A stretch of 64,000 nt of DNA from Leucothrix mucor DSM 2157 (GTDB lineage: Bacteria > Pseudomonadota > Gammaproteobacteria > Thiotrichales > Thiotrichaceae): NCBI RefSeq assembly GCF_000419525.1, contig NZ_ATTE01000001.1, positions 1,178,001 to 1,242,000 on the forward strand, read 5' to 3'. Both the position numbers and the translations under genes were made by a program. Below the pieces are notes generated by a model, which searched no databases, had not been told where the DNA came from, and saw only the letters and a program-made list of their open reading frames with translations. Shown in pieces: positions 1 through 64,000 of the stretch. The number at the start of each line of letters is the position of its first letter. The first letter of the stretch is position 1.

Positions 1-481
1 TGGGGCGTCTCGCTTCCTGATCCAAAAAGGCTGGAATCAGGCCGCATTGCCAGTCATTGGCGTGTACCACATCGGCCCGCCAGTCTTTTATAACATTGCC
101 GGTTGCGATTTGTGATACGGCCCATGCAAATTGCGTGTAGCGCTCTGCATTGTCCGCCCAGTCGTGGCCATCTGGCCCCAAATACGGATTGCCAGGCCGG
201 TCATACAGGCCCGGACAATCAATCAGCCACAGCGTGACATCAATCTTTTCATGCTTTGCTTCCAGCAGACGCAATGTGGGTTGTTCACCATACGGTGAGT
301 CGAGCCAACCCAATATGCGCAGATTTGTACACTGCTGCAGTACCTCTCGGTAGGCAGGCATGATCAGATGTACATTATGTCCGGTGGCTTTGAGGGCGTG
401 TGGCAAACTATACGACACATCACCTAAACCGCCGGTTTTGACCAAAGGCCAAACTTCACTACTGGCAAACAATATATTCAT
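1..481 (-). CDS. glgA: Glycogen synthase, N-terminal part (runs off window)
   Basis: Reading the minus strand from position 481 gives a protein starting MNILFASSEVWPLVKTGGLG, the ADP-glucose-binding N-terminus of GT5 bacterial glycogen synthases. The KTGGL motif binds the ADP-glucose pyrophosphate in the family. About 160 residues are present; the rest lies beyond base 1. The enzyme adds glucose from ADP-glucose to growing alpha-1,4-glucan in the cytoplasm. The ATG overlaps the glgB stop codon as ATGA, so it should be translationally coupled to glgB in the glk-glgC-malQ-glgB-glgA run. Gene identity is well supported; completeness cannot be judged. Confidence 0.93.
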   Translation of the reverse strand, partial: MNILFASSEVWPLVKTGGLGDVSYSLPHALKATGHNVHLIMPAYREVLQQCTNLRILGWLDSPYGEQPTLRLLEAKHEKIDVTLWLIDCPGLYDRPGNPYLGPDGHDWADNAERYTQFAWAVSQIATGNVIKDWRADVVHANDWQCGLIPAFLDQEARRP

Positions 482-2643
482 GGGATTACCTTCAAAAACA
501 GAGCCGCCAATGGTGGCAGGGTTAGTGAGAGTGATTGTTCAAATCCCATCCAAGGCTTATCTTCCGCTTCGATAATACTGCTATTCCCACAGTTACTACC
601 AGTGTAATAGGCCGAATCTGTGTTTAGTATTTCTGTATATGAACTTGATTCAGGTATACCGATGCGATAGCCGATGCGTGGAATCGGAGTGAAATTGAAC
701 AAGCAAACGATGTGATTGCCTTCGCGGTCAAAGCGCAATGCAGAGAGCACCGACTGGTCTGAATCGTTGCAATCAATCCAGCTAAAGCCTTCTCCGGAGA
801 AGTCCAGATCGTGCAACGCTGTCTCTTCGCAGTACAGTTTGTTCAGGTCTTTAATTAGCAAGCTAATGCCGGCGCGATCAGGTTCGGAGGCGGCTTGCCA
901 GTTCAACTCAGCTAACTCATTCCATTCTTCAGGCTGGGCAATTTCGCCACCCATAAACATCAGCTTCTTACCCGGATGCGCATACTGCCAAGAGTAGAAC
1001 AGGCGCATATTGGCCAGCTTCTGCCAACGGTCGCCCGGCATTTTTTCATACAGGCTACGCTTGCCGTGAACCACTTCGTCGTGGGATAGCGGCAGTACAA
1101 AGTTCTCGCTGTAAGAGTAGATCTGGCTAAAGGTCAGCTTGTTCTGATGGTACTTACGGTGAACCGGATCTTGCTCAATGTAATCGAGGTTGTCATTCAT
1201 CCAACCCATATTCCACTTCATGGTGAAGCCAAGTCCGCCGAGCTCAATCGGACGTGAAACCATTGGCCAGGAGGTAGATTCCTCAGCCATAGTTAAGGCC
1301 CCAGGTACTTCATGATGCACGATTTGGTTCATTTCACGCAGGAAGGCAACCGCTTCTAAGTTTTCACGACCACCAAATTCATTTGGTATCCATTCGCCTG
1401 CATTACGCGAGTAATCCAAGTACAACATAGAGGCAACCGCATCGACGCGCAGGCCATCGATATGGAATTCTTCCAGCCAGTACAGTGCATTGGCCAGTAA
1501 GAAGTTACGCACTTCATTGCGGCCATAGTTGAAGATCAACGTGCCCCAATCTTTGTGCTCGCCTTTGCGGGTGTCCGCGTGCTCATACAGTGCATCGCCA
1601 TTAAAGCGAGCCAGTGCAAAGCTGTCTTTCGGGAAGTGGGCAGGAACCCAATCCAAAATCACACCAATGCCATTACGGTGACAGCGATCAACGAATTTAC
1701 GTAGCTGATCCGGTGTACCAAAGCGGGCAGAGGGTGCATAGAAGCCAGTCACCTGATAGCCCCAAGACTGATCCAGAGGATGCTCGGAAATCGGCATTAG
1801 CTCGATGTGTGTGTAGCCCATCTCTTTAACGTAGGGAATTAGGCGCTCGCCCAATTCATCCCAGTCATAAAACTCATCCGCTGCGGGGCGCTGCCAAGAG
1901 CCTGCATGAATTTCATAGATAGAGATGGGTTTGTGCTGCCAGTCAAATTTTGCTTTAGCCGTTTGCCAAGCCTCATCCTGCCAATCGTAAGTGTCATCAG
2001 CCACGATACGTGAAGTGGTATCCGGGCGTAGCGCCATGTGGCGAGCATAAGGATCAGTTTTCACCAATAAGTGATCATCGGCGCTCAGCATTTCATACTT
2101 GTAGTGATCGGTCGCTTGCAAGCCGGGCACAAATAATTCCCAGATACCAGAGCCGCCTAGTGTGCGCATTGGATGACGTCGGCCATCCCAGCCGTTAAAG
2201 TCGCCAACTACACTCACGCGCTTAATTGCCGGTGCCCATAGCACAAACAAGCAGCCTTCTACGCCATCAATCGTTTTGAGGTGTGCACCCATAAAGCGAT
2301 AGGCATGGTGATGCTTACCTTCATTGAACAGGTGGATATCCAGCTCGCCAACTTGTGGCAAAAAGGAGTAGGGCGAATGGCTTTCGTGCCATTCTTCACT
2401 GCCTTTTTCTTGCCAGCGCAGGGTGTAATGGTCACCGATGGTGTCTGCTTTTTTAAGCTTAATCTCAAAAAAATCAGTTCCCTCAAGGCGTTGCATTGGA
2501 CGGTCATGCTGAAAGAAAACCGTTTCAGCACTGGGCATAAATGCACGGACTAAGGCTTGTCCCTTAGGCGTCGTCTGATAACCGAGTGCGAGGAATGGAT
2601 CGTGGAGTGCGCCTTGTTGCAAGGCCTTCATATGCTCATTCAC
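478..2643 (-). CDS. glgB: 1,4-alpha-glucan branching enzyme
   Basis: GH13 glycogen branching enzyme, which makes alpha-1,6 branches in glycogen. An N-terminal beta domain and a CBM48-like domain (WAPAIKRVSVVGDFNGW, about residues 136-152) precede the catalytic barrel. The three acidic residues sit in GLRVDAVAS (Asp about 401), MAEESTSW (Glu about 454) and LSHDEVVHGK (Asp about 522). The start is probably GTG at 2643, about 721 residues, with a GGAG about 10 nt upstream; this overlaps the malQ end by 8 nt. ATG at 2631 is an alternative. A further upstream TTG at 2727 would read deep into malQ and is unlikely. It overlaps glgA by 4 nt. Confidence 0.95.
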   Translation of the reverse strand: MNEHMKALQQGALHDPFLALGYQTTPKGQALVRAFMPSAETVFFQHDRPMQRLEGTDFFEIKLKKADTIGDHYTLRWQEKGSEEWHESHSPYSFLPQVGELDIHLFNEGKHHHAYRFMGAHLKTIDGVEGCLFVLWAPAIKRVSVVGDFNGWDGRRHPMRTLGGSGIWELFVPGLQATDHYKYEMLSADDHLLVKTDPYARHMALRPDTTSRIVADDTYDWQDEAWQTAKAKFDWQHKPISIYEIHAGSWQRPAADEFYDWDELGERLIPYVKEMGYTHIELMPISEHPLDQSWGYQVTGFYAPSARFGTPDQLRKFVDRCHRNGIGVILDWVPAHFPKDSFALARFNGDALYEHADTRKGEHKDWGTLIFNYGRNEVRNFLLANALYWLEEFHIDGLRVDAVASMLYLDYSRNAGEWIPNEFGGRENLEAVAFLREMNQIVHHEVPGALTMAEESTSWPMVSRPIELGGLGFTMKWNMGWMNDNLDYIEQDPVHRKYHQNKLTFSQIYSYSENFVLPLSHDEVVHGKRSLYEKMPGDRWQKLANMRLFYSWQYAHPGKKLMFMGGEIAQPEEWNELAELNWQAASEPDRAGISLLIKDLNKLYCEETALHDLDFSGEGFSWIDCNDSDQSVLSALRFDREGNHIVCLFNFTPIPRIGYRIGIPESSSYTEILNTDSAYYTGSNCGNSSIIEAEDKPWMGFEQSLSLTLPPLAALFLKVIP

Positions 2644-4006
2644 TTGTATCGATCTCCGTTCTCGTGTTTTGTCTAATTTGCTGATGGATTTGCTCCGCCA
2701 GCGCCTCTGGCATGTCGTGCCAGTCAAATCTCCATCGCCAGTTGTTGTCGATGGTGCCAGGTGTATTCATTCGCGCTGAGCTGTCGAGCTTCAGGAAATC
2801 CTGCAGCGGAACGATGGCCAGACAGGCTGGTGTTTCCAGCGCTGCATTAATTAGGATGTTGCAGATATCATCGTTTGCTTCGACATCTAAGCTTTCAAAC
2901 ACAAAGGCTTGTTCATGGGCTTCTAAGCTTTCGAACCAGCCCAAGGTCGTATCATTGTCATGGGTGCCGGTGTAAACGATGCGGTTCTCATGAATGTTCT
3001 TTGGCTTATGAGGGTTGTCCTCAAACGAGTCAAAGGCAAACTGCAGGACCGACATACCGGGTAGATCAAACTGATCGCGTAGGGCATTCACTTCGGGTGT
3101 AATCACTCCCAAGTCTTCAGCAACAATGGGCACATCACCAAGGCGTGCTTTAAGCGCATTCAGCAGTGCTTCGCCAGGGACTTCTTCCCACTTGCCTTCA
3201 ATAGCCGTCGGGCAGCTGGCATCAATCATCCAAACCGCTTGTAAGCCACGGAAGTGATCAATCCGCACAATGTCATACAAGCGGTAGTGGTGTTCCATGC
3301 GCTGCATCCACCACTCAAAACCATCCTTTGCAAGATTTTCCCAGTGGTAATGTGGGTTGCCCCAGCGTTGACCGGTTTCAGAGAAGTAATCAGGTGGTAC
3401 GCCGGCAACCACTTCGGGTTGGCCTTCATCATTGAGCATAAAGCAGTCGCGATGCGCCCAAACGTCTGCACTGTCGTGCGCCACGAAAATAGGCATATCA
3501 CCAAAAATAGCAATGTCCCGTTCATGGGCAGCGGCTTTGACTTCCTGCCAACGTCTATCCAGCAAGTACTGCTGCCAGCGCAAGGCTTGCATGGCGTCTT
3601 GCTGGGTTTCATTCAACCAGTCGAACATTTCCGGATGGCGGTATTTTTGAGCGTCGGGCCAGTCGTACCATGGAAGTTGCTGATTGAGTTCACGCAGTAC
3701 GTAATACTGGGCGTAGTCATTCAACCAATAGCTTTGCTGTTCGCACCAGCGCAGGTAATCCGGATTTTCCGGTTCAATCTCGGACGTGTCATCCAGCAGG
3801 GCGGGATTCATGGCAAACGCGGAGTTACACAAATAAGGTGACAGGCTTTGCTGCGGTACACCGAGTGGCAGTACTTGCCAAACCCGTAAGCCGGCTTGTT
3901 GCATAAAGTCCAACCAGTGCATTGCATCGGCATCTAATTTCCCAGAGGGTAGGGAAGTCGGGTGCAGCAATACGCCAGCGCGGCGTTGATGAAGTGGGTT
4001 ATTCAA
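2636..4006 (-). CDS. malQ: 4-alpha-glucanotransferase (amylomaltase)
   Basis: GH77 disproportionating enzyme of about 456 residues that transfers maltooligosaccharide segments between glucans, linking glycogen breakdown products back to glucose and longer dextrins. The N-terminus RRAGVLLHPTSLPSG is typical. Catalytic acids are in RIDHFRGL (nucleophile Asp), VAEDLGV (acid/base Glu) and GTHDNDTT (Asp). It is the short DPE1-like form rather than the roughly 700-residue enterobacterial MalQ. The start is TTG at 4006, supported by an AGGAG 8 nt upstream; no better ATG is seen. It sits between glgC and glgB in the same direction. A strong stem-loop lies in the 141-nt gap to glgC. Confidence 0.93.
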   Translation of the reverse strand: MNNPLHQRRAGVLLHPTSLPSGKLDADAMHWLDFMQQAGLRVWQVLPLGVPQQSLSPYLCNSAFAMNPALLDDTSEIEPENPDYLRWCEQQSYWLNDYAQYYVLRELNQQLPWYDWPDAQKYRHPEMFDWLNETQQDAMQALRWQQYLLDRRWQEVKAAAHERDIAIFGDMPIFVAHDSADVWAHRDCFMLNDEGQPEVVAGVPPDYFSETGQRWGNPHYHWENLAKDGFEWWMQRMEHHYRLYDIVRIDHFRGLQAVWMIDASCPTAIEGKWEEVPGEALLNALKARLGDVPIVAEDLGVITPEVNALRDQFDLPGMSVLQFAFDSFEDNPHKPKNIHENRIVYTGTHDNDTTLGWFESLEAHEQAFVFESLDVEANDDICNILINAALETPACLAIVPLQDFLKLDSSARMNTPGTIDNNWRWRFDWHDMPEALAEQIHQQIRQNTRTEIDTSE

Positions 4007-4063
4007 TCAGGAGTCTCCTCGGCACATTTTCAGGGCGCCGTTATCTCGGTGTAATCTTTCAAT

Positions 4064-4112
4064 TGTGCAGATAATGCTTGGGCTAATCAGTTGCTCAAGC
4101 GTTATCTGCACA
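4064..4112 (-). other. Intercistronic stem-loop between glgC and malQ
   Basis: Positions 4064-4080 and 4096-4112 form 17-bp arms (TGTGCAGATAA(T/C)GCTTG) with a single G-T type mismatch and a 15-nt loop. No T-run follows in either direction, so it does not look like a standard intrinsic terminator. It could stabilise or process the glgC mRNA, or attenuate entry into malQ-glgB-glgA. Confidence 0.6.
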
Positions 4113-4147
4113 GTAGCGTGGTTGTTAATAGCGGCTCAGAACCAAGC

Positions 4148-5479
4148 TTAGTTCTTTTCGCGCCATCTTGTGCTTCCATCAAATGGGAAACTGTATTGTC
4201 CCATCATTTCCGGAGTCACTAGCACGATGCCCTCTTCAGAGACGTGGAAGCGCTTGCGATCTTCCTCGATATCTTCTCCGATGATCGTACCATCTGGGAT
4301 TTCTGTTTCTTTATCAATAATGGCGCGGGTGATGCGGCAGTTTTTACCAATGGTTACCTTTGGCAAAATCACGCTGTCTTTGATGAAGCTGTGACTGTCG
4401 ACGGTGACGGCAAATGACACAACGGAGCGCTTCACTTTAGCGCCGGACAGAATGCAGCCTGCTGAGATCAGCGAGTCAATCGCTTCACCACGACGGCCAT
4501 CTTCGTCAAACACGAATTTAGCGGGTGGGTTCTGGGTCTGGTAAGTCCAGATCGTCCATGCGCGATTATACAAGTTCAGCTCTGGCTCAACGTCGCACAG
4601 CTCCATATTGGCACGCCAATATGATTCCAAGGTGCCGACATCACGCCAGTAAGCAGGGAGGCCCGTTTTCTCATCTCGGAAAGCATAAGCCATTGCCATG
4701 GAGTCTTTAATGCGCGCTGGGATAATGTCTTTACCAAAGTCGTGCGATGAGCTGCCATCACCGGCATCTTTACTGAGTGTTTCGTATAGGAAGCGGGTTG
4801 AGAAGACGTAAATGCCCATGGAGGCAAGTGCCATATCAGGCTTGCCGGGGATCGGCTGTGGGACAGCCGGCTTCTCGTCAAAACGCGTAATCTTCATGTC
4901 GTCATCAACGGCCAGTACACCAAAGCCTGTGGCTTCTTCCAGCGGAACTTCGATGGCACCAACGGTAAAGTCAGCCCCAGAGTTCACATGCTGAACCAGC
5001 ATCTTTGCATAGTCCATGGTATAGATATGATCGCCACCCAATACGATGACGTATTCGGTGTTATGGCGCTGCATGATATCCATATTCTGGAATAGGGCAT
5101 CAGCGGTGCCTTTGTACCACGCCTTCTCTTCGGTACGTTGTTGTGCGGGTAGCAACTCGACGAACTCACCAATTTCTGCACGCATAAATCCCCAGCCACG
5201 TTGCAGGTGGCGAAGTAAGGAGTGGGATTTGTACTGCGTGAGGACGCCAATTTTGCGTAAGCCTGAATTGACACAGTTGGATAGAGCAAAGTCGATGATT
5301 CGATACTTTCCGCCAAACGGCACGGCGGGTTTAGCGCGCCATTTAGTTAAATCTTTTAGCCGAGAACCTTCACCACCCGCCAGAATCAACACCAGTGTGT
5401 TACGGGTTAATGCGGTGATCATGTTTGGTTCAACATAATATTTTTTTAAATCTACCTGATCCTTAGGACCTCGCGCCAT
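4148..5479 (-). CDS. glgC: Glucose-1-phosphate adenylyltransferase (ADP-glucose pyrophosphorylase)
   Basis: Makes ADP-glucose from glucose-1-phosphate and ATP, the committed and usually allosterically controlled step of bacterial glycogen synthesis. The nucleotide-binding signature LILAGGEGSRLKDLT is near residues 31-45, followed by KPAVPFGGKYRIIDFALSN, GTADALFQN, GGDHIYTMDY and FDEKP, then a C-terminal left-handed beta-helix. Length 443 is slightly above the roughly 430 typical because of an N-terminal extension (MARGPKDQVDLKKYYVEPN). ATG at 5479 has AAGGAA just upstream and lies 17 nt after the glucokinase-like gene, so the two are probably co-transcribed. Confidence 0.95.
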   Translation of the reverse strand: MARGPKDQVDLKKYYVEPNMITALTRNTLVLILAGGEGSRLKDLTKWRAKPAVPFGGKYRIIDFALSNCVNSGLRKIGVLTQYKSHSLLRHLQRGWGFMRAEIGEFVELLPAQQRTEEKAWYKGTADALFQNMDIMQRHNTEYVIVLGGDHIYTMDYAKMLVQHVNSGADFTVGAIEVPLEEATGFGVLAVDDDMKITRFDEKPAVPQPIPGKPDMALASMGIYVFSTRFLYETLSKDAGDGSSSHDFGKDIIPARIKDSMAMAYAFRDEKTGLPAYWRDVGTLESYWRANMELCDVEPELNLYNRAWTIWTYQTQNPPAKFVFDEDGRRGEAIDSLISAGCILSGAKVKRSVVSFAVTVDSHSFIKDSVILPKVTIGKNCRITRAIIDKETEIPDGTIIGEDIEEDRKRFHVSEEGIVLVTPEMMGQYSFPFDGSTRWREKN

Positions 5480-5496
5480 ATTCCTTCCCTCATGGT

Positions 5497-6456
5497 TTAA
5501 TATCGATAAGTAGCAGTTTCGATTGCCCCTTGTAGGTTAATGCCGGGGTTCGTTACCAGATATATCGGAGTCTGTTTCACAATGTTGCTCATGCGACCTT
5601 TCTTCAGGCACGTATTCAAGAAATGTTCTGATTGCATCCACTGTTTTAAGGCGACTGCTACATGCCCGCCAATGTAGATTCCACCCATTGGTTGATATAG
5701 CAATGCCAGATTACCTACGTAAGCGCCATAGGTGGTGACGAACAGCTTAATTGCACGTTCTGCAGCTGCGTCATCGGGTGTACGTTGAGTAATCTGTTGT
5801 ACCGTTAAGCGTGCATCTGAACCAGGTTCTTCTTGTTTACAGTAAGCATATAATTCCCGTAATCCCTCATCAGATAGGATACGCTCATATGAAACATGAT
5901 TAAAGCGTTTCATTAGATACTCTAATACCGCAACCTGCTCCTCATTTACCGGTGCGAAGTCTACATGACCGCCTTTGCTCTGGTGGCGCTCCATTGCATT
6001 GTGTGGATGATCCATCCAAGTCATGCCCAGTCCATGCCCGGCACCAGTGACCACTCGGATGCCACGTTCGCGTTCAGCACCCTCATTTAGGACAACGATA
6101 TCTTCAGAAGAGGTGACTGCCACACCACGGGCAGCAGCATCAAAATCACTGATCAACGAAACTTCACTGATGTAAAAATGCTCTGCCAGTTTGGCGGCAT
6201 CAAAGTCCCAATCCAGCTCGCTCAAGTGGCAGTGATTGCCATCAACTTTTCCGGCTAGTGAGAGGCAAAAGCGCTCGATTAAAGCAGCCTTGGCATCGGC
6301 GTCATGCAAAAACTGTTCAATCAAGCGGCGTGGCGATGAGAATTTCTTGGGTTGGTAAACAGCGTTGAACAGGGGTTCCCGCTCACCGTTGTGTGAGATT
6401 CTTAATAACGTGAGTTCAGCACGTTCGGCATGGATATCTGCAGCCAGAATTTTCAT
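5497..6456 (-). CDS. Glucokinase-like protein with altered ATP phosphate loop
   Basis: Resembles bacterial ATP-dependent glucokinase (Glk, PF02685), which phosphorylates glucose to glucose-6-phosphate. Conserved parts seen: ISDFDAAARG (catalytic Asp about 104), VVTGAGHGLGMTWM, GGHVDFAP (162-169), YERILSDEGL and GGIYIGGHVA. Length 319 is normal. Odd: the N-terminal phosphate-binding motif of the family (DxGGTNxR) is here DIHAERAEL (residues 7-15), losing both glycines and the threonine. The glucose-contacting Glu before GGHVD is also Lys. The fold should be kept, but catalysis is doubtful; a regulatory or altered-substrate role is possible. It lies directly upstream of glgC. I give no symbol because activity is uncertain. 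Confidence 0.8.
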   Translation of the reverse strand: MKILAADIHAERAELTLLRISHNGEREPLFNAVYQPKKFSSPRRLIEQFLHDADAKAALIERFCLSLAGKVDGNHCHLSELDWDFDAAKLAEHFYISEVSLISDFDAAARGVAVTSSEDIVVLNEGAERERGIRVVTGAGHGLGMTWMDHPHNAMERHQSKGGHVDFAPVNEEQVAVLEYLMKRFNHVSYERILSDEGLRELYAYCKQEEPGSDARLTVQQITQRTPDDAAAERAIKLFVTTYGAYVGNLALLYQPMGGIYIGGHVAVALKQWMQSEHFLNTCLKKGRMSNIVKQTPIYLVTNPGINLQGAIETATYRY

Positions 6457-6636
6457 CGTATGGATCCCTTATCTTTATTATTATTGAGTCGCTGACGGTC
6501 GATGGCAGTCGCTCTTTGTCTACTTAAGACTTAACATTAAGTTTAGCTTATAACGTCTTTCCAGAACGGTTGATTAACGGGAGGGTTTTCGTATTATTTT
6601 TATTAAATTAGCTGAATGGCGCGGAGGGGGCGGAAC

Positions 6637-6673
6637 AAACTACGGTGCTCAGCTGACTGAACACCGCAGTTTT
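6637..6673 (-). terminator. Hairpin after pgl, probable terminator
   Basis: Downstream of pgl on the minus strand, AAACT-a-CGGTG-c-TCAG pairs with CTGA-a-CACCG-c-AGTTT around a 4-nt loop. A short T-rich stretch follows. It would separate pgl from the glucokinase-glycogen run, whose promoter should lie in 6457-6630. Confidence 0.5.
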
Positions 6674-6688
6674 GCTGGAATAGCTGGC

Positions 6689-7399
6689 TTAGTTGCTACC
6701 TAACCAAGCAGCATGGTCGCAGTATACGGCCGCGTTATGCTTGGAGGTAATGCCACTAACCGGCATCGGCTTTCCACTAATCCAGTCGATCACTCTTGGG
6801 TGCTTAGACTGGCCAGTAATTAAGATTAATAATTGCACATTGTTGCTCAGGCAAGCTGAACTGAGGCTGACCCGTTCAGGTGGTGGCTTGGGCGCGTTCA
6901 GCACCGGATGCACCAGCTGGGCTTCGTCATGAATATGCCCTGGAAATAGACTGGCAGTATGGCCATCTTCACCCATGCCAAGTAACACCATATCGAAGCA
7001 TTCAACGTTGCTGATGGTATTTTGGTATTGAGTCGCGGCCTCATGCGGACCAAGTTCTGAAGGCATGAAATGCACTTGCTCAGAAGGGATGGCGACTGAC
7101 GATAATAAGCACTCTTCAACCATTACGCTGTTACGCTCTGCATCATCCACTGGCAGGCAACGCTCATCACCTAAATATAAATGCCAGTGCTGCCAATCGC
7201 TGTTTGCTTTGGCTAGCAGGCGGTAGATCACTTTTGGCGTAGTGCCACCAGCTAATACAATGTGAAACGCACCACGTTTTTCAATCGCATCAGCAGCGGC
7301 TTTAAGAATATCGTCGGTTGCTTGTTGAGCGAGCTGTTCGGCATCCGCAAATAGCTGCCAGTCCGGAGTGTGTGCAGCAGGCGTGGTCTGTTCAGTCAT
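6689..7399 (-). CDS. pgl: 6-phosphogluconolactonase
   Basis: DevB/SOL-type lactonase (236 residues) of the oxidative pentose phosphate and Entner-Doudoroff routes; it hydrolyses 6-phosphogluconolactone in the cytoplasm. Motifs: VLAGGTTPKVIYRLL (about 48-62), LGDERCLPVDDAERNS (about 76-91) and the family signature GMGEDGHTASLFPGH (about 141-155). Length fits the family. ATG at 7399 follows a gap of about 85 nt from the next upstream gene. Its usual partner zwf is not in view. A hairpin follows it. Confidence 0.93.
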   Translation of the reverse strand: MTEQTTPAAHTPDWQLFADAEQLAQQATDDILKAAADAIEKRGAFHIVLAGGTTPKVIYRLLAKANSDWQHWHLYLGDERCLPVDDAERNSVMVEECLLSSVAIPSEQVHFMPSELGPHEAATQYQNTISNVECFDMVLLGMGEDGHTASLFPGHIHDEAQLVHPVLNAPKPPPERVSLSSACLSNNVQLLILITGQSKHPRVIDWISGKPMPVSGITSKHNAAVYCDHAAWLGSN

Positions 7400-7483
7400 G
7401 ATTGATCTCAGGTAATTAGCAGAACCCGAAGTTTCTCACTTGTCCCAAACAGATGCCAGTACCCTAGCGGCAGGATCTGATAT

Positions 7484-8146
7484 TTACGGTTGCAGTGGCT
7501 CGCCGCGTACCAGTCTGACAGAGAGGTAGTCAGTACGCTCAAGATTGTTCAGAGGTGTCTCGTCCGCAAAAATACCGATGATGCTACCGGCTGCACTCAG
7601 TGTATTGGTCCAGTAAACAAAGCGGCGATTGAATGGGAAAAAGTCGGTATCGATGGAGGGAAGGTATTCATTGCCAGAGAGTTGCGGGTCGACCAGGCTC
7701 AGCAGCTCCTGATCGCTAGGCAAGCGCCAGTCATTATAGCCGCAGTACTGGCTTTGGTTGATGCGACGGCTGTAAGCACTGGTGTTGCAATAGCTTGAAG
7801 GATCGCTGGTGCGGTAGCCATAGCAGGTGTTGTCCAAGGCGAATAGCTCTGGGTTAGCGCGTGGTTGGCCTGGTTCATTGCTCAGTGCTGCTTGCTCTGG
7901 CTGGTACCAGATAAAAGTGTCTTGGCCGCGTAAGGCACTGCTTGGGTCTTTTTTTTCCCAGACTAAACCGGTCTGCTCGTCCCTAACACAATCCCACTCT
8001 TGCGCACTAGGTGGAAGAAGCTCGCCATGGCTTCCTAGTTTGGATAGCTGAGGCGCAGAGTTGTGGGCAATGGCTGGGGTTAACAGGTGGCAGTATGCGC
8101 ACGTCAAAGCAGTTAGCAGACGTAGGTTTACAGTTTTTGCAGGCAT
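7484..8146 (-). CDS. Exported DUF1566-domain protein
   Basis: About 220 residues from ATG 8146 (AAGGA 9 nt upstream); a longer TTG reading to 8194 is less likely. The N-terminus (MPAKTVNLRLLTALTCAYC, then TPAIA) looks like a signal peptide. The body carries the DUF1566/Lcl C-terminal pattern: TGLVWEKKD, a central cysteine-containing section with CYGYR and YCNTS, CGYNDWRLPSDQELLSLVD, then YWTNT and LSVRLVRG near the end. Function is unknown; family members are periplasmic or surface proteins related to C-type-lectin-like folds. It lies in the same direction as the DUF1287 lipoprotein upstream, separated by about 130 nt. Confidence 0.8.
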   Translation of the reverse strand: MPAKTVNLRLLTALTCAYCHLLTPAIAHNSAPQLSKLGSHGELLPPSAQEWDCVRDEQTGLVWEKKDPSSALRGQDTFIWYQPEQAALSNEPGQPRANPELFALDNTCYGYRTSDPSSYCNTSAYSRRINQSQYCGYNDWRLPSDQELLSLVDPQLSGNEYLPSIDTDFFPFNRRFVYWTNTLSAAGSIIGIFADETPLNNLERTDYLSVRLVRGEPLQP

Positions 8147-8277
8147 TGAAAGAAGTCCTTTTGTTTCGGGCCGCTGGTATTGTGGATTTATCATACTAAA
8201 TTAAAGGTTAACATCGACTTTGGGGGGAAGTATGGTGATGTTAGGTGGTAACTAAGTGACAAATGGTTGGCGAGCGT

Positions 8278-9123
8278 TCATCCTTTCTTAACAGTCGTGC
8301 GGTTAGCTTGTTTATTTGTTTTCTGAGTCGGGTGATAGCGATAGTGGCCAGTAATTTCAAAGTCAAATAAGATGTCATCAATCTCCGGGCCATTGCCAAT
8401 ATTGTGGGCAATTAAATAACGTCGGGGATCATCACGACTCACCATTTCAAGCACGACGCCAATATGGGGAAGCTTAGGCCCAACTTGCCAGGTTACGAGA
8501 TCGCCCGGCTGGTAATCTTCCGGGTTGTTAGTAATTGGCAGGGCTTCTCCATGGCGGCTAAAGAAAGCCTGAAGGTTATAAACGCGACGATGGTCGATAT
8601 TCGTGTCGGGCTTGCGTAAACCCCAGCGTTTACGGCTAGGGTAGCGGTTGAAGTTTTTACGAATGTCTTCATGGACCACTTGTTGTAGATCAACACCCAA
8701 CTCCCGATAGGAGCGAATCACAACGTCGGTACACACGCCAATATCGGCGGGGACATCGCCCATTGGATAGGCAATTTTTAAATAACGCCCGTCATAACGA
8801 ACGCGATGCTGCGTACGGCCCAAAGCGGCTTGCGCTAATTCCTGAGCAAAGGTGAGTGGTACAGGCTCTGGCAAGGGCACTGGTTTTATGGGGATGACTT
8901 CAGGCAGCGATGGCTCGTAGTAGGGGTCTTCAGTTAATGGCATCTCAGACATCCAGCCATTTTCCAAAAGCGTGAGGTCCGGTAGCTCGGTATGCCCGGT
9001 GTTGATGGTCGGCTGCTTAAGCACCAGTGGCTCCTGCTCGGAGTCTGTGGTTTTGGGGTCACATGCAGCGAGCAGGGTGGCGGTGATCAGCAGTGCCGAT
9101 AGATGTGCCCTTGATATAGTCAT
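8278..9123 (-). CDS. DUF1287-family lipoprotein, NlpC/P60-like hydrolase fold
   Basis: About 281 residues from ATG 9123; a TTG at 9159 would extend it by 12. The N-terminus ends in LLAAC, a lipobox, so it is probably anchored by lipid at the periplasmic face. After a proline-rich linker (about 50-85) comes the DUF1287 domain: DIGVCTDVVIRSYRELG with the likely catalytic Cys, PGDLVTWQ, LPHIGVV with the likely His, and AHNIGNGP. It is similar in layout to E. coli YijF. Family function is not established; peptide or cell-wall amide hydrolysis is inferred from the fold. It is divergent from the MerR gene and shares its 126-nt upstream region. Confidence 0.82.
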   Translation of the reverse strand: MTISRAHLSALLITATLLAACDPKTTDSEQEPLVLKQPTINTGHTELPDLTLLENGWMSEMPLTEDPYYEPSLPEVIPIKPVPLPEPVPLTFAQELAQAALGRTQHRVRYDGRYLKIAYPMGDVPADIGVCTDVVIRSYRELGVDLQQVVHEDIRKNFNRYPSRKRWGLRKPDTNIDHRRVYNLQAFFSRHGEALPITNNPEDYQPGDLVTWQVGPKLPHIGVVLEMVSRDDPRRYLIAHNIGNGPEIDDILFDFEITGHYRYHPTQKTNKQANRTTVKKG

Positions 9124-9212
9124 ATCACTATATTTAATGGGATTCTGAGAATATAACAAGTAGGCAGCATTACCATTCGTACAGAATGCATCGAAAGCGT
9201 GTGATTCTCGTG

Positions 9213-9230
9213 GTTGACGTATACGTCAAC
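9213..9230. promoter_or_regulatory. Perfect 18-bp palindrome, probable MerR operator
   Basis: GTTGACGTATACGTCAAC reads the same on both strands. It lies 20 bp before the MerR-gene ATG and 90 bp before the divergent DUF1287 gene. A candidate -35 (TTGACG, 9215-9220) lies inside it, with TATCAT (9237-9242) as -10 at 16-bp spacing. This fits binding and autoregulation by the adjacent regulator. A related palindrome lies at 29189-29204 before prpE. Confidence 0.75.
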
Positions 9231-9249
9231 TAGTTCTATCATTGGTTAT

Positions 9250-9657
9250 ATGGAGAAGAAAATCGACCAGTTATATACTATTTCTGAGCTTGCAGATGCA
9301 TTTGGCATAAGTACCCGAACGATTCGGTTTTATGAAACCAAAGCGCTGTTAAACCCCGGGCGAGTCGGCGGCAACCGGGTATACAGCTATCGTGACAGAG
9401 CGCGCTTAGGGCTTGTGTTACGCGCCAAACGTTTGGGGTTCTCTCTGACGGATATTCGCGACTATATCGAACTCTATGAAGCTGATCCTGATCATAAGGA
9501 ACAGTTGCAGCTGCTATTAAGCAAAGTCCGGCATCGAATGCAGGAATTGCAGCAACAACAGGAAGATCTGTTAACCACACTGGGCGAGTTAGAAGATATT
9601 CAGACACTGTGTGTTGATCATTTAATTCGCATTGACGAGTCAGCACAGGTCGATTAG
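9250..9657 (+). CDS. MerR-family transcriptional regulator
   Basis: About 135 residues from ATG 9250. The N-terminal winged helix-turn-helix is clear: YTISELADAFGISTRTIRFYETKALLNPGR, then NRVYSYRDRARLGLVLRAKRLGFSL. A glutamine-rich coiled coil (HRMQELQQQQEDLLTTLGELEDIQ) forms the dimerisation helix. No cysteine set for metal binding is present; only one Cys is seen near the C-terminus, so it is probably not a metal sensor. It resembles the LiuR-like group that controls fatty-acid or branched-chain catabolism, which fits the acyl-CoA ligase 71 nt downstream. No Shine-Dalgarno sequence precedes the ATG, and the predicted transcript start is at or next to it. Confidence 0.88.
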   Translation: MEKKIDQLYTISELADAFGISTRTIRFYETKALLNPGRVGGNRVYSYRDRARLGLVLRAKRLGFSLTDIRDYIELYEADPDHKEQLQLLLSKVRHRMQELQQQQEDLLTTLGELEDIQTLCVDHLIRIDESAQVD

Positions 9658-9728
9658 TCTGATCTTAATGAATTGATAATAAAGTAAAGATTGGCAACCG
9701 AACTGGTTTGTCATGATGAGGAAATCAA

Positions 9729-11396
9729 ATGGAAAAAATCTGGCTTAAGAGCTATCCCGAAGGCGTTGATCCTGAGATCGATGTGAATGAATACACGTCG
9801 ATTAATGATGTGCTCAATCGAAGCGTAAAGAAATTCGCAGACAAACCTGCTTATGAAAACTTGGGAAAGAAGCTAAGTTATGCTGAGCTGGATGAGCTGA
9901 CTGCACAGTTTGCCTCCTACCTGACGCATGTCGCCAAGCTTGAGAAGGGCGATCGCATTGCGATTATGTTGCCTAACTTGCTGCAATATCCCGTTGCCTT
10001 ATTTGGTGCCTTGCGTGCGGGCTTAACCGTGGTTAATACCAATCCGCTTTATACCGATCGCGAGCTTGAGCATCAGCTAAAGGATTCGGGCGCTAAAGCC
10101 ATTGTTATTCTGGAAAACTTTGCACACACTTTGGCAGATGTCATTGAGCAGACACCGATTCAAACGGTGATTACGACTCAGATTGCTGATCTGGTTGGTT
10201 TTCCAAAATCAATGCTGATCAATGGCATTGTAAAATACGTCAAGAAAATGGTTCCGCCATTTCAATTGCCGGGCGCAATTAAGTTTAACCACACGCTGGC
10301 AGAAGGCAAAAAGTACCCTTATAAAGAAGTTACTCTTGGTCACGAAGACGTGGCATTTCTGCAATACACGGGCGGAACGACCGGTGTGGCAAAAGGGGCT
10401 GCGTTATCGCATCGCAATATGATTGCGAACCTGCTGCAAGCACATAGTTGGGCTGGCGCAGATTTGGTCGATGGTGAAGAGTTAGTGGTTACGGCATTGC
10501 CGCTTTATCACATCTTCGCACTGACGGCGAATGCGCTCTTCTGTATGAAGATCGGTGCCAATAGTTTGCTGATTACCAATCCTCGCGATATGCCGGGTTT
10601 TGTGAAAAGTTTACGTGGTAGAAAGTTCTCATACATCACGGGTGTGAATACTTTATTCAATGGTTTGATCCATGCTAAAGGCTTTGACGAGCTGGATTTC
10701 TCTGGTCTGAAGTTATCACTTGGCGGCGGTATGGCCGTGCAGCGCTTTGTGGCTGAAGAGTGGAAGCGCATTACAGGTTGTACTTTGGTTGAAGCCTATG
10801 GCTTGACCGAGAGCTCGCCAGCGGTATGTATTAACCCAGTTCACCTGCCAGACTTTAACGGTGCGATCGGCTTACCGCTGCCATCAACGAATGTCAGTAT
10901 TCGCGATGTGAATGGTAATGAGCTTGGCATTGATGAGCCTGGTGAGTTATGTGTTCAAGGGCCGCAAGTGATGCAGTGCTACTGGCAACGTCCGGATGAG
11001 ACCGCCAATGTACTCAGTGCTGATGGCTGGTTGCGTACGGGGGATGTGGCGACAATTGATGAGCAGGGCTTTGTTAAAATCGTTGATCGCTTAAAAGACC
11101 TGATCATTGTGTCTGGCTTTAATGTGTATCCGAATGAGATTGAGGACGTGGTTGCTACGCATCCGAAAGTGCTTGAAGCGGGTGTGGTTGGCGTCGTCGA
11201 TGATAAGTCTGGCGAAGCGGTTAAACTGTTTGTGGTGCGTGGCGATAGCAGCTTGACGGAGGAAGAGTTGCGTAAATATTGCAAGGAAGAGCTTACCGGC
11301 TATAAGCGTCCTAAGCACATTGTATTTACCGATGAGCTACCCAAAAGCAATGTGGGTAAGATTCTTCGCCGAGAGCTTCGAGATAAGAAGTCTTAA
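9729..11396 (+). CDS. fadD: Long-chain fatty acid--CoA ligase
   Basis: Acyl-CoA synthetase (555 residues) of the ANL superfamily; activates fatty acids via an acyl-adenylate for beta-oxidation. Motifs: YTGGTTGVAKGA (ATP/AMP loop, about 216-227), YGLTESSP (about 357-364), WLRTGDVA, DRLKDLIIVSGFNVYP and the C-terminal catalytic Lys in NVGKILRREL. N-terminus MEKIWLKSYPEGVDPEID matches FadD proteins. ATG 9729 has GAGGAA upstream. It lies downstream of the MerR regulator and ends at a strong terminator shared with pckA. Confidence 0.93.
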   Translation: MEKIWLKSYPEGVDPEIDVNEYTSINDVLNRSVKKFADKPAYENLGKKLSYAELDELTAQFASYLTHVAKLEKGDRIAIMLPNLLQYPVALFGALRAGLTVVNTNPLYTDRELEHQLKDSGAKAIVILENFAHTLADVIEQTPIQTVITTQIADLVGFPKSMLINGIVKYVKKMVPPFQLPGAIKFNHTLAEGKKYPYKEVTLGHEDVAFLQYTGGTTGVAKGAALSHRNMIANLLQAHSWAGADLVDGEELVVTALPLYHIFALTANALFCMKIGANSLLITNPRDMPGFVKSLRGRKFSYITGVNTLFNGLIHAKGFDELDFSGLKLSLGGGMAVQRFVAEEWKRITGCTLVEAYGLTESSPAVCINPVHLPDFNGAIGLPLPSTNVSIRDVNGNELGIDEPGELCVQGPQVMQCYWQRPDETANVLSADGWLRTGDVATIDEQGFVKIVDRLKDLIIVSGFNVYPNEIEDVVATHPKVLEAGVVGVVDDKSGEAVKLFVVRGDSSLTEEELRKYCKEELTGYKRPKHIVFTDELPKSNVGKILRRELRDKKS

Positions 11397-11399
11397 AAC

Positions 11400-11431
11400 A
11401 AAAATCCCCGCTCTGGTAGCGGGGATTTTTT
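11400..11431. terminator. Bidirectional intrinsic terminator between fadD and pckA
   Basis: AAAAATCCCCGCT and AGCGGGGATTTTT form a 13-bp stem around a short loop. A-runs and T-runs lie on the two sides, so it can stop transcription from fadD (plus) and from pckA (minus). Confidence 0.9.
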
Positions 11432-11461
11432 GTGCAGCTAATAAAGCGTTAGCGGATTAAA

Positions 11462-13060
11462 TTAGACTTGTGGTCCAGCTTTAACCAACTGTTTTCCTGC
11501 TTCATTATCCGTGTATTTATCGAAGTTAACGATAAACAACTTAGCGAGTTCATGGGCGCGTTTGTCCCAGACTGCAGGGTCTTCATAAGTGTCGCGTGGG
11601 TCCAGAATGTTGCTATCAACATCCGGTAACGCTTTTGGTACTTCCAGATTGAAGTAAGGCACGACTTCTGTCTCTGCTGTTTCAATGCTGCCATCCAGAA
11701 TTGCGTTAATAATACCGCGCGTATCTTTGATAGAAATCCGCTTGCCTGTGCCGTTCCAGCCCGTATTAACCAAGTAAGCCGTCGCGCCAGAGTCTTGCAT
11801 ACGCTTAACTAAGGTCTCTGCATACTGAGTTGGGTGCAAGCATAGGAATGCTGCGCCAAAACACGCTGAGAAAGTTGGGGTAGGCTCAGTAATACCGCGC
11901 TCAGTACCGGCAAGTTTAGCGGTGAAGCCAGACAGGAAGTGGTATTGAGTTTGCTCTGGCGTCAGCTTGGAAACCGGTGGCAATACGCCAAAAGCATCAG
12001 CCGATAAGAAGATAACCTTCTTCGCCGGGCCGCCACGGGAGTGTGGCTTAACAATGTTTTCAATGTGCTCAATCGGGTAGGAAACACGGGTGTTTTCAGT
12101 GATTGAACCATCGTTGAAGTCGATTGAACCATCGTCACGTACTGTGACGTTTTCCAGCAGCGCATCACGACGGATGGCAGCATAGATTTCTGGTTCTGCT
12201 TTGGCACTCAAGTTGATGGTTTTGGCGTAGCAGCCACCTTCAAAATTGAATACACCGTCATTATCCCAACCGTGCTCGTCATCACCAATCAGTGCGCGCT
12301 CAGGGTCAGTGGATAGGGTGGTTTTACCAGTGCCAGACAGGCCGAAGAAAATCGCGGTATCGCCGTTTTTTCCAACGTTGGCCGAGCAGTGCATTGACGC
12401 AATGCCGCGCAGCGGTAAAAAGTAGTTCATCATTGAGAACAAACCTTTTTTCATCTCGCCGCCGTACCAAGTTCCACCAATTAATTGGATTCCTTTGGTC
12501 AGGTCGAAGGCTACAAAGTTCTCAGAGTTCAGGCCTTGTGCTTCCCAGTTCGGGTTGCTGGTTTTCGCGCCGTTCATCACAACAAAGTCAGGTTCAAAAT
12601 CAACTAACTCGGCATCGCTCGGGCGAATAAACATGTTCTTAACAAAATGTGCCTGCCAAGCTACTTCCGTAATGAAGCGTACTTTAAGGCGGGAGCTTTC
12701 GTTAGCGCCACAAAAGGCATCAACGATAAACAGGCGCTTGCCTGATAGCTCATCACAGACCAACTTCTGTAACGAGTCAAATACTTCTGGCGTCATGGGC
12801 TTATTATCGTTCTTTCCCTGATCTGACCACCAAATCGTGTCGCGCGTCATATCATCCCGGACGATATATTTGTCCTTCGGAGAACGACCGGTAAAAATAC
12901 CAGTGTTGACGTTTATTGCACCGGTATCTGTGAGAATTCCGCGCTCATAACCTTCAAGGTCATCACGGGTTTCCTCAGCAAATAAGGTATCGTAAGAGGG
13001 GTTATAAATAACCTCGCTCACGTTCTCAATGCCGTACTTAGAGACGTTAATTGTTGTCAT
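11462..13060 (-). CDS. pckA: Phosphoenolpyruvate carboxykinase (ATP)
   Basis: Converts oxaloacetate and ATP to phosphoenolpyruvate, CO2 and ADP, the entry to gluconeogenesis. The P-loop-like kinase motif [11 protein letters not shown], the metal-binding [30 protein letters not shown] and [12 protein letters not shown] are all present. Length 532 is typical of the ATP-dependent type. ATG 13060 is clear. It follows acnB by 72 nt, with a GC-rich hairpin between them, so it may have its own promoter or be reached by read-through. Its position beside the TCA genes fits growth on fatty acids and organic acids. Confidence 0.96.
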
Positions 13061-13080
13061 CGTATCTAGAGTCCTGTGGT

Positions 13081-13116
13081 TAAAAGTAAAACGCCCCGCT
13101 TGGCTGGGCGGGGCGT
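13081..13116 (-). terminator. GC-rich terminator after acnB
   Basis: ACGCCCCGC (13091-13099) pairs with GCGGGGCGT (13108-13116). On the minus strand it is followed by TTTTACTTTTA, an imperfect T-run. It lies just upstream of the pckA start, so it should reduce read-through from acnB into pckA. Confidence 0.7.
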
Positions 13117-13132
13117 CGTAAAAAGCAGGTTA

Positions 13133-15730
13133 TTAAGCCGCTTGGATCGGTATCACGGTTTGGGCCGCTTGCTGGTAACTTTCAATCTCGTTGAAGTTCA
13201 GGTAACGGTAAACATCATCGGCCATGGTGTCAAGATCAGCGGCGTACTCCATATACTCCTCAACGGTTGGGATACGGCCCAGGATGGCAGCAACTGACGC
13301 TAGCTCAGCAGATGACAAGTAGACAAACGCACCATCACCTAAACGGTTAGGGAAGTTACGAGTTGAAGTTGATACAACCGTACTCTTAGCCGCTACTCGT
13401 GCCTGGTTACCCATGCATAATGAACAGCCTGGCATCTCAGTACGAGCGCCTGCACGGCCGAAGATACCGTAGTAACCTTCTTCAACCAGCTGAGCCTCAT
13501 CCATCTTAGTTGGTGGAGAGATCCACAAACGTGTTGGAACAGGGCCAGACAACTTGTCTAACAACTTACCAGCTGCACGGAAGTGACCGATGTTTGTCAT
13601 ACAAGAACCGAGGAATACTTCATCAATGTGCGTGCCTGCAACATCTGATAATTTTTTCACATCATCAGGGTCATTCGGGCAAGCCAGCAGTGGTTCCTTA
13701 ACTTCGTTCAGGTCAATCTCGATAACTGCTGCGTATTCTGCATCAGGATCTGCTTCCAGAAGCTCTGGGTTTGCAATCCAATCTTCCATCGCTTTGATAC
13801 GACGTTCGATTGTGCGCACATCACCGTAACCACAAGAAATCATCCACTTCAGCATGACAATGTTTGACTGCAGGTATTCGATGATTGGCTCTTTGTCCAA
13901 CTTGATGCTGCAACCAGAGGCTGAACGCTCAGCAGATGCGTCAGACAATTCGAACGCTTGCTCAACTTTCAGCTGTGGCAAACCTTCAATTTCCAGAACG
14001 CGGCCAGAGAAGAAGTTCTTCTTACCTTCTTTAGCAACAGTCAGCAGACCATTTTGGATAGCGGCATAAGGGATTGCGTTAACCAAGTCACGTAACGTGA
14101 TACCAGGCTGCATTTCACCTTTAAAGCGAACCAATACTGATTCAGGCATATCCACTGGCATAACGCCGGTCGCTGCAGCAAATGCTACCAGACCAGAACC
14201 TGCAGGGAAGGAGATACCAATTGGGAAACGGGTGTGAGAGTCACCACCAGTACCAACGGTGTCAGGCATCAGCATGCGGTTCAACCAAGAGTGGATGATT
14301 CCATCACCTGGGCGCAGAGAAACACCACCGCGATTCATCATGAAATCAGGCAGGCTGTGGTGAGTCGTTACGTCAACTGGCTTAGGGTAAGCCGCTGTGT
14401 GACAGAAAGACTGCATCGTCAGGTCAGCAGAGAAGCCAAGGCAAGCCAGATCTTTCAGCTCGTCACGAGTCATTGGGCCAGTCGTATCCTGAGAACCAAC
14501 AGTCGTCATGCGTGGCTCGCAGTACATGCCAGGGCGTACGCCAGGCAGGCCACAGGCTTTACCAACCATCTTCTGTGCCAGTGTGTAACCTTTGCCAGTA
14601 TCGACAGGCTCAACAGGCTTCAGGAATAAGTCTGAAGGTGGCAGGCCTAGTGCTTCACGAGCACGAGTCGTCAGACCACGACCGATGATTAGAGGGATAC
14701 GACCACCAGCTTGAACTTCATCCATCAGTACTGGAGTTTTCAGTTCGAAAGTCGCCAGTACTTCATCAGTACCGCTTTTCTTTACAACGCCTTCGTATGG
14801 GAACAGGTCAACTAAATCGCCCATTTCCATTTTAGAAACGTCCATTTCCAGAGGCAGTGCGCCGCCATCTTCCATGGTGTTGAAGAAGATTGGAGCAATC
14901 TTGCCACCGAAGCAGAAACCACCGTCACGCTTGTTAGGGATGAAAGGAATATCATCGCCCATGTACCACATAACAGAGTTAGCCGCAGACTTACGTGAAG
15001 AACCGGTACCAACAACGTCACCAACATAAACCAGTGGCGTGCCATCTTCTTCCATTTCAGCGATCAGCTTAACCGGACCAACAGCGCCTGGCTCATCAGG
15101 AACGATACCTTCGCGCTCCATCTTCAGCATTGCACGCGCGTGTAATGGGATATCAGGACGAGACCAGGCATCCGGTGCCGGAGACAAGTCATCCGTATTG
15201 GTTTCGCCAGGGACCATGAAAACTTTCAGGGTGATTTTCTCAGCCAGCTTTGGCTTAGAAGTGAACCATTCGCCATCAGCCCAAGACTGTAAAACCTGCT
15301 TAGCGTATGCATTACCTGCATCCGCTTTTTCCTGAACATCATGGAATGCATCAAACATCAATAATGTGTGAGACAGTGCAGTTGCCGCTTCAGAAGCCAG
15401 TGCGTCATCATCTAAGCAATCAATCAGCGGCTGAATGTTGTAACCACCCAGCATGGTGCCCAGCAACTTAACTGCATGGGTCTTATCGATCAGTGGAGAG
15501 CTTGCTTCTCCTTTAGTGATTGCGGCTAAGAAGCCTGCTTTCACATAGGCTGCTTCATCAACACCCGCTGGTACGCGATTAGTGATCAGATCAAGAATAG
15601 TTTCTTCTTCGCCTGCCGGAGGGGTCTTCAGTAGCTCAATCAGCTCAGCTGTTTGTGCTGCATCTAAAGGTTTTGGAACGATGCCGATTTCAGCACGCTC
15701 TGCAATATGCTTTCTGTAATTCTCTAACAT
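13133..15730 (-). CDS. acnB: Bifunctional aconitate hydratase 2 / 2-methylisocitrate dehydratase
   Basis: AcnB-type aconitase of 865 residues, the same length as the E. coli protein. It interconverts citrate and isocitrate with a 4Fe-4S cluster in the cytoplasm. The N-terminus [20 protein letters not shown] is the HEAT-like AcnB domain; the swivel domain ([13 protein letters not shown]) precedes the catalytic domains, the AcnB order. Cluster cysteines are in the C-terminal third: [10 protein letters not shown] and GCSLCMGNQ. AcnB can also hydrate 2-methyl-cis-aconitate, which suits the prp genes nearby. It lies 26 nt downstream of gltA and should be co-transcribed with it. Confidence 0.96.
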
Positions 15731-15756
15731 AGTTTTCTCCGATCTAAGTATTTGGC

Positions 15757-17061
15757 TTATCGTTTGTCGATGTCGATGTAACTGCGAGTCGCTTCACCGG
15801 TGTAAAGCTGACGTGGGCGGCCAATCCGTGACTCATCATCGCCCATCATTTCATTCCATTGTGAAATCCAGCCGATGGTACGAGCCATGGCGAACATCAC
15901 TGTGAACATGTTGAGAGGGATGTTCATTGCAAGGAAGATTACGCCGGAGTAGAAGTCTACGTTCGGGTACAAGTTGCGAGACTTGAAGTAGTCATCACTC
16001 AGAGCGATTTCTTCCAACTTCATTGCGGTATCTAGCAAAGTCTTGTGTGGGGAGTTTTCTGGCAGCTCACGCAAGATGTCATGACAGATTTCGCGGATGA
16101 TACGAGCCCGTGGGTCATACGCTTTATAGACGCGGTGACCGAAGCCCATCAGGCGGAAACGATCGTCAGGATCTTTAGCGCGCTCTACAAACTCTTCCAG
16201 TGACTTACCGGATGCGATGATGTCTTTCAGCATGCGGATAACGGCTTCGTTAGCACCACCGTGAGCAGGGCCCCAAAGGGTTGCAACACCGGCTGAAACA
16301 GCCGCAAACGGATTCGCTTCAGAGCTTCCTGATAAGCGAACTGTTGAGGTTGAAGCGTTTTGCTCGTGATCAGCATGCAGGATCAGAATCAGATCCAGTG
16401 CCTTAACGTGAACGGGGTTAGCCACGTAAGGACGTGTTGGTACACCAAACATCATGTACAGGAAGTTTTCACTGTAGCTCAATGAGGAGTCTGGGTAGAT
16501 GAATGGTAAACCTTTAGCATGACGGAAGCTCCACGCGGCGATGGTTGGCATTTTTGCCACCAAACGCAACATCGCGCGCTCACGATCAGATGGGTTGTGA
16601 ACATTCATATGGTCGTGATAGAACGCAGACAATGCGCCGGACACGCCCATCATGATCGCCATCGGATGCGCATCGCGACGGAAACCGTTATAAAAATTCT
16701 TTAGTGCTTCATGCACCATATTGTGATTGCTGATGTTTTCTTCAAAATCAGCCAGCTGCGTATCTGTTGGTAATTCGCCGTGGAATAACAGGTAGCAGGT
16801 TTCTAGATAAGAACTGTGTTTGGCAAGCTCTTCGATAGGGTAGCCGCGGTATTCCAAAATACCATTCTCGCCATCCATATACGTGATGTCACTAGAGCAG
16901 CTTGCTGTTGAGATGTAGCCGGGGTCAAACGTGAAAAAGCCCATTTTCTTGTACAAAGGACGGATATCGATGGTAGGTGGCCCCATTGTTGGCTCTAACA
17001 CATTCAGTGTCAGCTTCTCGCCAGTCTCATCGTTAATAAGGGTCATCGTTTTAGTTGTCAT
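15757..17061 (-). CDS. gltA: Citrate synthase
   Basis: Condenses oxaloacetate and acetyl-CoA to citrate. Length 434 and the N-terminal extension ([21 protein letters not shown]) match the hexameric, NADH-sensitive type of Gram-negative bacteria. Catalytic elements: [20 protein letters not shown] and [15 protein letters not shown], then [14 protein letters not shown] near the C-terminus. A second citrate-synthase-family gene, prpC, lies at 31.8 kb and is shorter. ATG 17061 has a GGAG-like sequence upstream. It is 122 nt downstream of sucD, separated by a long hairpin, and 26 nt upstream of acnB. Confidence 0.95.
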
Positions 17062-17103
17062 CTGGTACTCCGTTTTGTGTGATATCTACCCGGTAAAACT
17101 CGC

Positions 17104-17137
17104 CAACCTGACCCCGTCATACAGCGGAGTCAGGTTG
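17104..17137. other. 13-bp stem-loop between sucD and gltA
   Basis: CAACCTGACCCCG (17104-17116) pairs with CGGAGTCAGGTTG (17125-17137), one G-U pair and an 8-nt loop. Only a weak TTTT lies some distance after it on the minus strand. It may be a partial terminator or an mRNA-end stabiliser that sets suc versus gltA-acnB levels. Confidence 0.6.
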
Positions 17138-17183
17138 AGAGTCACTTCTATCTATCTGGAACAGCGAGGTATCGCTTTAGTGC

Positions 17184-18056
17184 TTACCAACCAGTGTGAG
17201 CTTTAACGCCCTGACCCAGTTGAGCTGGAGAACGAACAGTGTAAACACCTGCCGCTTCCAATGCTGCGAACTTGTCATTCGCTGTACCTTTACCGCCGGC
17301 GATGATCGCGCCAGCATGACCCATACGCTTACCAGCAGGTGCAGTAACACCAGCGATGTAAGCAATAACAGGCTTAGTCACGTTGCTTTTGATGAATTCA
17401 GCCGCTTCTTCTTCAGCAGAACCACCGATCTCACCAACCATCAGGATTGCTTCGGTCTGTGGATCAGCTTCGAACAATGCTAGTGCATCAATGAAGCTTG
17501 TGCCCGGAATAGGGTCACCACCGATTCCGATACAAGTACTTTGGCCGAAACCAAGGTCAGAAGTTTGCTTAACGCACTCATACGTCAATGTACCAGAGCG
17601 AGAAACAACACCGACTTTACCAGCCATGTGCATAGCGCCAGGCATGATGCCGATCTTACACTCGTCAGGAGTGATGATACCTGGGCAGTTAGGGCCGATC
17701 AGGCGTACGCCTAAGCTGTCAACGATGTACTTAGCATCCAGCATATCTAGCGCAGGAATACCTTCAGTAATACAAACAACCAACTGAACGCCAGACTCGG
17801 CTGCTTCGATGATTGAATCCTTACAGAAAGGAGCTGGTACATAGATAACACTTGCGTTAGCGCCAGTTTGCTCAACCGCTTCACGAGCTGTGTTGAATAC
17901 TGGTAGGTCTAAGTGAGTTGTTCCACCTTTACCAGGAGTTACACCACCAACCATTTGCGTACCGTATTCGATCGCTTGCTGAGAGTGGAAAGTACCTTGC
18001 TTACCAGTGAAACCCTGGCAGATTACTTTAGTATCTTTATTAACTAAAACACTCAT
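17184..18056 (-). CDS. sucD: Succinate--CoA ligase, alpha subunit
   Basis: 290-residue alpha subunit of succinyl-CoA synthetase; with SucC it makes ATP or GTP while converting succinyl-CoA to succinate. N-terminal CoA-binding Rossmann part begins [30 protein letters not shown] and the phosphorylated-His loop [18 protein letters not shown] are present near the C-terminus. Its ATG overlaps the sucC stop codon by one base (TAATG), so the two subunits are translationally coupled. Confidence 0.96.
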
Positions 18057-19222
18057 TACTTCGCTCCTACCGCAGCAACAATGGCGTCTGCAGCTTCTGT
18101 TAGATCGTTTTTACTGATTAAGTCAAGACCACTAGCTTCTAGTAGTGCAGCACCTTCTACGGCACGAGTACCCTGAAGACGAACAACCAATGGAACCTGG
18201 ATGTTAACTTCTTTAACTGCGGCGATAATACCTTCAGCAATCAAGTCACATTTTACGATTCCGCCGAAGATATTAACTAAGATACCTTCAACTTTGTCAT
18301 CAGACAGGATGATTTTTAGTGCTTCTGCAACGCGCTCTGCAGTTGCTCCGCCACCAACGTCCAGGAAGTTAGCTGGCTCACCACCTTGTAGCTTGATGAT
18401 GTCCATAGTGGCCATTGCAAGACCCGCACCGTTAACCATGCAGCCGATGTTTCCATCTAGTGCAACATAGTTAAGCTCCCATGCTTCAGCTTGTGCTTCA
18501 CGCGCATCTTCTTGAGACTCATCGCGCAGCGCAACCAACTCAGGGTGACGGTATAAAGCACTACCATCAACGCCGATCTTGCCATCAAGGCAAAGCAGGT
18601 CGCCACCAGTAGTAACAACCAATGGGTTAACTTCAACCATTGCCAAATCTTTTTCTTTAAACAGGTTACCAAGACCGATTAAGATCTTAGAGAACTGCTT
18701 AATCTGAGCGCCATCAAGACCTAGCTGGAAGCCAAGGTCGCGGCACTGGTAAGGCATAACGCCAGCAATTGGGTCAACTTCAGCAGTCAGGATCTTCTCA
18801 GGCGTTGCTTCTGCAACTTCTTCGATATCCATACCACCTTCAGTAGACGCCATGATCACGATGCGACGTGAAGAACGGTCAAGAACCGCACTCAGGTACA
18901 ATTCACGAGCAATGTCGCTAGTCTCTTCAACATAGATAGTGTTGATTGGCTGGCCTTTCGCATCCGTTTGGAATGTTACAAGGTTAGTGCCTAACAAGCT
19001 TTCAGCGAATGTTGCTGCTTCATCAGCAGTGTCAAATAGCTTAACGCCACCTGCTTTACCGCGACCACCCGCATGAACCTGGGCTTTAACTACAACCTTA
19101 GATGTAGTGATCTTCTCAGCGGCTGCTTTAACTTCTGCAGGAGTCTTTCCGATATAACCAACAGGTGTTGGAATGCCGTACTCGCGGAACAGCGCTTTAG
19201 CTTGATATTCGTGTAAATTCAT
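18056..19222 (-). CDS. sucC: Succinate--CoA ligase, beta subunit
   Basis: 388-residue ATP-grasp beta subunit, exactly the E. coli length. [20 protein letters not shown] is the standard start; [16 protein letters not shown] forms the nucleotide-binding part, EVNPLVVT and [11 protein letters not shown] follow, and [14 protein letters not shown] is the CoA-ligase domain. It binds the nucleotide and succinate and pairs with SucD. ATG 19222 has AGGA upstream and lies 25 nt after lpdA. Confidence 0.96.
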
Positions 19223-19247
19223 TCGTATTTCCTTTCAGGAGGTCCTG

Positions 19248-20681
19248 TTATCTACGTCGGTTTATGCCATGAATAGCACGGCCATCTGCGGCAAATGCTG
19301 CTTCATGTATACATTCAGAGAGAGAAGGGTGAGCAAACACAGTGCGTGCAAGGTCTTCAGTCGTATTCTGACTTTCCATTGCAATCACGGCCTGACCAAC
19401 CAGCTCGGAAGCCATTGGGCCAACAAAGTGCATCCCTAAGATGCGATCTGTTGTTTCATCAGCTAATACTTTAACCAAGCCGCTGGCTTGTTCCATAGCT
19501 TTAGCACGGCCATTCACAGCGAACGAGAAAGTACCTGACTTGTATGTCACGCCTTCTTCTTTCAGCTGCTCTTCCGTCTTGCCAGCCCATGCAATTTCAG
19601 GGTTGGTATAGATAACCCATGGAATCGCATCGTAGTGCATTTTAGACTGTTGTCCGGCAATGCGCTCAGCAGTTACAACGCCTTCTTCTTCAGCTTTGTG
19701 TGCCAGCATTGGGCCACGAACCACATCACCAATGGCGTATACGCCCGGAATGTTAGTTTCCAGATAGTCGTTAACGTTTACACGTCCGCGATCATCCATA
19801 GCCAAGCCAACTGATTCATCAGCGATGTTGTCGGTGTTAGGGCGACGGCCAACTGCAACAATTAAGCGATCAACAGTCACTGTCTGGTCGCCATCTTTGT
19901 CGCTGTACTCAAGGGTCAACTCGTTATCACCAACAACAGTGTTGTTGAGGCGTGCGCCTAACTTGATATCCAAACCTTGCTGTTTGAATTGCTTGTGAGC
20001 CTGCTTAGCAACCTGCTGATCAACCGCACCTAAGAAAGTATCCATCGCTTCCAGTACGACCACTTCGGAGCCAAGACGTCTCCAAACACTGCCCATCTCC
20101 AGACCGATAACACCGGCACCGATAACGCCTAAGCGCGCAGGAACAGTTTCCCAGTTCAGTGCACCTTCGTTATCCACAATGCGGTCATCCAGTAACTGCG
20201 CAGAAGGGATATTGATTGGGTTTGAACCCGTTGCAATGATTACGTTCTTAGCTGCGAATACTGACTCAGTACCATCGTGAGCGGTAACGCTAACTTTGTT
20301 TTCTGCCAGCAGCTTGCCGTGACCTTGCAGCCACTCAATCTTGTTCGCTTTAAACAGCTGAGCGATTCCGCCAGTCAGATCCGACACAATTTTATCTTTG
20401 CGTTGAATCATCTTCGGAAGATCCATGCTGACACCAGCAACATTGATTCCGTGGACATCTAAATGATGGCCAGCTTCTTCGTACTTCTCAGAGCTTTCCA
20501 GCAGTGCTTTGGATGGGATACAACCAACGTTCAAACAAGTACCACCCAGAGCAGGTGCGCCTTCTTTGTTGATCCACTTATCCACGCAGGCTGTTTTCAA
20601 GCCTAGCTGTGCGCAGCGGATGGCAGCAACATAGCCACCAGGTCCACCACCGATCACGATTACATCATAATTATCAGACAT
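19248..20681 (-). CDS. lpdA: Dihydrolipoyl dehydrogenase (E3)
   Basis: 477-residue flavoprotein that reoxidises dihydrolipoyl groups on E2 and reduces NAD+. FAD site VIGGGPGGYVAAIRCAQLG at the N-terminus, redox disulfide GGTCLNVGCIPSKALL (about 46-61), NAD site VIGAGVIGLEMGSVW, FAD site YAIGDVVRGPMLAHKA, and C-terminal active-site AHPSLSECIHE. It sits between sucB and sucC, so it most likely serves the 2-oxoglutarate dehydrogenase complex, though E3 is often shared with the pyruvate and glycine complexes. ATG 20681 is 12 nt after the sucB stop. Confidence 0.96.
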   Translation of the reverse strand: MSDNYDVIVIGGGPGGYVAAIRCAQLGLKTACVDKWINKEGAPALGGTCLNVGCIPSKALLESSEKYEEAGHHLDVHGINVAGVSMDLPKMIQRKDKIVSDLTGGIAQLFKANKIEWLQGHGKLLAENKVSVTAHDGTESVFAAKNVIIATGSNPINIPSAQLLDDRIVDNEGALNWETVPARLGVIGAGVIGLEMGSVWRRLGSEVVVLEAMDTFLGAVDQQVAKQAHKQFKQQGLDIKLGARLNNTVVGDNELTLEYSDKDGDQTVTVDRLIVAVGRRPNTDNIADESVGLAMDDRGRVNVNDYLETNIPGVYAIGDVVRGPMLAHKAEEEGVVTAERIAGQQSKMHYDAIPWVIYTNPEIAWAGKTEEQLKEEGVTYKSGTFSFAVNGRAKAMEQASGLVKVLADETTDRILGMHFVGPMASELVGQAVIAMESQNTTEDLARTVFAHPSLSECIHEAAFAADGRAIHGINRRR

Positions 20682-20693
20682 GCTTCGTTACCT

Positions 20694-21878
20694 TTAAACT
20701 TCCAACAGAATGCGGTTTGGATCTTCAACCAACTCTTTGATCGTCTTAAGGAACAATACTGCGCCTTTACCATCAATGATTCTATGATCATAAGAAAGAG
20801 CGATGTACATCATTGGACGGATAACCATCTCGTCATTCTCTACAACAACACGCTTAACGATGTTGTGCATACCCAGAATCGCACTTTGCGGTGGGTTAAT
20901 GATTGGCGTAGACAGTAATGAGCCAAATGTTCCACCGTTAGTGATCGTGAATGTTCCACCACTTAGGTCGCTCATTTCCAGCTTGTTATCGCGTGCTTTG
21001 TTAGCGTATTCAACGATTGTGGACTCAACGCCCGCCATGCTCATCTTTTCAGTGTTACGCAGGATTGGAACGACCAAGCCACGTGGTGCTGAAACCGCGA
21101 TTCCAATGTCACAGTAGCTGTGATAAACGATGTCGTCGCCGTCGATAGAGGCATTTACCTCAGGGAAGCGCTGCAGTGCAATACTCGCTGCTTTAACGAA
21201 CAAAGACATGAAGCCCAGACGTGCGTCGTGAGTCTTTTCAAATTGATCTTTGTACTTAGTACGCATTTCCATCAGCGGCTGCATGTTGACTTCGTTGAAA
21301 GTCGTTAGCATGGCTGTAGATTGTGTCGCTTCCAACAGACGCTCTGCAATACGCTTACGCAGACGAGTCATTGGTACACGCTCTTCTACGCGCTCACCAA
21401 CCGGTGCAGCAGTAGCAGCAGGAGTGGATGCTTTAGATGCGCCAGCAGCGGCAACGTCTTCTTTAAGAACACGGCCGTTTTTGCCGCTTCCGGATACGTC
21501 ACCAGCAGACAGACCTTTTTCGTCCAGTGCTTTGCGTACCGCAGGGCTAGTTTGGCCAGCGCCAGATGCAGCAGCAGGCTCAGCCGCCGCAGGCGTTGCT
21601 TCGGTCGGTGCCGGTGCAGCTTCAGGAGCCGCAGCAACTGCGCCCGCCTTAATTGTTCCCAGTAACTGATCGCTGACAACAGTTGAATCTTCTGCTTCGA
21701 CAATCGATTCCAGTACACCACTGCTAGGGGCTGGTACTTCCAGAACCACTTTGTCCGTTTCGATCTCTACGAGTGGTTCATCCTGTTCAACAGCATCCCC
21801 CGCCTGTTTAAACCATTTCACAACCAGTGCATCAGCAACTGATTCCGGCAATTGTGGGGTTTTGATCTCAACACTCAT
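20694..21878 (-). CDS. sucB: 2-oxoglutarate dehydrogenase E2, dihydrolipoyl succinyltransferase
   Basis: 394-residue core subunit. A single lipoyl domain ([20 protein letters not shown], lipoyl Lys about 43) is followed by an Ala/Pro-rich linker, an E3-binding domain ([18 protein letters not shown]) and a catalytic domain ending with [16 protein letters not shown], which holds the active His. It is the first gene of the minus-strand suc-gltA-acnB run. E1 (sucA) is not next to it but lies on the other strand about 2.7 kb away, transcribed divergently. Confidence 0.96.
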
Positions 21879-22249
21879 TTAAGTATATGCTCCTTGAGTA
21901 AAGGTAGGATGTTCTATCTCAGTTTCGGATAGTGATTTCAGCAATAGGCCACCAGTAAGCAGGTCGTGAAACTTGTGCTGACGCAGAATAATGGCACGTG
22001 ATTTCAACGGTCAAAATTATACGCCGGCAAGTTTTGATAACTCACATTTAATCTCAATACTGTGTATCAAACACACTTATGCTTCTGTAATTAACGGTAT
22101 TATTACTATACTTAATCATCACTATGATTGTTGCTTTTAACGCCGCGAGATATTATCACAGCTACCTAATAATGTGATAGTTTTCGGTATCTGTTTCATA
22201 ACGGACCGGATTATTTTTAAGCCGGCAATAACGACGCGACGAGGTTTAC
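21879..22249. promoter_or_regulatory. Divergent promoter region of sucB and aceK
   Basis: 371 bp without a gene between two head-to-head central-metabolism operons, so promoters for both strands should lie here. One inverted repeat is clear: TATCACA (22154-22160) and TGTGATA (22173-22179), 12 bp apart. The half-sites point the opposite way from a CRP site (TGTGA-N6-TCACA), so it is not a normal CRP box. The stretch is AT-rich around 22020-22150. No small ORF with a good start was found. Confidence 0.5.
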
Positions 22250-24070
22250 TTGGAATCAACGCAGAGTCAGAGTGTGAACGTAAAGGAAATCGCCCAGGTC
22301 ATCCTGGATGCGTTTAACAAGCACTATCGGATTTTTCTGGAGATTACCAAAGGGGCCAGACAGCGTTTTATTGATCAGGATTGGCAAGCCGACCGGGCCG
22401 CTTCTCAGCAGCGCATTAATCTATATTCACAACGTGTTGATGAAGCCTGTGATCAGTTAATGCAGCGTTTTAAGCTTGAGCAAATTGATAAGTCACTTTG
22501 GAAAGACGTCAAGCTCGCTTATGTCGCATTACTCTATGAGCACCGTCAGCCTGAACTGGCTGAAACCTTCTATAATTCTGTGTTCACTTGGTCTTTTACG
22601 CGCCGCTACTACAACAACGATAATATCTTCGTCCGTCCTTCTATTTCCACTCGCTATCTGACCGGTAGTCGACCCGCTTACACCAGCTACTATCCGACTA
22701 AAGCCAACCTTCAGGAGACCATCGAGGAGCTACTTGAATGCTTTGATATTGGTCTGCCTTTTGAGGACTTTAAACGGGACTCTTCGAGGCTTGCGGATCA
22801 GTTCAAGCATATTCTTAAAACTACTCGTAAGTACTCTGATTCATATCAGATTCAGGTACTGCGTCCTTTGTTGTATCGCAATAAAGCGGCCTACATTGTC
22901 GGGCGTGTTTTAACCGGTAGCCGCTACCGCCCATTCGTGATTCCGCTACTGCATAATGAGGATGGTAAAGTCTACGCTGATGCCTTGGTCTCGCATAACC
23001 GCGATATCACTAATCTGTTTAGTTTTGCTCGTGCTTATTTTATGGTGGATACGGGAGTACCGTCGGCAATTGTGAATTTCCTACAGCAGATTTTGCCGCA
23101 TAAGACAGCTGCCGATCTTTACACCTCGATCGGTTTGCAAAAGCAGGGTAAATCAGAGTTTTACCGAGACTTCCTCGATCACCTCCAGCATTCCTCGGAT
23201 CAATTGGTAATAACCAAGGGAACGCTCGGGATGGTTATGACGGTATTCACATTGCCTTCGTATCCCTTTGTTTTTAAAGTGATCAATGACCGCTTTGCGC
23301 CGCCCAAGCAGGTCACTACACGCATCGTAAAAGAGAAATACCAGCTGGTAAAAATGCATGATCGGGTAGGGCGATTGGCCGATACGCTAGAATTTTCCCA
23401 TGTGGCTTTGCCATTAGATCGCTTTGCACCTGAATTAATTGAGCACCTTAAAGAGCGCATTCCTTCCAGTATTAAAATTGAAGGGAATCAGCTGATTATT
23501 CGTCACTTATATATTGAGCGCCGCTTACAGCCACTCAACTTATTTGTAGATGATGCCGGCAAAGAAAAGCTCGAAACCGCCTTTATTGAATACGGTAACG
23601 CCATCAAAGATTTGGCAGAAGCGAATATCTTCCCCGGTGACTTATTGCTGAAAAACTTCGGTGTCACCAATAACTGTCGTGTGATTTTTTACGATTACGA
23701 TGAAATCGAACTCATGGTTGATTGTAACTTCCGTAAAATTCCAAAACCACAAAATGCCCAGCAGATGATGGCTTCTGAGCCTTGGTATTCGATTAGCGAT
23801 AAAGATGTATTTCCGGAAGAATTCCTGCTGTTTGTATCTTCACGGCCTGAGCGCCGGGCGCTGTTTATGAAGCATCACAAAGAGCTGCTGGATGTTGAAT
23901 ACTGGAAGGCCGTTCAGGAGCGTATTCGGGTAGGTACCTATGGCGATGTGTTCCCCTATGGGCAGGAAATTCGCTTCAAAAATATTTATGAAGATGCCGC
24001 GGTATTGACTGAAGAAAACCCTACAAATGCCACTCTTACTAATAACCCCCTTAGAGATAATCAATTATGA
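22250..24070 (+). CDS. aceK: Isocitrate dehydrogenase kinase/phosphatase
   Basis: 606-residue bifunctional enzyme that phosphorylates and dephosphorylates isocitrate dehydrogenase, directing carbon to the glyoxylate shunt. Family features: an N-terminal all-helical regulatory domain, the ATP-binding TLGMVMTVFTLPSYPFVFKV (about 325-344), and the catalytic segment FPGDLLLKNFGV followed by VIFYDYDEIELM (about 463-489). TTG 22250 is the likely start, with GAGG a few bases upstream. It overlaps rraA by 4 nt (ATGA). Normally it lies with aceBA; here neither is in view and it leads the rraA-sucA run. Confidence 0.93.
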   Translation: MESTQSQSVNVKEIAQVILDAFNKHYRIFLEITKGARQRFIDQDWQADRAASQQRINLYSQRVDEACDQLMQRFKLEQIDKSLWKDVKLAYVALLYEHRQPELAETFYNSVFTWSFTRRYYNNDNIFVRPSISTRYLTGSRPAYTSYYPTKANLQETIEELLECFDIGLPFEDFKRDSSRLADQFKHILKTTRKYSDSYQIQVLRPLLYRNKAAYIVGRVLTGSRYRPFVIPLLHNEDGKVYADALVSHNRDITNLFSFARAYFMVDTGVPSAIVNFLQQILPHKTAADLYTSIGLQKQGKSEFYRDFLDHLQHSSDQLVITKGTLGMVMTVFTLPSYPFVFKVINDRFAPPKQVTTRIVKEKYQLVKMHDRVGRLADTLEFSHVALPLDRFAPELIEHLKERIPSSIKIEGNQLIIRHLYIERRLQPLNLFVDDAGKEKLETAFIEYGNAIKDLAEANIFPGDLLLKNFGVTNNCRVIFYDYDEIELMVDCNFRKIPKPQNAQQMMASEPWYSISDKDVFPEEFLLFVSSRPERRALFMKHHKELLDVEYWKAVQERIRVGTYGDVFPYGQEIRFKNIYEDAAVLTEENPTNATLTNNPLRDNQL

Positions 24071-24552
24071 CCTTTAAGACAGCTGATCTCTGTGACGATC
24101 ACTTTGACTCTGGAACACTCCAGATTTGCGAGCCAATTTTTGGCGACTTTGGAGGTCGAAACAAGTTTTATGGTGAAGTACACACCATTCATTGTTTCGA
24201 AGATAACTCCATGGTTCGCGAGGCTGTCGCCTTAGATGGCAAAGGTAAAGTGTTGGTTATCGACGCCGGTGCCTCATTTCGGTGCGCAATGTTAGGTGAT
24301 TTATTGGCGGCCAAAGCTGTGTCCAATGGTTGGGAAGGTGTTATTATGCACGGCCTTATCCGAGACTCGGCGGATATAGAAACCATGGATCTGGGTGTGA
24401 AGGCACTTGGAACCTACCCGCTGAAAAGCGTAAAAAACAACAAGGGTGTGCACAACATTGAAGTCGCATTCGCCGGCGTTCGTTTTAATCCGGGAAATTT
24501 CGTTTATGCAGATGAAGATGGCATCATCCTGAGTCCGACTGCACTTATTTAG
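24067..24552 (+). CDS. rraA: RraA-family protein, possible HMG/CHA aldolase or oxaloacetate decarboxylase
   Basis: 161 residues, homologous throughout to E. coli RraA (inhibitor of RNase E) and to the class II 4-hydroxy-4-methyl-2-oxoglutarate aldolases with the same fold. Conserved: EPIFGDFGGRNKFYGEV, CFEDNSMV, DAGASFRCAMLGDLLA and GLIRDSADI. The metal and catalytic residues of the aldolases (Arg72, Gly77-Asp78, Arg99-Asp100) are all kept, and the Asp-to-Arg-Asp spacing of 21 matches that of the P. putida enzyme. E. coli RraA has lost the Arg-Asp pair. So catalysis on oxaloacetate or related keto acids is plausible. It overlaps aceK by 4 nt and is 15 nt before sucA. Confidence 0.85.
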   Translation: MTFKTADLCDDHFDSGTLQICEPIFGDFGGRNKFYGEVHTIHCFEDNSMVREAVALDGKGKVLVIDAGASFRCAMLGDLLAAKAVSNGWEGVIMHGLIRDSADIETMDLGVKALGTYPLKSVKNNKGVHNIEVAFAGVRFNPGNFVYADEDGIILSPTALI

Positions 24553-24567
24553 GCAAGCAATACAATT

Positions 24568-27405
24568 ATGGCTACCACACAACAAAGTTTATTTTCTAAG
24601 ATGCGACAAGAATCATTGCTGGACGGCAGTAGTGCAATCTATCTGGAGTCGCTATATGAAGCATATTTAGACGACCCAACTTCAGTTTCTGAAAACTGGC
24701 GTCGTTATTTTGATGAATTACCAGATGACATTGCAACCAATGGTAATGGCGAAGCTCGTCACTCTGAAGTTCGTGACCAGTTCCGTAATCTGGGTATGCG
24801 CTTACAGCCTGCGGCTGCAGTCTCTGAAGATGCAGCGCACCGTGAGAAGCAAGTTAAGGTATTGCAGCTGATCAATGCTTACCGCTTCTTAGGTCACATG
24901 AAGGCCAATACTAATCCTCTGGAAGAGGGTGAAGTTAAAGTCATTCCTGAATTGACGCTGGCTTACCACTCACTGACCAATGATGATTTGGATACTGTAT
25001 TTAACAGTGGCTCAATGGCAGAAACTGGTGATGTGAAGCTGCGCGAGATCATCGCACTGCTGGAAGCGATCTACTGCAAGACCACCGGTATTCAGTACAT
25101 GTACATTTCAAGTACTGAAGAGAAGCGTTGGATTCAACAGACGCTGATGTCTACGCACTTGCGCCCGACGTTTACAGACAAGCGTCGCAAGTACTTATTA
25201 AAGCAGTTGGTTGCAGCAGAAACACTTGAGCGTTACTTACACTCTAAATACGTTGGACAAAAGCGTTTCTCACTGGAAGGTGGCGATAGCTTAATCCCAA
25301 TGTTGGATGAGTTGATTCAGCACACAGGTGAGTTAGGCACACGTGAAGTCGTTATTGGAATGGCTCACCGTGGCCGTCTGAATGTATTGATCAACATTAT
25401 GGGTAAATCACCTGCGATGTTGTTTAACGAATTCGCCGGTAGTGTGGACAATGGCGGTCGCTCAGGCGACGTTAAATACCACATGGGTTACTCTTCAGAC
25501 ATGCAAACACCGGGTGGCCCGGTGCATTTGGCGATGGCATTTAACCCGTCGCATCTGGAAATCGTTGGTCCGGTTGTGGTCGGTGCCTCTCGTGCTCGTC
25601 AAGATCGCCGCGATGAAGTTTCTGCCCGTCGTGCAGTATTACCGATTGTTATCCACGGTGACGCGGCATTAGCCGGTCAGGGTGTGAACATGGAAATGCT
25701 GAACATGTCAGGCACTCGTGGATACCATACTTCTGGTACGATCCATATCGTTGTAAACAACCAAATTGGTTTCACCACCAGTGCACAGCGCGATGCGCGT
25801 TCTACAGAATACTGTACTGACCTGGCTAAAATGGTTGGTGCACCGGTATTCCACGTGAATTCTGATGATCCGGAAGCGGTTGTCAATGTGACCCGTATGG
25901 CGGTTGATTACCGTTTGAAATTCCGCAAAGACGTATTCATTGACTTGGTTTGCTACCGTCGTCACGGACACAATGAAGCGGATGAGCCTTCCGCAACACA
26001 GCCATTGATGTATAAAAAGATCAAGGCACTGGCAACCGCTCAACAGCGTTACGCTGAAAAGCTAGTTCAGGAAAATGTTGTTTCTAAGGAAGAAGTCAGC
26101 CAATACATTGCTGAGTACCGTCAGGCACTGGAGCAGGGCGTGGAAACCGTTCCGCACCTAATCCCACCAGGGCAGCACCAGCAAGATTTCCCAATTAACT
26201 GGGAGCGCTTCAAGAACACCAGCTGGGATGATGAAGTCGACACAACTATCACACCTGAGCAGTTCAAGCGTTTAGGTCTGAAACTGTCTGATTCTCCGGA
26301 AGACTTCAAACTGAATGCCCGTGTTAAAGCAATTGTTGGCAAGCGCATCCAAATGGCGAATGGCGAGATTGCAACCGATTGGGGCTTTGGTGAGAACTTG
26401 GCGTACGCGTCGATTCTGGAAGAAGGCAACCCAATCCGTATCTCTGGTGAAGACGTTGGTCGTGGAACATTCTTCCATCGCCATGCGGTATTCCATGAGC
26501 AAACGGACGGCTCTCTACATATTCCATTGCAGCACGTAACGGATAACCCTAAATCATTCGCAATTATCGATTCTTTGCTTTCAGAAGAAGCGGTACTGGC
26601 CTTTGAATATGGCTATGCAACGACTGAAGCAGACAAGTTGGTTATCTGGGAAGCACAGTTTGGTGACTTCGCCAACGGCGCGCAGATGGTAATCGATCAG
26701 TTCATTAGTTCAGCACACCAGAAATGGGCACTGCACTGTGGTTTGGTTATGTTGCTGCCACACGGCTATGAAGGTATGGGTCCTGAGCACTCCTCAGCAC
26801 GCCTTGAGCGATTCATGCAGTTGTGTGCACAAGAAAATATGCAGGTTTGTGTACCGAGTACACCGGCTCAGGTATTCCACATGTTGCGTCGTCAAATTCG
26901 CCGTGAATACCGCACTCCGCTGATCGTAATGACGCCTAAGAGCTTGTTACGTCACCCAATGGCCGTTAACGAAATGGCTGACTACACTGAGCATGGCTTC
27001 CGCAATGTGATTGACGAAGTCGATGCAGTGGATGCGAGCAAAGTCACTGAGTTGGTTATGTGTAGCGGTAAGGTCTACTACGAGCTGTTGGATCGTCGTC
27101 GTAGCGAGTCTCTGGATCATATCGTACTGATTCGTTTAGAGCAGCTGTACCCGTTCCCAGCGAAAGACCTGCAAGTTGTATTAGATAAGTACCCGAATGT
27201 AACGCGTTATACCTGGTGTCAGGAAGAGCCATTCAACCAAGGCGCTTGGTTGAGTATCCAGCCAAATATCCGTGAGGTATTGGGTGAAGATGCGAAACTG
27301 GTTCCAGTGACTCGTGCATCCATGGCCGCACCTGCAGAAGGTAGCCATAAGGCGCACGTTGTAGCTCAGGAAAAAATCATCGTTACAGCATTGGGTTTGG
27401 CGTAA
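24568..27405 (+). CDS. sucA: 2-oxoglutarate dehydrogenase E1
   Basis: 945-residue thiamine-diphosphate enzyme that decarboxylates 2-oxoglutarate and passes succinyl to the E2 lipoyl group. N-terminal E2-contact segment (YLESLYEAYLDDPTSVSENWRRYF), then GMAHRGRLNVL, MGYSSD, the ThDP motif HGDAALAGQGVNMEML to NNQIGFTT, and HNEADEPSATQP. Length is close to the 933 of E. coli. It is co-oriented with aceK and rraA and separated from sucB-lpdA by the divergent promoter region; E1 and E2/E3 levels must be matched through that shared region. Confidence 0.96.
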   Translation: MATTQQSLFSKMRQESLLDGSSAIYLESLYEAYLDDPTSVSENWRRYFDELPDDIATNGNGEARHSEVRDQFRNLGMRLQPAAAVSEDAAHREKQVKVLQLINAYRFLGHMKANTNPLEEGEVKVIPELTLAYHSLTNDDLDTVFNSGSMAETGDVKLREIIALLEAIYCKTTGIQYMYISSTEEKRWIQQTLMSTHLRPTFTDKRRKYLLKQLVAAETLERYLHSKYVGQKRFSLEGGDSLIPMLDELIQHTGELGTREVVIGMAHRGRLNVLINIMGKSPAMLFNEFAGSVDNGGRSGDVKYHMGYSSDMQTPGGPVHLAMAFNPSHLEIVGPVVVGASRARQDRRDEVSARRAVLPIVIHGDAALAGQGVNMEMLNMSGTRGYHTSGTIHIVVNNQIGFTTSAQRDARSTEYCTDLAKMVGAPVFHVNSDDPEAVVNVTRMAVDYRLKFRKDVFIDLVCYRRHGHNEADEPSATQPLMYKKIKALATAQQRYAEKLVQENVVSKEEVSQYIAEYRQALEQGVETVPHLIPPGQHQQDFPINWERFKNTSWDDEVDTTITPEQFKRLGLKLSDSPEDFKLNARVKAIVGKRIQMANGEIATDWGFGENLAYASILEEGNPIRISGEDVGRGTFFHRHAVFHEQTDGSLHIPLQHVTDNPKSFAIIDSLLSEEAVLAFEYGYATTEADKLVIWEAQFGDFANGAQMVIDQFISSAHQKWALHCGLVMLLPHGYEGMGPEHSSARLERFMQLCAQENMQVCVPSTPAQVFHMLRRQIRREYRTPLIVMTPKSLLRHPMAVNEMADYTEHGFRNVIDEVDAVDASKVTELVMCSGKVYYELLDRRRSESLDHIVLIRLEQLYPFPAKDLQVVLDKYPNVTRYTWCQEEPFNQGAWLSIQPNIREVLGEDAKLVPVTRASMAAPAEGSHKAHVVAQEKIIVTALGLA

Positions 27406-27434
27406 TCCGTTAATTCGGTAGCGTGATGTTTTTG

Positions 27435-27488
27435 TCGCTCTGTTCCTCAGTGAACGGAGCGATTACAACTGCCTGCAACAACGGCAGT
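27435..27488 (+). other. Two small stem-loops between sucA and mqo
   Basis: TCGCTCTGTTC pairs with GAACGGAGCGA (27435-27462, one G-U), and ACTGCC pairs with GGCAGT (27468-27488). Neither is followed by a T-run. They may protect the sucA mRNA end or act as weak or factor-dependent stops before mqo. Confidence 0.4.
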
Positions 27489-27523
27489 GATACCTCTTTA
27501 GTAATTTCTGGCGATTTAATACC

Positions 27524-29020
27524 ATGATAGATAAACATGTAGATGTGCTTCTGGTAGGCGCAGGTGCGATGAGTAGCACCCTGGCAACCTTGCTTAATCA
27601 GCTTGATCCGAATCTTTCCATGATGATGGTTGAGCGATTAGATAAGGTCGCAGAAGAAAGCACCAGCGGTTGGAATAATGCCGGTACTGGCCATGCAGCG
27701 TATTGCGAGCTTAACTATACGTCATTGAAGTCGGATGGCAGTATGGATACGGGTAAACCTGAGTTTATTAACCCGGCCTTCGAGTTCAGCTTACAGTTCT
27801 GGTCTTATCTGGTTGGAAAAGAGGTGTTGCCTGAGCCGACATCATTTATTAACCCAGCACCACATATGAGTTTTGTATGGGGTGAAGGTAATGTCAACTT
27901 CCTACGCAAGCGCTATGAGGCGATGAAACCTCATCACTTGTTTAAGGATATGGAATACTCCGAAGATCACGAAGTACTGCGTGAGTGGATGCCTTTAGTG
28001 ATGGAAGGCCGCAGCCCAACGCAGCAAGTTGCAGCGACTCGTGTGCGTTACGGAAGCGACGTTGATTTTGGTGCGGTATCCCGCTACATGGTCAAGAACC
28101 TCCAAAAGCAGGATGATTTTGATCTGTTGCTAAGTCACAACGTAGTGGATTTATATCAGCGTGAAGATGGCGAGTGGCAGGTTCACTTGCGTCATACCAC
28201 AACTGATATTCAAAAAATTGTCCGCGCCAAGTTTGTATTCCTTGGTGGTGGCGGTGGTGCATTGCCATTGCTGCAAAAGTCTGGCATTCCGGAAGCGAAA
28301 GGTTACGGCGGATTCCCGGTGAGTGGTCAATGGCTGGTCTGCCATAAGCCTGAAGTGGTCGAAAGACATCATGCGAAGGTTTACGGTAAAGCATCGATCG
28401 GTGCGCCACCAATGTCAGTTCCACACTTGGATACACGGATTATTGATGGCAAAAAAGCGCTGTTGTTCGGTCCATTTGCGGGCTTCACCACTAAGTTCTT
28501 AAAGCAGGGTTCATTCCTTGATTTGATCAAGTCGGTACGTCCGGATAACTTGGTGCCGATGCTGTCGGTGGCTCGTGACAATATGGATCTGACGCGCTAC
28601 CTGATCAAAGAAGTGAAGCAGTCTTTTGAAGATCGCATGGACACTTTGCGCTTGTTCTACAAAGAAGCCAAAGACGAAGATTGGGAATTATCAATTGCCG
28701 GTCAGCGTGTGCAGATCATCAAGCGCGACCCCGTCAAAGGCGGCAAGCTGGAGTTCGGAACCGAAGTGGTTTCATCTGCAGATGGCAGTTTAGTCGCGCT
28801 ATTGGGTGCTTCACCAGGTGCTTCAACCGCGGTGCAAACCATGGTTAAAGTCTTAGAGAAAAGCTTCCCTGAGCAAATGACTGATGACAACTGGGTACCA
28901 CGGTTACAAGAGATGGTGCCTTCTTATGGTGGCTCATTAGATAAAGACGCTGAGTTGTTGCATCGTGTGCGCAAGTACACACTGACAACGCTAAAATTGG
29001 ATGATCATTACGAGAATTAA
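27524..29020 (+). CDS. mqo: Malate:quinone oxidoreductase
   Basis: 498-residue FAD-dependent peripheral membrane enzyme that oxidises malate to oxaloacetate and feeds electrons to quinone, bypassing NAD-malate dehydrogenase. FAD site VLLVGAGAMSSTLATLL at residues 9-25, TSGWNNAGTGHAAYCELNYT (about 47-66) and LGASPGASTA near the C-terminus. Length matches Pseudomonas-type Mqo. It completes a membrane-linked TCA route with the neighbouring genes. ATG 27524 lacks a strong Shine-Dalgarno sequence. A solid terminator follows at 29114. Confidence 0.94.
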   Translation: MIDKHVDVLLVGAGAMSSTLATLLNQLDPNLSMMMVERLDKVAEESTSGWNNAGTGHAAYCELNYTSLKSDGSMDTGKPEFINPAFEFSLQFWSYLVGKEVLPEPTSFINPAPHMSFVWGEGNVNFLRKRYEAMKPHHLFKDMEYSEDHEVLREWMPLVMEGRSPTQQVAATRVRYGSDVDFGAVSRYMVKNLQKQDDFDLLLSHNVVDLYQREDGEWQVHLRHTTTDIQKIVRAKFVFLGGGGGALPLLQKSGIPEAKGYGGFPVSGQWLVCHKPEVVERHHAKVYGKASIGAPPMSVPHLDTRIIDGKKALLFGPFAGFTTKFLKQGSFLDLIKSVRPDNLVPMLSVARDNMDLTRYLIKEVKQSFEDRMDTLRLFYKEAKDEDWELSIAGQRVQIIKRDPVKGGKLEFGTEVVSSADGSLVALLGASPGASTAVQTMVKVLEKSFPEQMTDDNWVPRLQEMVPSYGGSLDKDAELLHRVRKYTLTTLKLDDHYEN

Positions 29021-29113
29021 GTTACATTTCGTTACAATTGACTTAAGCCCTGATAACAATAAATCATTGATTATCAGGCTAATTAATAGTCTATATTGAT
29101 CCTTCGATAAAAG

Positions 29114-29153
29114 AGGCCGAATTACGTTTTTATTAACGTTTCGGCCTTTTTTA
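29114..29153 (+). terminator. Intrinsic terminator after mqo
   Basis: AGGCCGAA (29114-29121) pairs with TTCGGCCT (29140-29147), with an inner ACGT/ACGT pairing, and runs into TTTTTT. An AT-rich hairpin (CCTGATAA/TTATCAGG, 29049-29078) precedes it. It ends the aceK-rraA-sucA-mqo run and isolates the prp operon. Confidence 0.88.
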
Positions 29154-29188
29154 GTTCTTGGGAAACGCTTCTCGCGGGTGCTAGTATG

Positions 29189-29204
29189 TTTACGTTAACG
29201 CAAA
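29189..29204. promoter_or_regulatory. 16-bp near-palindrome upstream of prpE
   Basis: TTTACGTTAACGCAAA is a palindrome with one mismatched pair, 51 bp before the prpE ATG. Its core ACGTWWACG and outer TT/AA match the perfect palindrome in front of the MerR gene (9213-9230). It may be a binding site for that regulator, or for an unlinked one; no prpR lies nearby. Confidence 0.5.
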
Positions 29205-29255
29205 GGACAGGTCTGTAAGTCACGTTTATTTGTAACACTCTGAGGGGAGTTTTTC

Positions 29256-30848
29256 ATGTCAAAGTATCAAGAAGTTCATCAACAATCACTTAGCAATCCG
29301 GAGCAATTTTGGGGCGAAGCCGCTTCTGGAATTTCCTGGACCAAACCTTGGGATAAGGTTCTGGATTATGATGCAAAGCCGATTCCCCGCTGGTTTGTAG
29401 GTGCTGAATTAAACACGTGCTACAACTGTCTGGACCGTCACGTCGAAGCAGGGCGTGGTGATCAGGATGCCTTAATTTATGATTCACCCGTTAGTAACAC
29501 CAAGCGTCGTTACACCTATTCTGAGCTGACAGACGCCGTTGCAAAATTTGCCGGCGTAATGAAAGCCAATGGCGTGGAAAAGGGCGACCGCGTTATTATT
29601 TATATGCCAATGATTCCGGAAGCCGCGATTGCCATGTTGGCTTGCTCGCGCTTAGGTGCGGTTCATTCGGTAGTATTCGGTGGCTTTGCAGCCAACGAGC
29701 TGGCAACCCGTATTAATGATGCGAAGCCAAAAATGATCGTCAGCGCCTCTTGCGGTATCGAGCCTAGCCGCGTGGTTAAGTACAAGCCGCTACTCGATGA
29801 TGCGATTGAACTGGCAACTCATAAGGTTGGCAGCGTTGTAATCAAAGCACGTCCTGAAGCCGAAGCCACACTCATTGAGGGTCGTGATCTGGATTGGGAT
29901 ACTGCAGTTGCTTCAGCAGAAGCGGCTGACTGTGTACCCGTTGCTGCGACTGATCCGCTTTATATTCTTTACACCTCAGGCACCACCGGTCAGCCAAAAG
30001 GCGTTATCCGTGATAATGGCGGCCATGCCGTTGCCATGAACTGGTCAATGGGCAACATCTACAATGTGAAGGCGGGCGATGTGTTTTGGGCCGCTTCGGA
30101 TGTGGGCTGGGTCGTTGGTCACTCTTACATTGTCTATGCACCGTTACTGAAAGGCTGCACCACAATCGTTTATGAAGGTAAGCCGGTTGGCACACCGGAT
30201 GCCGGCGCATTCTGGCGCATGATTGAAGAGTATCAAGTCAAAGTATTATTCACCGCACCAACCGCTTTCCGTGCGATCAAGAAAGAAGATGCCAATGCGG
30301 ATGAGTTGAAAAAATACAAAATCGATTGCCTGCAATCCTTATTCTTAGCCGGTGAGCGTTGCGATCCTGATACCTTATTCTGGGCTCGCGACACACTCGG
30401 TATTTCGGTGGTCGATCTATGGATTATGAGCCGTACCGATGACGTGATTAACGTTGCCGGTCATCGCTTATCAACCGGTGCAATTGAAGAAGTGCTGGCC
30501 GGTCATCCCGACGTTGCTGAGTGCGCCGTATTTGGTGTGAGCGATAGCTTTAAAGGTCAGTTACCATTGGGCTTGGTGGTATTAAAAGACGGTACTGATC
30601 GTCATCAAAATGACATCGTGCCAGAGTTAGTAAAGCGGGTGCGTGACCAGATTGGCCCGGTGGCTGCATTTAAAATCGCTGCCGTGGTACAACGCTTACC
30701 AAAAACCCGTTCCGGTAAGATTCTGCGCGCCTCCATGGTGAAAATCGCAGACGGAACAGAATGGACTATGCCGGCGACTATCGATGATCCAACCATTATG
30801 GCTGAGATCGAGAAAGCCTTGCAGGGCTTGGGTTACGCTAAATCCTAA
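29256..30848 (+). CDS. prpE: Propionate--CoA ligase with ~100-residue internal deletion
   Basis: AMP-forming acyl-CoA synthetase of the PrpE type, which makes propionyl-CoA for the methylcitrate cycle. The N-terminal ACAS segment (NPEQFWGEAASGISWTKPW), VVFGGFAANEL, the phosphate loop ILYTSGTTGQPKGVIRDNGG, SDVGWVVGHSYIVYAPL, FTAPTAFRAIKKE and the C-terminal Lys motif KTRSGKILR are all clear. But after DTLGISVVDL (about residue 386) the sequence jumps straight to IMSRTDDVINVAGHRL. The usual WWQTETGW motif and the TGD/FDWG-type motif between them are gone, in frame. Length is 530 against about 628. As a ligase it is probably inactive. ATG 29256 has GGGGAG upstream; first gene of the prp run. Confidence 0.88.
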   Translation: MSKYQEVHQQSLSNPEQFWGEAASGISWTKPWDKVLDYDAKPIPRWFVGAELNTCYNCLDRHVEAGRGDQDALIYDSPVSNTKRRYTYSELTDAVAKFAGVMKANGVEKGDRVIIYMPMIPEAAIAMLACSRLGAVHSVVFGGFAANELATRINDAKPKMIVSASCGIEPSRVVKYKPLLDDAIELATHKVGSVVIKARPEAEATLIEGRDLDWDTAVASAEAADCVPVAATDPLYILYTSGTTGQPKGVIRDNGGHAVAMNWSMGNIYNVKAGDVFWAASDVGWVVGHSYIVYAPLLKGCTTIVYEGKPVGTPDAGAFWRMIEEYQVKVLFTAPTAFRAIKKEDANADELKKYKIDCLQSLFLAGERCDPDTLFWARDTLGISVVDLWIMSRTDDVINVAGHRLSTGAIEEVLAGHPDVAECAVFGVSDSFKGQLPLGLVVLKDGTDRHQNDIVPELVKRVRDQIGPVAAFKIAAVVQRLPKTRSGKILRASMVKIADGTEWTMPATIDDPTIMAEIEKALQGLGYAKS

Positions 30849-30886
30849 GTCATTATTAATTTTTACAAGCGTCATTAAAGACGTCA

Positions 30887-30911
30887 GGCCTGGCTGCAAT
30901 CCAGTCAGGCC
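30887..30911 (+). other. Stem-loop between prpE and prpB
   Basis: GGCCTGGCTG pairs with CAGTCAGGCC around a 5-nt loop (one G-T). No T-run follows; the prpB ribosome site starts right after it. Probably an intercistronic mRNA structure. Confidence 0.45.
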
Positions 30912-30931
30912 ATTTCCAGGAGCATACAAAA

Positions 30932-31813
30932 ATGAGTATTGAATCAGCAGGCGCAAAATTCCGCGCAGCCGTAAAAGCCGAGAAACCATTACAATGTGTG
31001 GGCGCAACCACGGCGTATCATGCACGACTGGCTGAGGCTAGCGGCTACAAATCCCTGTATATCTCAGGTGGCGGAGTAGCAGCAGGTTCTTGTGGTATCC
31101 CGGATTTGGGTATCACCACGATGGAAGATGTACTAATTGATTTGCGTCGTATAACAGACGTTACCACTCTACCGGTTTTAGTGGATATTGACACTGGCTG
31201 GGGCGGCGCATTTAACATTGCTCGTGCCGTTCGTGCGTTCACAAAAGCAGGCGCAGCAGCGGTGCATATTGAAGATCAGGTGCAGCAGAAGCGTTGCGGA
31301 CACCGTCCTAATAAAGCCATCGTGTCCCAGATCGAAATGGTTGACCGGATTAAAGCGGCAGTTGATGCCAAAATTGACCCTGATTTCGTGATCATGGCAC
31401 GTACCGATGCGCTGGCCGTTGAAGGCCTGAACTCTGCAATCGACCGTGCGTGTGCCTGTGTTGAAGCAGGCGCAGATATGATTTTCCCAGAAGCGATCAC
31501 TGATCTGGAAATGTACAAGCAGTTTGCTGATGCTGTTGGTGTACCGATTCTGGCGAACATCACTGAGTTTGGTTCAACACCATTGTTTACCACTGAAGAG
31601 CTGGCCTCTGCGGATGTGAGCATTGCACTGTACCCACTTTCAGCGTTCCGTGCGGCGAACTTGGCAGCACTGAATGTATACACCAATTTGCGCGAAACCG
31701 GCACTCAAAAAGGCGTACTGGATACCATGCAAACGCGTATGGATCTTTACGACTACCTGGGCTACCACGATTTCGAGCAGAAGTTAGACGCATTATTTAA
31801 AGACGAGGCGTAA
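30932..31813 (+). CDS. prpB: 2-methylisocitrate lyase
   Basis: 293-residue lyase of the isocitrate lyase/PEP mutase family; cleaves 2-methylisocitrate to pyruvate and succinate, the last step of propionate oxidation. [18 protein letters not shown], the substrate loop [10 protein letters not shown] (catalytic Cys about 123) and IMARTDAL are present; the KRCGH form separates it from other family members. ATG 30932 has CAGGAG upstream. It is 3 nt from prpC. Confidence 0.95.
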
Positions 31814-31816
31814 TTC

Positions 31817-32971
31817 ATGACAGAACAAACAACTCCAGCATTTAAGCCAAAAAAGTCGGTTGCGCTCTCAGGCACAGCTGCAGGTAACACCGCGGTTTGC
31901 ACCGTAGGCCGCACCGGTAATGACTTGCACTACCGTGGTTACGACATTCTGGAATTTGCTGAACAAGCAGAGTTTGAAGAAATTGCTCACCTAATCGTAC
32001 ACGGCTCACTGCCAACTATGGCTGAGTTAAAGGCTTACAAAGCCAAGCTAAAATCACTGCGCGGTTTACCGGCTGCGGTTAAAGCAACCTTGGAGCAGAT
32101 TCCACCATCCGCACACCCAATGGATGTGATGCGTACTGGCTGTTCAATTTTGGGTACTTGCCTGACTGAAAAGGACTCTCATCCTGAAGCAGAAGCGCGC
32201 GATATCTTAGATCGTTTAATGGCAAGCTTCGGCTCCATGTTGCTGTACTGGTACCACTACAGCATCAATGGCAAACGCATCGACGTTGAGACGGATGACG
32301 ACTCCATCGGTGGCCACTTCCTGCACCTGCTGCATGGCGAGAAGCCATCGGAAGAGTGGGTTAAGGCAATGCACGTTTCCTTGATTCTGTATGCAGAGCA
32401 TGAGTTCAATGCATCCACCTTTACTGGCCGTGTAATCGCCGGAACTGAGTCGGATATGCACTCTTGCATCACTGGTGCAATTGGCGCATTGCGTGGCCCT
32501 AAGCACGGTGGCGCTAACGAAGTGGCTTCTGAAATCCAGAAGCGCTACGCCAATGCGGATGAAGCTGAAGCCGATATCCGTGAGCGCATGGCACGTAAAG
32601 AAATCGTGATTGGGTTTGGTCATCCGGTATATACCGTGGCCGATCCGCGTAACGAAGTCATTAAGCGCGTGGCGAAGCAGCTGTCTGATTCTAACGGCGA
32701 CTCAAAAATGTTCGACATTGCCGAGCGTCTGGAAACCGTTATGTGGGAAGAGAAGAAAATGTTCCCGAACTTGGATTGGTTCTCTGCGGTTTCTTATGAG
32801 CAGATGGGCATTCCGACCGCCATGTTTACGCCGATTTTCGTTATCGCGCGTACTTCAGGCTGGGGCGCACACGTGATCGAGCAACGCCAGGATGGCAAAA
32901 TTATTCGCCCTTCTGCAAACTATATCGGCCCTGAAGACAAGCAATTTGTCCCATTAGCTGATCGGGGATAA
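31817..32971 (+). CDS. prpC: 2-methylcitrate synthase
   Basis: 384 residues; condenses propionyl-CoA with oxaloacetate to 2-methylcitrate. Citrate-synthase fold without the N-terminal NADH-binding extension of gltA. Key parts: [58 protein letters not shown] and the C-terminal [12 protein letters not shown], typical of PrpC. It lies between prpB and acnD with gaps of 2-3 nt, so strict co-transcription is likely. Confidence 0.95.
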
Positions 32972-32973
32972 GT

Positions 32974-35580
32974 ATGAATACTAATTACCGTAAAAAATTA
33001 GCAGGCACGGATTTAGATTACTTCGACACGCGTGAAGCGGTTGATGCAATCAAGCCCGGTGCTTATGCAACTCTGCCATACACTTCGCGTGTGTTGGCAG
33101 AGCAGTTAGTTCGTCGCTGCAAGCCAGAGGCGTTAACTGACTCATTGAATCAGTTGATCGAAAACAAGCAGGATTTGGATTTCCCTTGGTATCCGGCGCG
33201 CGTAGTTTGCCATGATATTTTGGGCCAAACGGCACTGGTTGATTTAGCCGGTTTGCGTGATGCGATCGCAGAGCAGGGTGGTGACCCTTCAAAGGTTAAC
33301 CCTGTTGTTCCGACTCAGTTGATCGTGGATCACTCGCTGGCTGTTGAAGCGCCGGGTTTTGATCCGGATGCTTTCGAGAAAAACCGTGCGATCGAAGACC
33401 GTCGTAACCAAGGCCGTTTTGATTTCATCGAATGGTGCAAAACTTCTTTCAAAAATGTGGATGTGATTCCTGCTGGTAACGGCATCATGCATCAGATCAA
33501 TTTGGAAAAGATGTCACCGGTGATTCAGGCGCGTGAAGGCGTTGCGTTCCCGGATACTTGTGTGGGAACTGACTCACACACACCACACGTTGATGCACTG
33601 GGTGTCATGGCGATTGGTGTCGGTGGTCTGGAAGCTGAAACGGTAATGTTAGGTCTGCCATCCATGATGCGCGTACCGAATATTATTGGTGTTGAGCTAA
33701 CCGGTAAGCGTCAGCCTGGTATTACGGCAACGGATATCGTACTGGCAATCACTGAGTTCCTGCGTAATGAGAAAGTCGTTTCTTCTTACCTTGAGTTCTT
33801 TGGTGAAGGGACTAAGAGCCTGACTATTGGAGACCGTGCAACGATCTCTAATATGACGCCTGAGTATGGCGCGTCAGCAGGCTTGTTCTATATCGATGAG
33901 CAAACGATTGACTACCTGAAACTCACCGGTCGTGAGCCTAAGCAAGTCGCGTTAGTTGAGCAGTACGCTAAAGAAACTGGCCTGTGGGCGGATGATCTGG
34001 TGACGGCTAAATACGAGCGCGTACTGACGTTTGATCTGTCATCGGTTGGTCGTAACCTTGCTGGCCCATCAAATCCTCATCGTCGTTTAGCGACAGCTGA
34101 TTTGGCTTCCAGCGGCATCGCCAAAGACATGGACAAAGTCTTAGAGGAAGAAGCAGAAGGCAAAATGCCAGATGGCGCAGTGATTATCGCTGCAATCACC
34201 TCGTGCACTAATACGTCAAACCCTCGCAATGTGGTTGCTGCTGGCTTAATCGCGCGCAACGCTAACAAGCTGGGTTTGCTGCGTAAGCCTTGGGTGAAAA
34301 CCTCGTTCGCACCGGGCTCTAAAGTGGCTGAGCTGTATCTGAAAGATGCAGGTTTACTGAGCGAGCTTGAGAAGCTGGGCTTTGGTATCGTTGGCTTTGC
34401 GTGTACGACCTGTAACGGTATGTCGGGCGCATTGGACCCCGTGATCCGTGATGAGATCATCGAGCGTGATTTGTACGCGACAGCGGTACTCTCCGGTAAT
34501 CGTAACTTCGATGGCCGTATTCACCCATACGCCAAGCAAGCATTCCTGGCGTCACCGCCATTGGTTGTTGCTTATGCGATCGCCGGAACCATTCGTTTCG
34601 ATATCGAAAAAGACAGCTTGGGTAATGACCAAAACGGCAACCCAATCACATTGAAAGACATCTGGCCAACCGATGAAGAAATCGATGCGATTGTAGAGTC
34701 TAGCGTTAAACCTGAAATGTTCCAGCAGATCTACAACCCAATGTTTGATCTGGGTGTGATTACTGAAGCGAAAAGTCCGTTATACGATTGGGACCCACAG
34801 AGCACTTACATCCGTCGTCCTCCTTATTGGGAAGGCGCATTGGCTGGTGAGCGCACGATGAAGGGCATGCGTCCTTTAGCGGTACTGGGTGACAACATCA
34901 CGACTGATCACTTATCGCCATCTAACGCGATTATGCTGGACAGCGCCGCCGGTGCTTACCTGCACAAAATGGGCTTGCCGGAAGAGGATTTTAACTCTTA
35001 CGCGACCCACCGTGGTGATCACCTGACGGCACAGCGCGCAACCTTCGCCAACCCTAAGTTGTTGAATGAGATGTGTCGCAATGCCGATGGCAGCATCAAG
35101 CAAGGCTCTTTGGCCCGTATCGAGCCGGAAGGCACTGAAAGCCGCATGTGGGAAGCGATTGAAACCTACATGGAACGTAAGCAACCGTTGATTATTATCG
35201 CGGGCGCAGACTACGGCCAAGGCTCCTCACGTGACTGGGCGGCCAAAGGTGTTCGTTTAGCCGGTGTTGAAACGATTGTTGCCGAAGGCTTCGAACGTAT
35301 TCACCGCACCAATTTGGTGGGCATGGGCGTACTACCGCTTGAGTTCACCAATGGCGAAACCCGTGAAACCTACACTATCGACGGGACTGAAACCTACGAT
35401 GTTGAAGGTGAGATTTCACCGGGTGCCGCATTGACTGTGAAAATGACACGTGCCAATGGCGAAGTGGTTAGCATTCCAGTTAAGTGTCGCTTAGATACTG
35501 CAGAAGAAGTACACGTTTATGCTGCTGGTGGAGTGTTACAACGCTTCGCACAAGACTTCCTGGAGTCAACTGCTGCTTAA
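32974..35580 (+). CDS. acnD: 2-methylcitrate dehydratase, Fe-S dependent
   Basis: AcnA-like aconitase of 868 residues that dehydrates 2-methylcitrate; it works with PrpF in organisms lacking PrpD, which is absent here. Fe-S cysteines: ITSCTNTSNPRNV (about 409) and ACTTCNGMSG (two Cys about 475-478). Substrate motifs VGTDSHTPHVDALG and GADYGQGSSRDWAAKG are present. It starts 2 nt after prpC with GGGGATAAGT before the ATG. A hairpin with a short T-run follows, then two large palindromic elements before prpF. Confidence 0.93.
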   Translation: MNTNYRKKLAGTDLDYFDTREAVDAIKPGAYATLPYTSRVLAEQLVRRCKPEALTDSLNQLIENKQDLDFPWYPARVVCHDILGQTALVDLAGLRDAIAEQGGDPSKVNPVVPTQLIVDHSLAVEAPGFDPDAFEKNRAIEDRRNQGRFDFIEWCKTSFKNVDVIPAGNGIMHQINLEKMSPVIQAREGVAFPDTCVGTDSHTPHVDALGVMAIGVGGLEAETVMLGLPSMMRVPNIIGVELTGKRQPGITATDIVLAITEFLRNEKVVSSYLEFFGEGTKSLTIGDRATISNMTPEYGASAGLFYIDEQTIDYLKLTGREPKQVALVEQYAKETGLWADDLVTAKYERVLTFDLSSVGRNLAGPSNPHRRLATADLASSGIAKDMDKVLEEEAEGKMPDGAVIIAAITSCTNTSNPRNVVAAGLIARNANKLGLLRKPWVKTSFAPGSKVAELYLKDAGLLSELEKLGFGIVGFACTTCNGMSGALDPVIRDEIIERDLYATAVLSGNRNFDGRIHPYAKQAFLASPPLVVAYAIAGTIRFDIEKDSLGNDQNGNPITLKDIWPTDEEIDAIVESSVKPEMFQQIYNPMFDLGVITEAKSPLYDWDPQSTYIRRPPYWEGALAGERTMKGMRPLAVLGDNITTDHLSPSNAIMLDSAAGAYLHKMGLPEEDFNSYATHRGDHLTAQRATFANPKLLNEMCRNADGSIKQGSLARIEPEGTESRMWEAIETYMERKQPLIIIAGADYGQGSSRDWAAKGVRLAGVETIVAEGFERIHRTNLVGMGVLPLEFTNGETRETYTIDGTETYDVEGEISPGAALTVKMTRANGEVVSIPVKCRLDTAEEVHVYAAGGVLQRFAQDFLESTAA

Positions 35581-35588
35581 ACGCTGAT

Positions 35589-35621
35589 GGAGCCGGTGCT
35601 ATTCTTGCATCGGTTCCTTTT
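35589..35621 (+). terminator. Terminator-like hairpin after acnD
   Basis: GGAGCCGGTG (35589-35598) pairs with CATCGGTTCC (35608-35617), two G-U pairs, followed by TTTTG. It may partly stop transcription before prpF, or act as an attenuator in the prp operon. Confidence 0.55.
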
Positions 35622-35627
35622 GTTTGC

Positions 35628-35702
35628 GTTGCTTTGGTATATCTTGACCTTCACCGACTCGCTTTGCTCGTAAGGACTCAGTTCAAGATATACCAAAGCA
35701 AC
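35628..35702. repeat. Large palindromic element A
   Basis: A perfect 20-bp inverted repeat, GTTGCTTTGGTATATCTTGA (35628-35647) and its complement (35683-35702), around 35 nt. The loop holds CCGACTCGC-TTT-GCTCG-T-AAGGACT (35654-35678). The same core, inverted, is in element B 100 bp on, although the outer stems differ. Could be a small mobile or REP-like element, or an RNA structure in the prp mRNA. Confidence 0.75.
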
Positions 35703-35747
35703 TTTTATGGGAGTGAGCCCAATCCTCGCACACCACCCATCTACCAG

Positions 35748-35836
35748 AACATTGTCTTGTGATTTGTTTTTTCGAAGTCCTTGCGAGCTCGCGAGTCGGC
35801 GTAGAAAACACAAATCACAAATCACAAGGCAATGTT
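35748..35836. repeat. Large palindromic element B
   Basis: A 20-bp inverted repeat with one mismatch: arms at 35748-35767 (AACATTGTCTTGTGATTTGT) and 35817-35836. The loop core AGTCCTTGCGAGCTCGCGAGTCGG (35776-35799) is element A's core turned round and includes the 10-bp palindrome GCGAGCTCGC. Just before the second arm, CACAAAT is partly duplicated. It ends 27 bp before the prpF ATG. Confidence 0.7.
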
Positions 35837-35863
35837 TAATACCAATACCCCGGAGGTTTTCTT

Positions 35864-37042
35864 ATGTCATTTGTTCCTCAGATCAAAATCCCAGCCACTT
35901 ACATTCGTGGCGGAACCAGTAAAGGCGTTTTCTTTAACCTGACTGATCTACCGGAGGCGGCTCAGGTGCCGGGCGAGGCACGCGATAAGATTTTACTGCG
36001 CGTGATTGGTAGTCCCGATCCTTATGGCAAGCAAACCGATGGCATGGGCGGCGCGACCTCCAGCACCAGCAAGACGGTAATCTTATCCAAAAGCGAGCAA
36101 GCTGATCACGATGTGGATTACCTGTTTGGCCAAGTCTCGATTGATAAGCCGTTTGTAGACTGGAGCGGTAACTGCGGTAACTTAACCGCAGCCGTCGGTT
36201 CGTTTGCGATTAGCAATGGCTTGGTCGCGGCTGATCGCATTCCTGAAAACGGCATTGCTGTGGTGCGTATCTGGCAGAAGAATATCCAGAAAACCATTAT
36301 CGCCAATGTGCCGATTACCAATGGCGAAGTACAGGAAACGGGCGACTTTGAACTGGATGGCGTGACCTTCCCAGCGGCGGAAGTGCAGGTCGCGTTTGTG
36401 AATCCGGTTGATGCCAGCGAAGCCATGTTCCCAACGGGTAACTTGGTGGATGATCTGGAAGTACCGGGTGTTGGCACCTTTAAAGCGACCATGATTAATG
36501 CTGGTATCCCGACCATATTCCTAAATGCCGATGCGATTGATTACACCGGCTGTGAGCTGCAGGAAGTGATTAATGGCGATGACAAAGCCTTGGCCATGTT
36601 TGAAACGATTCGTGCTTATGGTGCGGTAAAAATGGGGCTAATTAGCGATATTAGCGAGGCGGCAGCACGCCAGCATACGCCGAAAGTTGCCTTTGTGGGT
36701 AAGCCGAAAAGCTATGTGTCATCCAGTGGCAAGCAGATTAATGACAGTGATATTGATTTGAATGTGCGCGCTTTGTCGATGGGTAAATTACACCATGCGA
36801 TGATGGGCACAGCCGCGGTAGCGATTGGAACCGCAGCGACGATTCCGGGAACCTTGGTGAACTTGGCAGCCGGTGGCGGCGAGCGCGATGCGGTGACCTT
36901 TGGACATCCATCCGGGACCTTGAAAGTCGGTGCAGAAGCCACAGAAGGCGAGAATGGCTGGACGGTGAATAAGGTCGTGATGAGCCGTAGCGCCAGAGTC
37001 TTGATGGAGGGCTGGGTGCGGATTCCCGGAGATGCATTTTGA
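35864..37042 (+). CDS. prpF: 2-methylaconitate cis-trans isomerase
   Basis: 392-residue PrpF, of the DAP-epimerase-like fold; it isomerises the product of AcnD to the cis form that aconitase can use. Typical: IPATYIRGGTSKGVFF near the start, GNCGNLTAAVGSFAI (about 101-115) with the active Cys, and GKLHHAMMGTAAVAI near the C-terminus. It follows acnD after 283 bp that hold a hairpin and two palindromic elements. ATG 35864 has CGGAGG upstream. It overlaps the next gene by 4 nt. Confidence 0.93.
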   Translation: MSFVPQIKIPATYIRGGTSKGVFFNLTDLPEAAQVPGEARDKILLRVIGSPDPYGKQTDGMGGATSSTSKTVILSKSEQADHDVDYLFGQVSIDKPFVDWSGNCGNLTAAVGSFAISNGLVAADRIPENGIAVVRIWQKNIQKTIIANVPITNGEVQETGDFELDGVTFPAAEVQVAFVNPVDASEAMFPTGNLVDDLEVPGVGTFKATMINAGIPTIFLNADAIDYTGCELQEVINGDDKALAMFETIRAYGAVKMGLISDISEAAARQHTPKVAFVGKPKSYVSSSGKQINDSDIDLNVRALSMGKLHHAMMGTAAVAIGTAATIPGTLVNLAAGGGERDAVTFGHPSGTLKVGAEATEGENGWTVNKVVMSRSARVLMEGWVRIPGDAF

Positions 37043-38487
37043 GCTACGTAGAGAAGCATAAACCCAGTTCGTCGTTTAATACGCGCGAAGAGTACTTAGA
37101 ACACGAACTGCAAATTATGGAGCCGAAACGCTGGCGTCCGAATTTACCGTTTAGAGATTATCGCTTTGAGATAGAAGACACGATACCAGCCATGGCGGGA
37201 ACCATCGGTAAAGTCGTTATGGTGGGGGCAATCGCTGCCACCTTTGCCGGTCCGCTGGGGCTTAGCGATAGTTTTGTCTTAGAAAACGTGCGCTATGAAC
37301 TGCTGATCGTATCCATCTTTATCATTCTGTTTTCAGGCTTTTTACTGCCGACGGCCAACTTGGCCGGTACCCATGGCCCGTTAATTCCATTGATCCCGAT
37401 CGTGGTTGCCGCCGGTGGTCACCCGATGGCATTTGGATTGCTGATTGGTGCTTTTGGTTTGCTCCTCGCCATTACCAAGGGCGGGAGTATGCTGGCCAAT
37501 CTCACCAGTAAGGGCGTGTGTGGTGGCTTGTTGCTCTACTTAGGCTTTATGGGCACGACCTCGCAGATTACCAAGCTGTTCGCGTGGGCAGAAGGCATCG
37601 GCATGACGCACATTGCCTTTGTCGTCATCCTTTGCACCATCGTGCTTTACGCGCTGCTTGAGCACTGGAAAAAGCGCTGGTTAGCCGTGCCACTGAGTTG
37701 CTTAATGGGTGGTACGCTGGCCTTTGCCATGGGCGCGCCTTTCGAGTTTAAAACAGGGCCGGGCTTCCCGAATATGAACCCTGCGTATTGGTGGGGTGAC
37801 AATACCGGTTGGATGCTTGGCTTGCCGACGGTAGAAAGCTTTGTCGTGGTACTGCCGTTCGCGATTTTAGCCGTGGCCATGTGGTCGCCTGATTTCTTAG
37901 GGCATCAGGTTTTCCAAAAAATCAGCTACCCAGAGCGCACTGAAAAAGTACAGATGAACATCGACGACACCATGACCAGTGCATCGATTCGTCAAACCTT
38001 TGGCTCGCTATTAGGTGGCGCTAACTTTACCTCGTCATGGGGAACTTACATCGTCCCAGCGGCGATCGCTAAGCGTCCTATCCCTGCGGGGGCGTTACTC
38101 ACAGCCTTATTTTGTATCATCGCTGGCCTGTGGGGTTACCCTATGGACTTGGCAATCTGGCAGCCTGTGCTGTGCGTCGCATTAGTGGTGGGTGTGTTTA
38201 TCCCGTTGCTTGAAGCCGGAATGGAAATGACCCGCGTCGGTAAAACAACGCAGTCAGCGGCTATTGTGGTGTTTGCTTCGGCACTGGTTAATCCCGCTTT
38301 TGGTTGGTCGCTAACCATGCTGCTGGACAACCTTGGCTTGGTTGGCTGTAAAGAGCGTAGCTCGGAACTCAGCCATATGAGCCGCTGGATTATCCCGCTG
38401 GTTATGTTTGTTGTATTGACTAGCGTAATGGCTGCGGTGGGAATGTTGCCTGGTATACCGGCGCTGATTACTAGTTTTCGTCATTAG
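37039..38487 (+). CDS. DUF3360-like multispanning permease in the prp operon
   Basis: 482-residue integral membrane protein with about 10-12 hydrophobic segments starting near residue 50. An N-terminal soluble part (MEPKRWRPNLPFRDYRFEIE) precedes them. It resembles DUF3360 proteins, a group with an NCS2/SulP-like repeat pattern (TANLAGTHGPLIPLIPIVVA, FASALVNPAFGWS). TTG 37039 is the likely start: it overlaps the prpF stop and has GGAG 7 nt upstream. As the last gene of the prp run it is a candidate carrier for propionate, 2-methylcitrate or a related acid. Substrate is not shown by the sequence. A strong terminator follows. Confidence 0.7.
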   Translation: MSYVEKHKPSSSFNTREEYLEHELQIMEPKRWRPNLPFRDYRFEIEDTIPAMAGTIGKVVMVGAIAATFAGPLGLSDSFVLENVRYELLIVSIFIILFSGFLLPTANLAGTHGPLIPLIPIVVAAGGHPMAFGLLIGAFGLLLAITKGGSMLANLTSKGVCGGLLLYLGFMGTTSQITKLFAWAEGIGMTHIAFVVILCTIVLYALLEHWKKRWLAVPLSCLMGGTLAFAMGAPFEFKTGPGFPNMNPAYWWGDNTGWMLGLPTVESFVVVLPFAILAVAMWSPDFLGHQVFQKISYPERTEKVQMNIDDTMTSASIRQTFGSLLGGANFTSSWGTYIVPAAIAKRPIPAGALLTALFCIIAGLWGYPMDLAIWQPVLCVALVVGVFIPLLEAGMEMTRVGKTTQSAAIVVFASALVNPAFGWSLTMLLDNLGLVGCKERSSELSHMSRWIIPLVMFVVLTSVMAAVGMLPGIPALITSFRH

Positions 38488-38508
38488 TAGAAGCTAGGGC
38501 GTTCAATG

Positions 38509-38549
38509 AAAAGCAGGTCAATGACGGTGTTGTTGATCTGCTTTTTTTG
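38509..38549 (+). terminator. Intrinsic terminator of the prp operon
   Basis: AAAGCAGGTCAA pairs with TTGATCTGCTTT (one G-T) around an 11-13 nt loop and runs into TTTTTTT. It ends the prpE-permease run. Confidence 0.88.
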
Positions 38550-38629
38550 TTAAGACTAATGCTATCGCCAATCATATTTCTCAGTGCTATAGTGACTGGG
38601 TGTTACCTTTTAGTAAATGAGGCGTTTTC

Positions 38630-38905
38630 ATGGCAACAACCTCCGTAAAATTGAATGATGAATTGGCAGATCGTCTTAAGCATCTGGCAGATCTAAAGCG
38701 CCGGACACCTCATTGGTTAATGGTTGAAGCTATCAATCGTTATATTGATCAAGAAGAAAAGCGTACAGCTTTGTATTCCGATGCAATGGAGTCCTGGCAT
38801 GACTATGAGGAAACGGGTGAGCATGTTACCTGGGATGAAGCCCGAAGTTGGTTGCAAAGCTGGGGTACTGAGGATGAGCAGGAGCCGCCTAAGTGCCATC
38901 AATAA
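38630..38905 (+). CDS. Ribbon-helix-helix antitoxin
   Basis: 91 residues. The N-terminal MATTSVKLNDELADRLKHLADLKRRTPHWLMVEAINRYIDQEE is a CopG/ParD-type ribbon-helix-helix DNA-binding domain. The acidic C-terminal tail (TWDEARSWLQSWGTEDEQE) is the kind that wraps the toxin. It overlaps the ParE-like toxin by 13 nt, the usual type II layout, and should autorepress its own promoter. GAGG precedes the ATG. Confidence 0.88.
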   Translation: MATTSVKLNDELADRLKHLADLKRRTPHWLMVEAINRYIDQEEKRTALYSDAMESWHDYEETGEHVTWDEARSWLQSWGTEDEQEPPKCHQ

Positions 38906-39204
38906 GATTATCAAAACAGGCGAGGGCTGATCTGCTTCGCTTGCGGCTATTTATTGCAGAGAAGAATCCGAGAGCGGCCCAAAGAGCCGCTGACAAAATT
39001 GTATCGGGTATCGACCAGCTTCTTACATTTCCGCTGCTTGGCCGTCCTTGTCCACCTGACTCGATGCCATCGGGGTTTCGGGAGCTGATTGTGGATTTTG
39101 GTAGCGATGGGTACATTATATTGTACCGAGTTGAGTTGGATGAAATTACCATCGTTGCAATGCGTCACCAGAGGGAGTCGGGTTTTGATCTACCTCAGGA
39201 TTGA
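38893..39204 (+). CDS. RelE/ParE-family toxin
   Basis: 103 residues from GTG 38893. The pattern LSKQARADLLRLRLFIAEKNPRAAQRAADKI, FPLLGRP, FRELIVDFGSDGYIILYRVE and IVAMRHQRESGF is typical of ParE-type toxins, most of which poison DNA gyrase. It ends with the usual HQRE motif. Together with the RHH protein it forms an intact type II toxin-antitoxin pair at the left edge of the accessory island. Confidence 0.88.
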   Translation: MPSIRLSKQARADLLRLRLFIAEKNPRAAQRAADKIVSGIDQLLTFPLLGRPCPPDSMPSGFRELIVDFGSDGYIILYRVELDEITIVAMRHQRESGFDLPQD

Positions 39205-39284
39205 TAGACTGGCTTTGTACTAACTCTATAGTTGCTACATTTTTTCATTATGTAGTAACTCTGATGCAGATAAAGGAGAAGCTT

Positions 39285-39545
39285 ATGCAAATGACTAGCA
39301 GAGAATTTAATCAAGACCTGAGCCGCGCTAAGCGAAAAAGCCTGCTTGAGCCCATTATTATTACCGATCGTGGCGCGCCAAAGCACGTACTGATGAGCTA
39401 CGAGGAATACCAATTAATAACTGCTAAAAAACCGCAAAGTGCATACGATTGGCTGTGTAGTTTAGAGCATGCTGATGTGGCTGATATTGATTTAGATATA
39501 CCTGCCAGAAGCACAGCACAACGACCAGAAGTTGAGCTTGATTGA
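39285..39545 (+). CDS. Phd/YefM-type antitoxin
   Basis: 86 residues from ATG 39285, which has AAGGAGAA upstream; a longer reading from 39201 has no ribosome site. MTSREFNQDLSRAKRKSLLEPIIITDRGAPKHVLMSYEEYQLI is the prevent-host-death fold. Its TGATG junction with a PIN-domain toxin remnant shows it was the antitoxin of a VapBC-like pair. Because that toxin is broken, this antitoxin is now an orphan. Confidence 0.85.
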   Translation: MQMTSREFNQDLSRAKRKSLLEPIIITDRGAPKHVLMSYEEYQLITAKKPQSAYDWLCSLEHADVADIDLDIPARSTAQRPEVELD

Positions 39546-39782
39546 TGTACTTACTAGATACCAATGTAATTTCTGAGATCAGAAAAGTCAGACAAAATAA
39601 AGCTGATAAGCGCGTCGTTGCATGGCTCAGTCGTGTGCAAAAAGAATCGCTATATACCAATGCCCGTGGTATTGATGGAGATTGAACGCGGTATATTGCG
39701 TATGGAGCACAAAGACCCGCAGCAAGCGGATCGTTTAAAAAATTGGTATCACGCGCGGCTGGACCCTGTAACAGCCAGTTAG
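39545..39782 (+). pseudogene. VapC-type PIN toxin, frameshifted and truncated
   Basis: MYLLDTNVISEIRK, a PIN start with the first catalytic Asp, reads to a stop at 39685. The rest of the family pattern resumes in another frame: PVVLMEIERGILRMEHKDPQ, then DRLKNWYHARLDP. So one frameshift lies near 39655-39665. The C-terminal half with the remaining acidic residues is missing where the IS256-like remnant begins at about 39770. No functional toxin can be made. Confidence 0.82.
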
Positions 39783-40640
39783 TTAATATGCTTCTCGAGG
39801 CGTTCCTCGAACTCGATCATAAAACGACTCATCGCCTGACGCCAGTTCTGAATCGGCATGGTCCATTTCTTACTGGCGTCTTTGATCGCAAGATAGACCA
39901 TTTTTCTGGCGGCATCATCGTTGGGGAATATTTTGCGTTTCTTAATCGCTTTGCGAATGACGCTGTTAAGTGACTCAATCGCATTGGTCGTGTAAATGGC
40001 TCTGCGGATATCCTCCGGGTAGATAAATAGCGTATTCAGATTCTGCCAATGAGCATGCCATGACTTGGTAATTTGTGGGTACTGGCTGTCCCAGACTTCC
40101 CCAAAGCGATCTAACTCTAACAAAGCTTCATCTTCTGTCGCAGCGCGATAGACACGCTTTAGATCCGCAGTCACCGCCTTGTAGTCTTTCCAGGAAACGT
40201 ATCTCAGCGAGTTGCGCACCATGTGCACGATACAGAGTTGGATCTGGGTCTGCGGGAAGACCGTATTAATGGCATCGGGAAAGCCTTTAAGCCCGTCAAC
40301 ACAGGCGATGAGAATGTCTTCCACTCCGCGTTGCTGCAGTTCGGTGAGGACGCTTAACCAGAACTTGGCGCCTTCATTCTCAGCAATCCACAGGCCCATC
40401 AGTTCTTTCTGACCCTCAAGGTTAATGCCCAATGCGAGGAAAATGGATTTATTGATGACCCGTTTATCCTGGCGGATTTTCACCACCATACAGTCGAGAT
40501 AGACAATCGGGTAAACCGCATCAAGCGGACGAGACTGCCACTCGATCACTTGCTCCATCACGCGGGAAACCAGCGTAGGCGAGATCTCAGCCCCGTACCA
40601 CTCATCGAAGGCATTGACGATATCTCGCGTGCTCATGCCC
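39779..40640 (-). pseudogene. IS256-family transposase, C-terminal two-thirds
   Basis: 285 readable residues beginning MSTRDIVNAFDEWYGAEISP, which is normally about 115 residues into an IS256/Mutator transposase. The DDE region is present: YPIVYLDCMVVKI, LIACVDGLKGFPDAI, and TNAIESLNSVIRKAIKKR. The N-terminal DNA-binding part is absent, so it is a dead remnant. Its 5' side joins an IS66-like fragment at about 40640, and its 3' side abuts the broken vapC. No pair of terminal inverted repeats could be found. Confidence 0.88.
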
Positions 40641-41297
40641 TAACCAGGCATTGGCTTTTCCCTGTGCCTGACTAATCGCACCAATACTGAAATCCAGATG
40701 CCAACACTCAGACAAATACGCTTGTATCTGACGAATGGATAAATGAAATTGCCCACTCAGTTGAACAATGGTACTGACTAAACCCCCATCCATTTGCCCG
40801 CTGGGGACCCAATCCGGCAAGGTGGTCGTCAGCTCGCGCTGACAATTTGCACACTGTCCTGTAAAGAGCTGATGCTCTGTTACGCGATAACGCACTTCGG
40901 GCAAATCAAACACCTGATGACGATACGTGGGCTGAGCGTTTGGCGTCACAACGCCCCCACATTGGCAGCGTGAATGAGGAAAGTAGCGATGGATGGTATC
41001 GACCTGATCTTCCGGTAGCAGAGTACGCTCGTGTTTTTTATGCCCCGGTTGTGCTCCTTTGCTTCGGGATGACTTAGGCCGTTTCTTGCGCTGATGACGT
41101 TGTTCCGGAGAATCCGTTGAGGGGGCTTTAGAACTGTTACGAGAACTTGAGCCGTGCTGTGATTGCAAAGACTCAACGGCTGCTTTTAAGGCCGCTACTT
41201 CTGTTTGCAGAGCTTGATTGATCGCCACCAACTCACGAATGAGCTGTCTGGCCTCATCCAGCGAGGTAACGCTGTCTGCAATCTCACTGAGCTCCAT
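40640..41297 (-). pseudogene. IS66-family transposase, N-terminal fragment
   Basis: Reads about 220 residues from ATG 41297. A leading coiled coil (REELVAINQALQ-like, to ALKAAVESLQSQ), a basic Ser-rich linker (GSSSRNSSKAPSTDSPEQRH), a zinc-finger-like part with CQCGGV and CANC, then QLSGQFHLSIRQIQAYLSEC are the N-terminal IS66 TnpC/DUF6444 layout. The catalytic domain is missing; the frame runs into the IS256-like fragment. TTG 41318 is an alternative start. IS66 accessory genes tnpA and tnpB are not present. Confidence 0.82.
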
Positions 41298-41362
41298 TAA
41301 GTAATCATCCACAGTCAATTGAATGACTGAAAATCTATCACAATCAGGCGTAGAGCGCTAGT

Positions 41363-42520
41363 TTAGGCGTGAACGTGTACCTGCGCACGTTGTACCACCT
41401 GACTGGACTGATCTTTTACTAAAGCACTGAGCAAAGTGTCGTTGAGGCTCTGTCGTACCTCGTGGTTGGGATACCCCAAGGTATAAAAGTAATCGCCGCC
41501 TAGATTCTCGCGGTGTTTTATTGTCAAATAACCGGTTTGAAACAACAAGGCTTCAATCGTCATCTCATCCACATCAAAACTGGATAACATTGAACCGCTG
41601 CTAAACAAACTGTACAGCTTCAGACTGACGATTTGTCGCTGCATGAGTTGTTGAATTAAAAAGGTCGGTGTGCCGGTTTCAAACCAATACGCCCGGAACT
41701 CACGATTTTTGAACAGTTGCAGGATATCGAAGGGGTTATAGACGCCTTCACCCAGCCAGTTATAGCCGTTATACCAGTTGCGTATTTCCTGACGATCTAA
41801 GTCAAAGAGTTCTGCCGCAAACACGGTATCAATATCATGATCGGTGTAGCCACACAGCGTGGCAAAGCCCGGTGCAAGTGTCAGGTCGTAGAGATTGTTC
41901 AACCCCGAAAACAAACTGACTTTCGAGAACTTACTGACACCCGTTAAAAAGCTGAATTTGATATGGGCATCATAGTCTTTAATGGTGCTATAAAAGCCCC
42001 GCAAGAAATCCCGGTTATCGCGGGCAATCTCGGGCTTAGTCAATGCATCTAAAATGGGCTTGTCGTATTCGTCGATGAGGATCACCACCGACTGCTTGGT
42101 CTTGGCGGTCACTTTCTCAATCAAATCCGCAAACCGACTCCCAACATCTTCAAATTGTTGTTTAACAGAAAATGTTGCTTCCAGTGTCGTCAGTTGTTGG
42201 TGTAAGGATTGTTGGAGTGCATTGGTGTCGGCATAGTTCTTACGTCCAAAACTAAAGCGTATGACCGGATATTGAACCGACCAGTCCCATTGATCATGCA
42301 CTGCTAATCCCTGAAAGAGTGCTTCATTGCCTTCAAACAGTTCTTTTAGGGTGTCCAGAAACAGGCTTTTCCCAAAGCGGCGGGGTCGGGAAAGGAAGTA
42401 ATGCGTACCACCCTCAATGAGATTTACTGCGAGCTGTGTTTTGTCCACATAGTAATAGCCTCCTTCACGGATCTTTCGGAAAGTTTGTACACCAATGGGG
42501 AGCTTTTTACGTGGATTCAT
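41363..42520 (-). pseudogene. AAA-ATPase-like protein, truncated, nuclease domain lost
   Basis: About 385 residues from ATG 42520. It is closely similar to the intact 517-residue gene at 51133: KLPIGVQTFRKIREGGYYYVD, Walker A-like SRPRRFGKSLFLDTL, Walker B-like VVILIDEYDKPILDA, GLNNLYDLTL and WFETGTPTFLI. Similarity ends at VVQRAQ, then VHVHA and a stop. The C-terminal DUF1703/PD-(D/E)XK part of the paralogue (about 130 residues) is absent. The IS66-like fragment lies just beyond. It may be a pseudogene or a shortened protein still able to bind nucleotide. Confidence 0.8.
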
Positions 42521-42728
42521 GATGTGCTTGTAAGCGCCTTTGCTGATTGACTCTGGATAAATCAAAGGATAACACAGCTGTGCTCAAGTCGGTCTGTTCA
42601 AGCGCTTAGTACTCTCACAAGAAAATCCATAGCGATTGATAGATTACTGTACTAAACTTTTTGTCATCACAATAATCTCATTGTTGCGAATATTAGTTAA
42701 GTTTTTATGACTATTTCAGGAGTGCATC

Positions 42729-43925
42729 ATGTGCCACAGCGCTTATAGATCATACCGTTTTTCTAAGTATAAACCGTCCTACACTACCTTTCTCGTCACG
42801 TTTTGTTTAATGCTTGCGTTTGCAATGACAACAACCGATGAAGCCAAGGCCAGTGAGTCACTATCAAACTATCCTTCAACAGAGACGCGTGGGGAAACCT
42901 CTCATACACCGCTCGATGCAGCTCTTCAGCGTTCGTTAGCGCTGTTATCTGAAGGCAACAAGCAAACAATCGAGTTACCGGACATCAATAGCAACGTTGC
43001 GTTTATTGCTTATCGACCCGATGGAAAACTCATTGTCATCAAAGACAATAACATTGTGTACTTACTGGACCCTAAGTCGAAAAAAATCATTCACCAAAAG
43101 CGATATCAGCAGGCTATAAACCAATTTGCCGTAAATTCTGATCGTACCTTACTCGCGCTGGGATTGAGTGGCGGAAGTATTCGTCTAATCGATACCGGCT
43201 CATGGAAAGAAACCGCGACCATTCAGAAGCAAGATCACGTGGAGGAGGTCACGGCGCTGGCCTTTAATCACGATTCTAGCATCCTTGCGATTGGGCAAAA
43301 GATGGACTTTTTCCGGTATTACAGGGTAGCGCTCTGGAATACTGCCTCGGGTGAAGCAATCACTACCGCGAGATTAGGCAGTAGGGTCGAGACGATGGCC
43401 TTTCGGAAGGACAGCCGTTTTTTGGCACTTGGCTTAGAAAGGTGGGAGGCAGAGGGTATGTGGGATATGGTGACGCATGGTTCTACCATTGAATTATGGG
43501 ATACCCGCGAGCCAGAGGCCAATCTCAAGAGTGAATACGTCATGACCTTAGGCGTAAAAAAGATCCTTGTGACTCCAGACGGGCAAGATCTGGTCGTGGG
43601 TGTTAGGGGCTTATCTGATAGCGACTTCTCCAGTGAGATTGCCCGGTGGACGCTTAACGGTGAAAATCTCCAGCGAAAGTTGTTAAGCAATGAGTACAAA
43701 GGCCTTATTCGTGATATGCATTACTCTCCGAATAAACAGTTCATCGCTGTGGCCTACAGTGATCAAAACATTCGTCTATTGATAAGCCACACGCTACAAG
43801 AATTGTTCTCGTTTAATATAGGCACTGATATCCGTTCACTTGCTTACAGTCCTGACGGAAATTACATCGCGATTAATGACGAAAAAGGCAGTGTGGCTAT
43901 TTGGGATGTTCCTTCGTTTGATTAG
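42729..43925 (+). CDS. Exported WD40-like beta-propeller protein
   Basis: 398 residues from ATG 42729, with CAGGAG upstream. A hydrophobic stretch (FLVTFCLMLAFAMTTTDEAKA, about 20-40) is a signal peptide or anchor. From about 85 onward there are repeats of WD40 type: VAFIAYRPDGKLIVI, QFAVNSDRTLLALG, ALAFNHDSSILAIG, TMAFRKDSRFLALG, DMHYSPNKQFIAVA, SLAYSPDGNYIAIN, ending VAIWDVP. About seven blades can be traced. Such proteins are binding scaffolds; the partner is unknown. It stands alone in the island with no operon partner. Confidence 0.8.
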   Translation: MCHSAYRSYRFSKYKPSYTTFLVTFCLMLAFAMTTTDEAKASESLSNYPSTETRGETSHTPLDAALQRSLALLSEGNKQTIELPDINSNVAFIAYRPDGKLIVIKDNNIVYLLDPKSKKIIHQKRYQQAINQFAVNSDRTLLALGLSGGSIRLIDTGSWKETATIQKQDHVEEVTALAFNHDSSILAIGQKMDFFRYYRVALWNTASGEAITTARLGSRVETMAFRKDSRFLALGLERWEAEGMWDMVTHGSTIELWDTREPEANLKSEYVMTLGVKKILVTPDGQDLVVGVRGLSDSDFSSEIARWTLNGENLQRKLLSNEYKGLIRDMHYSPNKQFIAVAYSDQNIRLLISHTLQELFSFNIGTDIRSLAYSPDGNYIAINDEKGSVAIWDVPSFD

Positions 43926-44059
43926 TGACGAGGCAGGTCCGCGCCGTTATGATGGGGAAGCCTATTGAAATAAAATCCGGCGCTACTTAAGAATTGAAGC
44001 AGGGCATTTTTACCTGTTTCATGTAAAATCGTAGTTATAACGGTAATTAGGAGATGATC

Positions 44060-44515
44060 ATGGAATGGCAGCAAGTCGTAGAGAATCCTTTTCTAAAAGA
44101 CCTACCCTTCAAAATAGAACTGAATAAGTGGGGGAAAATTCTCATGAGTCCCGCGAGCAATAATCACGGGAACCTTCAGTATGAAGTTGCAAAAAAGCTT
44201 GATAATGGTAAGCAGTCTGGAAAGCTTATTATGGAGTGCTCAATCAAAACACCTGAGGGTGTAAAGGTTGCGGATGTAGCGTGGGCTTCTGATGCATTTA
44301 TAGCAGAGTATGGATTTAAAACGCCTTATAATGTTGCGCCAGAAATCTGTGTAGAGGTCGTTATTCCTTCTAACTCTGATGGGGAAATGCAAGAAAAAAT
44401 CAAACTATACCTTGAGCAAGGCGCTAAAGAAGTATGGTTGTGTGATCAGGATGGCGACCTATCATTCTATTCTTTAGAAGGGAAACTGAATCAGTCTAAA
44501 GAAATTAGTTTATAA
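44060..44515 (+). CDS. Uma2-family (DUF820) putative restriction-endonuclease-fold protein
   Basis: 151 residues from ATG 44060, chosen because AGGAG lies 6 nt upstream; the ATG at 44054 touches it. The pattern KILMSPASNNHGNLQYEVAKKL, VKVADVAWAS, PEICVEVVIPSNS and KIKLYLEQGAKEVWLCDQDG is that of Uma2 proteins with a PD-(D/E)XK core (Asp in VADVAW, Glu in CVEVV). Function of the family is unclear; many are accessory single genes. Its 3' end lies within a 27-bp direct repeat found again at 47015. Confidence 0.82.
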   Translation: MEWQQVVENPFLKDLPFKIELNKWGKILMSPASNNHGNLQYEVAKKLDNGKQSGKLIMECSIKTPEGVKVADVAWASDAFIAEYGFKTPYNVAPEICVEVVIPSNSDGEMQEKIKLYLEQGAKEVWLCDQDGDLSFYSLEGKLNQSKEISL

Positions 44516-44531
44516 AAATCGAGCACTGGTT
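44505..44531 (+). repeat. 27-bp direct repeat, left copy
   Basis: TTAGTTTATAAAAATCGAGC-ACTGGTT overlaps the last codons and stop of the Uma2 gene. A copy with two differences is at 47015-47041 in the same orientation. The 2.5 kb between holds a toxin-antitoxin pair, a methyltransferase and an unknown exported protein. Confidence 0.75.
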
Positions 44532-44566
44532 ATAGGATTGACACAGAATTCTGAACACTACCCTTT

Positions 44567-44965
44567 TTATACCCAATTCTCCAGCTTAAGCCCATTTACT
44601 CGCTCAAACTCTTTCGTGTTATTAGTAACGAGAGTAATGCCGCGACGCTTTGTCTGTCCAGCTATTTGCAAATCATAAGGCCCAATTATTCGTCCTTCTT
44701 TCGCTAGATCTGCACGTATATAGCCAGCAACTAAAGCATCCTGATTATCGAATGTCAGCGTCTCGTAGAGCGAGAAGAAATCAATCGCGGTTTGAGCGTT
44801 GCGCTCCGGAAATTGACTCTTAGCTGCGCCATACATCATTTCAAAAAATGCGATGGAAGATAAGCAAATATCCGTTGGGGGAAGTGCCTCAAGTCGTTGA
44901 ATCACAGATTCAGGCTTTCTTTTAATTAAATAAATACAGATATTGGTATCTAGCAGATATTTCAC
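44567..44965 (-). CDS. vapC: VapC-type PIN-domain ribonuclease toxin
   Basis: 132 residues from GTG 44965. KYLLDTNICIYLIK gives the first acidic residue, SSIAFFEMMYGA the second, GPYDLQIAGQTKRRG the third, and TNNTKEFERVNGLKLENW is the usual end. PIN toxins cut RNA, often the initiator tRNA. The start overlaps the antitoxin stop as GTGA. Unlike the other VapC copy at 39.5 kb, this gene is intact. Confidence 0.9.
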   Translation of the reverse strand: MKYLLDTNICIYLIKRKPESVIQRLEALPPTDICLSSIAFFEMMYGAAKSQFPERNAQTAIDFFSLYETLTFDNQDALVAGYIRADLAKEGRIIGPYDLQIAGQTKRRGITLVTNNTKEFERVNGLKLENWV

Positions 44966-45237
44966 TCGAAGGCGTCCTCACGCTTTTGCTGAGGTGGTTG
45001 CTCGCGTCCATCAGACATAAAGTCGTCGCTGAATCCAGCCAGAATAGCGCGTAACTCCTTTTTCTCATTACGTTTTTCTGACAATTGTACAGGAAATGGC
45101 AAACCGTTTTTTTCCACAATCATGCAAGTGAACATATTGACGGCTTCAGAAAAATTCATGCCGAGACGAGATAAAATTTGCTTTGCTTCATTGAGTGATT
45201 CTTCCTCAATGCGAAGGCTGGTTTGTATTTTTGACAT
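44962..45237 (-). CDS. RelB/DinJ-like antitoxin of the vapC pair
   Basis: 91 residues from ATG 45237 with AAGGAG 8 nt upstream; longer readings lack a ribosome site. MSKIQTSLRIEEESLNEAKQILSRLGMNFSEAVNMFTCMIVEKNGLPF matches the RHH domain of RelB/DinJ antitoxins, which normally pair with RelE/YafQ toxins. Here it is coupled by a 4-nt overlap to a PIN toxin. It should repress its own promoter through the nearby palindrome. Confidence 0.85.
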   Translation of the reverse strand: MSKIQTSLRIEEESLNEAKQILSRLGMNFSEAVNMFTCMIVEKNGLPFPVQLSEKRNEKKELRAILAGFSDDFMSDGREQPPQQKREDAFE

Positions 45238-45562
45238 TGGATCATCTCCTTTTTTTTGTATATTCATAGTATACCATTTGGTATTCAAAATAGAAGATAA
45301 TTGATAATGATGCCTAGGGGTGGCTGTCAGCGCCATTCAGTACGATCTAGCATTGGTCACATCTAATATTAAAGATTTTGACCATACCAATTTATGTGTT
45401 TTTAATCTCTTTGAAGCTTTATGATGTTCCCTATTTTTAAGGCCATATGTTAAGATAAAAAGAGACGAATAGTCTTTAAAATATTCTCTTTAACAATGAG
45501 AGTACCCATCATGAGTGTCCTGAAAAGCTCCAAAGAAGCCGCTTAAACCGAGAGTATTAACG
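45238..45562. promoter_or_regulatory. Divergent promoter region, antitoxin and methyltransferase
   Basis: 325 bp without an assigned gene. ATACCA-TT-TGGTAT (45271-45284) is a 6-bp inverted repeat 33 bp before the antitoxin ATG, a likely autoregulatory operator. At 45511-45546 an 11-codon ORF (MSVLKSSKEAA) with GAGAGTA upstream resembles the start of the methyltransferase gene 52 bp later. The middle (45300-45480) is AT-rich, with nothing else clear. Confidence 0.5.
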
Positions 45563-46336
45563 ATGACTGATGTCAAAACCTCTAAAGACTCTATGAAGAG
45601 CTTCGCTGACATATGGGACCAGCAAGTGCGTCACTTATGGCCAGAATCGTACCCAGAGTCACTATCCAATGAGTTTAAGAAACTCAACGTTAGCAGCATT
45701 TTGGACTGCGCTGGTGGTACAGGCTACCCAGCCATTGAGCTTAAACAGATGGGGTGGGATGTCAGCTATTCAGATGGCTCTGAAGTACTAACTTCACTCT
45801 TCAAGAAGCGTATTGAAGCGAGTGATATAGACATCCCAAACTACCTGTCTCGCTGGGAAAGTCTGACTCAACACATACCAAAAACCTACGATGCACTTAT
45901 GTGTTCAGGCAACTCATTTATCACCATTAACACTTATGATAATGATCTCCCCTTCAATAATATTGAAATAGAGCGAAACATGCAGCAGGCGGTGAATGAG
46001 TTTTATAAAATGCTAAACACCAATGGCGTTTTATATATCGACCTGTTCAACGAAAGTTATGCATTTCCTAAGGAGACTCTTAACGTTAGCTCAAAGAGTG
46101 ATACGCACCAAATAGTAACGACAGTTGACTATGACCCTGTTAAGAACCTTCGTACTAGTCTCACAACAACCACTTCGATTCTCAATGGTTCAGAGGAAAA
46201 GCTGGCGTCTAAATTTATCCCTATTCATTCCAAAGAGTTGATTCGACTTCTCAAAGAGGCTGGCTTTTCAAGGGTAGAGTACGCAGCAACTGATGACGCT
46301 GATTATGTTGACAGCTTTTTTGCATTTAAAGACTAA
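45563..46336 (+). CDS. Class I SAM-dependent methyltransferase
   Basis: 257 residues. The Rossmann motif I is LDCAGGTGYPAIELKQMGWDV (split near 50-70), followed by YSDGSEVLTSLFKKRI and a post-motif YDALMCSGNSFITI, then GVLYIDLFNESYAF. This resembles glycine/sarcosine N-methyltransferase-type enzymes, including the FADIWDQQVRHLWPESYP lead. The substrate cannot be named from sequence. It lies alone in the island between the divergent toxin-antitoxin pair and an unknown exported protein. Confidence 0.8.
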   Translation: MTDVKTSKDSMKSFADIWDQQVRHLWPESYPESLSNEFKKLNVSSILDCAGGTGYPAIELKQMGWDVSYSDGSEVLTSLFKKRIEASDIDIPNYLSRWESLTQHIPKTYDALMCSGNSFITINTYDNDLPFNNIEIERNMQQAVNEFYKMLNTNGVLYIDLFNESYAFPKETLNVSSKSDTHQIVTTVDYDPVKNLRTSLTTTTSILNGSEEKLASKFIPIHSKELIRLLKEAGFSRVEYAATDDADYVDSFFAFKD

Positions 46337-46368
46337 ACACACCTAATATCAATATTAAATGGCGCTAG

Positions 46369-46393
46369 ATGAGCTGCGGTTGAAGTAGCTCAT
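46369..46393. other. Stem-loop upstream of the exported protein gene
   Basis: ATGAGCT (46369-46375) and AGCTCAT (46387-46393) form a 7-bp stem with an 11-nt loop, extended imperfectly by TGGC/GCCA outside. It ends 10 nt before the GAGGAG ribosome site of the gene at 46412. No T-run, so its role is uncertain. Confidence 0.35.
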
Positions 46394-46411
46394 TAGCCAT
46401 CCGAGGAGTCT

Positions 46412-46957
46412 ATGAAAAAGATCGCTTTGTTACTACTTTTAAACCTTGTTATGCAGCCTGCAATGGCTGCAAGTATTTATGGCTTGGAGCTCGCGCCTCA
46501 ATCTAAGCGTGAGAACCATCTGGAACACATGTTTTCCTTATTTGAGCAGTTCTGTTTAGGTCAGCCTTCGCAAGACGTTGCCAGAAAAAATCTTGAGGAT
46601 AGTGGGCGCTTTGAACTGGCGAAAGAGTATGCGGATGTATATGAGGAGCATTATGAAAGTCTAAGCTATGCGGTGAGCCCAGACTCAGATAATTGCACCG
46701 TCGATGTCAAACTAGAATATGAAGAGGGAAGACTTCTATTGTCGGATGAAGATGTGCAGCGTGGTATGAGCCAGTTAGCACAATACCGATTATTCAAGAA
46801 GGAGATAACAACGAGAGCAGGGGATAACGCAAAGCAGGTGCTTATTGCTGAATCTACGTATTACTCGGATAATAAAGAGAAAAATAAAATCGAGCTGGAT
46901 TATCCCTTAGATAATCAAGATTCTTACTTTATGACGCTGGCTTATTTTTACGAGTAA
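46412..46957 (+). CDS. Exported protein of unknown function
   Basis: 181 residues from ATG 46412 (GAGGAG upstream). MKKIALLLLLNLVMQPAMA is a clear signal peptide with cleavage after AMA-A. The mature part is acidic, without transmembrane segments, and contains two cysteines (FCLGQ and NCTVD) that could form a disulfide. I do not recognise a family. It is inside the segment bounded by the 27-bp repeats. Confidence 0.7.
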   Translation: MKKIALLLLLNLVMQPAMAASIYGLELAPQSKRENHLEHMFSLFEQFCLGQPSQDVARKNLEDSGRFELAKEYADVYEEHYESLSYAVSPDSDNCTVDVKLEYEEGRLLLSDEDVQRGMSQLAQYRLFKKEITTRAGDNAKQVLIAESTYYSDNKEKNKIELDYPLDNQDSYFMTLAYFYE

Positions 46958-47014
46958 CCATGATCTTCTACTTACAATTTAACGTCGGTAAGGGCTTCAA
47001 TCTAAGCACCAGCT

Positions 47015-47041
47015 TTAGTTTATAAAAACCGAACACTGGTT
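47015..47041 (+). repeat. 27-bp direct repeat, right copy
   Basis: TTAGTTTATAAAAACCGAAC-ACTGGTT differs from the copy at 44505-44531 at two positions. It lies in non-coding sequence 78 bp before the YitT-like gene. Confidence 0.75.
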
Positions 47042-47119
47042 TAGATATAGTCATACGTTGCCACCGCATCAACATGAGACCATTAGCCCACGTCATTCTA
47101 AGTTAAAGAGAGCAGAGCT

Positions 47120-47719
47120 ATGGAACACCACACAAGTCAGGAAGATTGGATTGCGATCCTGATAGGCACATTCCTAACCGCTCAGGGGGTGTATTTTTTA
47201 CAGTCGGCGGAGCTATTGATCGGTGGTGTTGCAGGGCTAACTTTGATACTGGCGAAGGTCACTTCGATTTCCTTTGGTACCTTGTTCTTTTTGATCAATT
47301 GTCCTTTCTATTTCATGGCGTGGAAGCGCTTCGGTAAACAGTTCGCCATTCGCAGCATTGTCTCTGGCGCGTTGGTATCGATCTTCACCGATAATATTGG
47401 CAAGTTTGTTCAGATCAGCACGGTCTATGATGCTTACTCTGCCATTCTCGGAGGTCTGCTGATTGGGCTAGGTATGTTGATCCTATTCAGGCATCGCTCC
47501 AGCCTCGGCGGCTTCAATATATTGTGCCTGATCATTCAGGATAAAACCGGAATCTCGGTTGGTAAAACTCAGCTGGCAATTGACAGCGCGATTCTAATCC
47601 TCTCGCTGTTCTTTGTGACGCCAGGGGTCATTCTGTATTCAATCCTTGGCGCGATGGTGCTTAATTTAATACTGGCGATGAACCATAAGCCGAATCGTTA
47701 CATCGTCACTTACGGCTAG
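47120..47719 (+). CDS. YitT-family membrane protein
   Basis: 199 residues with five or six hydrophobic segments. The GGVAGLTLILAKVTSISFGTLFFLINCPFYFMAWK pattern, the FGKQFAIRS turn, GGLLIGLGMLILFRHRSSLGGFN and the final VILYSILGAMVLNLIL are those of the YitT/DUF161 group. The usual C-terminal soluble DUF2179 domain is absent. Function is unknown; transport has been suggested. ATG 47120 has GAGAGCAGAG upstream. Confidence 0.8.
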   Translation: MEHHTSQEDWIAILIGTFLTAQGVYFLQSAELLIGGVAGLTLILAKVTSISFGTLFFLINCPFYFMAWKRFGKQFAIRSIVSGALVSIFTDNIGKFVQISTVYDAYSAILGGLLIGLGMLILFRHRSSLGGFNILCLIIQDKTGISVGKTQLAIDSAILILSLFFVTPGVILYSILGAMVLNLILAMNHKPNRYIVTYG

Positions 47720-47782
47720 CAGGGGGCCGGCTGATAGTCGGCTCACCCTCCGTCATACTTAGTAGGCTAAACCTCATATTGC

Positions 47783-47810
47783 ACCGACCAATCATTAGCT
47801 ATTGGTCGGT
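47783..47810 (+). terminator. Hairpin after yitT, weak terminator
   Basis: ACCGACCAAT (47783-47792) pairs perfectly with ATTGGTCGGT (47801-47810) around 8 nt. Only TCTCC follows, so it is a terminator of uncertain strength for the YitT-like gene. Confidence 0.55.
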
Positions 47811-47903
47811 TCTCCACGCGACACACCCACATCAATTCCCACAATTTTCCCTTCTGACTGGCCTACAGATCTAGTGGTTTCTTTATTGCCAATACTGTTT
47901 GTT

Positions 47904-47933
47904 CTAAAGTTTCAATAATTTCTGAAACTTTAG
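47904..47933. promoter_or_regulatory. 11-bp inverted repeat, probable GbsR-type operator
   Basis: CTAAAGTTTCA (47904-47914) and TGAAACTTTAG (47923-47933) are exact complements 8 bp apart. They end 13 bp before the ATG of the MarR/GbsR-type regulator, whose gene leads the oxidase operon. The position suggests autorepression. Confidence 0.7.
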
Positions 47934-47946
47934 GCGACTACATAAA

Positions 47947-48489
47947 ATGAAAATGACTGAGATGACTCAAAGCTTTGTTCTGCACTTTGGTGAAATGGGT
48001 AACCGCTGGGGGTTTAACCGCACTGTCGGGCAAATTCTCGGGCTGCTTATCGTCAATGAGGAGCTGTTAAATGCGGAGAATATCGCAGAGGCGCTGAGTA
48101 TCTCGCGCGGCAATGTGAGCATGGGGCTTAAAGAGTTGCAGTCTTGGCGCTTGATCAAACCCGTCCATATCCAGGGTGATCGCAAGGAGTATTACAAGCC
48201 GATGGCGGATATCTGGACGATGGCCTTAACCGTGATGGAAGAACGCCGTAAGCGTGAGATTGACCCAACGCTGACGGTGTTGCGCAGTGCCTTATTGGAA
48301 GAGCCTAGCAGCACTAAAGATGAATATGCGCAGACGCGAATCAGAGAGTTGCATGACTTACTGGAGCAGGCAACCACATGGTCCAACGAATTTCAAAATA
48401 TGTCACCCGAAAACCTTGAGCGCTTAGTCAAGCTCGGTACGGGGGTCGGCAAAGTGTTAGATATCAAAGATAAGTTACTCAAGAAGTAA
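47947..48489 (+). CDS. GbsR/MarR-family transcriptional regulator
   Basis: 180 residues from ATG 47947. The winged helix-turn-helix segment (GQILGLLIVNEELLNAENIAEALSISRGNVSMGLKELQSW) followed by the wing RLIKPVHIQGDRKEYYKP is typical of the GbsR group of MarR-like regulators. A helical C-terminal dimerisation part follows. It lies 35 nt upstream of the CIO-type oxidase genes in the same direction, so it probably controls them and itself. No cysteine or metal motif hints at a signal. Confidence 0.85.
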   Translation: MKMTEMTQSFVLHFGEMGNRWGFNRTVGQILGLLIVNEELLNAENIAEALSISRGNVSMGLKELQSWRLIKPVHIQGDRKEYYKPMADIWTMALTVMEERRKREIDPTLTVLRSALLEEPSSTKDEYAQTRIRELHDLLEQATTWSNEFQNMSPENLERLVKLGTGVGKVLDIKDKLLKK

Positions 48490-48524
48490 CCACAGAATTC
48501 AATTACTAATAGGAAGCTTACGTT

Positions 48525-49910
48525 ATGGAACTCGATACACTGATGCTATCGCGGATACAGTTTGCGGCTAATATCAGCTTTCACATTCTGTTTCCCACCA
48601 TCACCATTGCCATGTGTTGGTTTTTGGTTTATTTCAAAGTTCGCCATGAAATCTCCGGCGAACCGGTCTGGATGCGGGTTTATCGCTTCTGGGTCAAAGT
48701 GTTTGCGCTCACCTTCGCACTGGGTGTGGTGAGTGGTATTACCATGTCGTTTCAGTTTGGTACTAACTGGCCGGGCTTTATGGAAACGGTCGGTAATATT
48801 GCAGGGCCGCTACTGGGTTATGAGGTGTTAACCGCCTTCTTCCTTGAGGCGACGTTCCTCGGTGTCATGCTGTTTGGAATGGATCGCATCTCTAGTAAGT
48901 TGCACACCTTCTCGACCATTATGGTGGCGATTGGAACCACATTCTCCGCATTTTGGATCTTGGCACTTAACTCATGGATGCATACGCCAACGGGCTTTGA
49001 AATGCGCGATGGCGTGGCATTTCCGGTGGATTGGTGGGCGATCATTTTTAATCCATCATTCCCGTACCGTTTGAGTCACATGCTGCTGGCATCTGCGTTA
49101 ACCGCGTCATTCTTTATCGCGGGGACTTCAGCGTATCGTTTGCTCAAAGGCGATACCAAGCGTGCGCCTAGAGTGGCTTTAAAAACCGGTCTGCTCACCG
49201 CGGCGTTGATCATTCCACTGCAAATCTTTGTGGGTGATATGCACGGCTTAAATACGCTGGAACATCAGCCTCAGAAAGTCGCAGCCATGGAAGGGCATTG
49301 GGAAACTAAGAAGGGTGTACCACTTGTACTGTTTGGGATTCCAAATGAAGAAACCCGCAGTAACGACTATGAGGTGTCTATTCCCAAGCTGACCAGCTTA
49401 ATTCTGACGCATGATTTGAATGGTGAGGTACAAGGCTTAAATGAGTTTGAAGGCAACCACCCGCCGGTAAAGCCTGTGTTCTTTAGCTTTAGAGTCATGA
49501 TCGGAACCGGTTTGCTGATGCTTCTTGTTTCGTGGGCCGGGGTCTATACCTTGCGCAAGAAAAAGGAGTTACCACGCTGGATGCTCCGTGTGGTCTTAGC
49601 GATGACCTTCTCGGGTTGGGTCGCCACCTTAGCCGGTTGGTATGTGACCGAAACCGGCCGTCAGCCTTGGTTAGTCACGGGGATTTTAATGACAGCGGAT
49701 GCTGTCACGCCCATTGCGGCGAGTCATGTTGGCTTTACCTTGGCGATGTATTGCACGGTGTATGTGGTGCTGATGTGGGCTTATATCCATACCTTAATTT
49801 CGATGGCTAAACGCGCTGTTGAAGTCAAAGAGTATGCGGCGAATGAAAGCCCACGCTGGTCTAAAATTGATAATACAAATGCAGGCAAAAACGAAGGAGT
49901 AGCACAATGA
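48525..49910 (+). CDS. cioA: bd-type quinol oxidase subunit I, CIO type
   Basis: 461-residue integral membrane subunit with about nine helices and the haems of cytochrome bd-type oxidase. His20 in NISFHILFP and the His of YRLSHMLLAS are probable haem ligands; MSFQFGTNWPGFM and AGWYVTETGRQPWLV are conserved. The periplasmic Q-loop (about 245-320) is short, the form of cyanide-insensitive oxidases (CioA) rather than E. coli CydA. It oxidises ubiquinol and reduces O2 to water with high affinity. It overlaps cioB by 4 nt (ATGA). Confidence 0.92.
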   Translation: MELDTLMLSRIQFAANISFHILFPTITIAMCWFLVYFKVRHEISGEPVWMRVYRFWVKVFALTFALGVVSGITMSFQFGTNWPGFMETVGNIAGPLLGYEVLTAFFLEATFLGVMLFGMDRISSKLHTFSTIMVAIGTTFSAFWILALNSWMHTPTGFEMRDGVAFPVDWWAIIFNPSFPYRLSHMLLASALTASFFIAGTSAYRLLKGDTKRAPRVALKTGLLTAALIIPLQIFVGDMHGLNTLEHQPQKVAAMEGHWETKKGVPLVLFGIPNEETRSNDYEVSIPKLTSLILTHDLNGEVQGLNEFEGNHPPVKPVFFSFRVMIGTGLLMLLVSWAGVYTLRKKKELPRWMLRVVLAMTFSGWVATLAGWYVTETGRQPWLVTGILMTADAVTPIAASHVGFTLAMYCTVYVVLMWAYIHTLISMAKRAVEVKEYAANESPRWSKIDNTNAGKNEGVAQ

Positions 49911-50920
49911 GTGAGATGACTTATGCAGAGTGGCTCCCAGTCATTTTTGTGGGGCTAATGGGCTTTTCGGTTTTAGTCTATGCCATTTTAGATGGCTACG
50001 ATCTTGGAGTCGGTTTGCTACTGCCTCAAGGCAAAGCGCACGAGGCGCAGCGGGATGTAATGATCTCGTCTATTGGTCCGTTTTGGGATGCTAATGAGAC
50101 GTGGCTAGTATTGGCGATTGGTTTGTTGCTAATCGCCTTTCCGGCAGCTCACAGTATCGTGCTCTTTGAGTTGTATATTCCCGCCTCATTAATGCTGGTG
50201 GGCTTGATTATGCGAGGGGTTGCGTTCGACTTTAGAGCCAAAGCGGCAGTCAGTCATAAAGCCGCTTGGGATAAGGTGTTTATGCTGGGATCTTTGGCGA
50301 CCACGCTGACTCAAGGCTATATGCTAGGGCAGTATGTGCTGGGCTTTGATGAGAGCACGGCGGCGATTCTATTTAGCCTGCTGAGTGGCGTGTGTGTGAC
50401 GGCGGCTTATTCGTATATCGGCGCGGCATGGCTGATTATGAAAACAGACGGTGAACTACAGAAGCGTTCGATACGGTTGGCACGTTACTCTGGCTGGGCG
50501 ACTTTTATGGGGGTTATTTCAGTATCGCTGGTGAATGCGTGGATCAATCCCGATGTGTTTGACCGTTGGTTTGATTTCCCGTTGGTGATGTTTTCATTAT
50601 TAATACCTATGTTAACGATCTTAAGCTTTGTGTTTAACGACATGCTGCTGAAGCGCTTACCGAAAGCCAATGATCGCCACTGTTGGGTGCCATTTGTGTT
50701 TGTGGTGCTGATTTTTATACTGAGCTTTAGTGGGTTGGCGTTTAGCTTCTTTCCGGAGATTGTTCCGGGTCGTTTGGATATTTGGGAAGCGGCGAGTGCG
50801 ACTGAGTCGTTAGGCTTTATTTTGTATGGCGCGGTGATTGTTATCCCAGTGATCTTGTTCTACACGATATTCTCGTATCGGGTGTTTCATGGGAAGGCGA
50901 CTACGCTTAAGTATTATTAG
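49907..50920 (+). CDS. cioB: bd-type quinol oxidase subunit II, CIO type
   Basis: 337-residue membrane partner of CioA with about eight helices. MTYAEWLPVIFVGLMGFSVLVYAILDGYDLGVGLLLP and FWDANETWLVLAIG are signature segments of the CydB family. GGAG lies 7 nt upstream of the ATG. No small CydX/CydH-like ORF could be found after it. A hairpin at 50939-50970 may end the operon. Confidence 0.92.
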   Translation: MSEMTYAEWLPVIFVGLMGFSVLVYAILDGYDLGVGLLLPQGKAHEAQRDVMISSIGPFWDANETWLVLAIGLLLIAFPAAHSIVLFELYIPASLMLVGLIMRGVAFDFRAKAAVSHKAAWDKVFMLGSLATTLTQGYMLGQYVLGFDESTAAILFSLLSGVCVTAAYSYIGAAWLIMKTDGELQKRSIRLARYSGWATFMGVISVSLVNAWINPDVFDRWFDFPLVMFSLLIPMLTILSFVFNDMLLKRLPKANDRHCWVPFVFVVLIFILSFSGLAFSFFPEIVPGRLDIWEAASATESLGFILYGAVIVIPVILFYTIFSYRVFHGKATTLKYY

Positions 50921-50938
50921 TGTTTTGGGTTTGGGTGT

Positions 50939-50970
50939 AGCGCTCTTTGTTGATGCTAACGAAGGGCGCT
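50939..50970 (+). terminator. Hairpin after cioB
   Basis: AGCGCTCTTTGTT (50939-50951) pairs with AACGAAGGGCGCT (50958-50970), two G-U pairs, 6-nt loop. There is no clear T-run after it, so terminator function is only likely. Confidence 0.5.
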
Positions 50971-51132
50971 GTACTGTAATATTTATTACTGTAAGAATTG
51001 TTACACTAATTAAATGGAACGCTATAAAGGCTAGCTACACTTAGCCAAGCTAAGTACAGGGATATTAAGCGCGCCTGTGTGCAATAGTCCGTGGTAAACT
51101 GAGCCTACTAAGTTTAAGGCTTCACTGCAGAT

Positions 51133-52686
51133 ATGGTACAACGAAAACAGCTCCCGATTGGCATCCAAACGTTCTCTAAAATACGTCAGGGCCAGTATTA
51201 TTATGTTGATAAAACGGCACTGGCTTTGTCGTTAATCAATAACGGGACGCATTACTTTTTATCGCGTCCTCGGCGGTTTGGTAAGAGCTTGTTTCTGGAT
51301 ACCCTCAAGGAGTTGTTTGAGGGTAATGAGGCATTATTTCAGGGGCTGGACATCCATCCGAACTGGGATTGGTCAATCAAATATCCAGTTCTGCGTCTAA
51401 CCTTCGGCAGTGGCAATTTCACCCTTGAGGAAAGCCTGCAACAACAAGTTGAAGAGCAGCTGAGTAGTCTGGAGAAAGCGGCGAATTTCAAGCCGGATAG
51501 CATCTCCTGCGCTGGCCGGTTTAAAGAGTTGATCAGTCATGTTGAGCAGCGGGCTGGCCAATCGGTTGTGATACTGATTGATGAGTACGACAAGCCTATT
51601 TTAGATGCGATTAATCAGCCAGAGGTTGCTCGTAAAAATCGTGATTTCTTGCGTGGCTTTTACAGTACGATTAAAGATTACGATGCGCATATCAAGTTTA
51701 GTTTTTTGACTGGGGTCAGTAAGTTTTCCAAAGTGAGCCTGTTTTCGGGCTTAAATAACTTGAATGATATCACTTTAGATTCTCGCTATTCGACCATTTG
51801 TGGGTATACGGATCATGATATTGATACGGTATTTTCAACGGAAATAGAGGGCTTGGACCGTCAGGAAATCAAGGAGTGGTATAACGGTTATAACTGGCTG
51901 GGAGAGGGGGTTTATAATCCGTTTGATATTTTAAAGTTATTCGATAATCGCGCTTTCAGGAACTACTGGTTTGAAACCGGAACACCGACCTTTTTGGTCG
52001 ACCTGATTAGCCAGCAGCAAGTTGCCACGCCAAACCTTGCAACCCGCTTTAGCGATGACACTTTGCTGTCCAGCTTTGATCTGGAACACATGCCGATTGA
52101 AGCGGTAATGTTTCAAACCGGTTACCTGACCATCAAAAGCACACAAAACCTGGGCGGTAGTTACTTCTATCAATTGGGCTACCCGAATAAAGAGGTGTAC
52201 CAGAGCTTAAACAATAGCTTGCTACAGTATCTCACTCAAAACTCCGATGCCCAAGTCACTCAGCGAATGAGTCTTTACGCATTACTAATGGCGAATGATT
52301 TCGATGGGCTCAAGCGGCTTTTCCATAGCTTCTTCGCCAGCATTCCTTACCAATGGTATTCAAAGAATGAGATTCAGAATTATGAAGGCTACTACGCCAG
52401 CGTGTTCTATTCCTACTTTGCCGCGCTGGGCTTGGATGTCACGGTAGAAGACAGCACCAATTTAGGTCGTATTGATATGACGCTTAAATTCAACCAGCAG
52501 GTGTATATTTTTGAGTTTAAGGTGGTTGAACTGGTGCCTGAAGGCAATGCCTTGCAACAAATTAAAGACAAGGCATATGCCGATAAATACCACCACTTAG
52601 GTCAAGCAATTCATATGATTGGCGTGGAGTTTAGTAAGGACAATCGGAATATCGTCGGGTTTGAGGTGGAGAGGGCGGGCTGCTAA
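51133..52686 (+). CDS. AAA-ATPase-like protein with DUF1703 PD-(D/E)XK nuclease domain
   Basis: 517 residues. An N-terminal AAA-ATPase-like domain has an altered P-loop SRPRRFGKSLFLDTL (about 44-58) and Walker B VVILIDEYDKPILDA (about 153-167). The C-terminal domain (about 385-517) ends with GRIDMTLKFN and YIFEFKVVE, the D...ExK core of the PD-(D/E)XK nucleases (DUF1703). Proteins of this layout are common, often in many copies, in Bacteroidetes and some Proteobacteria; function is unknown, with mobile-element or defence roles suggested. A truncated paralogue lies at 41363 on the other strand. It converges with the SOUL gene; the stops overlap by 4 nt. Confidence 0.85.
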   Translation: MVQRKQLPIGIQTFSKIRQGQYYYVDKTALALSLINNGTHYFLSRPRRFGKSLFLDTLKELFEGNEALFQGLDIHPNWDWSIKYPVLRLTFGSGNFTLEESLQQQVEEQLSSLEKAANFKPDSISCAGRFKELISHVEQRAGQSVVILIDEYDKPILDAINQPEVARKNRDFLRGFYSTIKDYDAHIKFSFLTGVSKFSKVSLFSGLNNLNDITLDSRYSTICGYTDHDIDTVFSTEIEGLDRQEIKEWYNGYNWLGEGVYNPFDILKLFDNRAFRNYWFETGTPTFLVDLISQQQVATPNLATRFSDDTLLSSFDLEHMPIEAVMFQTGYLTIKSTQNLGGSYFYQLGYPNKEVYQSLNNSLLQYLTQNSDAQVTQRMSLYALLMANDFDGLKRLFHSFFASIPYQWYSKNEIQNYEGYYASVFYSYFAALGLDVTVEDSTNLGRIDMTLKFNQQVYIFEFKVVELVPEGNALQQIKDKAYADKYHHLGQAIHMIGVEFSKDNRNIVGFEVERAGC

Positions 52687-53327
52687 TAAGCAACCATCAC
52701 CTCATTACGACGAAATAGCGGTATAGTCCAAGGTGGGTCATAACGCGATAACTCCGGTTTTCCTGTCGGCGTGATGTTCTTAGTCGCCAACCACTTCTCC
52801 AAACTTGCCGTCATATTCGCCACTTTTTGTGGCCCTGCAAGCCCTGAAAAACGAATCACCGCATAGTTCTGCTTCGGTATTTCCCTAAGCGTCACCTCTG
52901 AGTTATTTGGCTTAGGCAGCGTTGCCATGGTGTATTTGCTCGGCATCACAAAGTGAACACGCCATTGGCTATCGCCTTGCTGCATCATGACGGGTGCAGT
53001 CATGCTGATTTTCTCCGAGCCACTGGGTTCCATCGTCACCGGCGTCGTCATACTGATCTTTTCAGCATCACCTTGCTGAGAGGTATTCCCACCAAAGATA
53101 TAGCCAGCAATCATTTTAAATCCCTTATTGGACGCCTGTTTCATACTGCCTGAAACGGTCACCTCAGCGATGATTTTCGGCTCGTAGGCGCGCAACTCAA
53201 ATGCGCCAGATTTTTCAATAACAGAATAAGTTGGTTCTTCGATGGCAGCCATAGATGCTCCGGTGTAAAGGATGGATATCAGCCCCAGAAGCAACCCTGA
53301 TTTAACTTTTGCGAATAATTTTTTCAT
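52683..53327 (-). CDS. SOUL haem-binding-family protein, exported
   Basis: 214 residues from ATG 53327, chosen for AGGAG 8 nt upstream over the longer TTG reading. The N-terminus (LFAKVKSGLLLGLISILYT) up to ASMA looks like a signal peptide. The SOUL pattern is clear: YSVIEKSGAFELRAYEPKIIAEV, FKMIAGYIFGGN, KISMTTPVTME, KISMTAPVMMQ, VHFVMPSKYTMATLP, and the end SRYDPPWTIPLFRRNEVMV. The family binds haem or related ligands in animals and plants; bacterial function is unproven. Confidence 0.87.
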   Translation of the reverse strand: MKKLFAKVKSGLLLGLISILYTGASMAAIEEPTYSVIEKSGAFELRAYEPKIIAEVTVSGSMKQASNKGFKMIAGYIFGGNTSQQGDAEKISMTTPVTMEPSGSEKISMTAPVMMQQGDSQWRVHFVMPSKYTMATLPKPNNSEVTLREIPKQNYAVIRFSGLAGPQKVANMTASLEKWLATKNITPTGKPELSRYDPPWTIPLFRRNEVMVAY

Positions 53328-53447
53328 GTGCGTAGCTCCTGATAAGACTAAATACAATTGTTGTATGTCGAGAAGCTTTGCATAGGGGGTGTGAAAGAAA
53401 CGTGAAGGCGACTAATTTTTTTATCGCTGACTATTTAAGACCATTGA

Positions 53448-53462
53448 GCACTGTTGCGGTGC
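53448..53462. promoter_or_regulatory. NtrC-like binding site upstream of purine permease
   Basis: GCAC-TGTTGCG-GTGC has the inverted GCAC-N7-GTGC arrangement of the NtrC box in the E. coli glnA enhancer. Its centre is about 105 bp upstream of the transcription start predicted from the sigma-54 promoter at 53534, a normal distance for an enhancer. Confidence 0.6.
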
Positions 53463-53533
53463 ATCAATTCAGTAGAAAGTGTTGGATGTGTTATTTAAGT
53501 CATTGAATAGCGGTATAAAAATATTATCTGAGG

Positions 53534-53549
53534 TGGCATGTATTTTGCA
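53534..53549 (+). promoter_or_regulatory. Sigma-54 promoter of purine permease
   Basis: TGGCATG-TATT-TTGCA fits the sigma-54 consensus TGGCAC-N5-TTGC. The invariant GG (-24) and GC (-12) are separated by exactly 10 bp. The predicted start is about 53560, giving a leader of about 58 nt to the permease ATG. Confidence 0.72.
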
Positions 53550-53617
53550 TTGAATAATATACAGGGCGACGAACGGCGTGTAGCCCCAACATTTTAATTC
53601 ACAAAAGGAATACCCCA

Positions 53618-55027
53618 ATGTCAGAAGAAAATAAATCCTCCGGTCTGGTGTATCAACTCGATGATGTGCCAGCACCTGGCCCCAGTATGTTGGCAGCCAC
53701 TCAGCATATTTTGGCGGCCATCGTCGGCATCGTAACACCAACACTGATCATTGGTGGCGTACTTGGTCTGGGGGAACACGTTCCTTACCTGATCGCTATG
53801 GCCTTATTCGTCTCCGGAGTCGCAACCTTCATTCAGTGCAAAACCATCGGTCCGGTTGGCTCGGGCTTGCTCAGTTTGCAGGGTACCAGTTTTGCCTTTC
53901 TTGGTTCATTGCTGGCCGCCGGTTTTGAGGTGAAGGCGCGTGGAGGAACCCCCGAAGACATATTAGCCATGCTATTCGGTCTGTCGCTGTTTGGTTGTCT
54001 GGTCGAAATCATATTGAGCCAGTTTGTTCATAAGCTCCGTAAGGTCATTACCCCTGTGGTTACCGGTATTGTCATCACGGTAATCGGGCTGAGTTTAATC
54101 AAGGTGGGCTTCACGGATTTTGCCGGTGGTGCACAGGCCGGTGAGACGCTGGGCGCATTGCCGAATCTGTTTTTGGGCTTTTTGGTGGTTGTTTCGATTC
54201 TGGTATTAAGCTTCTCTCGTAGCCCGATGGTTAGAATTTCTGCGATCATGATTGGTCTAGTCATTGGCTTTGTCGTGGCTGCCATGATGGGTAAAGTTGA
54301 CTTTTCATCCGTGGGCAATGCACAGCTGTTGGCAATCCCTGTGCCATTCAAGTTCGGCATCGATTTTGATTTCTTCCTGTTTATCCCGGTTGCATTTATC
54401 TACCTGGTAACCGCGATTGAAACCAGTGGTGACTTAACGGCAAACTCGGTTATTTCCGGGCAGCCGGTTGAAGGGGATCTCTACCTGAAGCGCATTAAAG
54501 GCGGCATCTTAGGTGATGGTATCAACTCCGGTATCGCGGCAATCTTCAATACCTTCCCCAACACGACCTTTTCACAAAACAATGGTGTGATTCAAATGAC
54601 CGGCGTTGCCAGCCGTCACGTTGGTTTATATATCGCCGGAATTTTGGTGGTTATGGGCTTCTTCCCCATCATCGGATCTTTGTTTATGTTGATTCCTAAG
54701 CCAGTGTTGGGCGGGGCAACGGTTGTGTTGTTCGGTACCATTGCAGTAGCCGGAATCAGGATATTGGCGACTCAGCATATCGGCCGTCGCAGTGCTTATA
54801 TTATGGCGATTTCGTTTGGCTTAGGCTTGGGCGTCACGCTGGTGCCAAATGCGACTCAGCATCTGCCGGACTTTATTAAGCAGGTTGTTGCTACTCCAAT
54901 TACCTTGGCAGGGTTGTCAGCCATTATTCTTTCATTAGTATTGCCGGAAGAAACGCCTGCGGCAGTGCCAGCCGTTGAAACGGTTGATACAGTTGATGTA
55001 GGAGAGAAGCTCTCTAGTGTTAATTAA
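53618..55027 (+). CDS. NCS2-family xanthine/uric acid permease
   Basis: 469 residues, about 14 membrane segments. The substrate motif of the family is visible: GPSMLAATQHILAAIVGIV (QH near residue 29), FIPVAFIYLVTAIETSGDLTANS (Glu about 269) and NTFPNTTFSQNNGVIQMTGV (Asn about 325). These residues fit purine carriers (XanQ, UacT, PbuX-like) more than uracil carriers. ATG 53618 has AAAAGGAA upstream. The sigma-54 promoter and NtrC-like site suggest it is switched on by nitrogen limitation, to scavenge purines. Confidence 0.88.
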   Translation: MSEENKSSGLVYQLDDVPAPGPSMLAATQHILAAIVGIVTPTLIIGGVLGLGEHVPYLIAMALFVSGVATFIQCKTIGPVGSGLLSLQGTSFAFLGSLLAAGFEVKARGGTPEDILAMLFGLSLFGCLVEIILSQFVHKLRKVITPVVTGIVITVIGLSLIKVGFTDFAGGAQAGETLGALPNLFLGFLVVVSILVLSFSRSPMVRISAIMIGLVIGFVVAAMMGKVDFSSVGNAQLLAIPVPFKFGIDFDFFLFIPVAFIYLVTAIETSGDLTANSVISGQPVEGDLYLKRIKGGILGDGINSGIAAIFNTFPNTTFSQNNGVIQMTGVASRHVGLYIAGILVVMGFFPIIGSLFMLIPKPVLGGATVVLFGTIAVAGIRILATQHIGRRSAYIMAISFGLGLGVTLVPNATQHLPDFIKQVVATPITLAGLSAIILSLVLPEETPAAVPAVETVDTVDVGEKLSSVN

Positions 55028-55051
55028 GGGCTTTTTACGGTGTTAAGCCCT
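55027..55051 (+). terminator. Hairpin at end of permease gene
   Basis: AGGGCTT (55027-55033) pairs with AAGCCCT (55045-55051). Its loop is T-rich, but no T-run follows. It is a weak terminator candidate between the permease and the RhlE-like gene. Confidence 0.4.
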
Positions 55052-55079
55052 ATGCCAGGCGGGCACATTCAGGCATAGT

Positions 55080-55112
55080 CATTCCTTGTAGATGAATCAA
55101 TCCCAAGGAATG
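55080..55112 (+). promoter_or_regulatory. Hairpin covering the RhlE ribosome binding site
   Basis: CATTCCTTG (55080-55088) and CAAGGAATG (55104-55112) are exact complements with a 15-nt loop. The only Shine-Dalgarno sequence of the helicase gene, AAGGAA (55105-55110), lies in the 3' arm, 9 nt before ATG 55120. Folding would hide it, so translation may respond to temperature, helicase level or RNA binding. Confidence 0.6.
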
Positions 55113-55119
55113 TTTACCA

Positions 55120-56379
55120 ATGTCATTTGGCGCTTTAGGCTTGTGCGATGAGCTGTTAAAAACCGTGACCGAGCAAGGCTACACAACGCCATCTCCCATA
55201 CAGGCGGAAGCGATTCCGGCAGTGCTTAGCCAGCGTGATGTGATGGCAATTGCCCGCACCGGCACGGGCAAAACTGCGGGCTTTACGCTGCCGATGTTGC
55301 AGTTGTTATCCGCTGGCCCAAGTGCGCAACCTTCGCAGGTGCGTGCCTTGGTCATTGCGCCGACCCGCGAGCTGGCGGCTCAAGTTGCAAGCAATGTTCA
55401 AACTTACAGCCGCCATTTAACACTGCGCTCTGCGGTGGTGTATGGCGGAGTAAGAATTGAGGAACAGATCGCTCAGTTGCAAGGCGGTTTGGATGTGCTG
55501 GTTGCCACGCCTGGCCGCTTGCTGGACCTTTATGATCGAGAGGCGATTAACTTCGATAATCTCGAGGTCTTGGTATTGGATGAAGCCGATCGCATGTTGG
55601 ATTTGGGCTTTATTGACGATATCCGCCGCATCCAAACGCTACTGCCAGCCAAGCGTCAAACTTTGATGTTTTCAGCGACGCTCTCCAAAGCCATCAAAGC
55701 GCTGGTTAAAGGCATGTTAAAGGATCCGCTGGTGATTGAAGTGACTGCTGCAAACAGCACCGGCGACACAATCAAGCAGACCCTGCATCCGGTCGATAAA
55801 GTGCGCAAGACTGAGGCGCTGATTCATCTAATCAAAAAGAATAAATGGCATCAAGTGTTGGTGTTTACCCGTACCCGTCGTGGTGCCGATGAATTGTCGC
55901 AGCAGCTGATTGATGCGGATATTAGTGCCGAGTCAATCCATTCAAACCGAAGCCAGCATGCGCGTACTGCCGCGTTAGAAGGCTTTAGAAATGGTGAGAT
56001 TGCCGTGCTGGTTGCTACGGATATTGCTGCTCGCGGCCTTGATGTAAGCCAACTCCCTTATGTGATTAACGTGGATCTTCCCTATGTGCCGGAGGATTAT
56101 GTGCACCGTATTGGCCGTACCGGTCGGGCGGGTACGTCTGGTTTGGCCGTTTCATTGGTCAGTTTGGATGAGTCGAAGCAATTACAGTCGATTGAGCGGA
56201 TGCTTGGCCGTCAGTTTAAGCGGGAGATTATTCCGGGCTTTGAGCCGACTGAGAAACCACCGGAAGTGCCATCGGATGATGAATGGGGTAATTTTGAAGC
56301 CGGCCCTAAACCCACCAAAGGCCGAGGGCGTGGACGTGGTCGCGAAAGAGCCAAAGGACGACCCAAAGCCCGCAAGTGA
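55120..56379 (+). CDS. rhlE: DEAD-box ATP-dependent RNA helicase, RhlE type
   Basis: 419 residues. Q-motif GYTTPSPIQAEAIP, Walker A ARTGTGKTAGF, PTRELAAQV, TPGRLLD, DEAD variant VLDEADRML, SATLSKA, then VFTRTRRGADEL, ATDIAARGLDV and HRIGRTGRAG; the arginine/glycine-rich basic tail (GRGRGRGRERAKGRPKARK) binds RNA. It matches RhlE, which acts in ribosome assembly and cold growth. The gene starts just after a hairpin containing its ribosome site. Confidence 0.92.
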   Translation: MSFGALGLCDELLKTVTEQGYTTPSPIQAEAIPAVLSQRDVMAIARTGTGKTAGFTLPMLQLLSAGPSAQPSQVRALVIAPTRELAAQVASNVQTYSRHLTLRSAVVYGGVRIEEQIAQLQGGLDVLVATPGRLLDLYDREAINFDNLEVLVLDEADRMLDLGFIDDIRRIQTLLPAKRQTLMFSATLSKAIKALVKGMLKDPLVIEVTAANSTGDTIKQTLHPVDKVRKTEALIHLIKKNKWHQVLVFTRTRRGADELSQQLIDADISAESIHSNRSQHARTAALEGFRNGEIAVLVATDIAARGLDVSQLPYVINVDLPYVPEDYVHRIGRTGRAGTSGLAVSLVSLDESKQLQSIERMLGRQFKREIIPGFEPTEKPPEVPSDDEWGNFEAGPKPTKGRGRGRGRERAKGRPKARK

Positions 56380-56413
56380 AACACTCTAAACTCAAGGCAC
56401 ACCGAACACCCAA

Positions 56414-56992
56414 ATGAATACTCCAAGCAACGACTCAAAAAACCTATTAGCACTCAATAAACCGAAGGGCTATGTAGTCACGCGCTCAGATGAACTCGGG
56501 CGAAAAACAGTTTATGACCTGCTGCCCGATTGGGTATTTGATAATAGCTGGATGCCGATCGGACGCCTTGATCTGGAGTCTAAAGGTCTACTGCTATTTA
56601 CCCATGACGGCCAGTTTGGCAATGCGCTCACCCAGCCCGGAAAATGCATTAAGGTGTACGAGATCTGGGTGAGGGGGCATGTCACTGACGAACACATTGC
56701 CATGGCGATGAGCGGCGTTGAGAATAAAGGTGAATTGCTCAAAGCGCTTAGCGTCGAGGTGAAAGGTTTTGGCGGTGCGAAAACCAAGCTTCAGGTGAGG
56801 ATTGATGAAGGAAAAAATCGGCATATCCGCCGTCTGTTTGGCTCGCTGAAAGACCCCAAGTTTGGAACGCCATTAAAGGTGTTGGATTTGAAGCGAATCA
56901 GCATTGGCAGTTTTGATCTGGACCTTGAGTCCGGCAAGTGGCGCTATCTGTCACAGGCAGAAGAATCGCTATTGATGAAAAATCTTGCTTAG
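56414..56992 (+). CDS. 23S rRNA pseudouridine synthase, RluE-like
   Basis: 192 residues of the RsuA/RluB/RluE/RluF family. It lacks an S4 domain, beginning directly with LALNKPKGYVVTRSDELGRK. The catalytic motif is GRLDLESKGLLLFTHDG (Asp about 57), followed by KVYEIWVRG, QVRIDEGKNRHIRRLFG and LKRISIGSFDLDL. E. coli RluE, which modifies U2457 of 23S rRNA, has the same short layout. It follows the RhlE gene by 34 nt, possibly co-transcribed, which suits ribosome assembly. Confidence 0.86.
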   Translation: MNTPSNDSKNLLALNKPKGYVVTRSDELGRKTVYDLLPDWVFDNSWMPIGRLDLESKGLLLFTHDGQFGNALTQPGKCIKVYEIWVRGHVTDEHIAMAMSGVENKGELLKALSVEVKGFGGAKTKLQVRIDEGKNRHIRRLFGSLKDPKFGTPLKVLDLKRISIGSFDLDLESGKWRYLSQAEESLLMKNLA

Positions 56993-57143
56993 AAAGCTGC
57001 CATAAATCCGTCGGCGATTTCACTCAGGTTGTTCGAAAGTGAAGATATTTTCAGACCTCACGCTGTTTTGATATATATCAATGAGTTCCCAGTCGTTCAA
57101 CGTAAACTCTACTCCACACAAACAACAACTGAGAAATGCAATC

Positions 57144-57797
57144 ATGAGTATTCGTATTAACGATATCGCACCTGACTTCACTGTAGATTCAACGGCAGGC
57201 GAACTAAACCTCCACACATGGATTGGCGAGAGCTATGCCATTCTGTTTTCACACCCAAAAGACTTCACACCAGTGTGTACCACTGAGTTCGGTGCAGTTG
57301 CACAGCTAGTGCCTGAGTTTGCTAAGCGCAACACCAAGGTCATGGGCGTTTCAGTAGATAACGTTGAAGAGCACATGAAGTGGAAGCGCGACATTGAGTC
57401 TTTCTCTGGTGCGCCAGCGGATTTCCCAATCATCGACGATACGTCTTTGTTGGTTTCTAAACTGTACGATATGCTGCCTGCTGATGCGTATCTTGAGAGT
57501 GGCCGCACACCAGCTGATAGCGCAACTGTGCGTACTGTGTTCATCATTGGTCCAGATAAGAAAGTGCGTTTGACCATGTCTTATCCGATGGCGGTTGGTC
57601 GTAACTTTGCTGAGATTTTACGTGCTTTGGATGCGATTCAAATCACTGATGGTGCGTCCATTGCGACACCAGCAAACTGGGTACCTGGTCAGGATGTGAT
57701 CGTTGGTCTGGGCTTGAACGATGAGCAGGCGAAAGAGAAGTTCGGCGAAGTAAATATCGAACTGCCTTACCTGCGTTTTGTTAAAGCGCCTAAGTAA
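57144..57797 (+). CDS. 1-Cys peroxiredoxin (Prx6 type)
   Basis: 217 residues from ATG 57144; a longer reading from 57081 is unlikely. The active site LFSHPKDFTPVCTTEFG places the peroxidatic Cys at about residue 45; VSVDNVEEHMKWKRDIE and the C-terminal FVKAPK region are also typical of Prx6. The enzyme reduces H2O2 and alkyl hydroperoxides. The second, resolving Cys of 2-Cys forms is not seen. A strong terminator follows, so it is probably a single-gene unit. Confidence 0.93.
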   Translation: MSIRINDIAPDFTVDSTAGELNLHTWIGESYAILFSHPKDFTPVCTTEFGAVAQLVPEFAKRNTKVMGVSVDNVEEHMKWKRDIESFSGAPADFPIIDDTSLLVSKLYDMLPADAYLESGRTPADSATVRTVFIIGPDKKVRLTMSYPMAVGRNFAEILRALDAIQITDGASIATPANWVPGQDVIVGLGLNDEQAKEKFGEVNIELPYLRFVKAPK

Positions 57798-57827
57798 TCA
57801 AGCGTCAGCTCGATTAACTTGATCCGG

Positions 57828-57865
57828 CACCGCCTTGGTTGTATTCAATCAAGGCGGTGTTTTTG
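57828..57865 (+). terminator. Intrinsic terminator after the peroxiredoxin
   Basis: CACCGCCTTG (57828-57837) pairs with CAAGGCGGTG (57850-57859), followed by TTTTTGTTT. A perfect 10-bp stem plus T-run. Confidence 0.92.
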
Positions 57866-57959
57866 TTTCCGATCTACCTTCGTTGCTCCAATCCCCATAA
57901 TGATAGGCAAGCTCCCCAAAGGGCGTTAAAATCAGCCTAAATAACCGGGACGTAAAAAA

Positions 57960-59417
57960 TTGGACAATGAAAAGACCAGCTGGGCGGCCTGTCCGGCATG
58001 TCAGGGGCGCGGCAAAAAAAGTAAAAAACTCCGCAAGAAAGTACGGCTTAGCTACCAACGAGCGCTAGAAGCCTTTGCCCAATCTAATAGTGAAGGAGAG
58101 CCTCCGGTTCGTCCTATCGGTCATCTTGATTCCTGTTTGAATTGCGCCGGTTCCGGTTTAATTCCAGCGACTAATCCTCCTGTTGTCGATACTGAAAACT
58201 ATCCACATGTGGCCATTATTGGTGGCGGTATTGGTGGTGTAGCGCTGGCAGTAGCCTGCTTACATCGCGGTATTCCTTTTACTTTGTATGAGCGTGATAG
58301 CGGCTTTAATGCGCGCTCGCAGGGCTATGGCCTTACCTTGCAGCAAGCCAGTAAAGCGATCGAAGGATTAGGTGTTTTCTCGCTGGCAGATGGCGTGGTT
58401 TCAACCCGGCATGTGGTACACACAACCGATGGGAAAGTGATTGGTGAGTGGGGTATCCGCAAGTGGGTGGAGTCCGATATAAAAGCCTCGGTAAAGCGCA
58501 CCAATGTGCATATCTCACGACAGGCTCTGCGCTTAGCATTGCTTGAGCAGCTTGGCGGTGATGATGCGGTGCAGTGGGGGCATCAGTTAGTTGATTTTAA
58601 AGAGAGCCAATCTGAAGGTAATGGCCAAGCCGTTGATCTGAGCTTTCAGGTAAATGGTGAGCTAAAGCATGCCAAGGCGGATTTGGTGGTGGGTGCGGAT
58701 GGCATTCGCAGCTCAGTACGGCGCTTGCTAATCGATGAGGAAGTTAGCCCCTTACGTTACTTAGGCTGCATTGTGATCTTGGGTATTTGCCCGCTAGCGG
58801 CGCTGGATGGGCTTGAAAGTGAGCTGCTGGACTCGGCCACCGTTTTTCAAACTGCCAATGGCCATGAACGTATTTATATGATGCCTTATGACGCGGATTC
58901 AGTCATGTGGCAGCTGAGCTTTCCAATGCCTGAAGACGAGGCGAAAGCATTGAGTGCGCAAGGCGTTAAAGCATTAAAGGCGGAGGCCTGCCGTAGAACG
59001 CAATGGCATGATCCCATTCCTCAGATTATGGCGGCAACCTCGGAAGCGCAAGTCTCTGGCTATCCCGTGTATGACCGCGAGTTGCTGAAGGCTGAGTTAT
59101 TGGAGCAGGGTTCTAAAGTCACGTTAATCGGCGATGCAGCACACCCCATGAGTCCGTTTAAAGGGCAAGGCGCGAATCAGGCCTTGTTAGATGCGCTGGC
59201 ACTGGCGCGTAGCATCTCTAAAAATTGCGGCCCGTTCTCAAAATGGAAAGAGCAGGGCATCAGGGCGAGCGTATTAACTGAGTTTGAATCCGAAATGTTA
59301 GCGCGCAGTGCGACGAAGGTTAAGGATTCCGCCGAGGCCGCGCAGTTCCTTCATTCTGAAATTGTGTTATATGAAGGGGATGAGCCACGAGGGCGCTGTC
59401 TTAAGGATATCGTCTAA
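57960..59417 (+). CDS. FAD-dependent monooxygenase with N-terminal DnaJ-like cysteine module
   Basis: 485 residues from TTG 57960. Residues 11-18 read CPACQGRG and 59-66 CLNCAGSG. These are two CxxCxGxG knuckles, as in the DnaJ zinc-binding domain, 44 residues apart with a basic helix between. A PHBH-fold monooxygenase follows: FAD site VAIIGGGIGGVALAVAC (about 84-100), YERDSGFNARSQGYGLTLQQ, VVGADGIRSSVRR, and GDAAHPMSPFKGQGANQAL (about 392-410). Substrate is unknown. The fusion is not one I recognise. The gene ends 59 nt before a quinone-reductase-like gene, possibly an operon. Confidence 0.8.
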   Translation: MDNEKTSWAACPACQGRGKKSKKLRKKVRLSYQRALEAFAQSNSEGEPPVRPIGHLDSCLNCAGSGLIPATNPPVVDTENYPHVAIIGGGIGGVALAVACLHRGIPFTLYERDSGFNARSQGYGLTLQQASKAIEGLGVFSLADGVVSTRHVVHTTDGKVIGEWGIRKWVESDIKASVKRTNVHISRQALRLALLEQLGGDDAVQWGHQLVDFKESQSEGNGQAVDLSFQVNGELKHAKADLVVGADGIRSSVRRLLIDEEVSPLRYLGCIVILGICPLAALDGLESELLDSATVFQTANGHERIYMMPYDADSVMWQLSFPMPEDEAKALSAQGVKALKAEACRRTQWHDPIPQIMAATSEAQVSGYPVYDRELLKAELLEQGSKVTLIGDAAHPMSPFKGQGANQALLDALALARSISKNCGPFSKWKEQGIRASVLTEFESEMLARSATKVKDSAEAAQFLHSEIVLYEGDEPRGRCLKDIV

Positions 59418-59476
59418 GGTCAGATGATCATGAGTTGGCCTGTTTAAGTGTCGACTCCCAAAGGAGCACAGTATCT

Positions 59477-60439
59477 ATGGAAGCGATCGCATGGACTAAT
59501 TACGGCAGCCCTGAGGTGCTTAAGCTGATCGAGCTTGAAAAGCCTGCTCCCAAAAAAGACGAAGTGCTTATAAAAATACACGCCTCCAGCGTAACCGCCG
59601 GTGATTGTCGGCTGCGCGCGTTTAAGGTGCCAATCGGTTTTTGGCTACCGACTCGTTTGGTCTTTGGTTTGACCAAGCCAAGAAACAAAATCTCAGGGAT
59701 GGATGTATCGGGCGAGATCGAATCCGTTGGGAGTGAGGTGACGTTGTTTAAACCCGGTGACCTGGTCTACGGCACTACGGGTATGAAGCTAGGCGCGAAT
59801 GCGGAATATACCTGTTTATCCGAAAGCGCCGCGCTGGTCGCCAAGCCAAGTAACAGCAACCACCAACAAGCCGCCGCCGTGATTTTTGGCGGCATGACTG
59901 CAATCCATTTCCTTAAAGAAAAAGCCAATCTTCAGTGTGGTCAAAAGGTGCTAATTAACGGAGCATCGGGTGCGGTTGGCACGGCGGCCATCCAGCTGGC
60001 CAACTACCTTGGTGCAGAAGTCACCACGGTGTGTAGCACAGCCAATATTGACTTAGTTAAATCCTTAGGTGCAACAACCGTTATCGACTACACCCAAGAT
60101 GACGTGACCCAGCAAAATGAAACTTACGATGTGATTCTCGATACGGTCGGCAATCTCAGCTTTGATCAGTGTAAACAGCAGCTAACAGAGCAGGGGAAAG
60201 CCATTCTAATCAATACTGGGTTGCTTACTAACTTATCCTCTTTATTCAGAGGCAACCTGATTTGCGGTGTGGCTGCGGAAACCAAAGAAAATCTTAACTT
60301 TTTGCGTGCGCTCGTTGAAGCTGGAGATATTAAAGCGGTGATCGACAGAAGTTATCCTTTGGAACAAACGGCAGAGGCGCATCGTTATGTCGATACGGGC
60401 CGTAAAAAGGGAAACGTTGTCATCGATTGCACGGCTTAA
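59477..60439 (+). CDS. Zinc-independent MDR oxidoreductase (quinone-reductase-like)
   Basis: 320 residues from ATG 59477, which has AAGGAG upstream; a longer reading from 59435 is less likely. The start MEAIAWTNYGSPEVLKLIELEKPAPKKDEVLIKIHASSVTAGDCRLR and the NADPH site VLINGASGAVGTAAIQLANYLGAEVT are those of quinone oxidoreductase-like medium-chain dehydrogenases. The cysteine ligands of zinc alcohol dehydrogenases are absent. It lies after the FAD monooxygenase and may act on the same metabolite; this is inferred only from distance. Confidence 0.86.
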   Translation: MEAIAWTNYGSPEVLKLIELEKPAPKKDEVLIKIHASSVTAGDCRLRAFKVPIGFWLPTRLVFGLTKPRNKISGMDVSGEIESVGSEVTLFKPGDLVYGTTGMKLGANAEYTCLSESAALVAKPSNSNHQQAAAVIFGGMTAIHFLKEKANLQCGQKVLINGASGAVGTAAIQLANYLGAEVTTVCSTANIDLVKSLGATTVIDYTQDDVTQQNETYDVILDTVGNLSFDQCKQQLTEQGKAILINTGLLTNLSSLFRGNLICGVAAETKENLNFLRALVEAGDIKAVIDRSYPLEQTAEAHRYVDTGRKKGNVVIDCTA

Positions 60440-60542
60440 TCAAGGGTGAGGTACGTATTGCATCAGGGGGATATCGGTCTATATACTGTCTCGCCCAATG
60501 TGCCGAGTCTGACGACCCGACCCCAGATTGAGTAATATTGTC

Positions 60543-61778
60543 ATGAGCACGCTGCCCAAATCCCGTTTCTTACACCAGAACACGCCACCCTCAATTGGCA
60601 CGATGGTTGCGCTGGTTGCCGTCGCCTCCATTCCGTTGAATATCTTCCTACCGTCATTGCCTGCTATGGCGAAATACTTTGAGACGCCGTACTCGGTGAT
60701 GCAGTTTGCGGTGACGGGCTTTCTGGTGCTCACTGGTTTGCTGCAATTGGTGATCGGGCCATTATCCGACCGCTTTGGTCGACGTCCTGTGTTATTGGTT
60801 GCCTTGCTGATTTTCATTCTGGCCTCGGCGGGGGCCTCCATTGCCACCAGCTTTAATGAGTTTATGTTTTACCGCTTGATACAGTCGGTGGTGGTAGCAG
60901 GCACGGCAATCTCGCGAGCCTCAGTACGCGATATGGTCGGGCGCGATAAAGCCGCCAGTATGATCGGATATATCACCATGGGCATGGCGCTGGCGCCTAT
61001 GCTCACGCCGCCATTGGGTGGCTACCTCGGTGCAACCTTTGGCTGGCAGTCCAATTTTTATGTGTTAACCGGCTGCGGCATTTTGGTGTTCGCCTTGACC
61101 TTTTTTGACTACGGCGAAACCAATCTGAAGCGCACGGCCAATTTTACGCAGCAGTTTAAAGCCTATCCTGCGCTGCTCATGTCGCGGCGCTTTTGGGGCT
61201 ATTCCTTAACGACGGCATTTTCCGCCGCTTGCTACTTTGCTTATCTTGGCGGTGCGCCTTATGTGGGGTCGGTGGTGTATCACTTAGGGCCGGAGCAGAT
61301 TGGTTTGTACCTGGTGTTTACTCCAATGGGTTACATCATGGGGAACTTTATTAGTGGTCGTTATTCCCGCGTGCTGGGGCTGGAGAAGATGCTGATTATC
61401 GGCTGCTCGCTGGTGCTGGTACCAATGCTCACGTGTTTGGCTGTGATCCTGTCGGGTGTTTCTCATCCGCTTGGATTTTACCTGTTTACCTTCTCCATTG
61501 GTTTGGGCAATGGCATGGTGCTGCCCAATGCTACGGCGGGGTTACTGGATGTAAACCCCAGCTTGGCAGGCTCAGCCTCTGGCTTAGGTGGGGCGATATT
61601 AACCTTTGGTGGGGCGGCATTTTCAGCAACGGCTGGGTTCTTGCTGACTGAAACGTCGGGTGCTTTGCCATTGGTGTTGTGCATTGTAGTGGCAAGTGCG
61701 TGTGCCTTATCGGTAGCATTATTTACGGTGCGAGTGGAGCGACAGGTTAGGGCAGAAGAAGAGCTGACTAGTCAGTAA
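60543..61778 (+). CDS. MFS transporter, Bcr/CflA drug-resistance type
   Basis: About 411 residues from ATG 60543; TTG 60528 would add five. Twelve membrane segments. Motifs: LPSLPAMAKYFETPYSVMQFAVTGFLV, QLVIGPLSDRFGRRPVLL (MFS motif A, about 60-77) and RASVRDMVGRDKAASMIGYI are those of the Bcr/CflA drug:proton antiporters. The substrate is not known. It ends at a bidirectional terminator. Confidence 0.87.
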   Translation: MSTLPKSRFLHQNTPPSIGTMVALVAVASIPLNIFLPSLPAMAKYFETPYSVMQFAVTGFLVLTGLLQLVIGPLSDRFGRRPVLLVALLIFILASAGASIATSFNEFMFYRLIQSVVVAGTAISRASVRDMVGRDKAASMIGYITMGMALAPMLTPPLGGYLGATFGWQSNFYVLTGCGILVFALTFFDYGETNLKRTANFTQQFKAYPALLMSRRFWGYSLTTAFSAACYFAYLGGAPYVGSVVYHLGPEQIGLYLVFTPMGYIMGNFISGRYSRVLGLEKMLIIGCSLVLVPMLTCLAVILSGVSHPLGFYLFTFSIGLGNGMVLPNATAGLLDVNPSLAGSASGLGGAILTFGGAAFSATAGFLLTETSGALPLVLCIVVASACALSVALFTVRVERQVRAEEELTSQ

Positions 61779-61842
61779 CTGCTACTATTAAAATAGGCCA
61801 TTATTTAGTAACAGGTTCCTAAGTAATTCATGCAATGTATTG

Positions 61843-61882
61843 ATTAGAGGTTGGCTTTGGCTCACAGAGCGCAACCTCTAAT
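61843..61882. terminator. Bidirectional hairpin between MFS and YczE-like genes
   Basis: ATTAGAGGTTG (61843-61853) and CAACCTCTAAT (61872-61882) are exact complements. Placed between convergent genes it can stop both; the T-runs on either side are weak. Confidence 0.6.
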
Positions 61883-61898
61883 TAATCAGAATTTGAAG

Positions 61899-62546
61899 CT
61901 ATAAAAACCGCCGCACAAATAAAATCCCCAGGGCTACACTTGGTCCCACGCCAAAGGCAAATAGCAACGTACCAACGCCCACCACGCCGCCAAGGTACCA
62001 ACCAATAGACACCACAGTCACTTCGATACCAATTCGAATATTAGCAATTGGAAAGCCGGTTTTAGCCTGCAATCCTTTCATTAACCAATCTCTGGGGCCA
62101 GCGCCAAGGTTGGCCGTGAGGTAAATTCCCGAGGCAATTCCAATAATTCCAACGCCAATCACCGATTGAAGCAGCTGCCAGAAAAGCGTTTCAGGGTGCG
62201 GCAGAAAGTCAATGGAGAAGTCGATCATAAAGGCTATAATCAGCGCATTTAAAATGGTGCCCATGCCTGGCTTTTGCTTTAGCGGTATCCACAAGGCAAG
62301 CACGGTAAAGCTGACTAGCATGGTGACGAAGCCAATACTCCAGTCAGTTTTTCCGGCGATGCCTTGAGCCAGCACGGTCCAAGGGCTAACGCCGGCGTTG
62401 CTGGTAATCAGCAAGGCTTCACCCAAACCAAATAACACCAATCCCAAGTTTAAGTAAAAGAAGCTCAGTAGCGTTGGTCGCAAGTTATAAGGCGAGGGTG
62501 AACTCCAGCTCAGGGTTGGGATTTCTTTAACGGAGAATATTTTCAA
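61899..62546 (-). CDS. YczE/YitT-like membrane protein
   Basis: 215 residues with five hydrophobic segments. The FFYLNLGLVLFGLGEALLITSNAGVSPWTVLAQGIA pattern and GIASGIYLTANLGAGPRDWLMKGL are those of the YczE/YyaS (DUF6198) group. Function is unknown. The start is TTG 62546; no ribosome site is obvious, so the true start is uncertain. It is a distant relative of the YitT-like gene at 47120. Confidence 0.75.
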   Translation of the reverse strand: MKIFSVKEIPTLSWSSPSPYNLRPTLLSFFYLNLGLVLFGLGEALLITSNAGVSPWTVLAQGIAGKTDWSIGFVTMLVSFTVLALWIPLKQKPGMGTILNALIIAFMIDFSIDFLPHPETLFWQLLQSVIGVGIIGIASGIYLTANLGAGPRDWLMKGLQAKTGFPIANIRIGIEVTVVSIGWYLGGVVGVGTLLFAFGVGPSVALGILFVRRFL

Positions 62547-62811
62547 TGTAGCGGCCAGCGTGAGGGATGGTTGGGAATCGTATGGTTAAACGTGTAGGGC
62601 TGTCAATCAAGTCGCCGGTGCTATGTATTCAAGCTGATCGGCCAGTGTGTTCGTGCGCTATCTTGGCAGTGGCTTAAAGACTGGCTTGCTTACTTTCGCT
62701 TAAAGTAGATAAACTCGGGCAACAAGCTTAAAATTAAGAAATAGGTTCACAATAAATTGTCCACTTTGAGATGAGAGTAGGCAGGTTTTATATATAAAAA
62801 GGTAATAACAA

Positions 62812-63231
62812 GTGATTCACTTAATCTACATAAGTACCGCAACAAGCTGGCCATCTGAAGAGGATTTAAAGGCATTATTGGAACACGCTCGCACTAATAA
62901 TACCCGACGGAATATTACCGGTATGCTGTTGTATGACAATGCGGTTTACATCCAAGTGTTAGAGGGGGATAAGGAGGCGGTTGAGGAGGTTTACAATATC
63001 ATTGTTAAAGACCCAAGAAATAACGGCCATGTGAAGCTTATCGAAGAAGAAATTACCGAGCGCGACTTTCCGGATTGGAGTATGGGCTTTAAGAATTTGG
63101 AGAGCTGCTCGCCAGATGAGCTGGAAGGATTTCATGATGCTTTTGGTGGAAGGTTGGATAAAGATTTCGCCGTTCAAAATACCTCGGCTGCGGTTAAGCT
63201 GTTAAAGCGCTTTTCACGAGGCGGCCAATAA
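62812..63231 (+). CDS. BLUF-domain blue-light photoreceptor
   Basis: 139 residues from GTG 62812 with AAGG upstream. BLUF proteins bind FAD and respond to blue light. All landmark residues are present with the spacing of AppA: Tyr6 (IYIST), Asn30, Gln48 (YIQVLEG), Trp89 and Met91 (DWSMGF). Only a short tail (about 100-139) follows the domain, so it is a stand-alone BLUF that must signal by protein contact. It lies 12 nt before a pseudouridine synthase gene, with no clear functional link. Confidence 0.92.
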   Translation: MIHLIYISTATSWPSEEDLKALLEHARTNNTRRNITGMLLYDNAVYIQVLEGDKEAVEEVYNIIVKDPRNNGHVKLIEEEITERDFPDWSMGFKNLESCSPDELEGFHDAFGGRLDKDFAVQNTSAAVKLLKRFSRGGQ

Positions 63232-63243
63232 AAGGAAGCTTTA

Positions 63244-63957
63244 ATGCTTGATTCTAGAGAGCCAGTTCACAGCATCATTGATGATTTTCTGGCTCCGGTT
63301 TGTGATGGGTTTGTCGAGATTCTGTATCAGGATGATGACATCCTGTTGATCAATAAACCCAGTGGACTGCTGAGCTTGTCAGGTAAGAACCCACTCAATT
63401 GGGACTCAGTACATTACCGCTTAGTGCATGGCCAAGCGGGTGTGACGCCAGCATTCCCCGAGGCAAAATTACCCCACCGCCTGGATTTTGGTACTTCCGG
63501 TATTATGGTGGTGGGCTTGCACGCAGCGGCTTCAAAACACCTCAATCAACAGTTTCAGGCACGCAGCATTCAAAAGCGCTATACCGCCATGTTAGCGGGT
63601 TGGGTGGCTGACGATCAGGGGCAGATTAGCGCGCCAATTGCCAAGGATAGACTGCTATTTCCTCGGGTGAAGATTTGCCATGAGACAGGTAAAGCTGCGC
63701 TGAGTGACTACACGGTGTTAAGGCGGCTGGAACACCCGCGTCGGAGCTTGGTGCAATTTACGCCGCTCACCGGACGCACACATCAGCTACGCATTCACAG
63801 TTTGGAAATGGGTCACCCGATTTTAGGTTGCGATTTGTATCACAATGACATCAGCGAGCAGATGGCAGATCGCTTGTTATTGCATGCCAGTGATTTGTAT
63901 TTTCAGCATCCTGCTAGCGATAAGCGAATTCATTGGCAATGTCCTTCCTCGGCTTAG
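63244..63957 (+). CDS. RluA-family pseudouridine synthase
   Basis: 237 residues from ATG 63244 (AAAAGGAAG upstream). LLINKPSGLLSLSGKN, the catalytic LPHRLDFGTSGIMVVGL (Asp about 81), QKRYTAMLAGWV, LTGRTHQLRIHSLEMGHPILG are the RluA pattern without an S4 domain. It is probably the RluA-like enzyme for 23S rRNA or tRNA, but the exact target cannot be given. After its stop 43 bp remain with no feature. Confidence 0.88.
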   Translation: MLDSREPVHSIIDDFLAPVCDGFVEILYQDDDILLINKPSGLLSLSGKNPLNWDSVHYRLVHGQAGVTPAFPEAKLPHRLDFGTSGIMVVGLHAAASKHLNQQFQARSIQKRYTAMLAGWVADDQGQISAPIAKDRLLFPRVKICHETGKAALSDYTVLRRLEHPRRSLVQFTPLTGRTHQLRIHSLEMGHPILGCDLYHNDISEQMADRLLLHASDLYFQHPASDKRIHWQCPSSA

Positions 63958-64000
63958 CCGCGCAGCTTCGGTGATTTATCTTCGGGTATTACGAATTATT

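Follow-up and report, generated by a model that had tools for sequence, protein, structure and literature searches.

Plants and fungi are well known to have conserved pseudo-glucokinases, and yeast Gal3, Arabidopsis HKL1 and fungal HxkC are noncatalytic hexokinase-like regulators with mostly transcriptional or signaling roles. By description, these eukaryotic proteins work in the way that we consider below for a bacterial protein, GlkX, in that a relative of a sugar kinase has been kept as a sensor. A looser analogy is offered by GKRP, a sugar-phosphate-binding relative of the isomerase fold, given that an isomerase-fold relative also lies beside the glucokinase-like protein in the glkX/pgi operon of Leucothrix. 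Unlike the GKRP case, both the isomerase and the kinase relatives are degenerate in the Leucothrix operon, and an interaction between them is putative. We found no conserved pseudo-glucokinase described from bacteria in the titles and abstracts searched, a body of literature that mostly excludes subscription papers. The Escherichia coli glucokinase Glk (b2388; PDB 1q18, 1sz2 and 9duc; PF02685) is homologous to GlkX over its full length, and the two share common descent, the large-domain core, the catalytic Asp and the residues of the anion pocket. GlkX differs from E. coli Glk in having no DxGGT loop, GHG in place of GTG, GG followed by Arg, Gln or His in place of GGG, and Ser in place of Asn99, and in scoring under the NCBIfam glucokinase cut-offs. 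For these Glk positions we assume the names phosphate-2 motif (Thr137) and adenosine-side GGG motif, and Glu157 is presumably a residue of the glucose site. According to the available portions of PMC13133996, Asn99, Asp100, His160 and Glu187 of the E. coli enzyme contact glucose, the anion pocket consists of His160, His183, Ser185, Arg188 and Arg286, and His160 touches glucose and phosphate alike.

The window, by which we mean the whole 64,000-nucleotide stretch of Leucothrix mucor DSM 2157 that was analyzed, carries the gene order pgl-glkX-glgC-malQ-glgB (Table 1). The first-pass annotation had placed the glucokinase-like gene directly before glgC, and the 17-base spacing between glkX and the glgC start at position 5479 bears this out. 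GlkX matches the Pfam glucokinase family PF02685 from end to end (248.5 bits against a gathering cut-off of 22.1; profile positions 1 to 309 of 314). It falls short of the TIGR00749 equivalog (182.6 bits against a cut-off of 225.45) and lies below all other NCBIfam glucokinase cut-offs too; an intact syntenic ortholog from another genus (L021) scores 241.4 bits for TIGR00749. An ortholog of GlkX is present in 7/7 Leucothrix genomes of our set, three of them 56 to 69% complete, with 66 to 71% identity to the window copy, and related loci at 66 to 68% identity belong to Leucothrix arctica, uncultured Leucothrix (n = 2) and uncultured Thiotrichaceae. A wrong start or frame was considered and rejected, given that the N-terminus, MKILAAD, aligns with intact orthologs. 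A sequencing error in the first bases, raised in the first-pass annotation as a possible source of the loop loss, was likewise rejected because the six further genomes of the genus also lack the loop. An AlphaFold prediction for five sequences, the window protein and four relatives, had a mean pLDDT of 51.6 and a pTM of 0.51.

Table 1. Features of the glkX operon and of compared regions; coordinates without a locus prefix are window positions.
Feature	Coordinates	Strand	Basis
GlkX, Glk-family putative pseudo-glucokinase, 319 aa	5497..6456	-	Open frame, ATG start, PF02685
GlkX residues 7-15, DIHAERAEL, degenerate ATP phosphate-1 loop (DxGGT, E. coli 9-17)	6412..6438	-	Alignment
GlkX residues 103-104, Ser-Asp (E. 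coli Asn99 to Ser, Asp100 kept)	6145..6150	-	Ser in 7/7, Asp in 7/7
GlkX residue 141, His in GAGHGLG (E. coli Thr137, phosphate-2 motif)	6034..6036	-	His in 7/7
GlkX residues 161-164, KGGH (E. coli Glu157, here Lys, to His160)	5965..5976	-	Alignment
GlkX residues 187-192, HVSYER (His183, Ser185, Glu187, Arg188 all kept)	5881..5898	-	Invariant in 7/7
GlkX residue 265, His (third Gly of GGG, E. coli Gly263)	5662..5664	-	Alignment
glgC, ADP-glucose pyrophosphorylase, next downstream of glkX	4148..5479	-	TIGR02091, 513.5 bits, over cut-off
pgl, 6-phosphogluconolactonase, upstream of glkX	6689..7399	-	TIGR01198, 189.9 bits, over cut-off
malQ, 4-alpha-glucanotransferase	2636..4006	-	PF02446, 475.3 bits
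glgB, branching enzyme	478..2727	-	TIGR01515, 921.6 bits at the corresponding genome place; Pfam domains
Possible GH57 gene remnant in the glgC-malQ gap	4036..4166	-	Two weak collinear tblastn pieces, marginal
Lcl_C-domain protein	7484-8194
DUF1287 protein	8278-9159
Operon pgi, Leucothrix genome 1 of 3	L044:8433-10121	-
Operon pgi, Leucothrix genome 2 of 3	L045, about 8530-10146	-
Operon pgi, Leucothrix genome 3 of 3	L047:4385-6058	+
glgC stub of G003, 91 codons	L046:5769-6029
Tandem pgi copies of G029	L050:2281-6039

Residues were compared in one alignment that set the seven GlkX proteins against 47 PF02685 proteins of the same taxonomic family, of which 19 are the closest relatives outside the genus and 28 are additional members of the family; a locus with a long insert in its frame (L041), duplicate loci of one gene and PF02685 matches of about 41 bits or less were left out. 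The reading of DIHAERAEL in place of the DxGGT loop, made originally for the window protein, was confirmed and extends to the whole genus, given that GGT occurs in 0/7 GlkX proteins compared to 47/47 relatives. Gly12 and Thr13 (E. coli numbering) are each found in 0/7 versus 47/47, Gly11 is found in 1/7 versus 47/47, and the loop tripeptide reads HAE, SCE, SAD (three proteins), GND or NNE, with an acidic residue (Asp or Glu) at the Thr position in every GlkX. In a class-wide sample of 369 genomes, 210 of which had a match (the genome of the window included), we examined 29 of the best loci outside that genome, and GGT was present in 28/28 of those whose frame covers the N-terminus (L114, in which the N-terminus is missing from the frame, was left out of the count). 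The catalytic Asp100 is conserved in all seven GlkX proteins and in all 47 relatives, the surrounding region of the window protein reading LISDFDAAARG, and the preceding Asn99 is Ser in 7/7 GlkX proteins versus Asn in 47/47 relatives. Thr137 is His in all seven (GTG to GHG) versus Thr in all 47, and Gly263 is Arg in three, Gln in three and His in one versus Gly in all 47, meaning that GlkX has none of the DxGGT loop, the phosphate-2 Thr and the adenosine-side GGG that mark membership of the glucokinases. At the glucose site, SKGGHVDFAP in the window protein, the Lys pointed out earlier at the place of the expected Glu before GGHVD is real in this protein and not fixed in the genus (Glu157 is Glu in five and Lys in two GlkX proteins; Glu in 47/47 relatives), and His160 is His in three, Met in three and Gln in one (His in 47/47 relatives). 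Among the glucose residues Asn99, Glu157, His160 and Glu187, only Glu187 is kept in 7/7. The earlier view that the catalytic Asp region and the glucose site remain thus stands for the Asp and not for the Asn99, Thr137 and Gly263 positions. Asp9, Asp100, His183, Ser185, Glu187 and Arg188 are invariant in 7/7 and Arg286 is present in 6/7, and the residue table as a whole shows the loss of the ATP side and of some of the glucose side, with the anion side and the catalytic Asp retained.

GlkX shares its operon position and its nearest tree clade with glucokinases of other genera in the family that have pgi and glgC as neighbors (e.g., L021 to L039). In all 14 regions fetched from these genera, representing 14 of the 19 close relatives, an intact glk stands directly before glgC and a pgi copy lies within the region. 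Unlike GlkX, the syntenic glucokinases have intact DIGGTKSW, NDF, GTGLG and EGGH motifs. Alignment with relatives beside glgC had been proposed as a check in the first-pass annotation, and in the alignment with family members, such relatives among them, the motifs are intact in 47/47 relatives and the ATP motifs altered in 7/7 GlkX proteins. In a protein tree of 63 rows built by a quick method, the seven GlkX proteins group together (support 100) and are nested within the syntenic genes of active type (support 89). Gene position and tree both identify GlkX as the ortholog of this ordinary syntenic glucokinase. The stem of the GlkX clade measures 1.15 changes per column and its tip branches measure 0.0075 to 0.30; a long stem followed by short tips points to rapid change in the genus ancestor and then renewed constraint. 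In the available portions of a pangenome study of the related genus Thiothrix, glk was present in all members and too divergent for the core genome, for which horizontal transfer or faster evolution was suggested (PMC8570282).

The codon-model omega of the seven glkX genes was 0.048, similar to the values of active-type glucokinases (0.082 and 0.040 for the intact paralogs glkA and glkB, and 0.086 for five intact orthologs from a different genus); the neighbors pgl and glgC gave 0.087 and 0.017. Across the GlkX pairs, pN reaches 0.246 and pS 0.899, and the omega values are rough because G005/G006 is the only GlkX pair whose synonymous sites are not saturated. This pair gave a pN of 0.008 versus a pS of 0.066, with a dN/dS of 0.115. 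GlkX keeps 55 of the 92 columns that are invariant in the 19 intact relatives, and the kept columns are concentrated in the large domain (40/53) relative to the small domain (15/39; Fisher p = 5e-4), with the domain limits taken from E. coli Glk as given in the available portions of PMC13133996. Sixty columns, many charged residues among them, are invariant in the seven GlkX proteins yet variable in the intact orthologs. Catalytic motifs that are lost and purifying selection that is retained are the marks of a pseudoenzyme, and GlkX has both.

On the residues and codons compared here, ordinary kinase activity has very probably been lost from GlkX, and the original description of the protein as noncatalytic appears well supported, given that 7/7 proteins have lost the three ATP motifs along with the Asn that binds glucose and that the gene is still under strong purifying selection. 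That GlkX is still a glucokinase, binding ATP in a remodeled site or using ADP or polyphosphate as the donor, is very unlikely. Kinases with odd loops do at times remain active and the general base Asp is kept in every member, but all three ATP motifs are altered in each of them, an acidic residue has been gained in the loop, and Asn99 is uniformly Ser. The ROK-family polyphosphate glucokinases retain a loop of the DxGGT type, and the fold of ADP-glucokinases is a different one; the other phosphate donor put forward in the first-pass annotation is also unlikely, since it is the phosphate-binding motifs that GlkX has lost. A gene that is merely decaying after its host gained other glucokinases is barely credible and largely refuted. 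In its favor, the operon pgi is absent in 4/7 genomes and the GH57 gene in some. However, glkX is open in 7/7 genomes, the proteins are 66 to 71% identical across species although synonymous sites are saturated (omega, 0.048), and GlkX is kept in G003 to G006, where no second PF02685 gene was found. ROK kinases were considered and rejected as substitutes for the glucokinase that the small genomes lack; G003 and G006 have none, and G004 and G005 have one each. GlkX is thus the sole glucokinase relative found in G003, which is 97% complete.

The best single explanation, which we put forward tentatively, is that GlkX may be a regulator or scaffold that responds to hexose phosphates. In the genus ancestor, GlkX would have ceased to bind ATP, given up part of its glucose site and changed fast before becoming frozen again. 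The host genome (5.19 Mb, two contigs) contains two further PF02685 genes (367 and 339 bits) with intact DxGGT loops, which would have freed this copy. It would still fold like Glk and keep the anion, or sugar-6-phosphate, side of the large-domain pocket, and it might, more speculatively, report the hexose-phosphate state to the operon's enzymes of glycogen and hexose-phosphate turnover or physically organize them. The ligand, the partner and the regulatory effect are speculative, and the variation among GlkX proteins of His160, the residue that in E. coli contacts both phosphate and glucose, counts against this reading. A purely structural scaffold or noncatalytic subunit that holds the operon enzymes together and senses no ligand is unlikely; such a role would account for the large domain being the best-kept part, since the dimer interface of the E. 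coli enzyme lies in this domain (PMC13133996, available portions), and for the sixty newly invariant columns with their many charges, but it would not require invariant anion-pocket residues and a catalytic Asp. A heterodimer with another Glk is likewise unlikely as a general rule, since glkX is the only PF02685 gene found in G003. We regard a new nucleotide-free catalysis on a sugar or sugar phosphate, through the retained Asp104 and Glu191, as quite improbable. These equivalents of Asp100 and Glu187 are invariant in 7/7, and a new invariant His141 has appeared in the former phosphate loop, but the His160 and Glu157 positions drift within the genus, and we know of no precedent for nucleotide-free catalysis in the Glk family. 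If GlkX does respond to sugar phosphates as a regulator, it would offer a simple, testable example of a metabolic enzyme that has become a regulator within the operon it belongs to, for which the intact orthologs of sister genera are ready controls.

The operon and the retained anion pocket make it plausible that GlkX senses sugar for glycogen synthesis, as first suggested, and a role specific to GlgC is at best putative, given that glgC is missing beside glkX in two genomes. In G005, glkX lies directly before malQ with no glgC in that place, and in G003, glgC is cut to a stub beside an intact glkX, weakening the case for a GlgC-dedicated role. Neither glgA nor glgB had a match in G003 (97% complete), and glycogen synthesis seems to have been lost there recently; the loss of glgC looks recent because the stub retains 88% identity to the window GlgC over 87 residues, which softens the argument from G003 against a glycogen link. 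It is doubtful that GlkX acts in glycogen synthesis alone, since it persists in both genomes without a full adjoining glgC. A GH57 gene lies between glgC and malQ in two other Leucothrix regions (L044 and L047) and is absent in some genomes of the genus, and the possible remnant in the window is a weak match to the first 45 residues (E = 0.024 and 0.089). A promoter scan of positions 5400 to 7500 gave 4 sites versus 3.1 expected, no excess of note. On the far side of pgl, the Lcl_C-domain protein keeps its place next to that gene in 6/6 Leucothrix operon regions (L044 to L049), and the DUF1287 protein keeps a place near it in 5/6, the contig of the sixth ending earlier.

In three of the seven Leucothrix genomes (G001, G002 and G004), a second pgi lies between pgl and glkX. 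It was not found in the other four, that of the window included, and in G003, G005 and G006 the place is a short gap or incomplete; the 232-base gap upstream of glkX held no convincing pgi remnant (best E = 1.9 over 5 residues). The available portions of PMC9436075 treat the roles of Glu and His in phosphoglucose isomerase. The catalytic base Glu is lost in 3/3 operon copies (ESNGK to QGNGK, QTCGR and QSNGK), as are the C-terminal Lys (ELGK to ELGN, KLSD and ELGN) and the GGR motif, whereas the same positions are intact in E. coli and in 17/17 further copies examined, of which 15 come from the operons of other genera and two are main copies from Leucothrix. The three copies are open over about 560 codons, with a pN of 0.26 to 0.28, a pS of 0.81 to 0.85 and an omega of 0.048, and they form one clade (100/100) beside the operon copies of other genera. 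Together with glkX, this makes two consecutive enzymes of one Leucothrix operon that have lost catalytic residues yet are under selection. It could be, improbable as we judge the full scenario, that glucokinase and phosphoglucose isomerase both became pseudoenzymes in the genus ancestor, jointly reading hexose phosphate and controlling glycogen turnover, and that the isomerase was later lost in some species, including that of the window. If true, this would be a bacterial metabolite-sensing module put together from copies of the pathway enzymes themselves that no longer catalyze. The two operon pgi copies that were scanned still pass the curated NCBIfam glucose-6-phosphate isomerase cut-off (658 and 541 versus 492) without the catalytic residues, which is a warning for annotation. 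One further arrangement was seen in G029, where two tandem pgi copies, with motifs intact in both, lie upstream of an intact glk.
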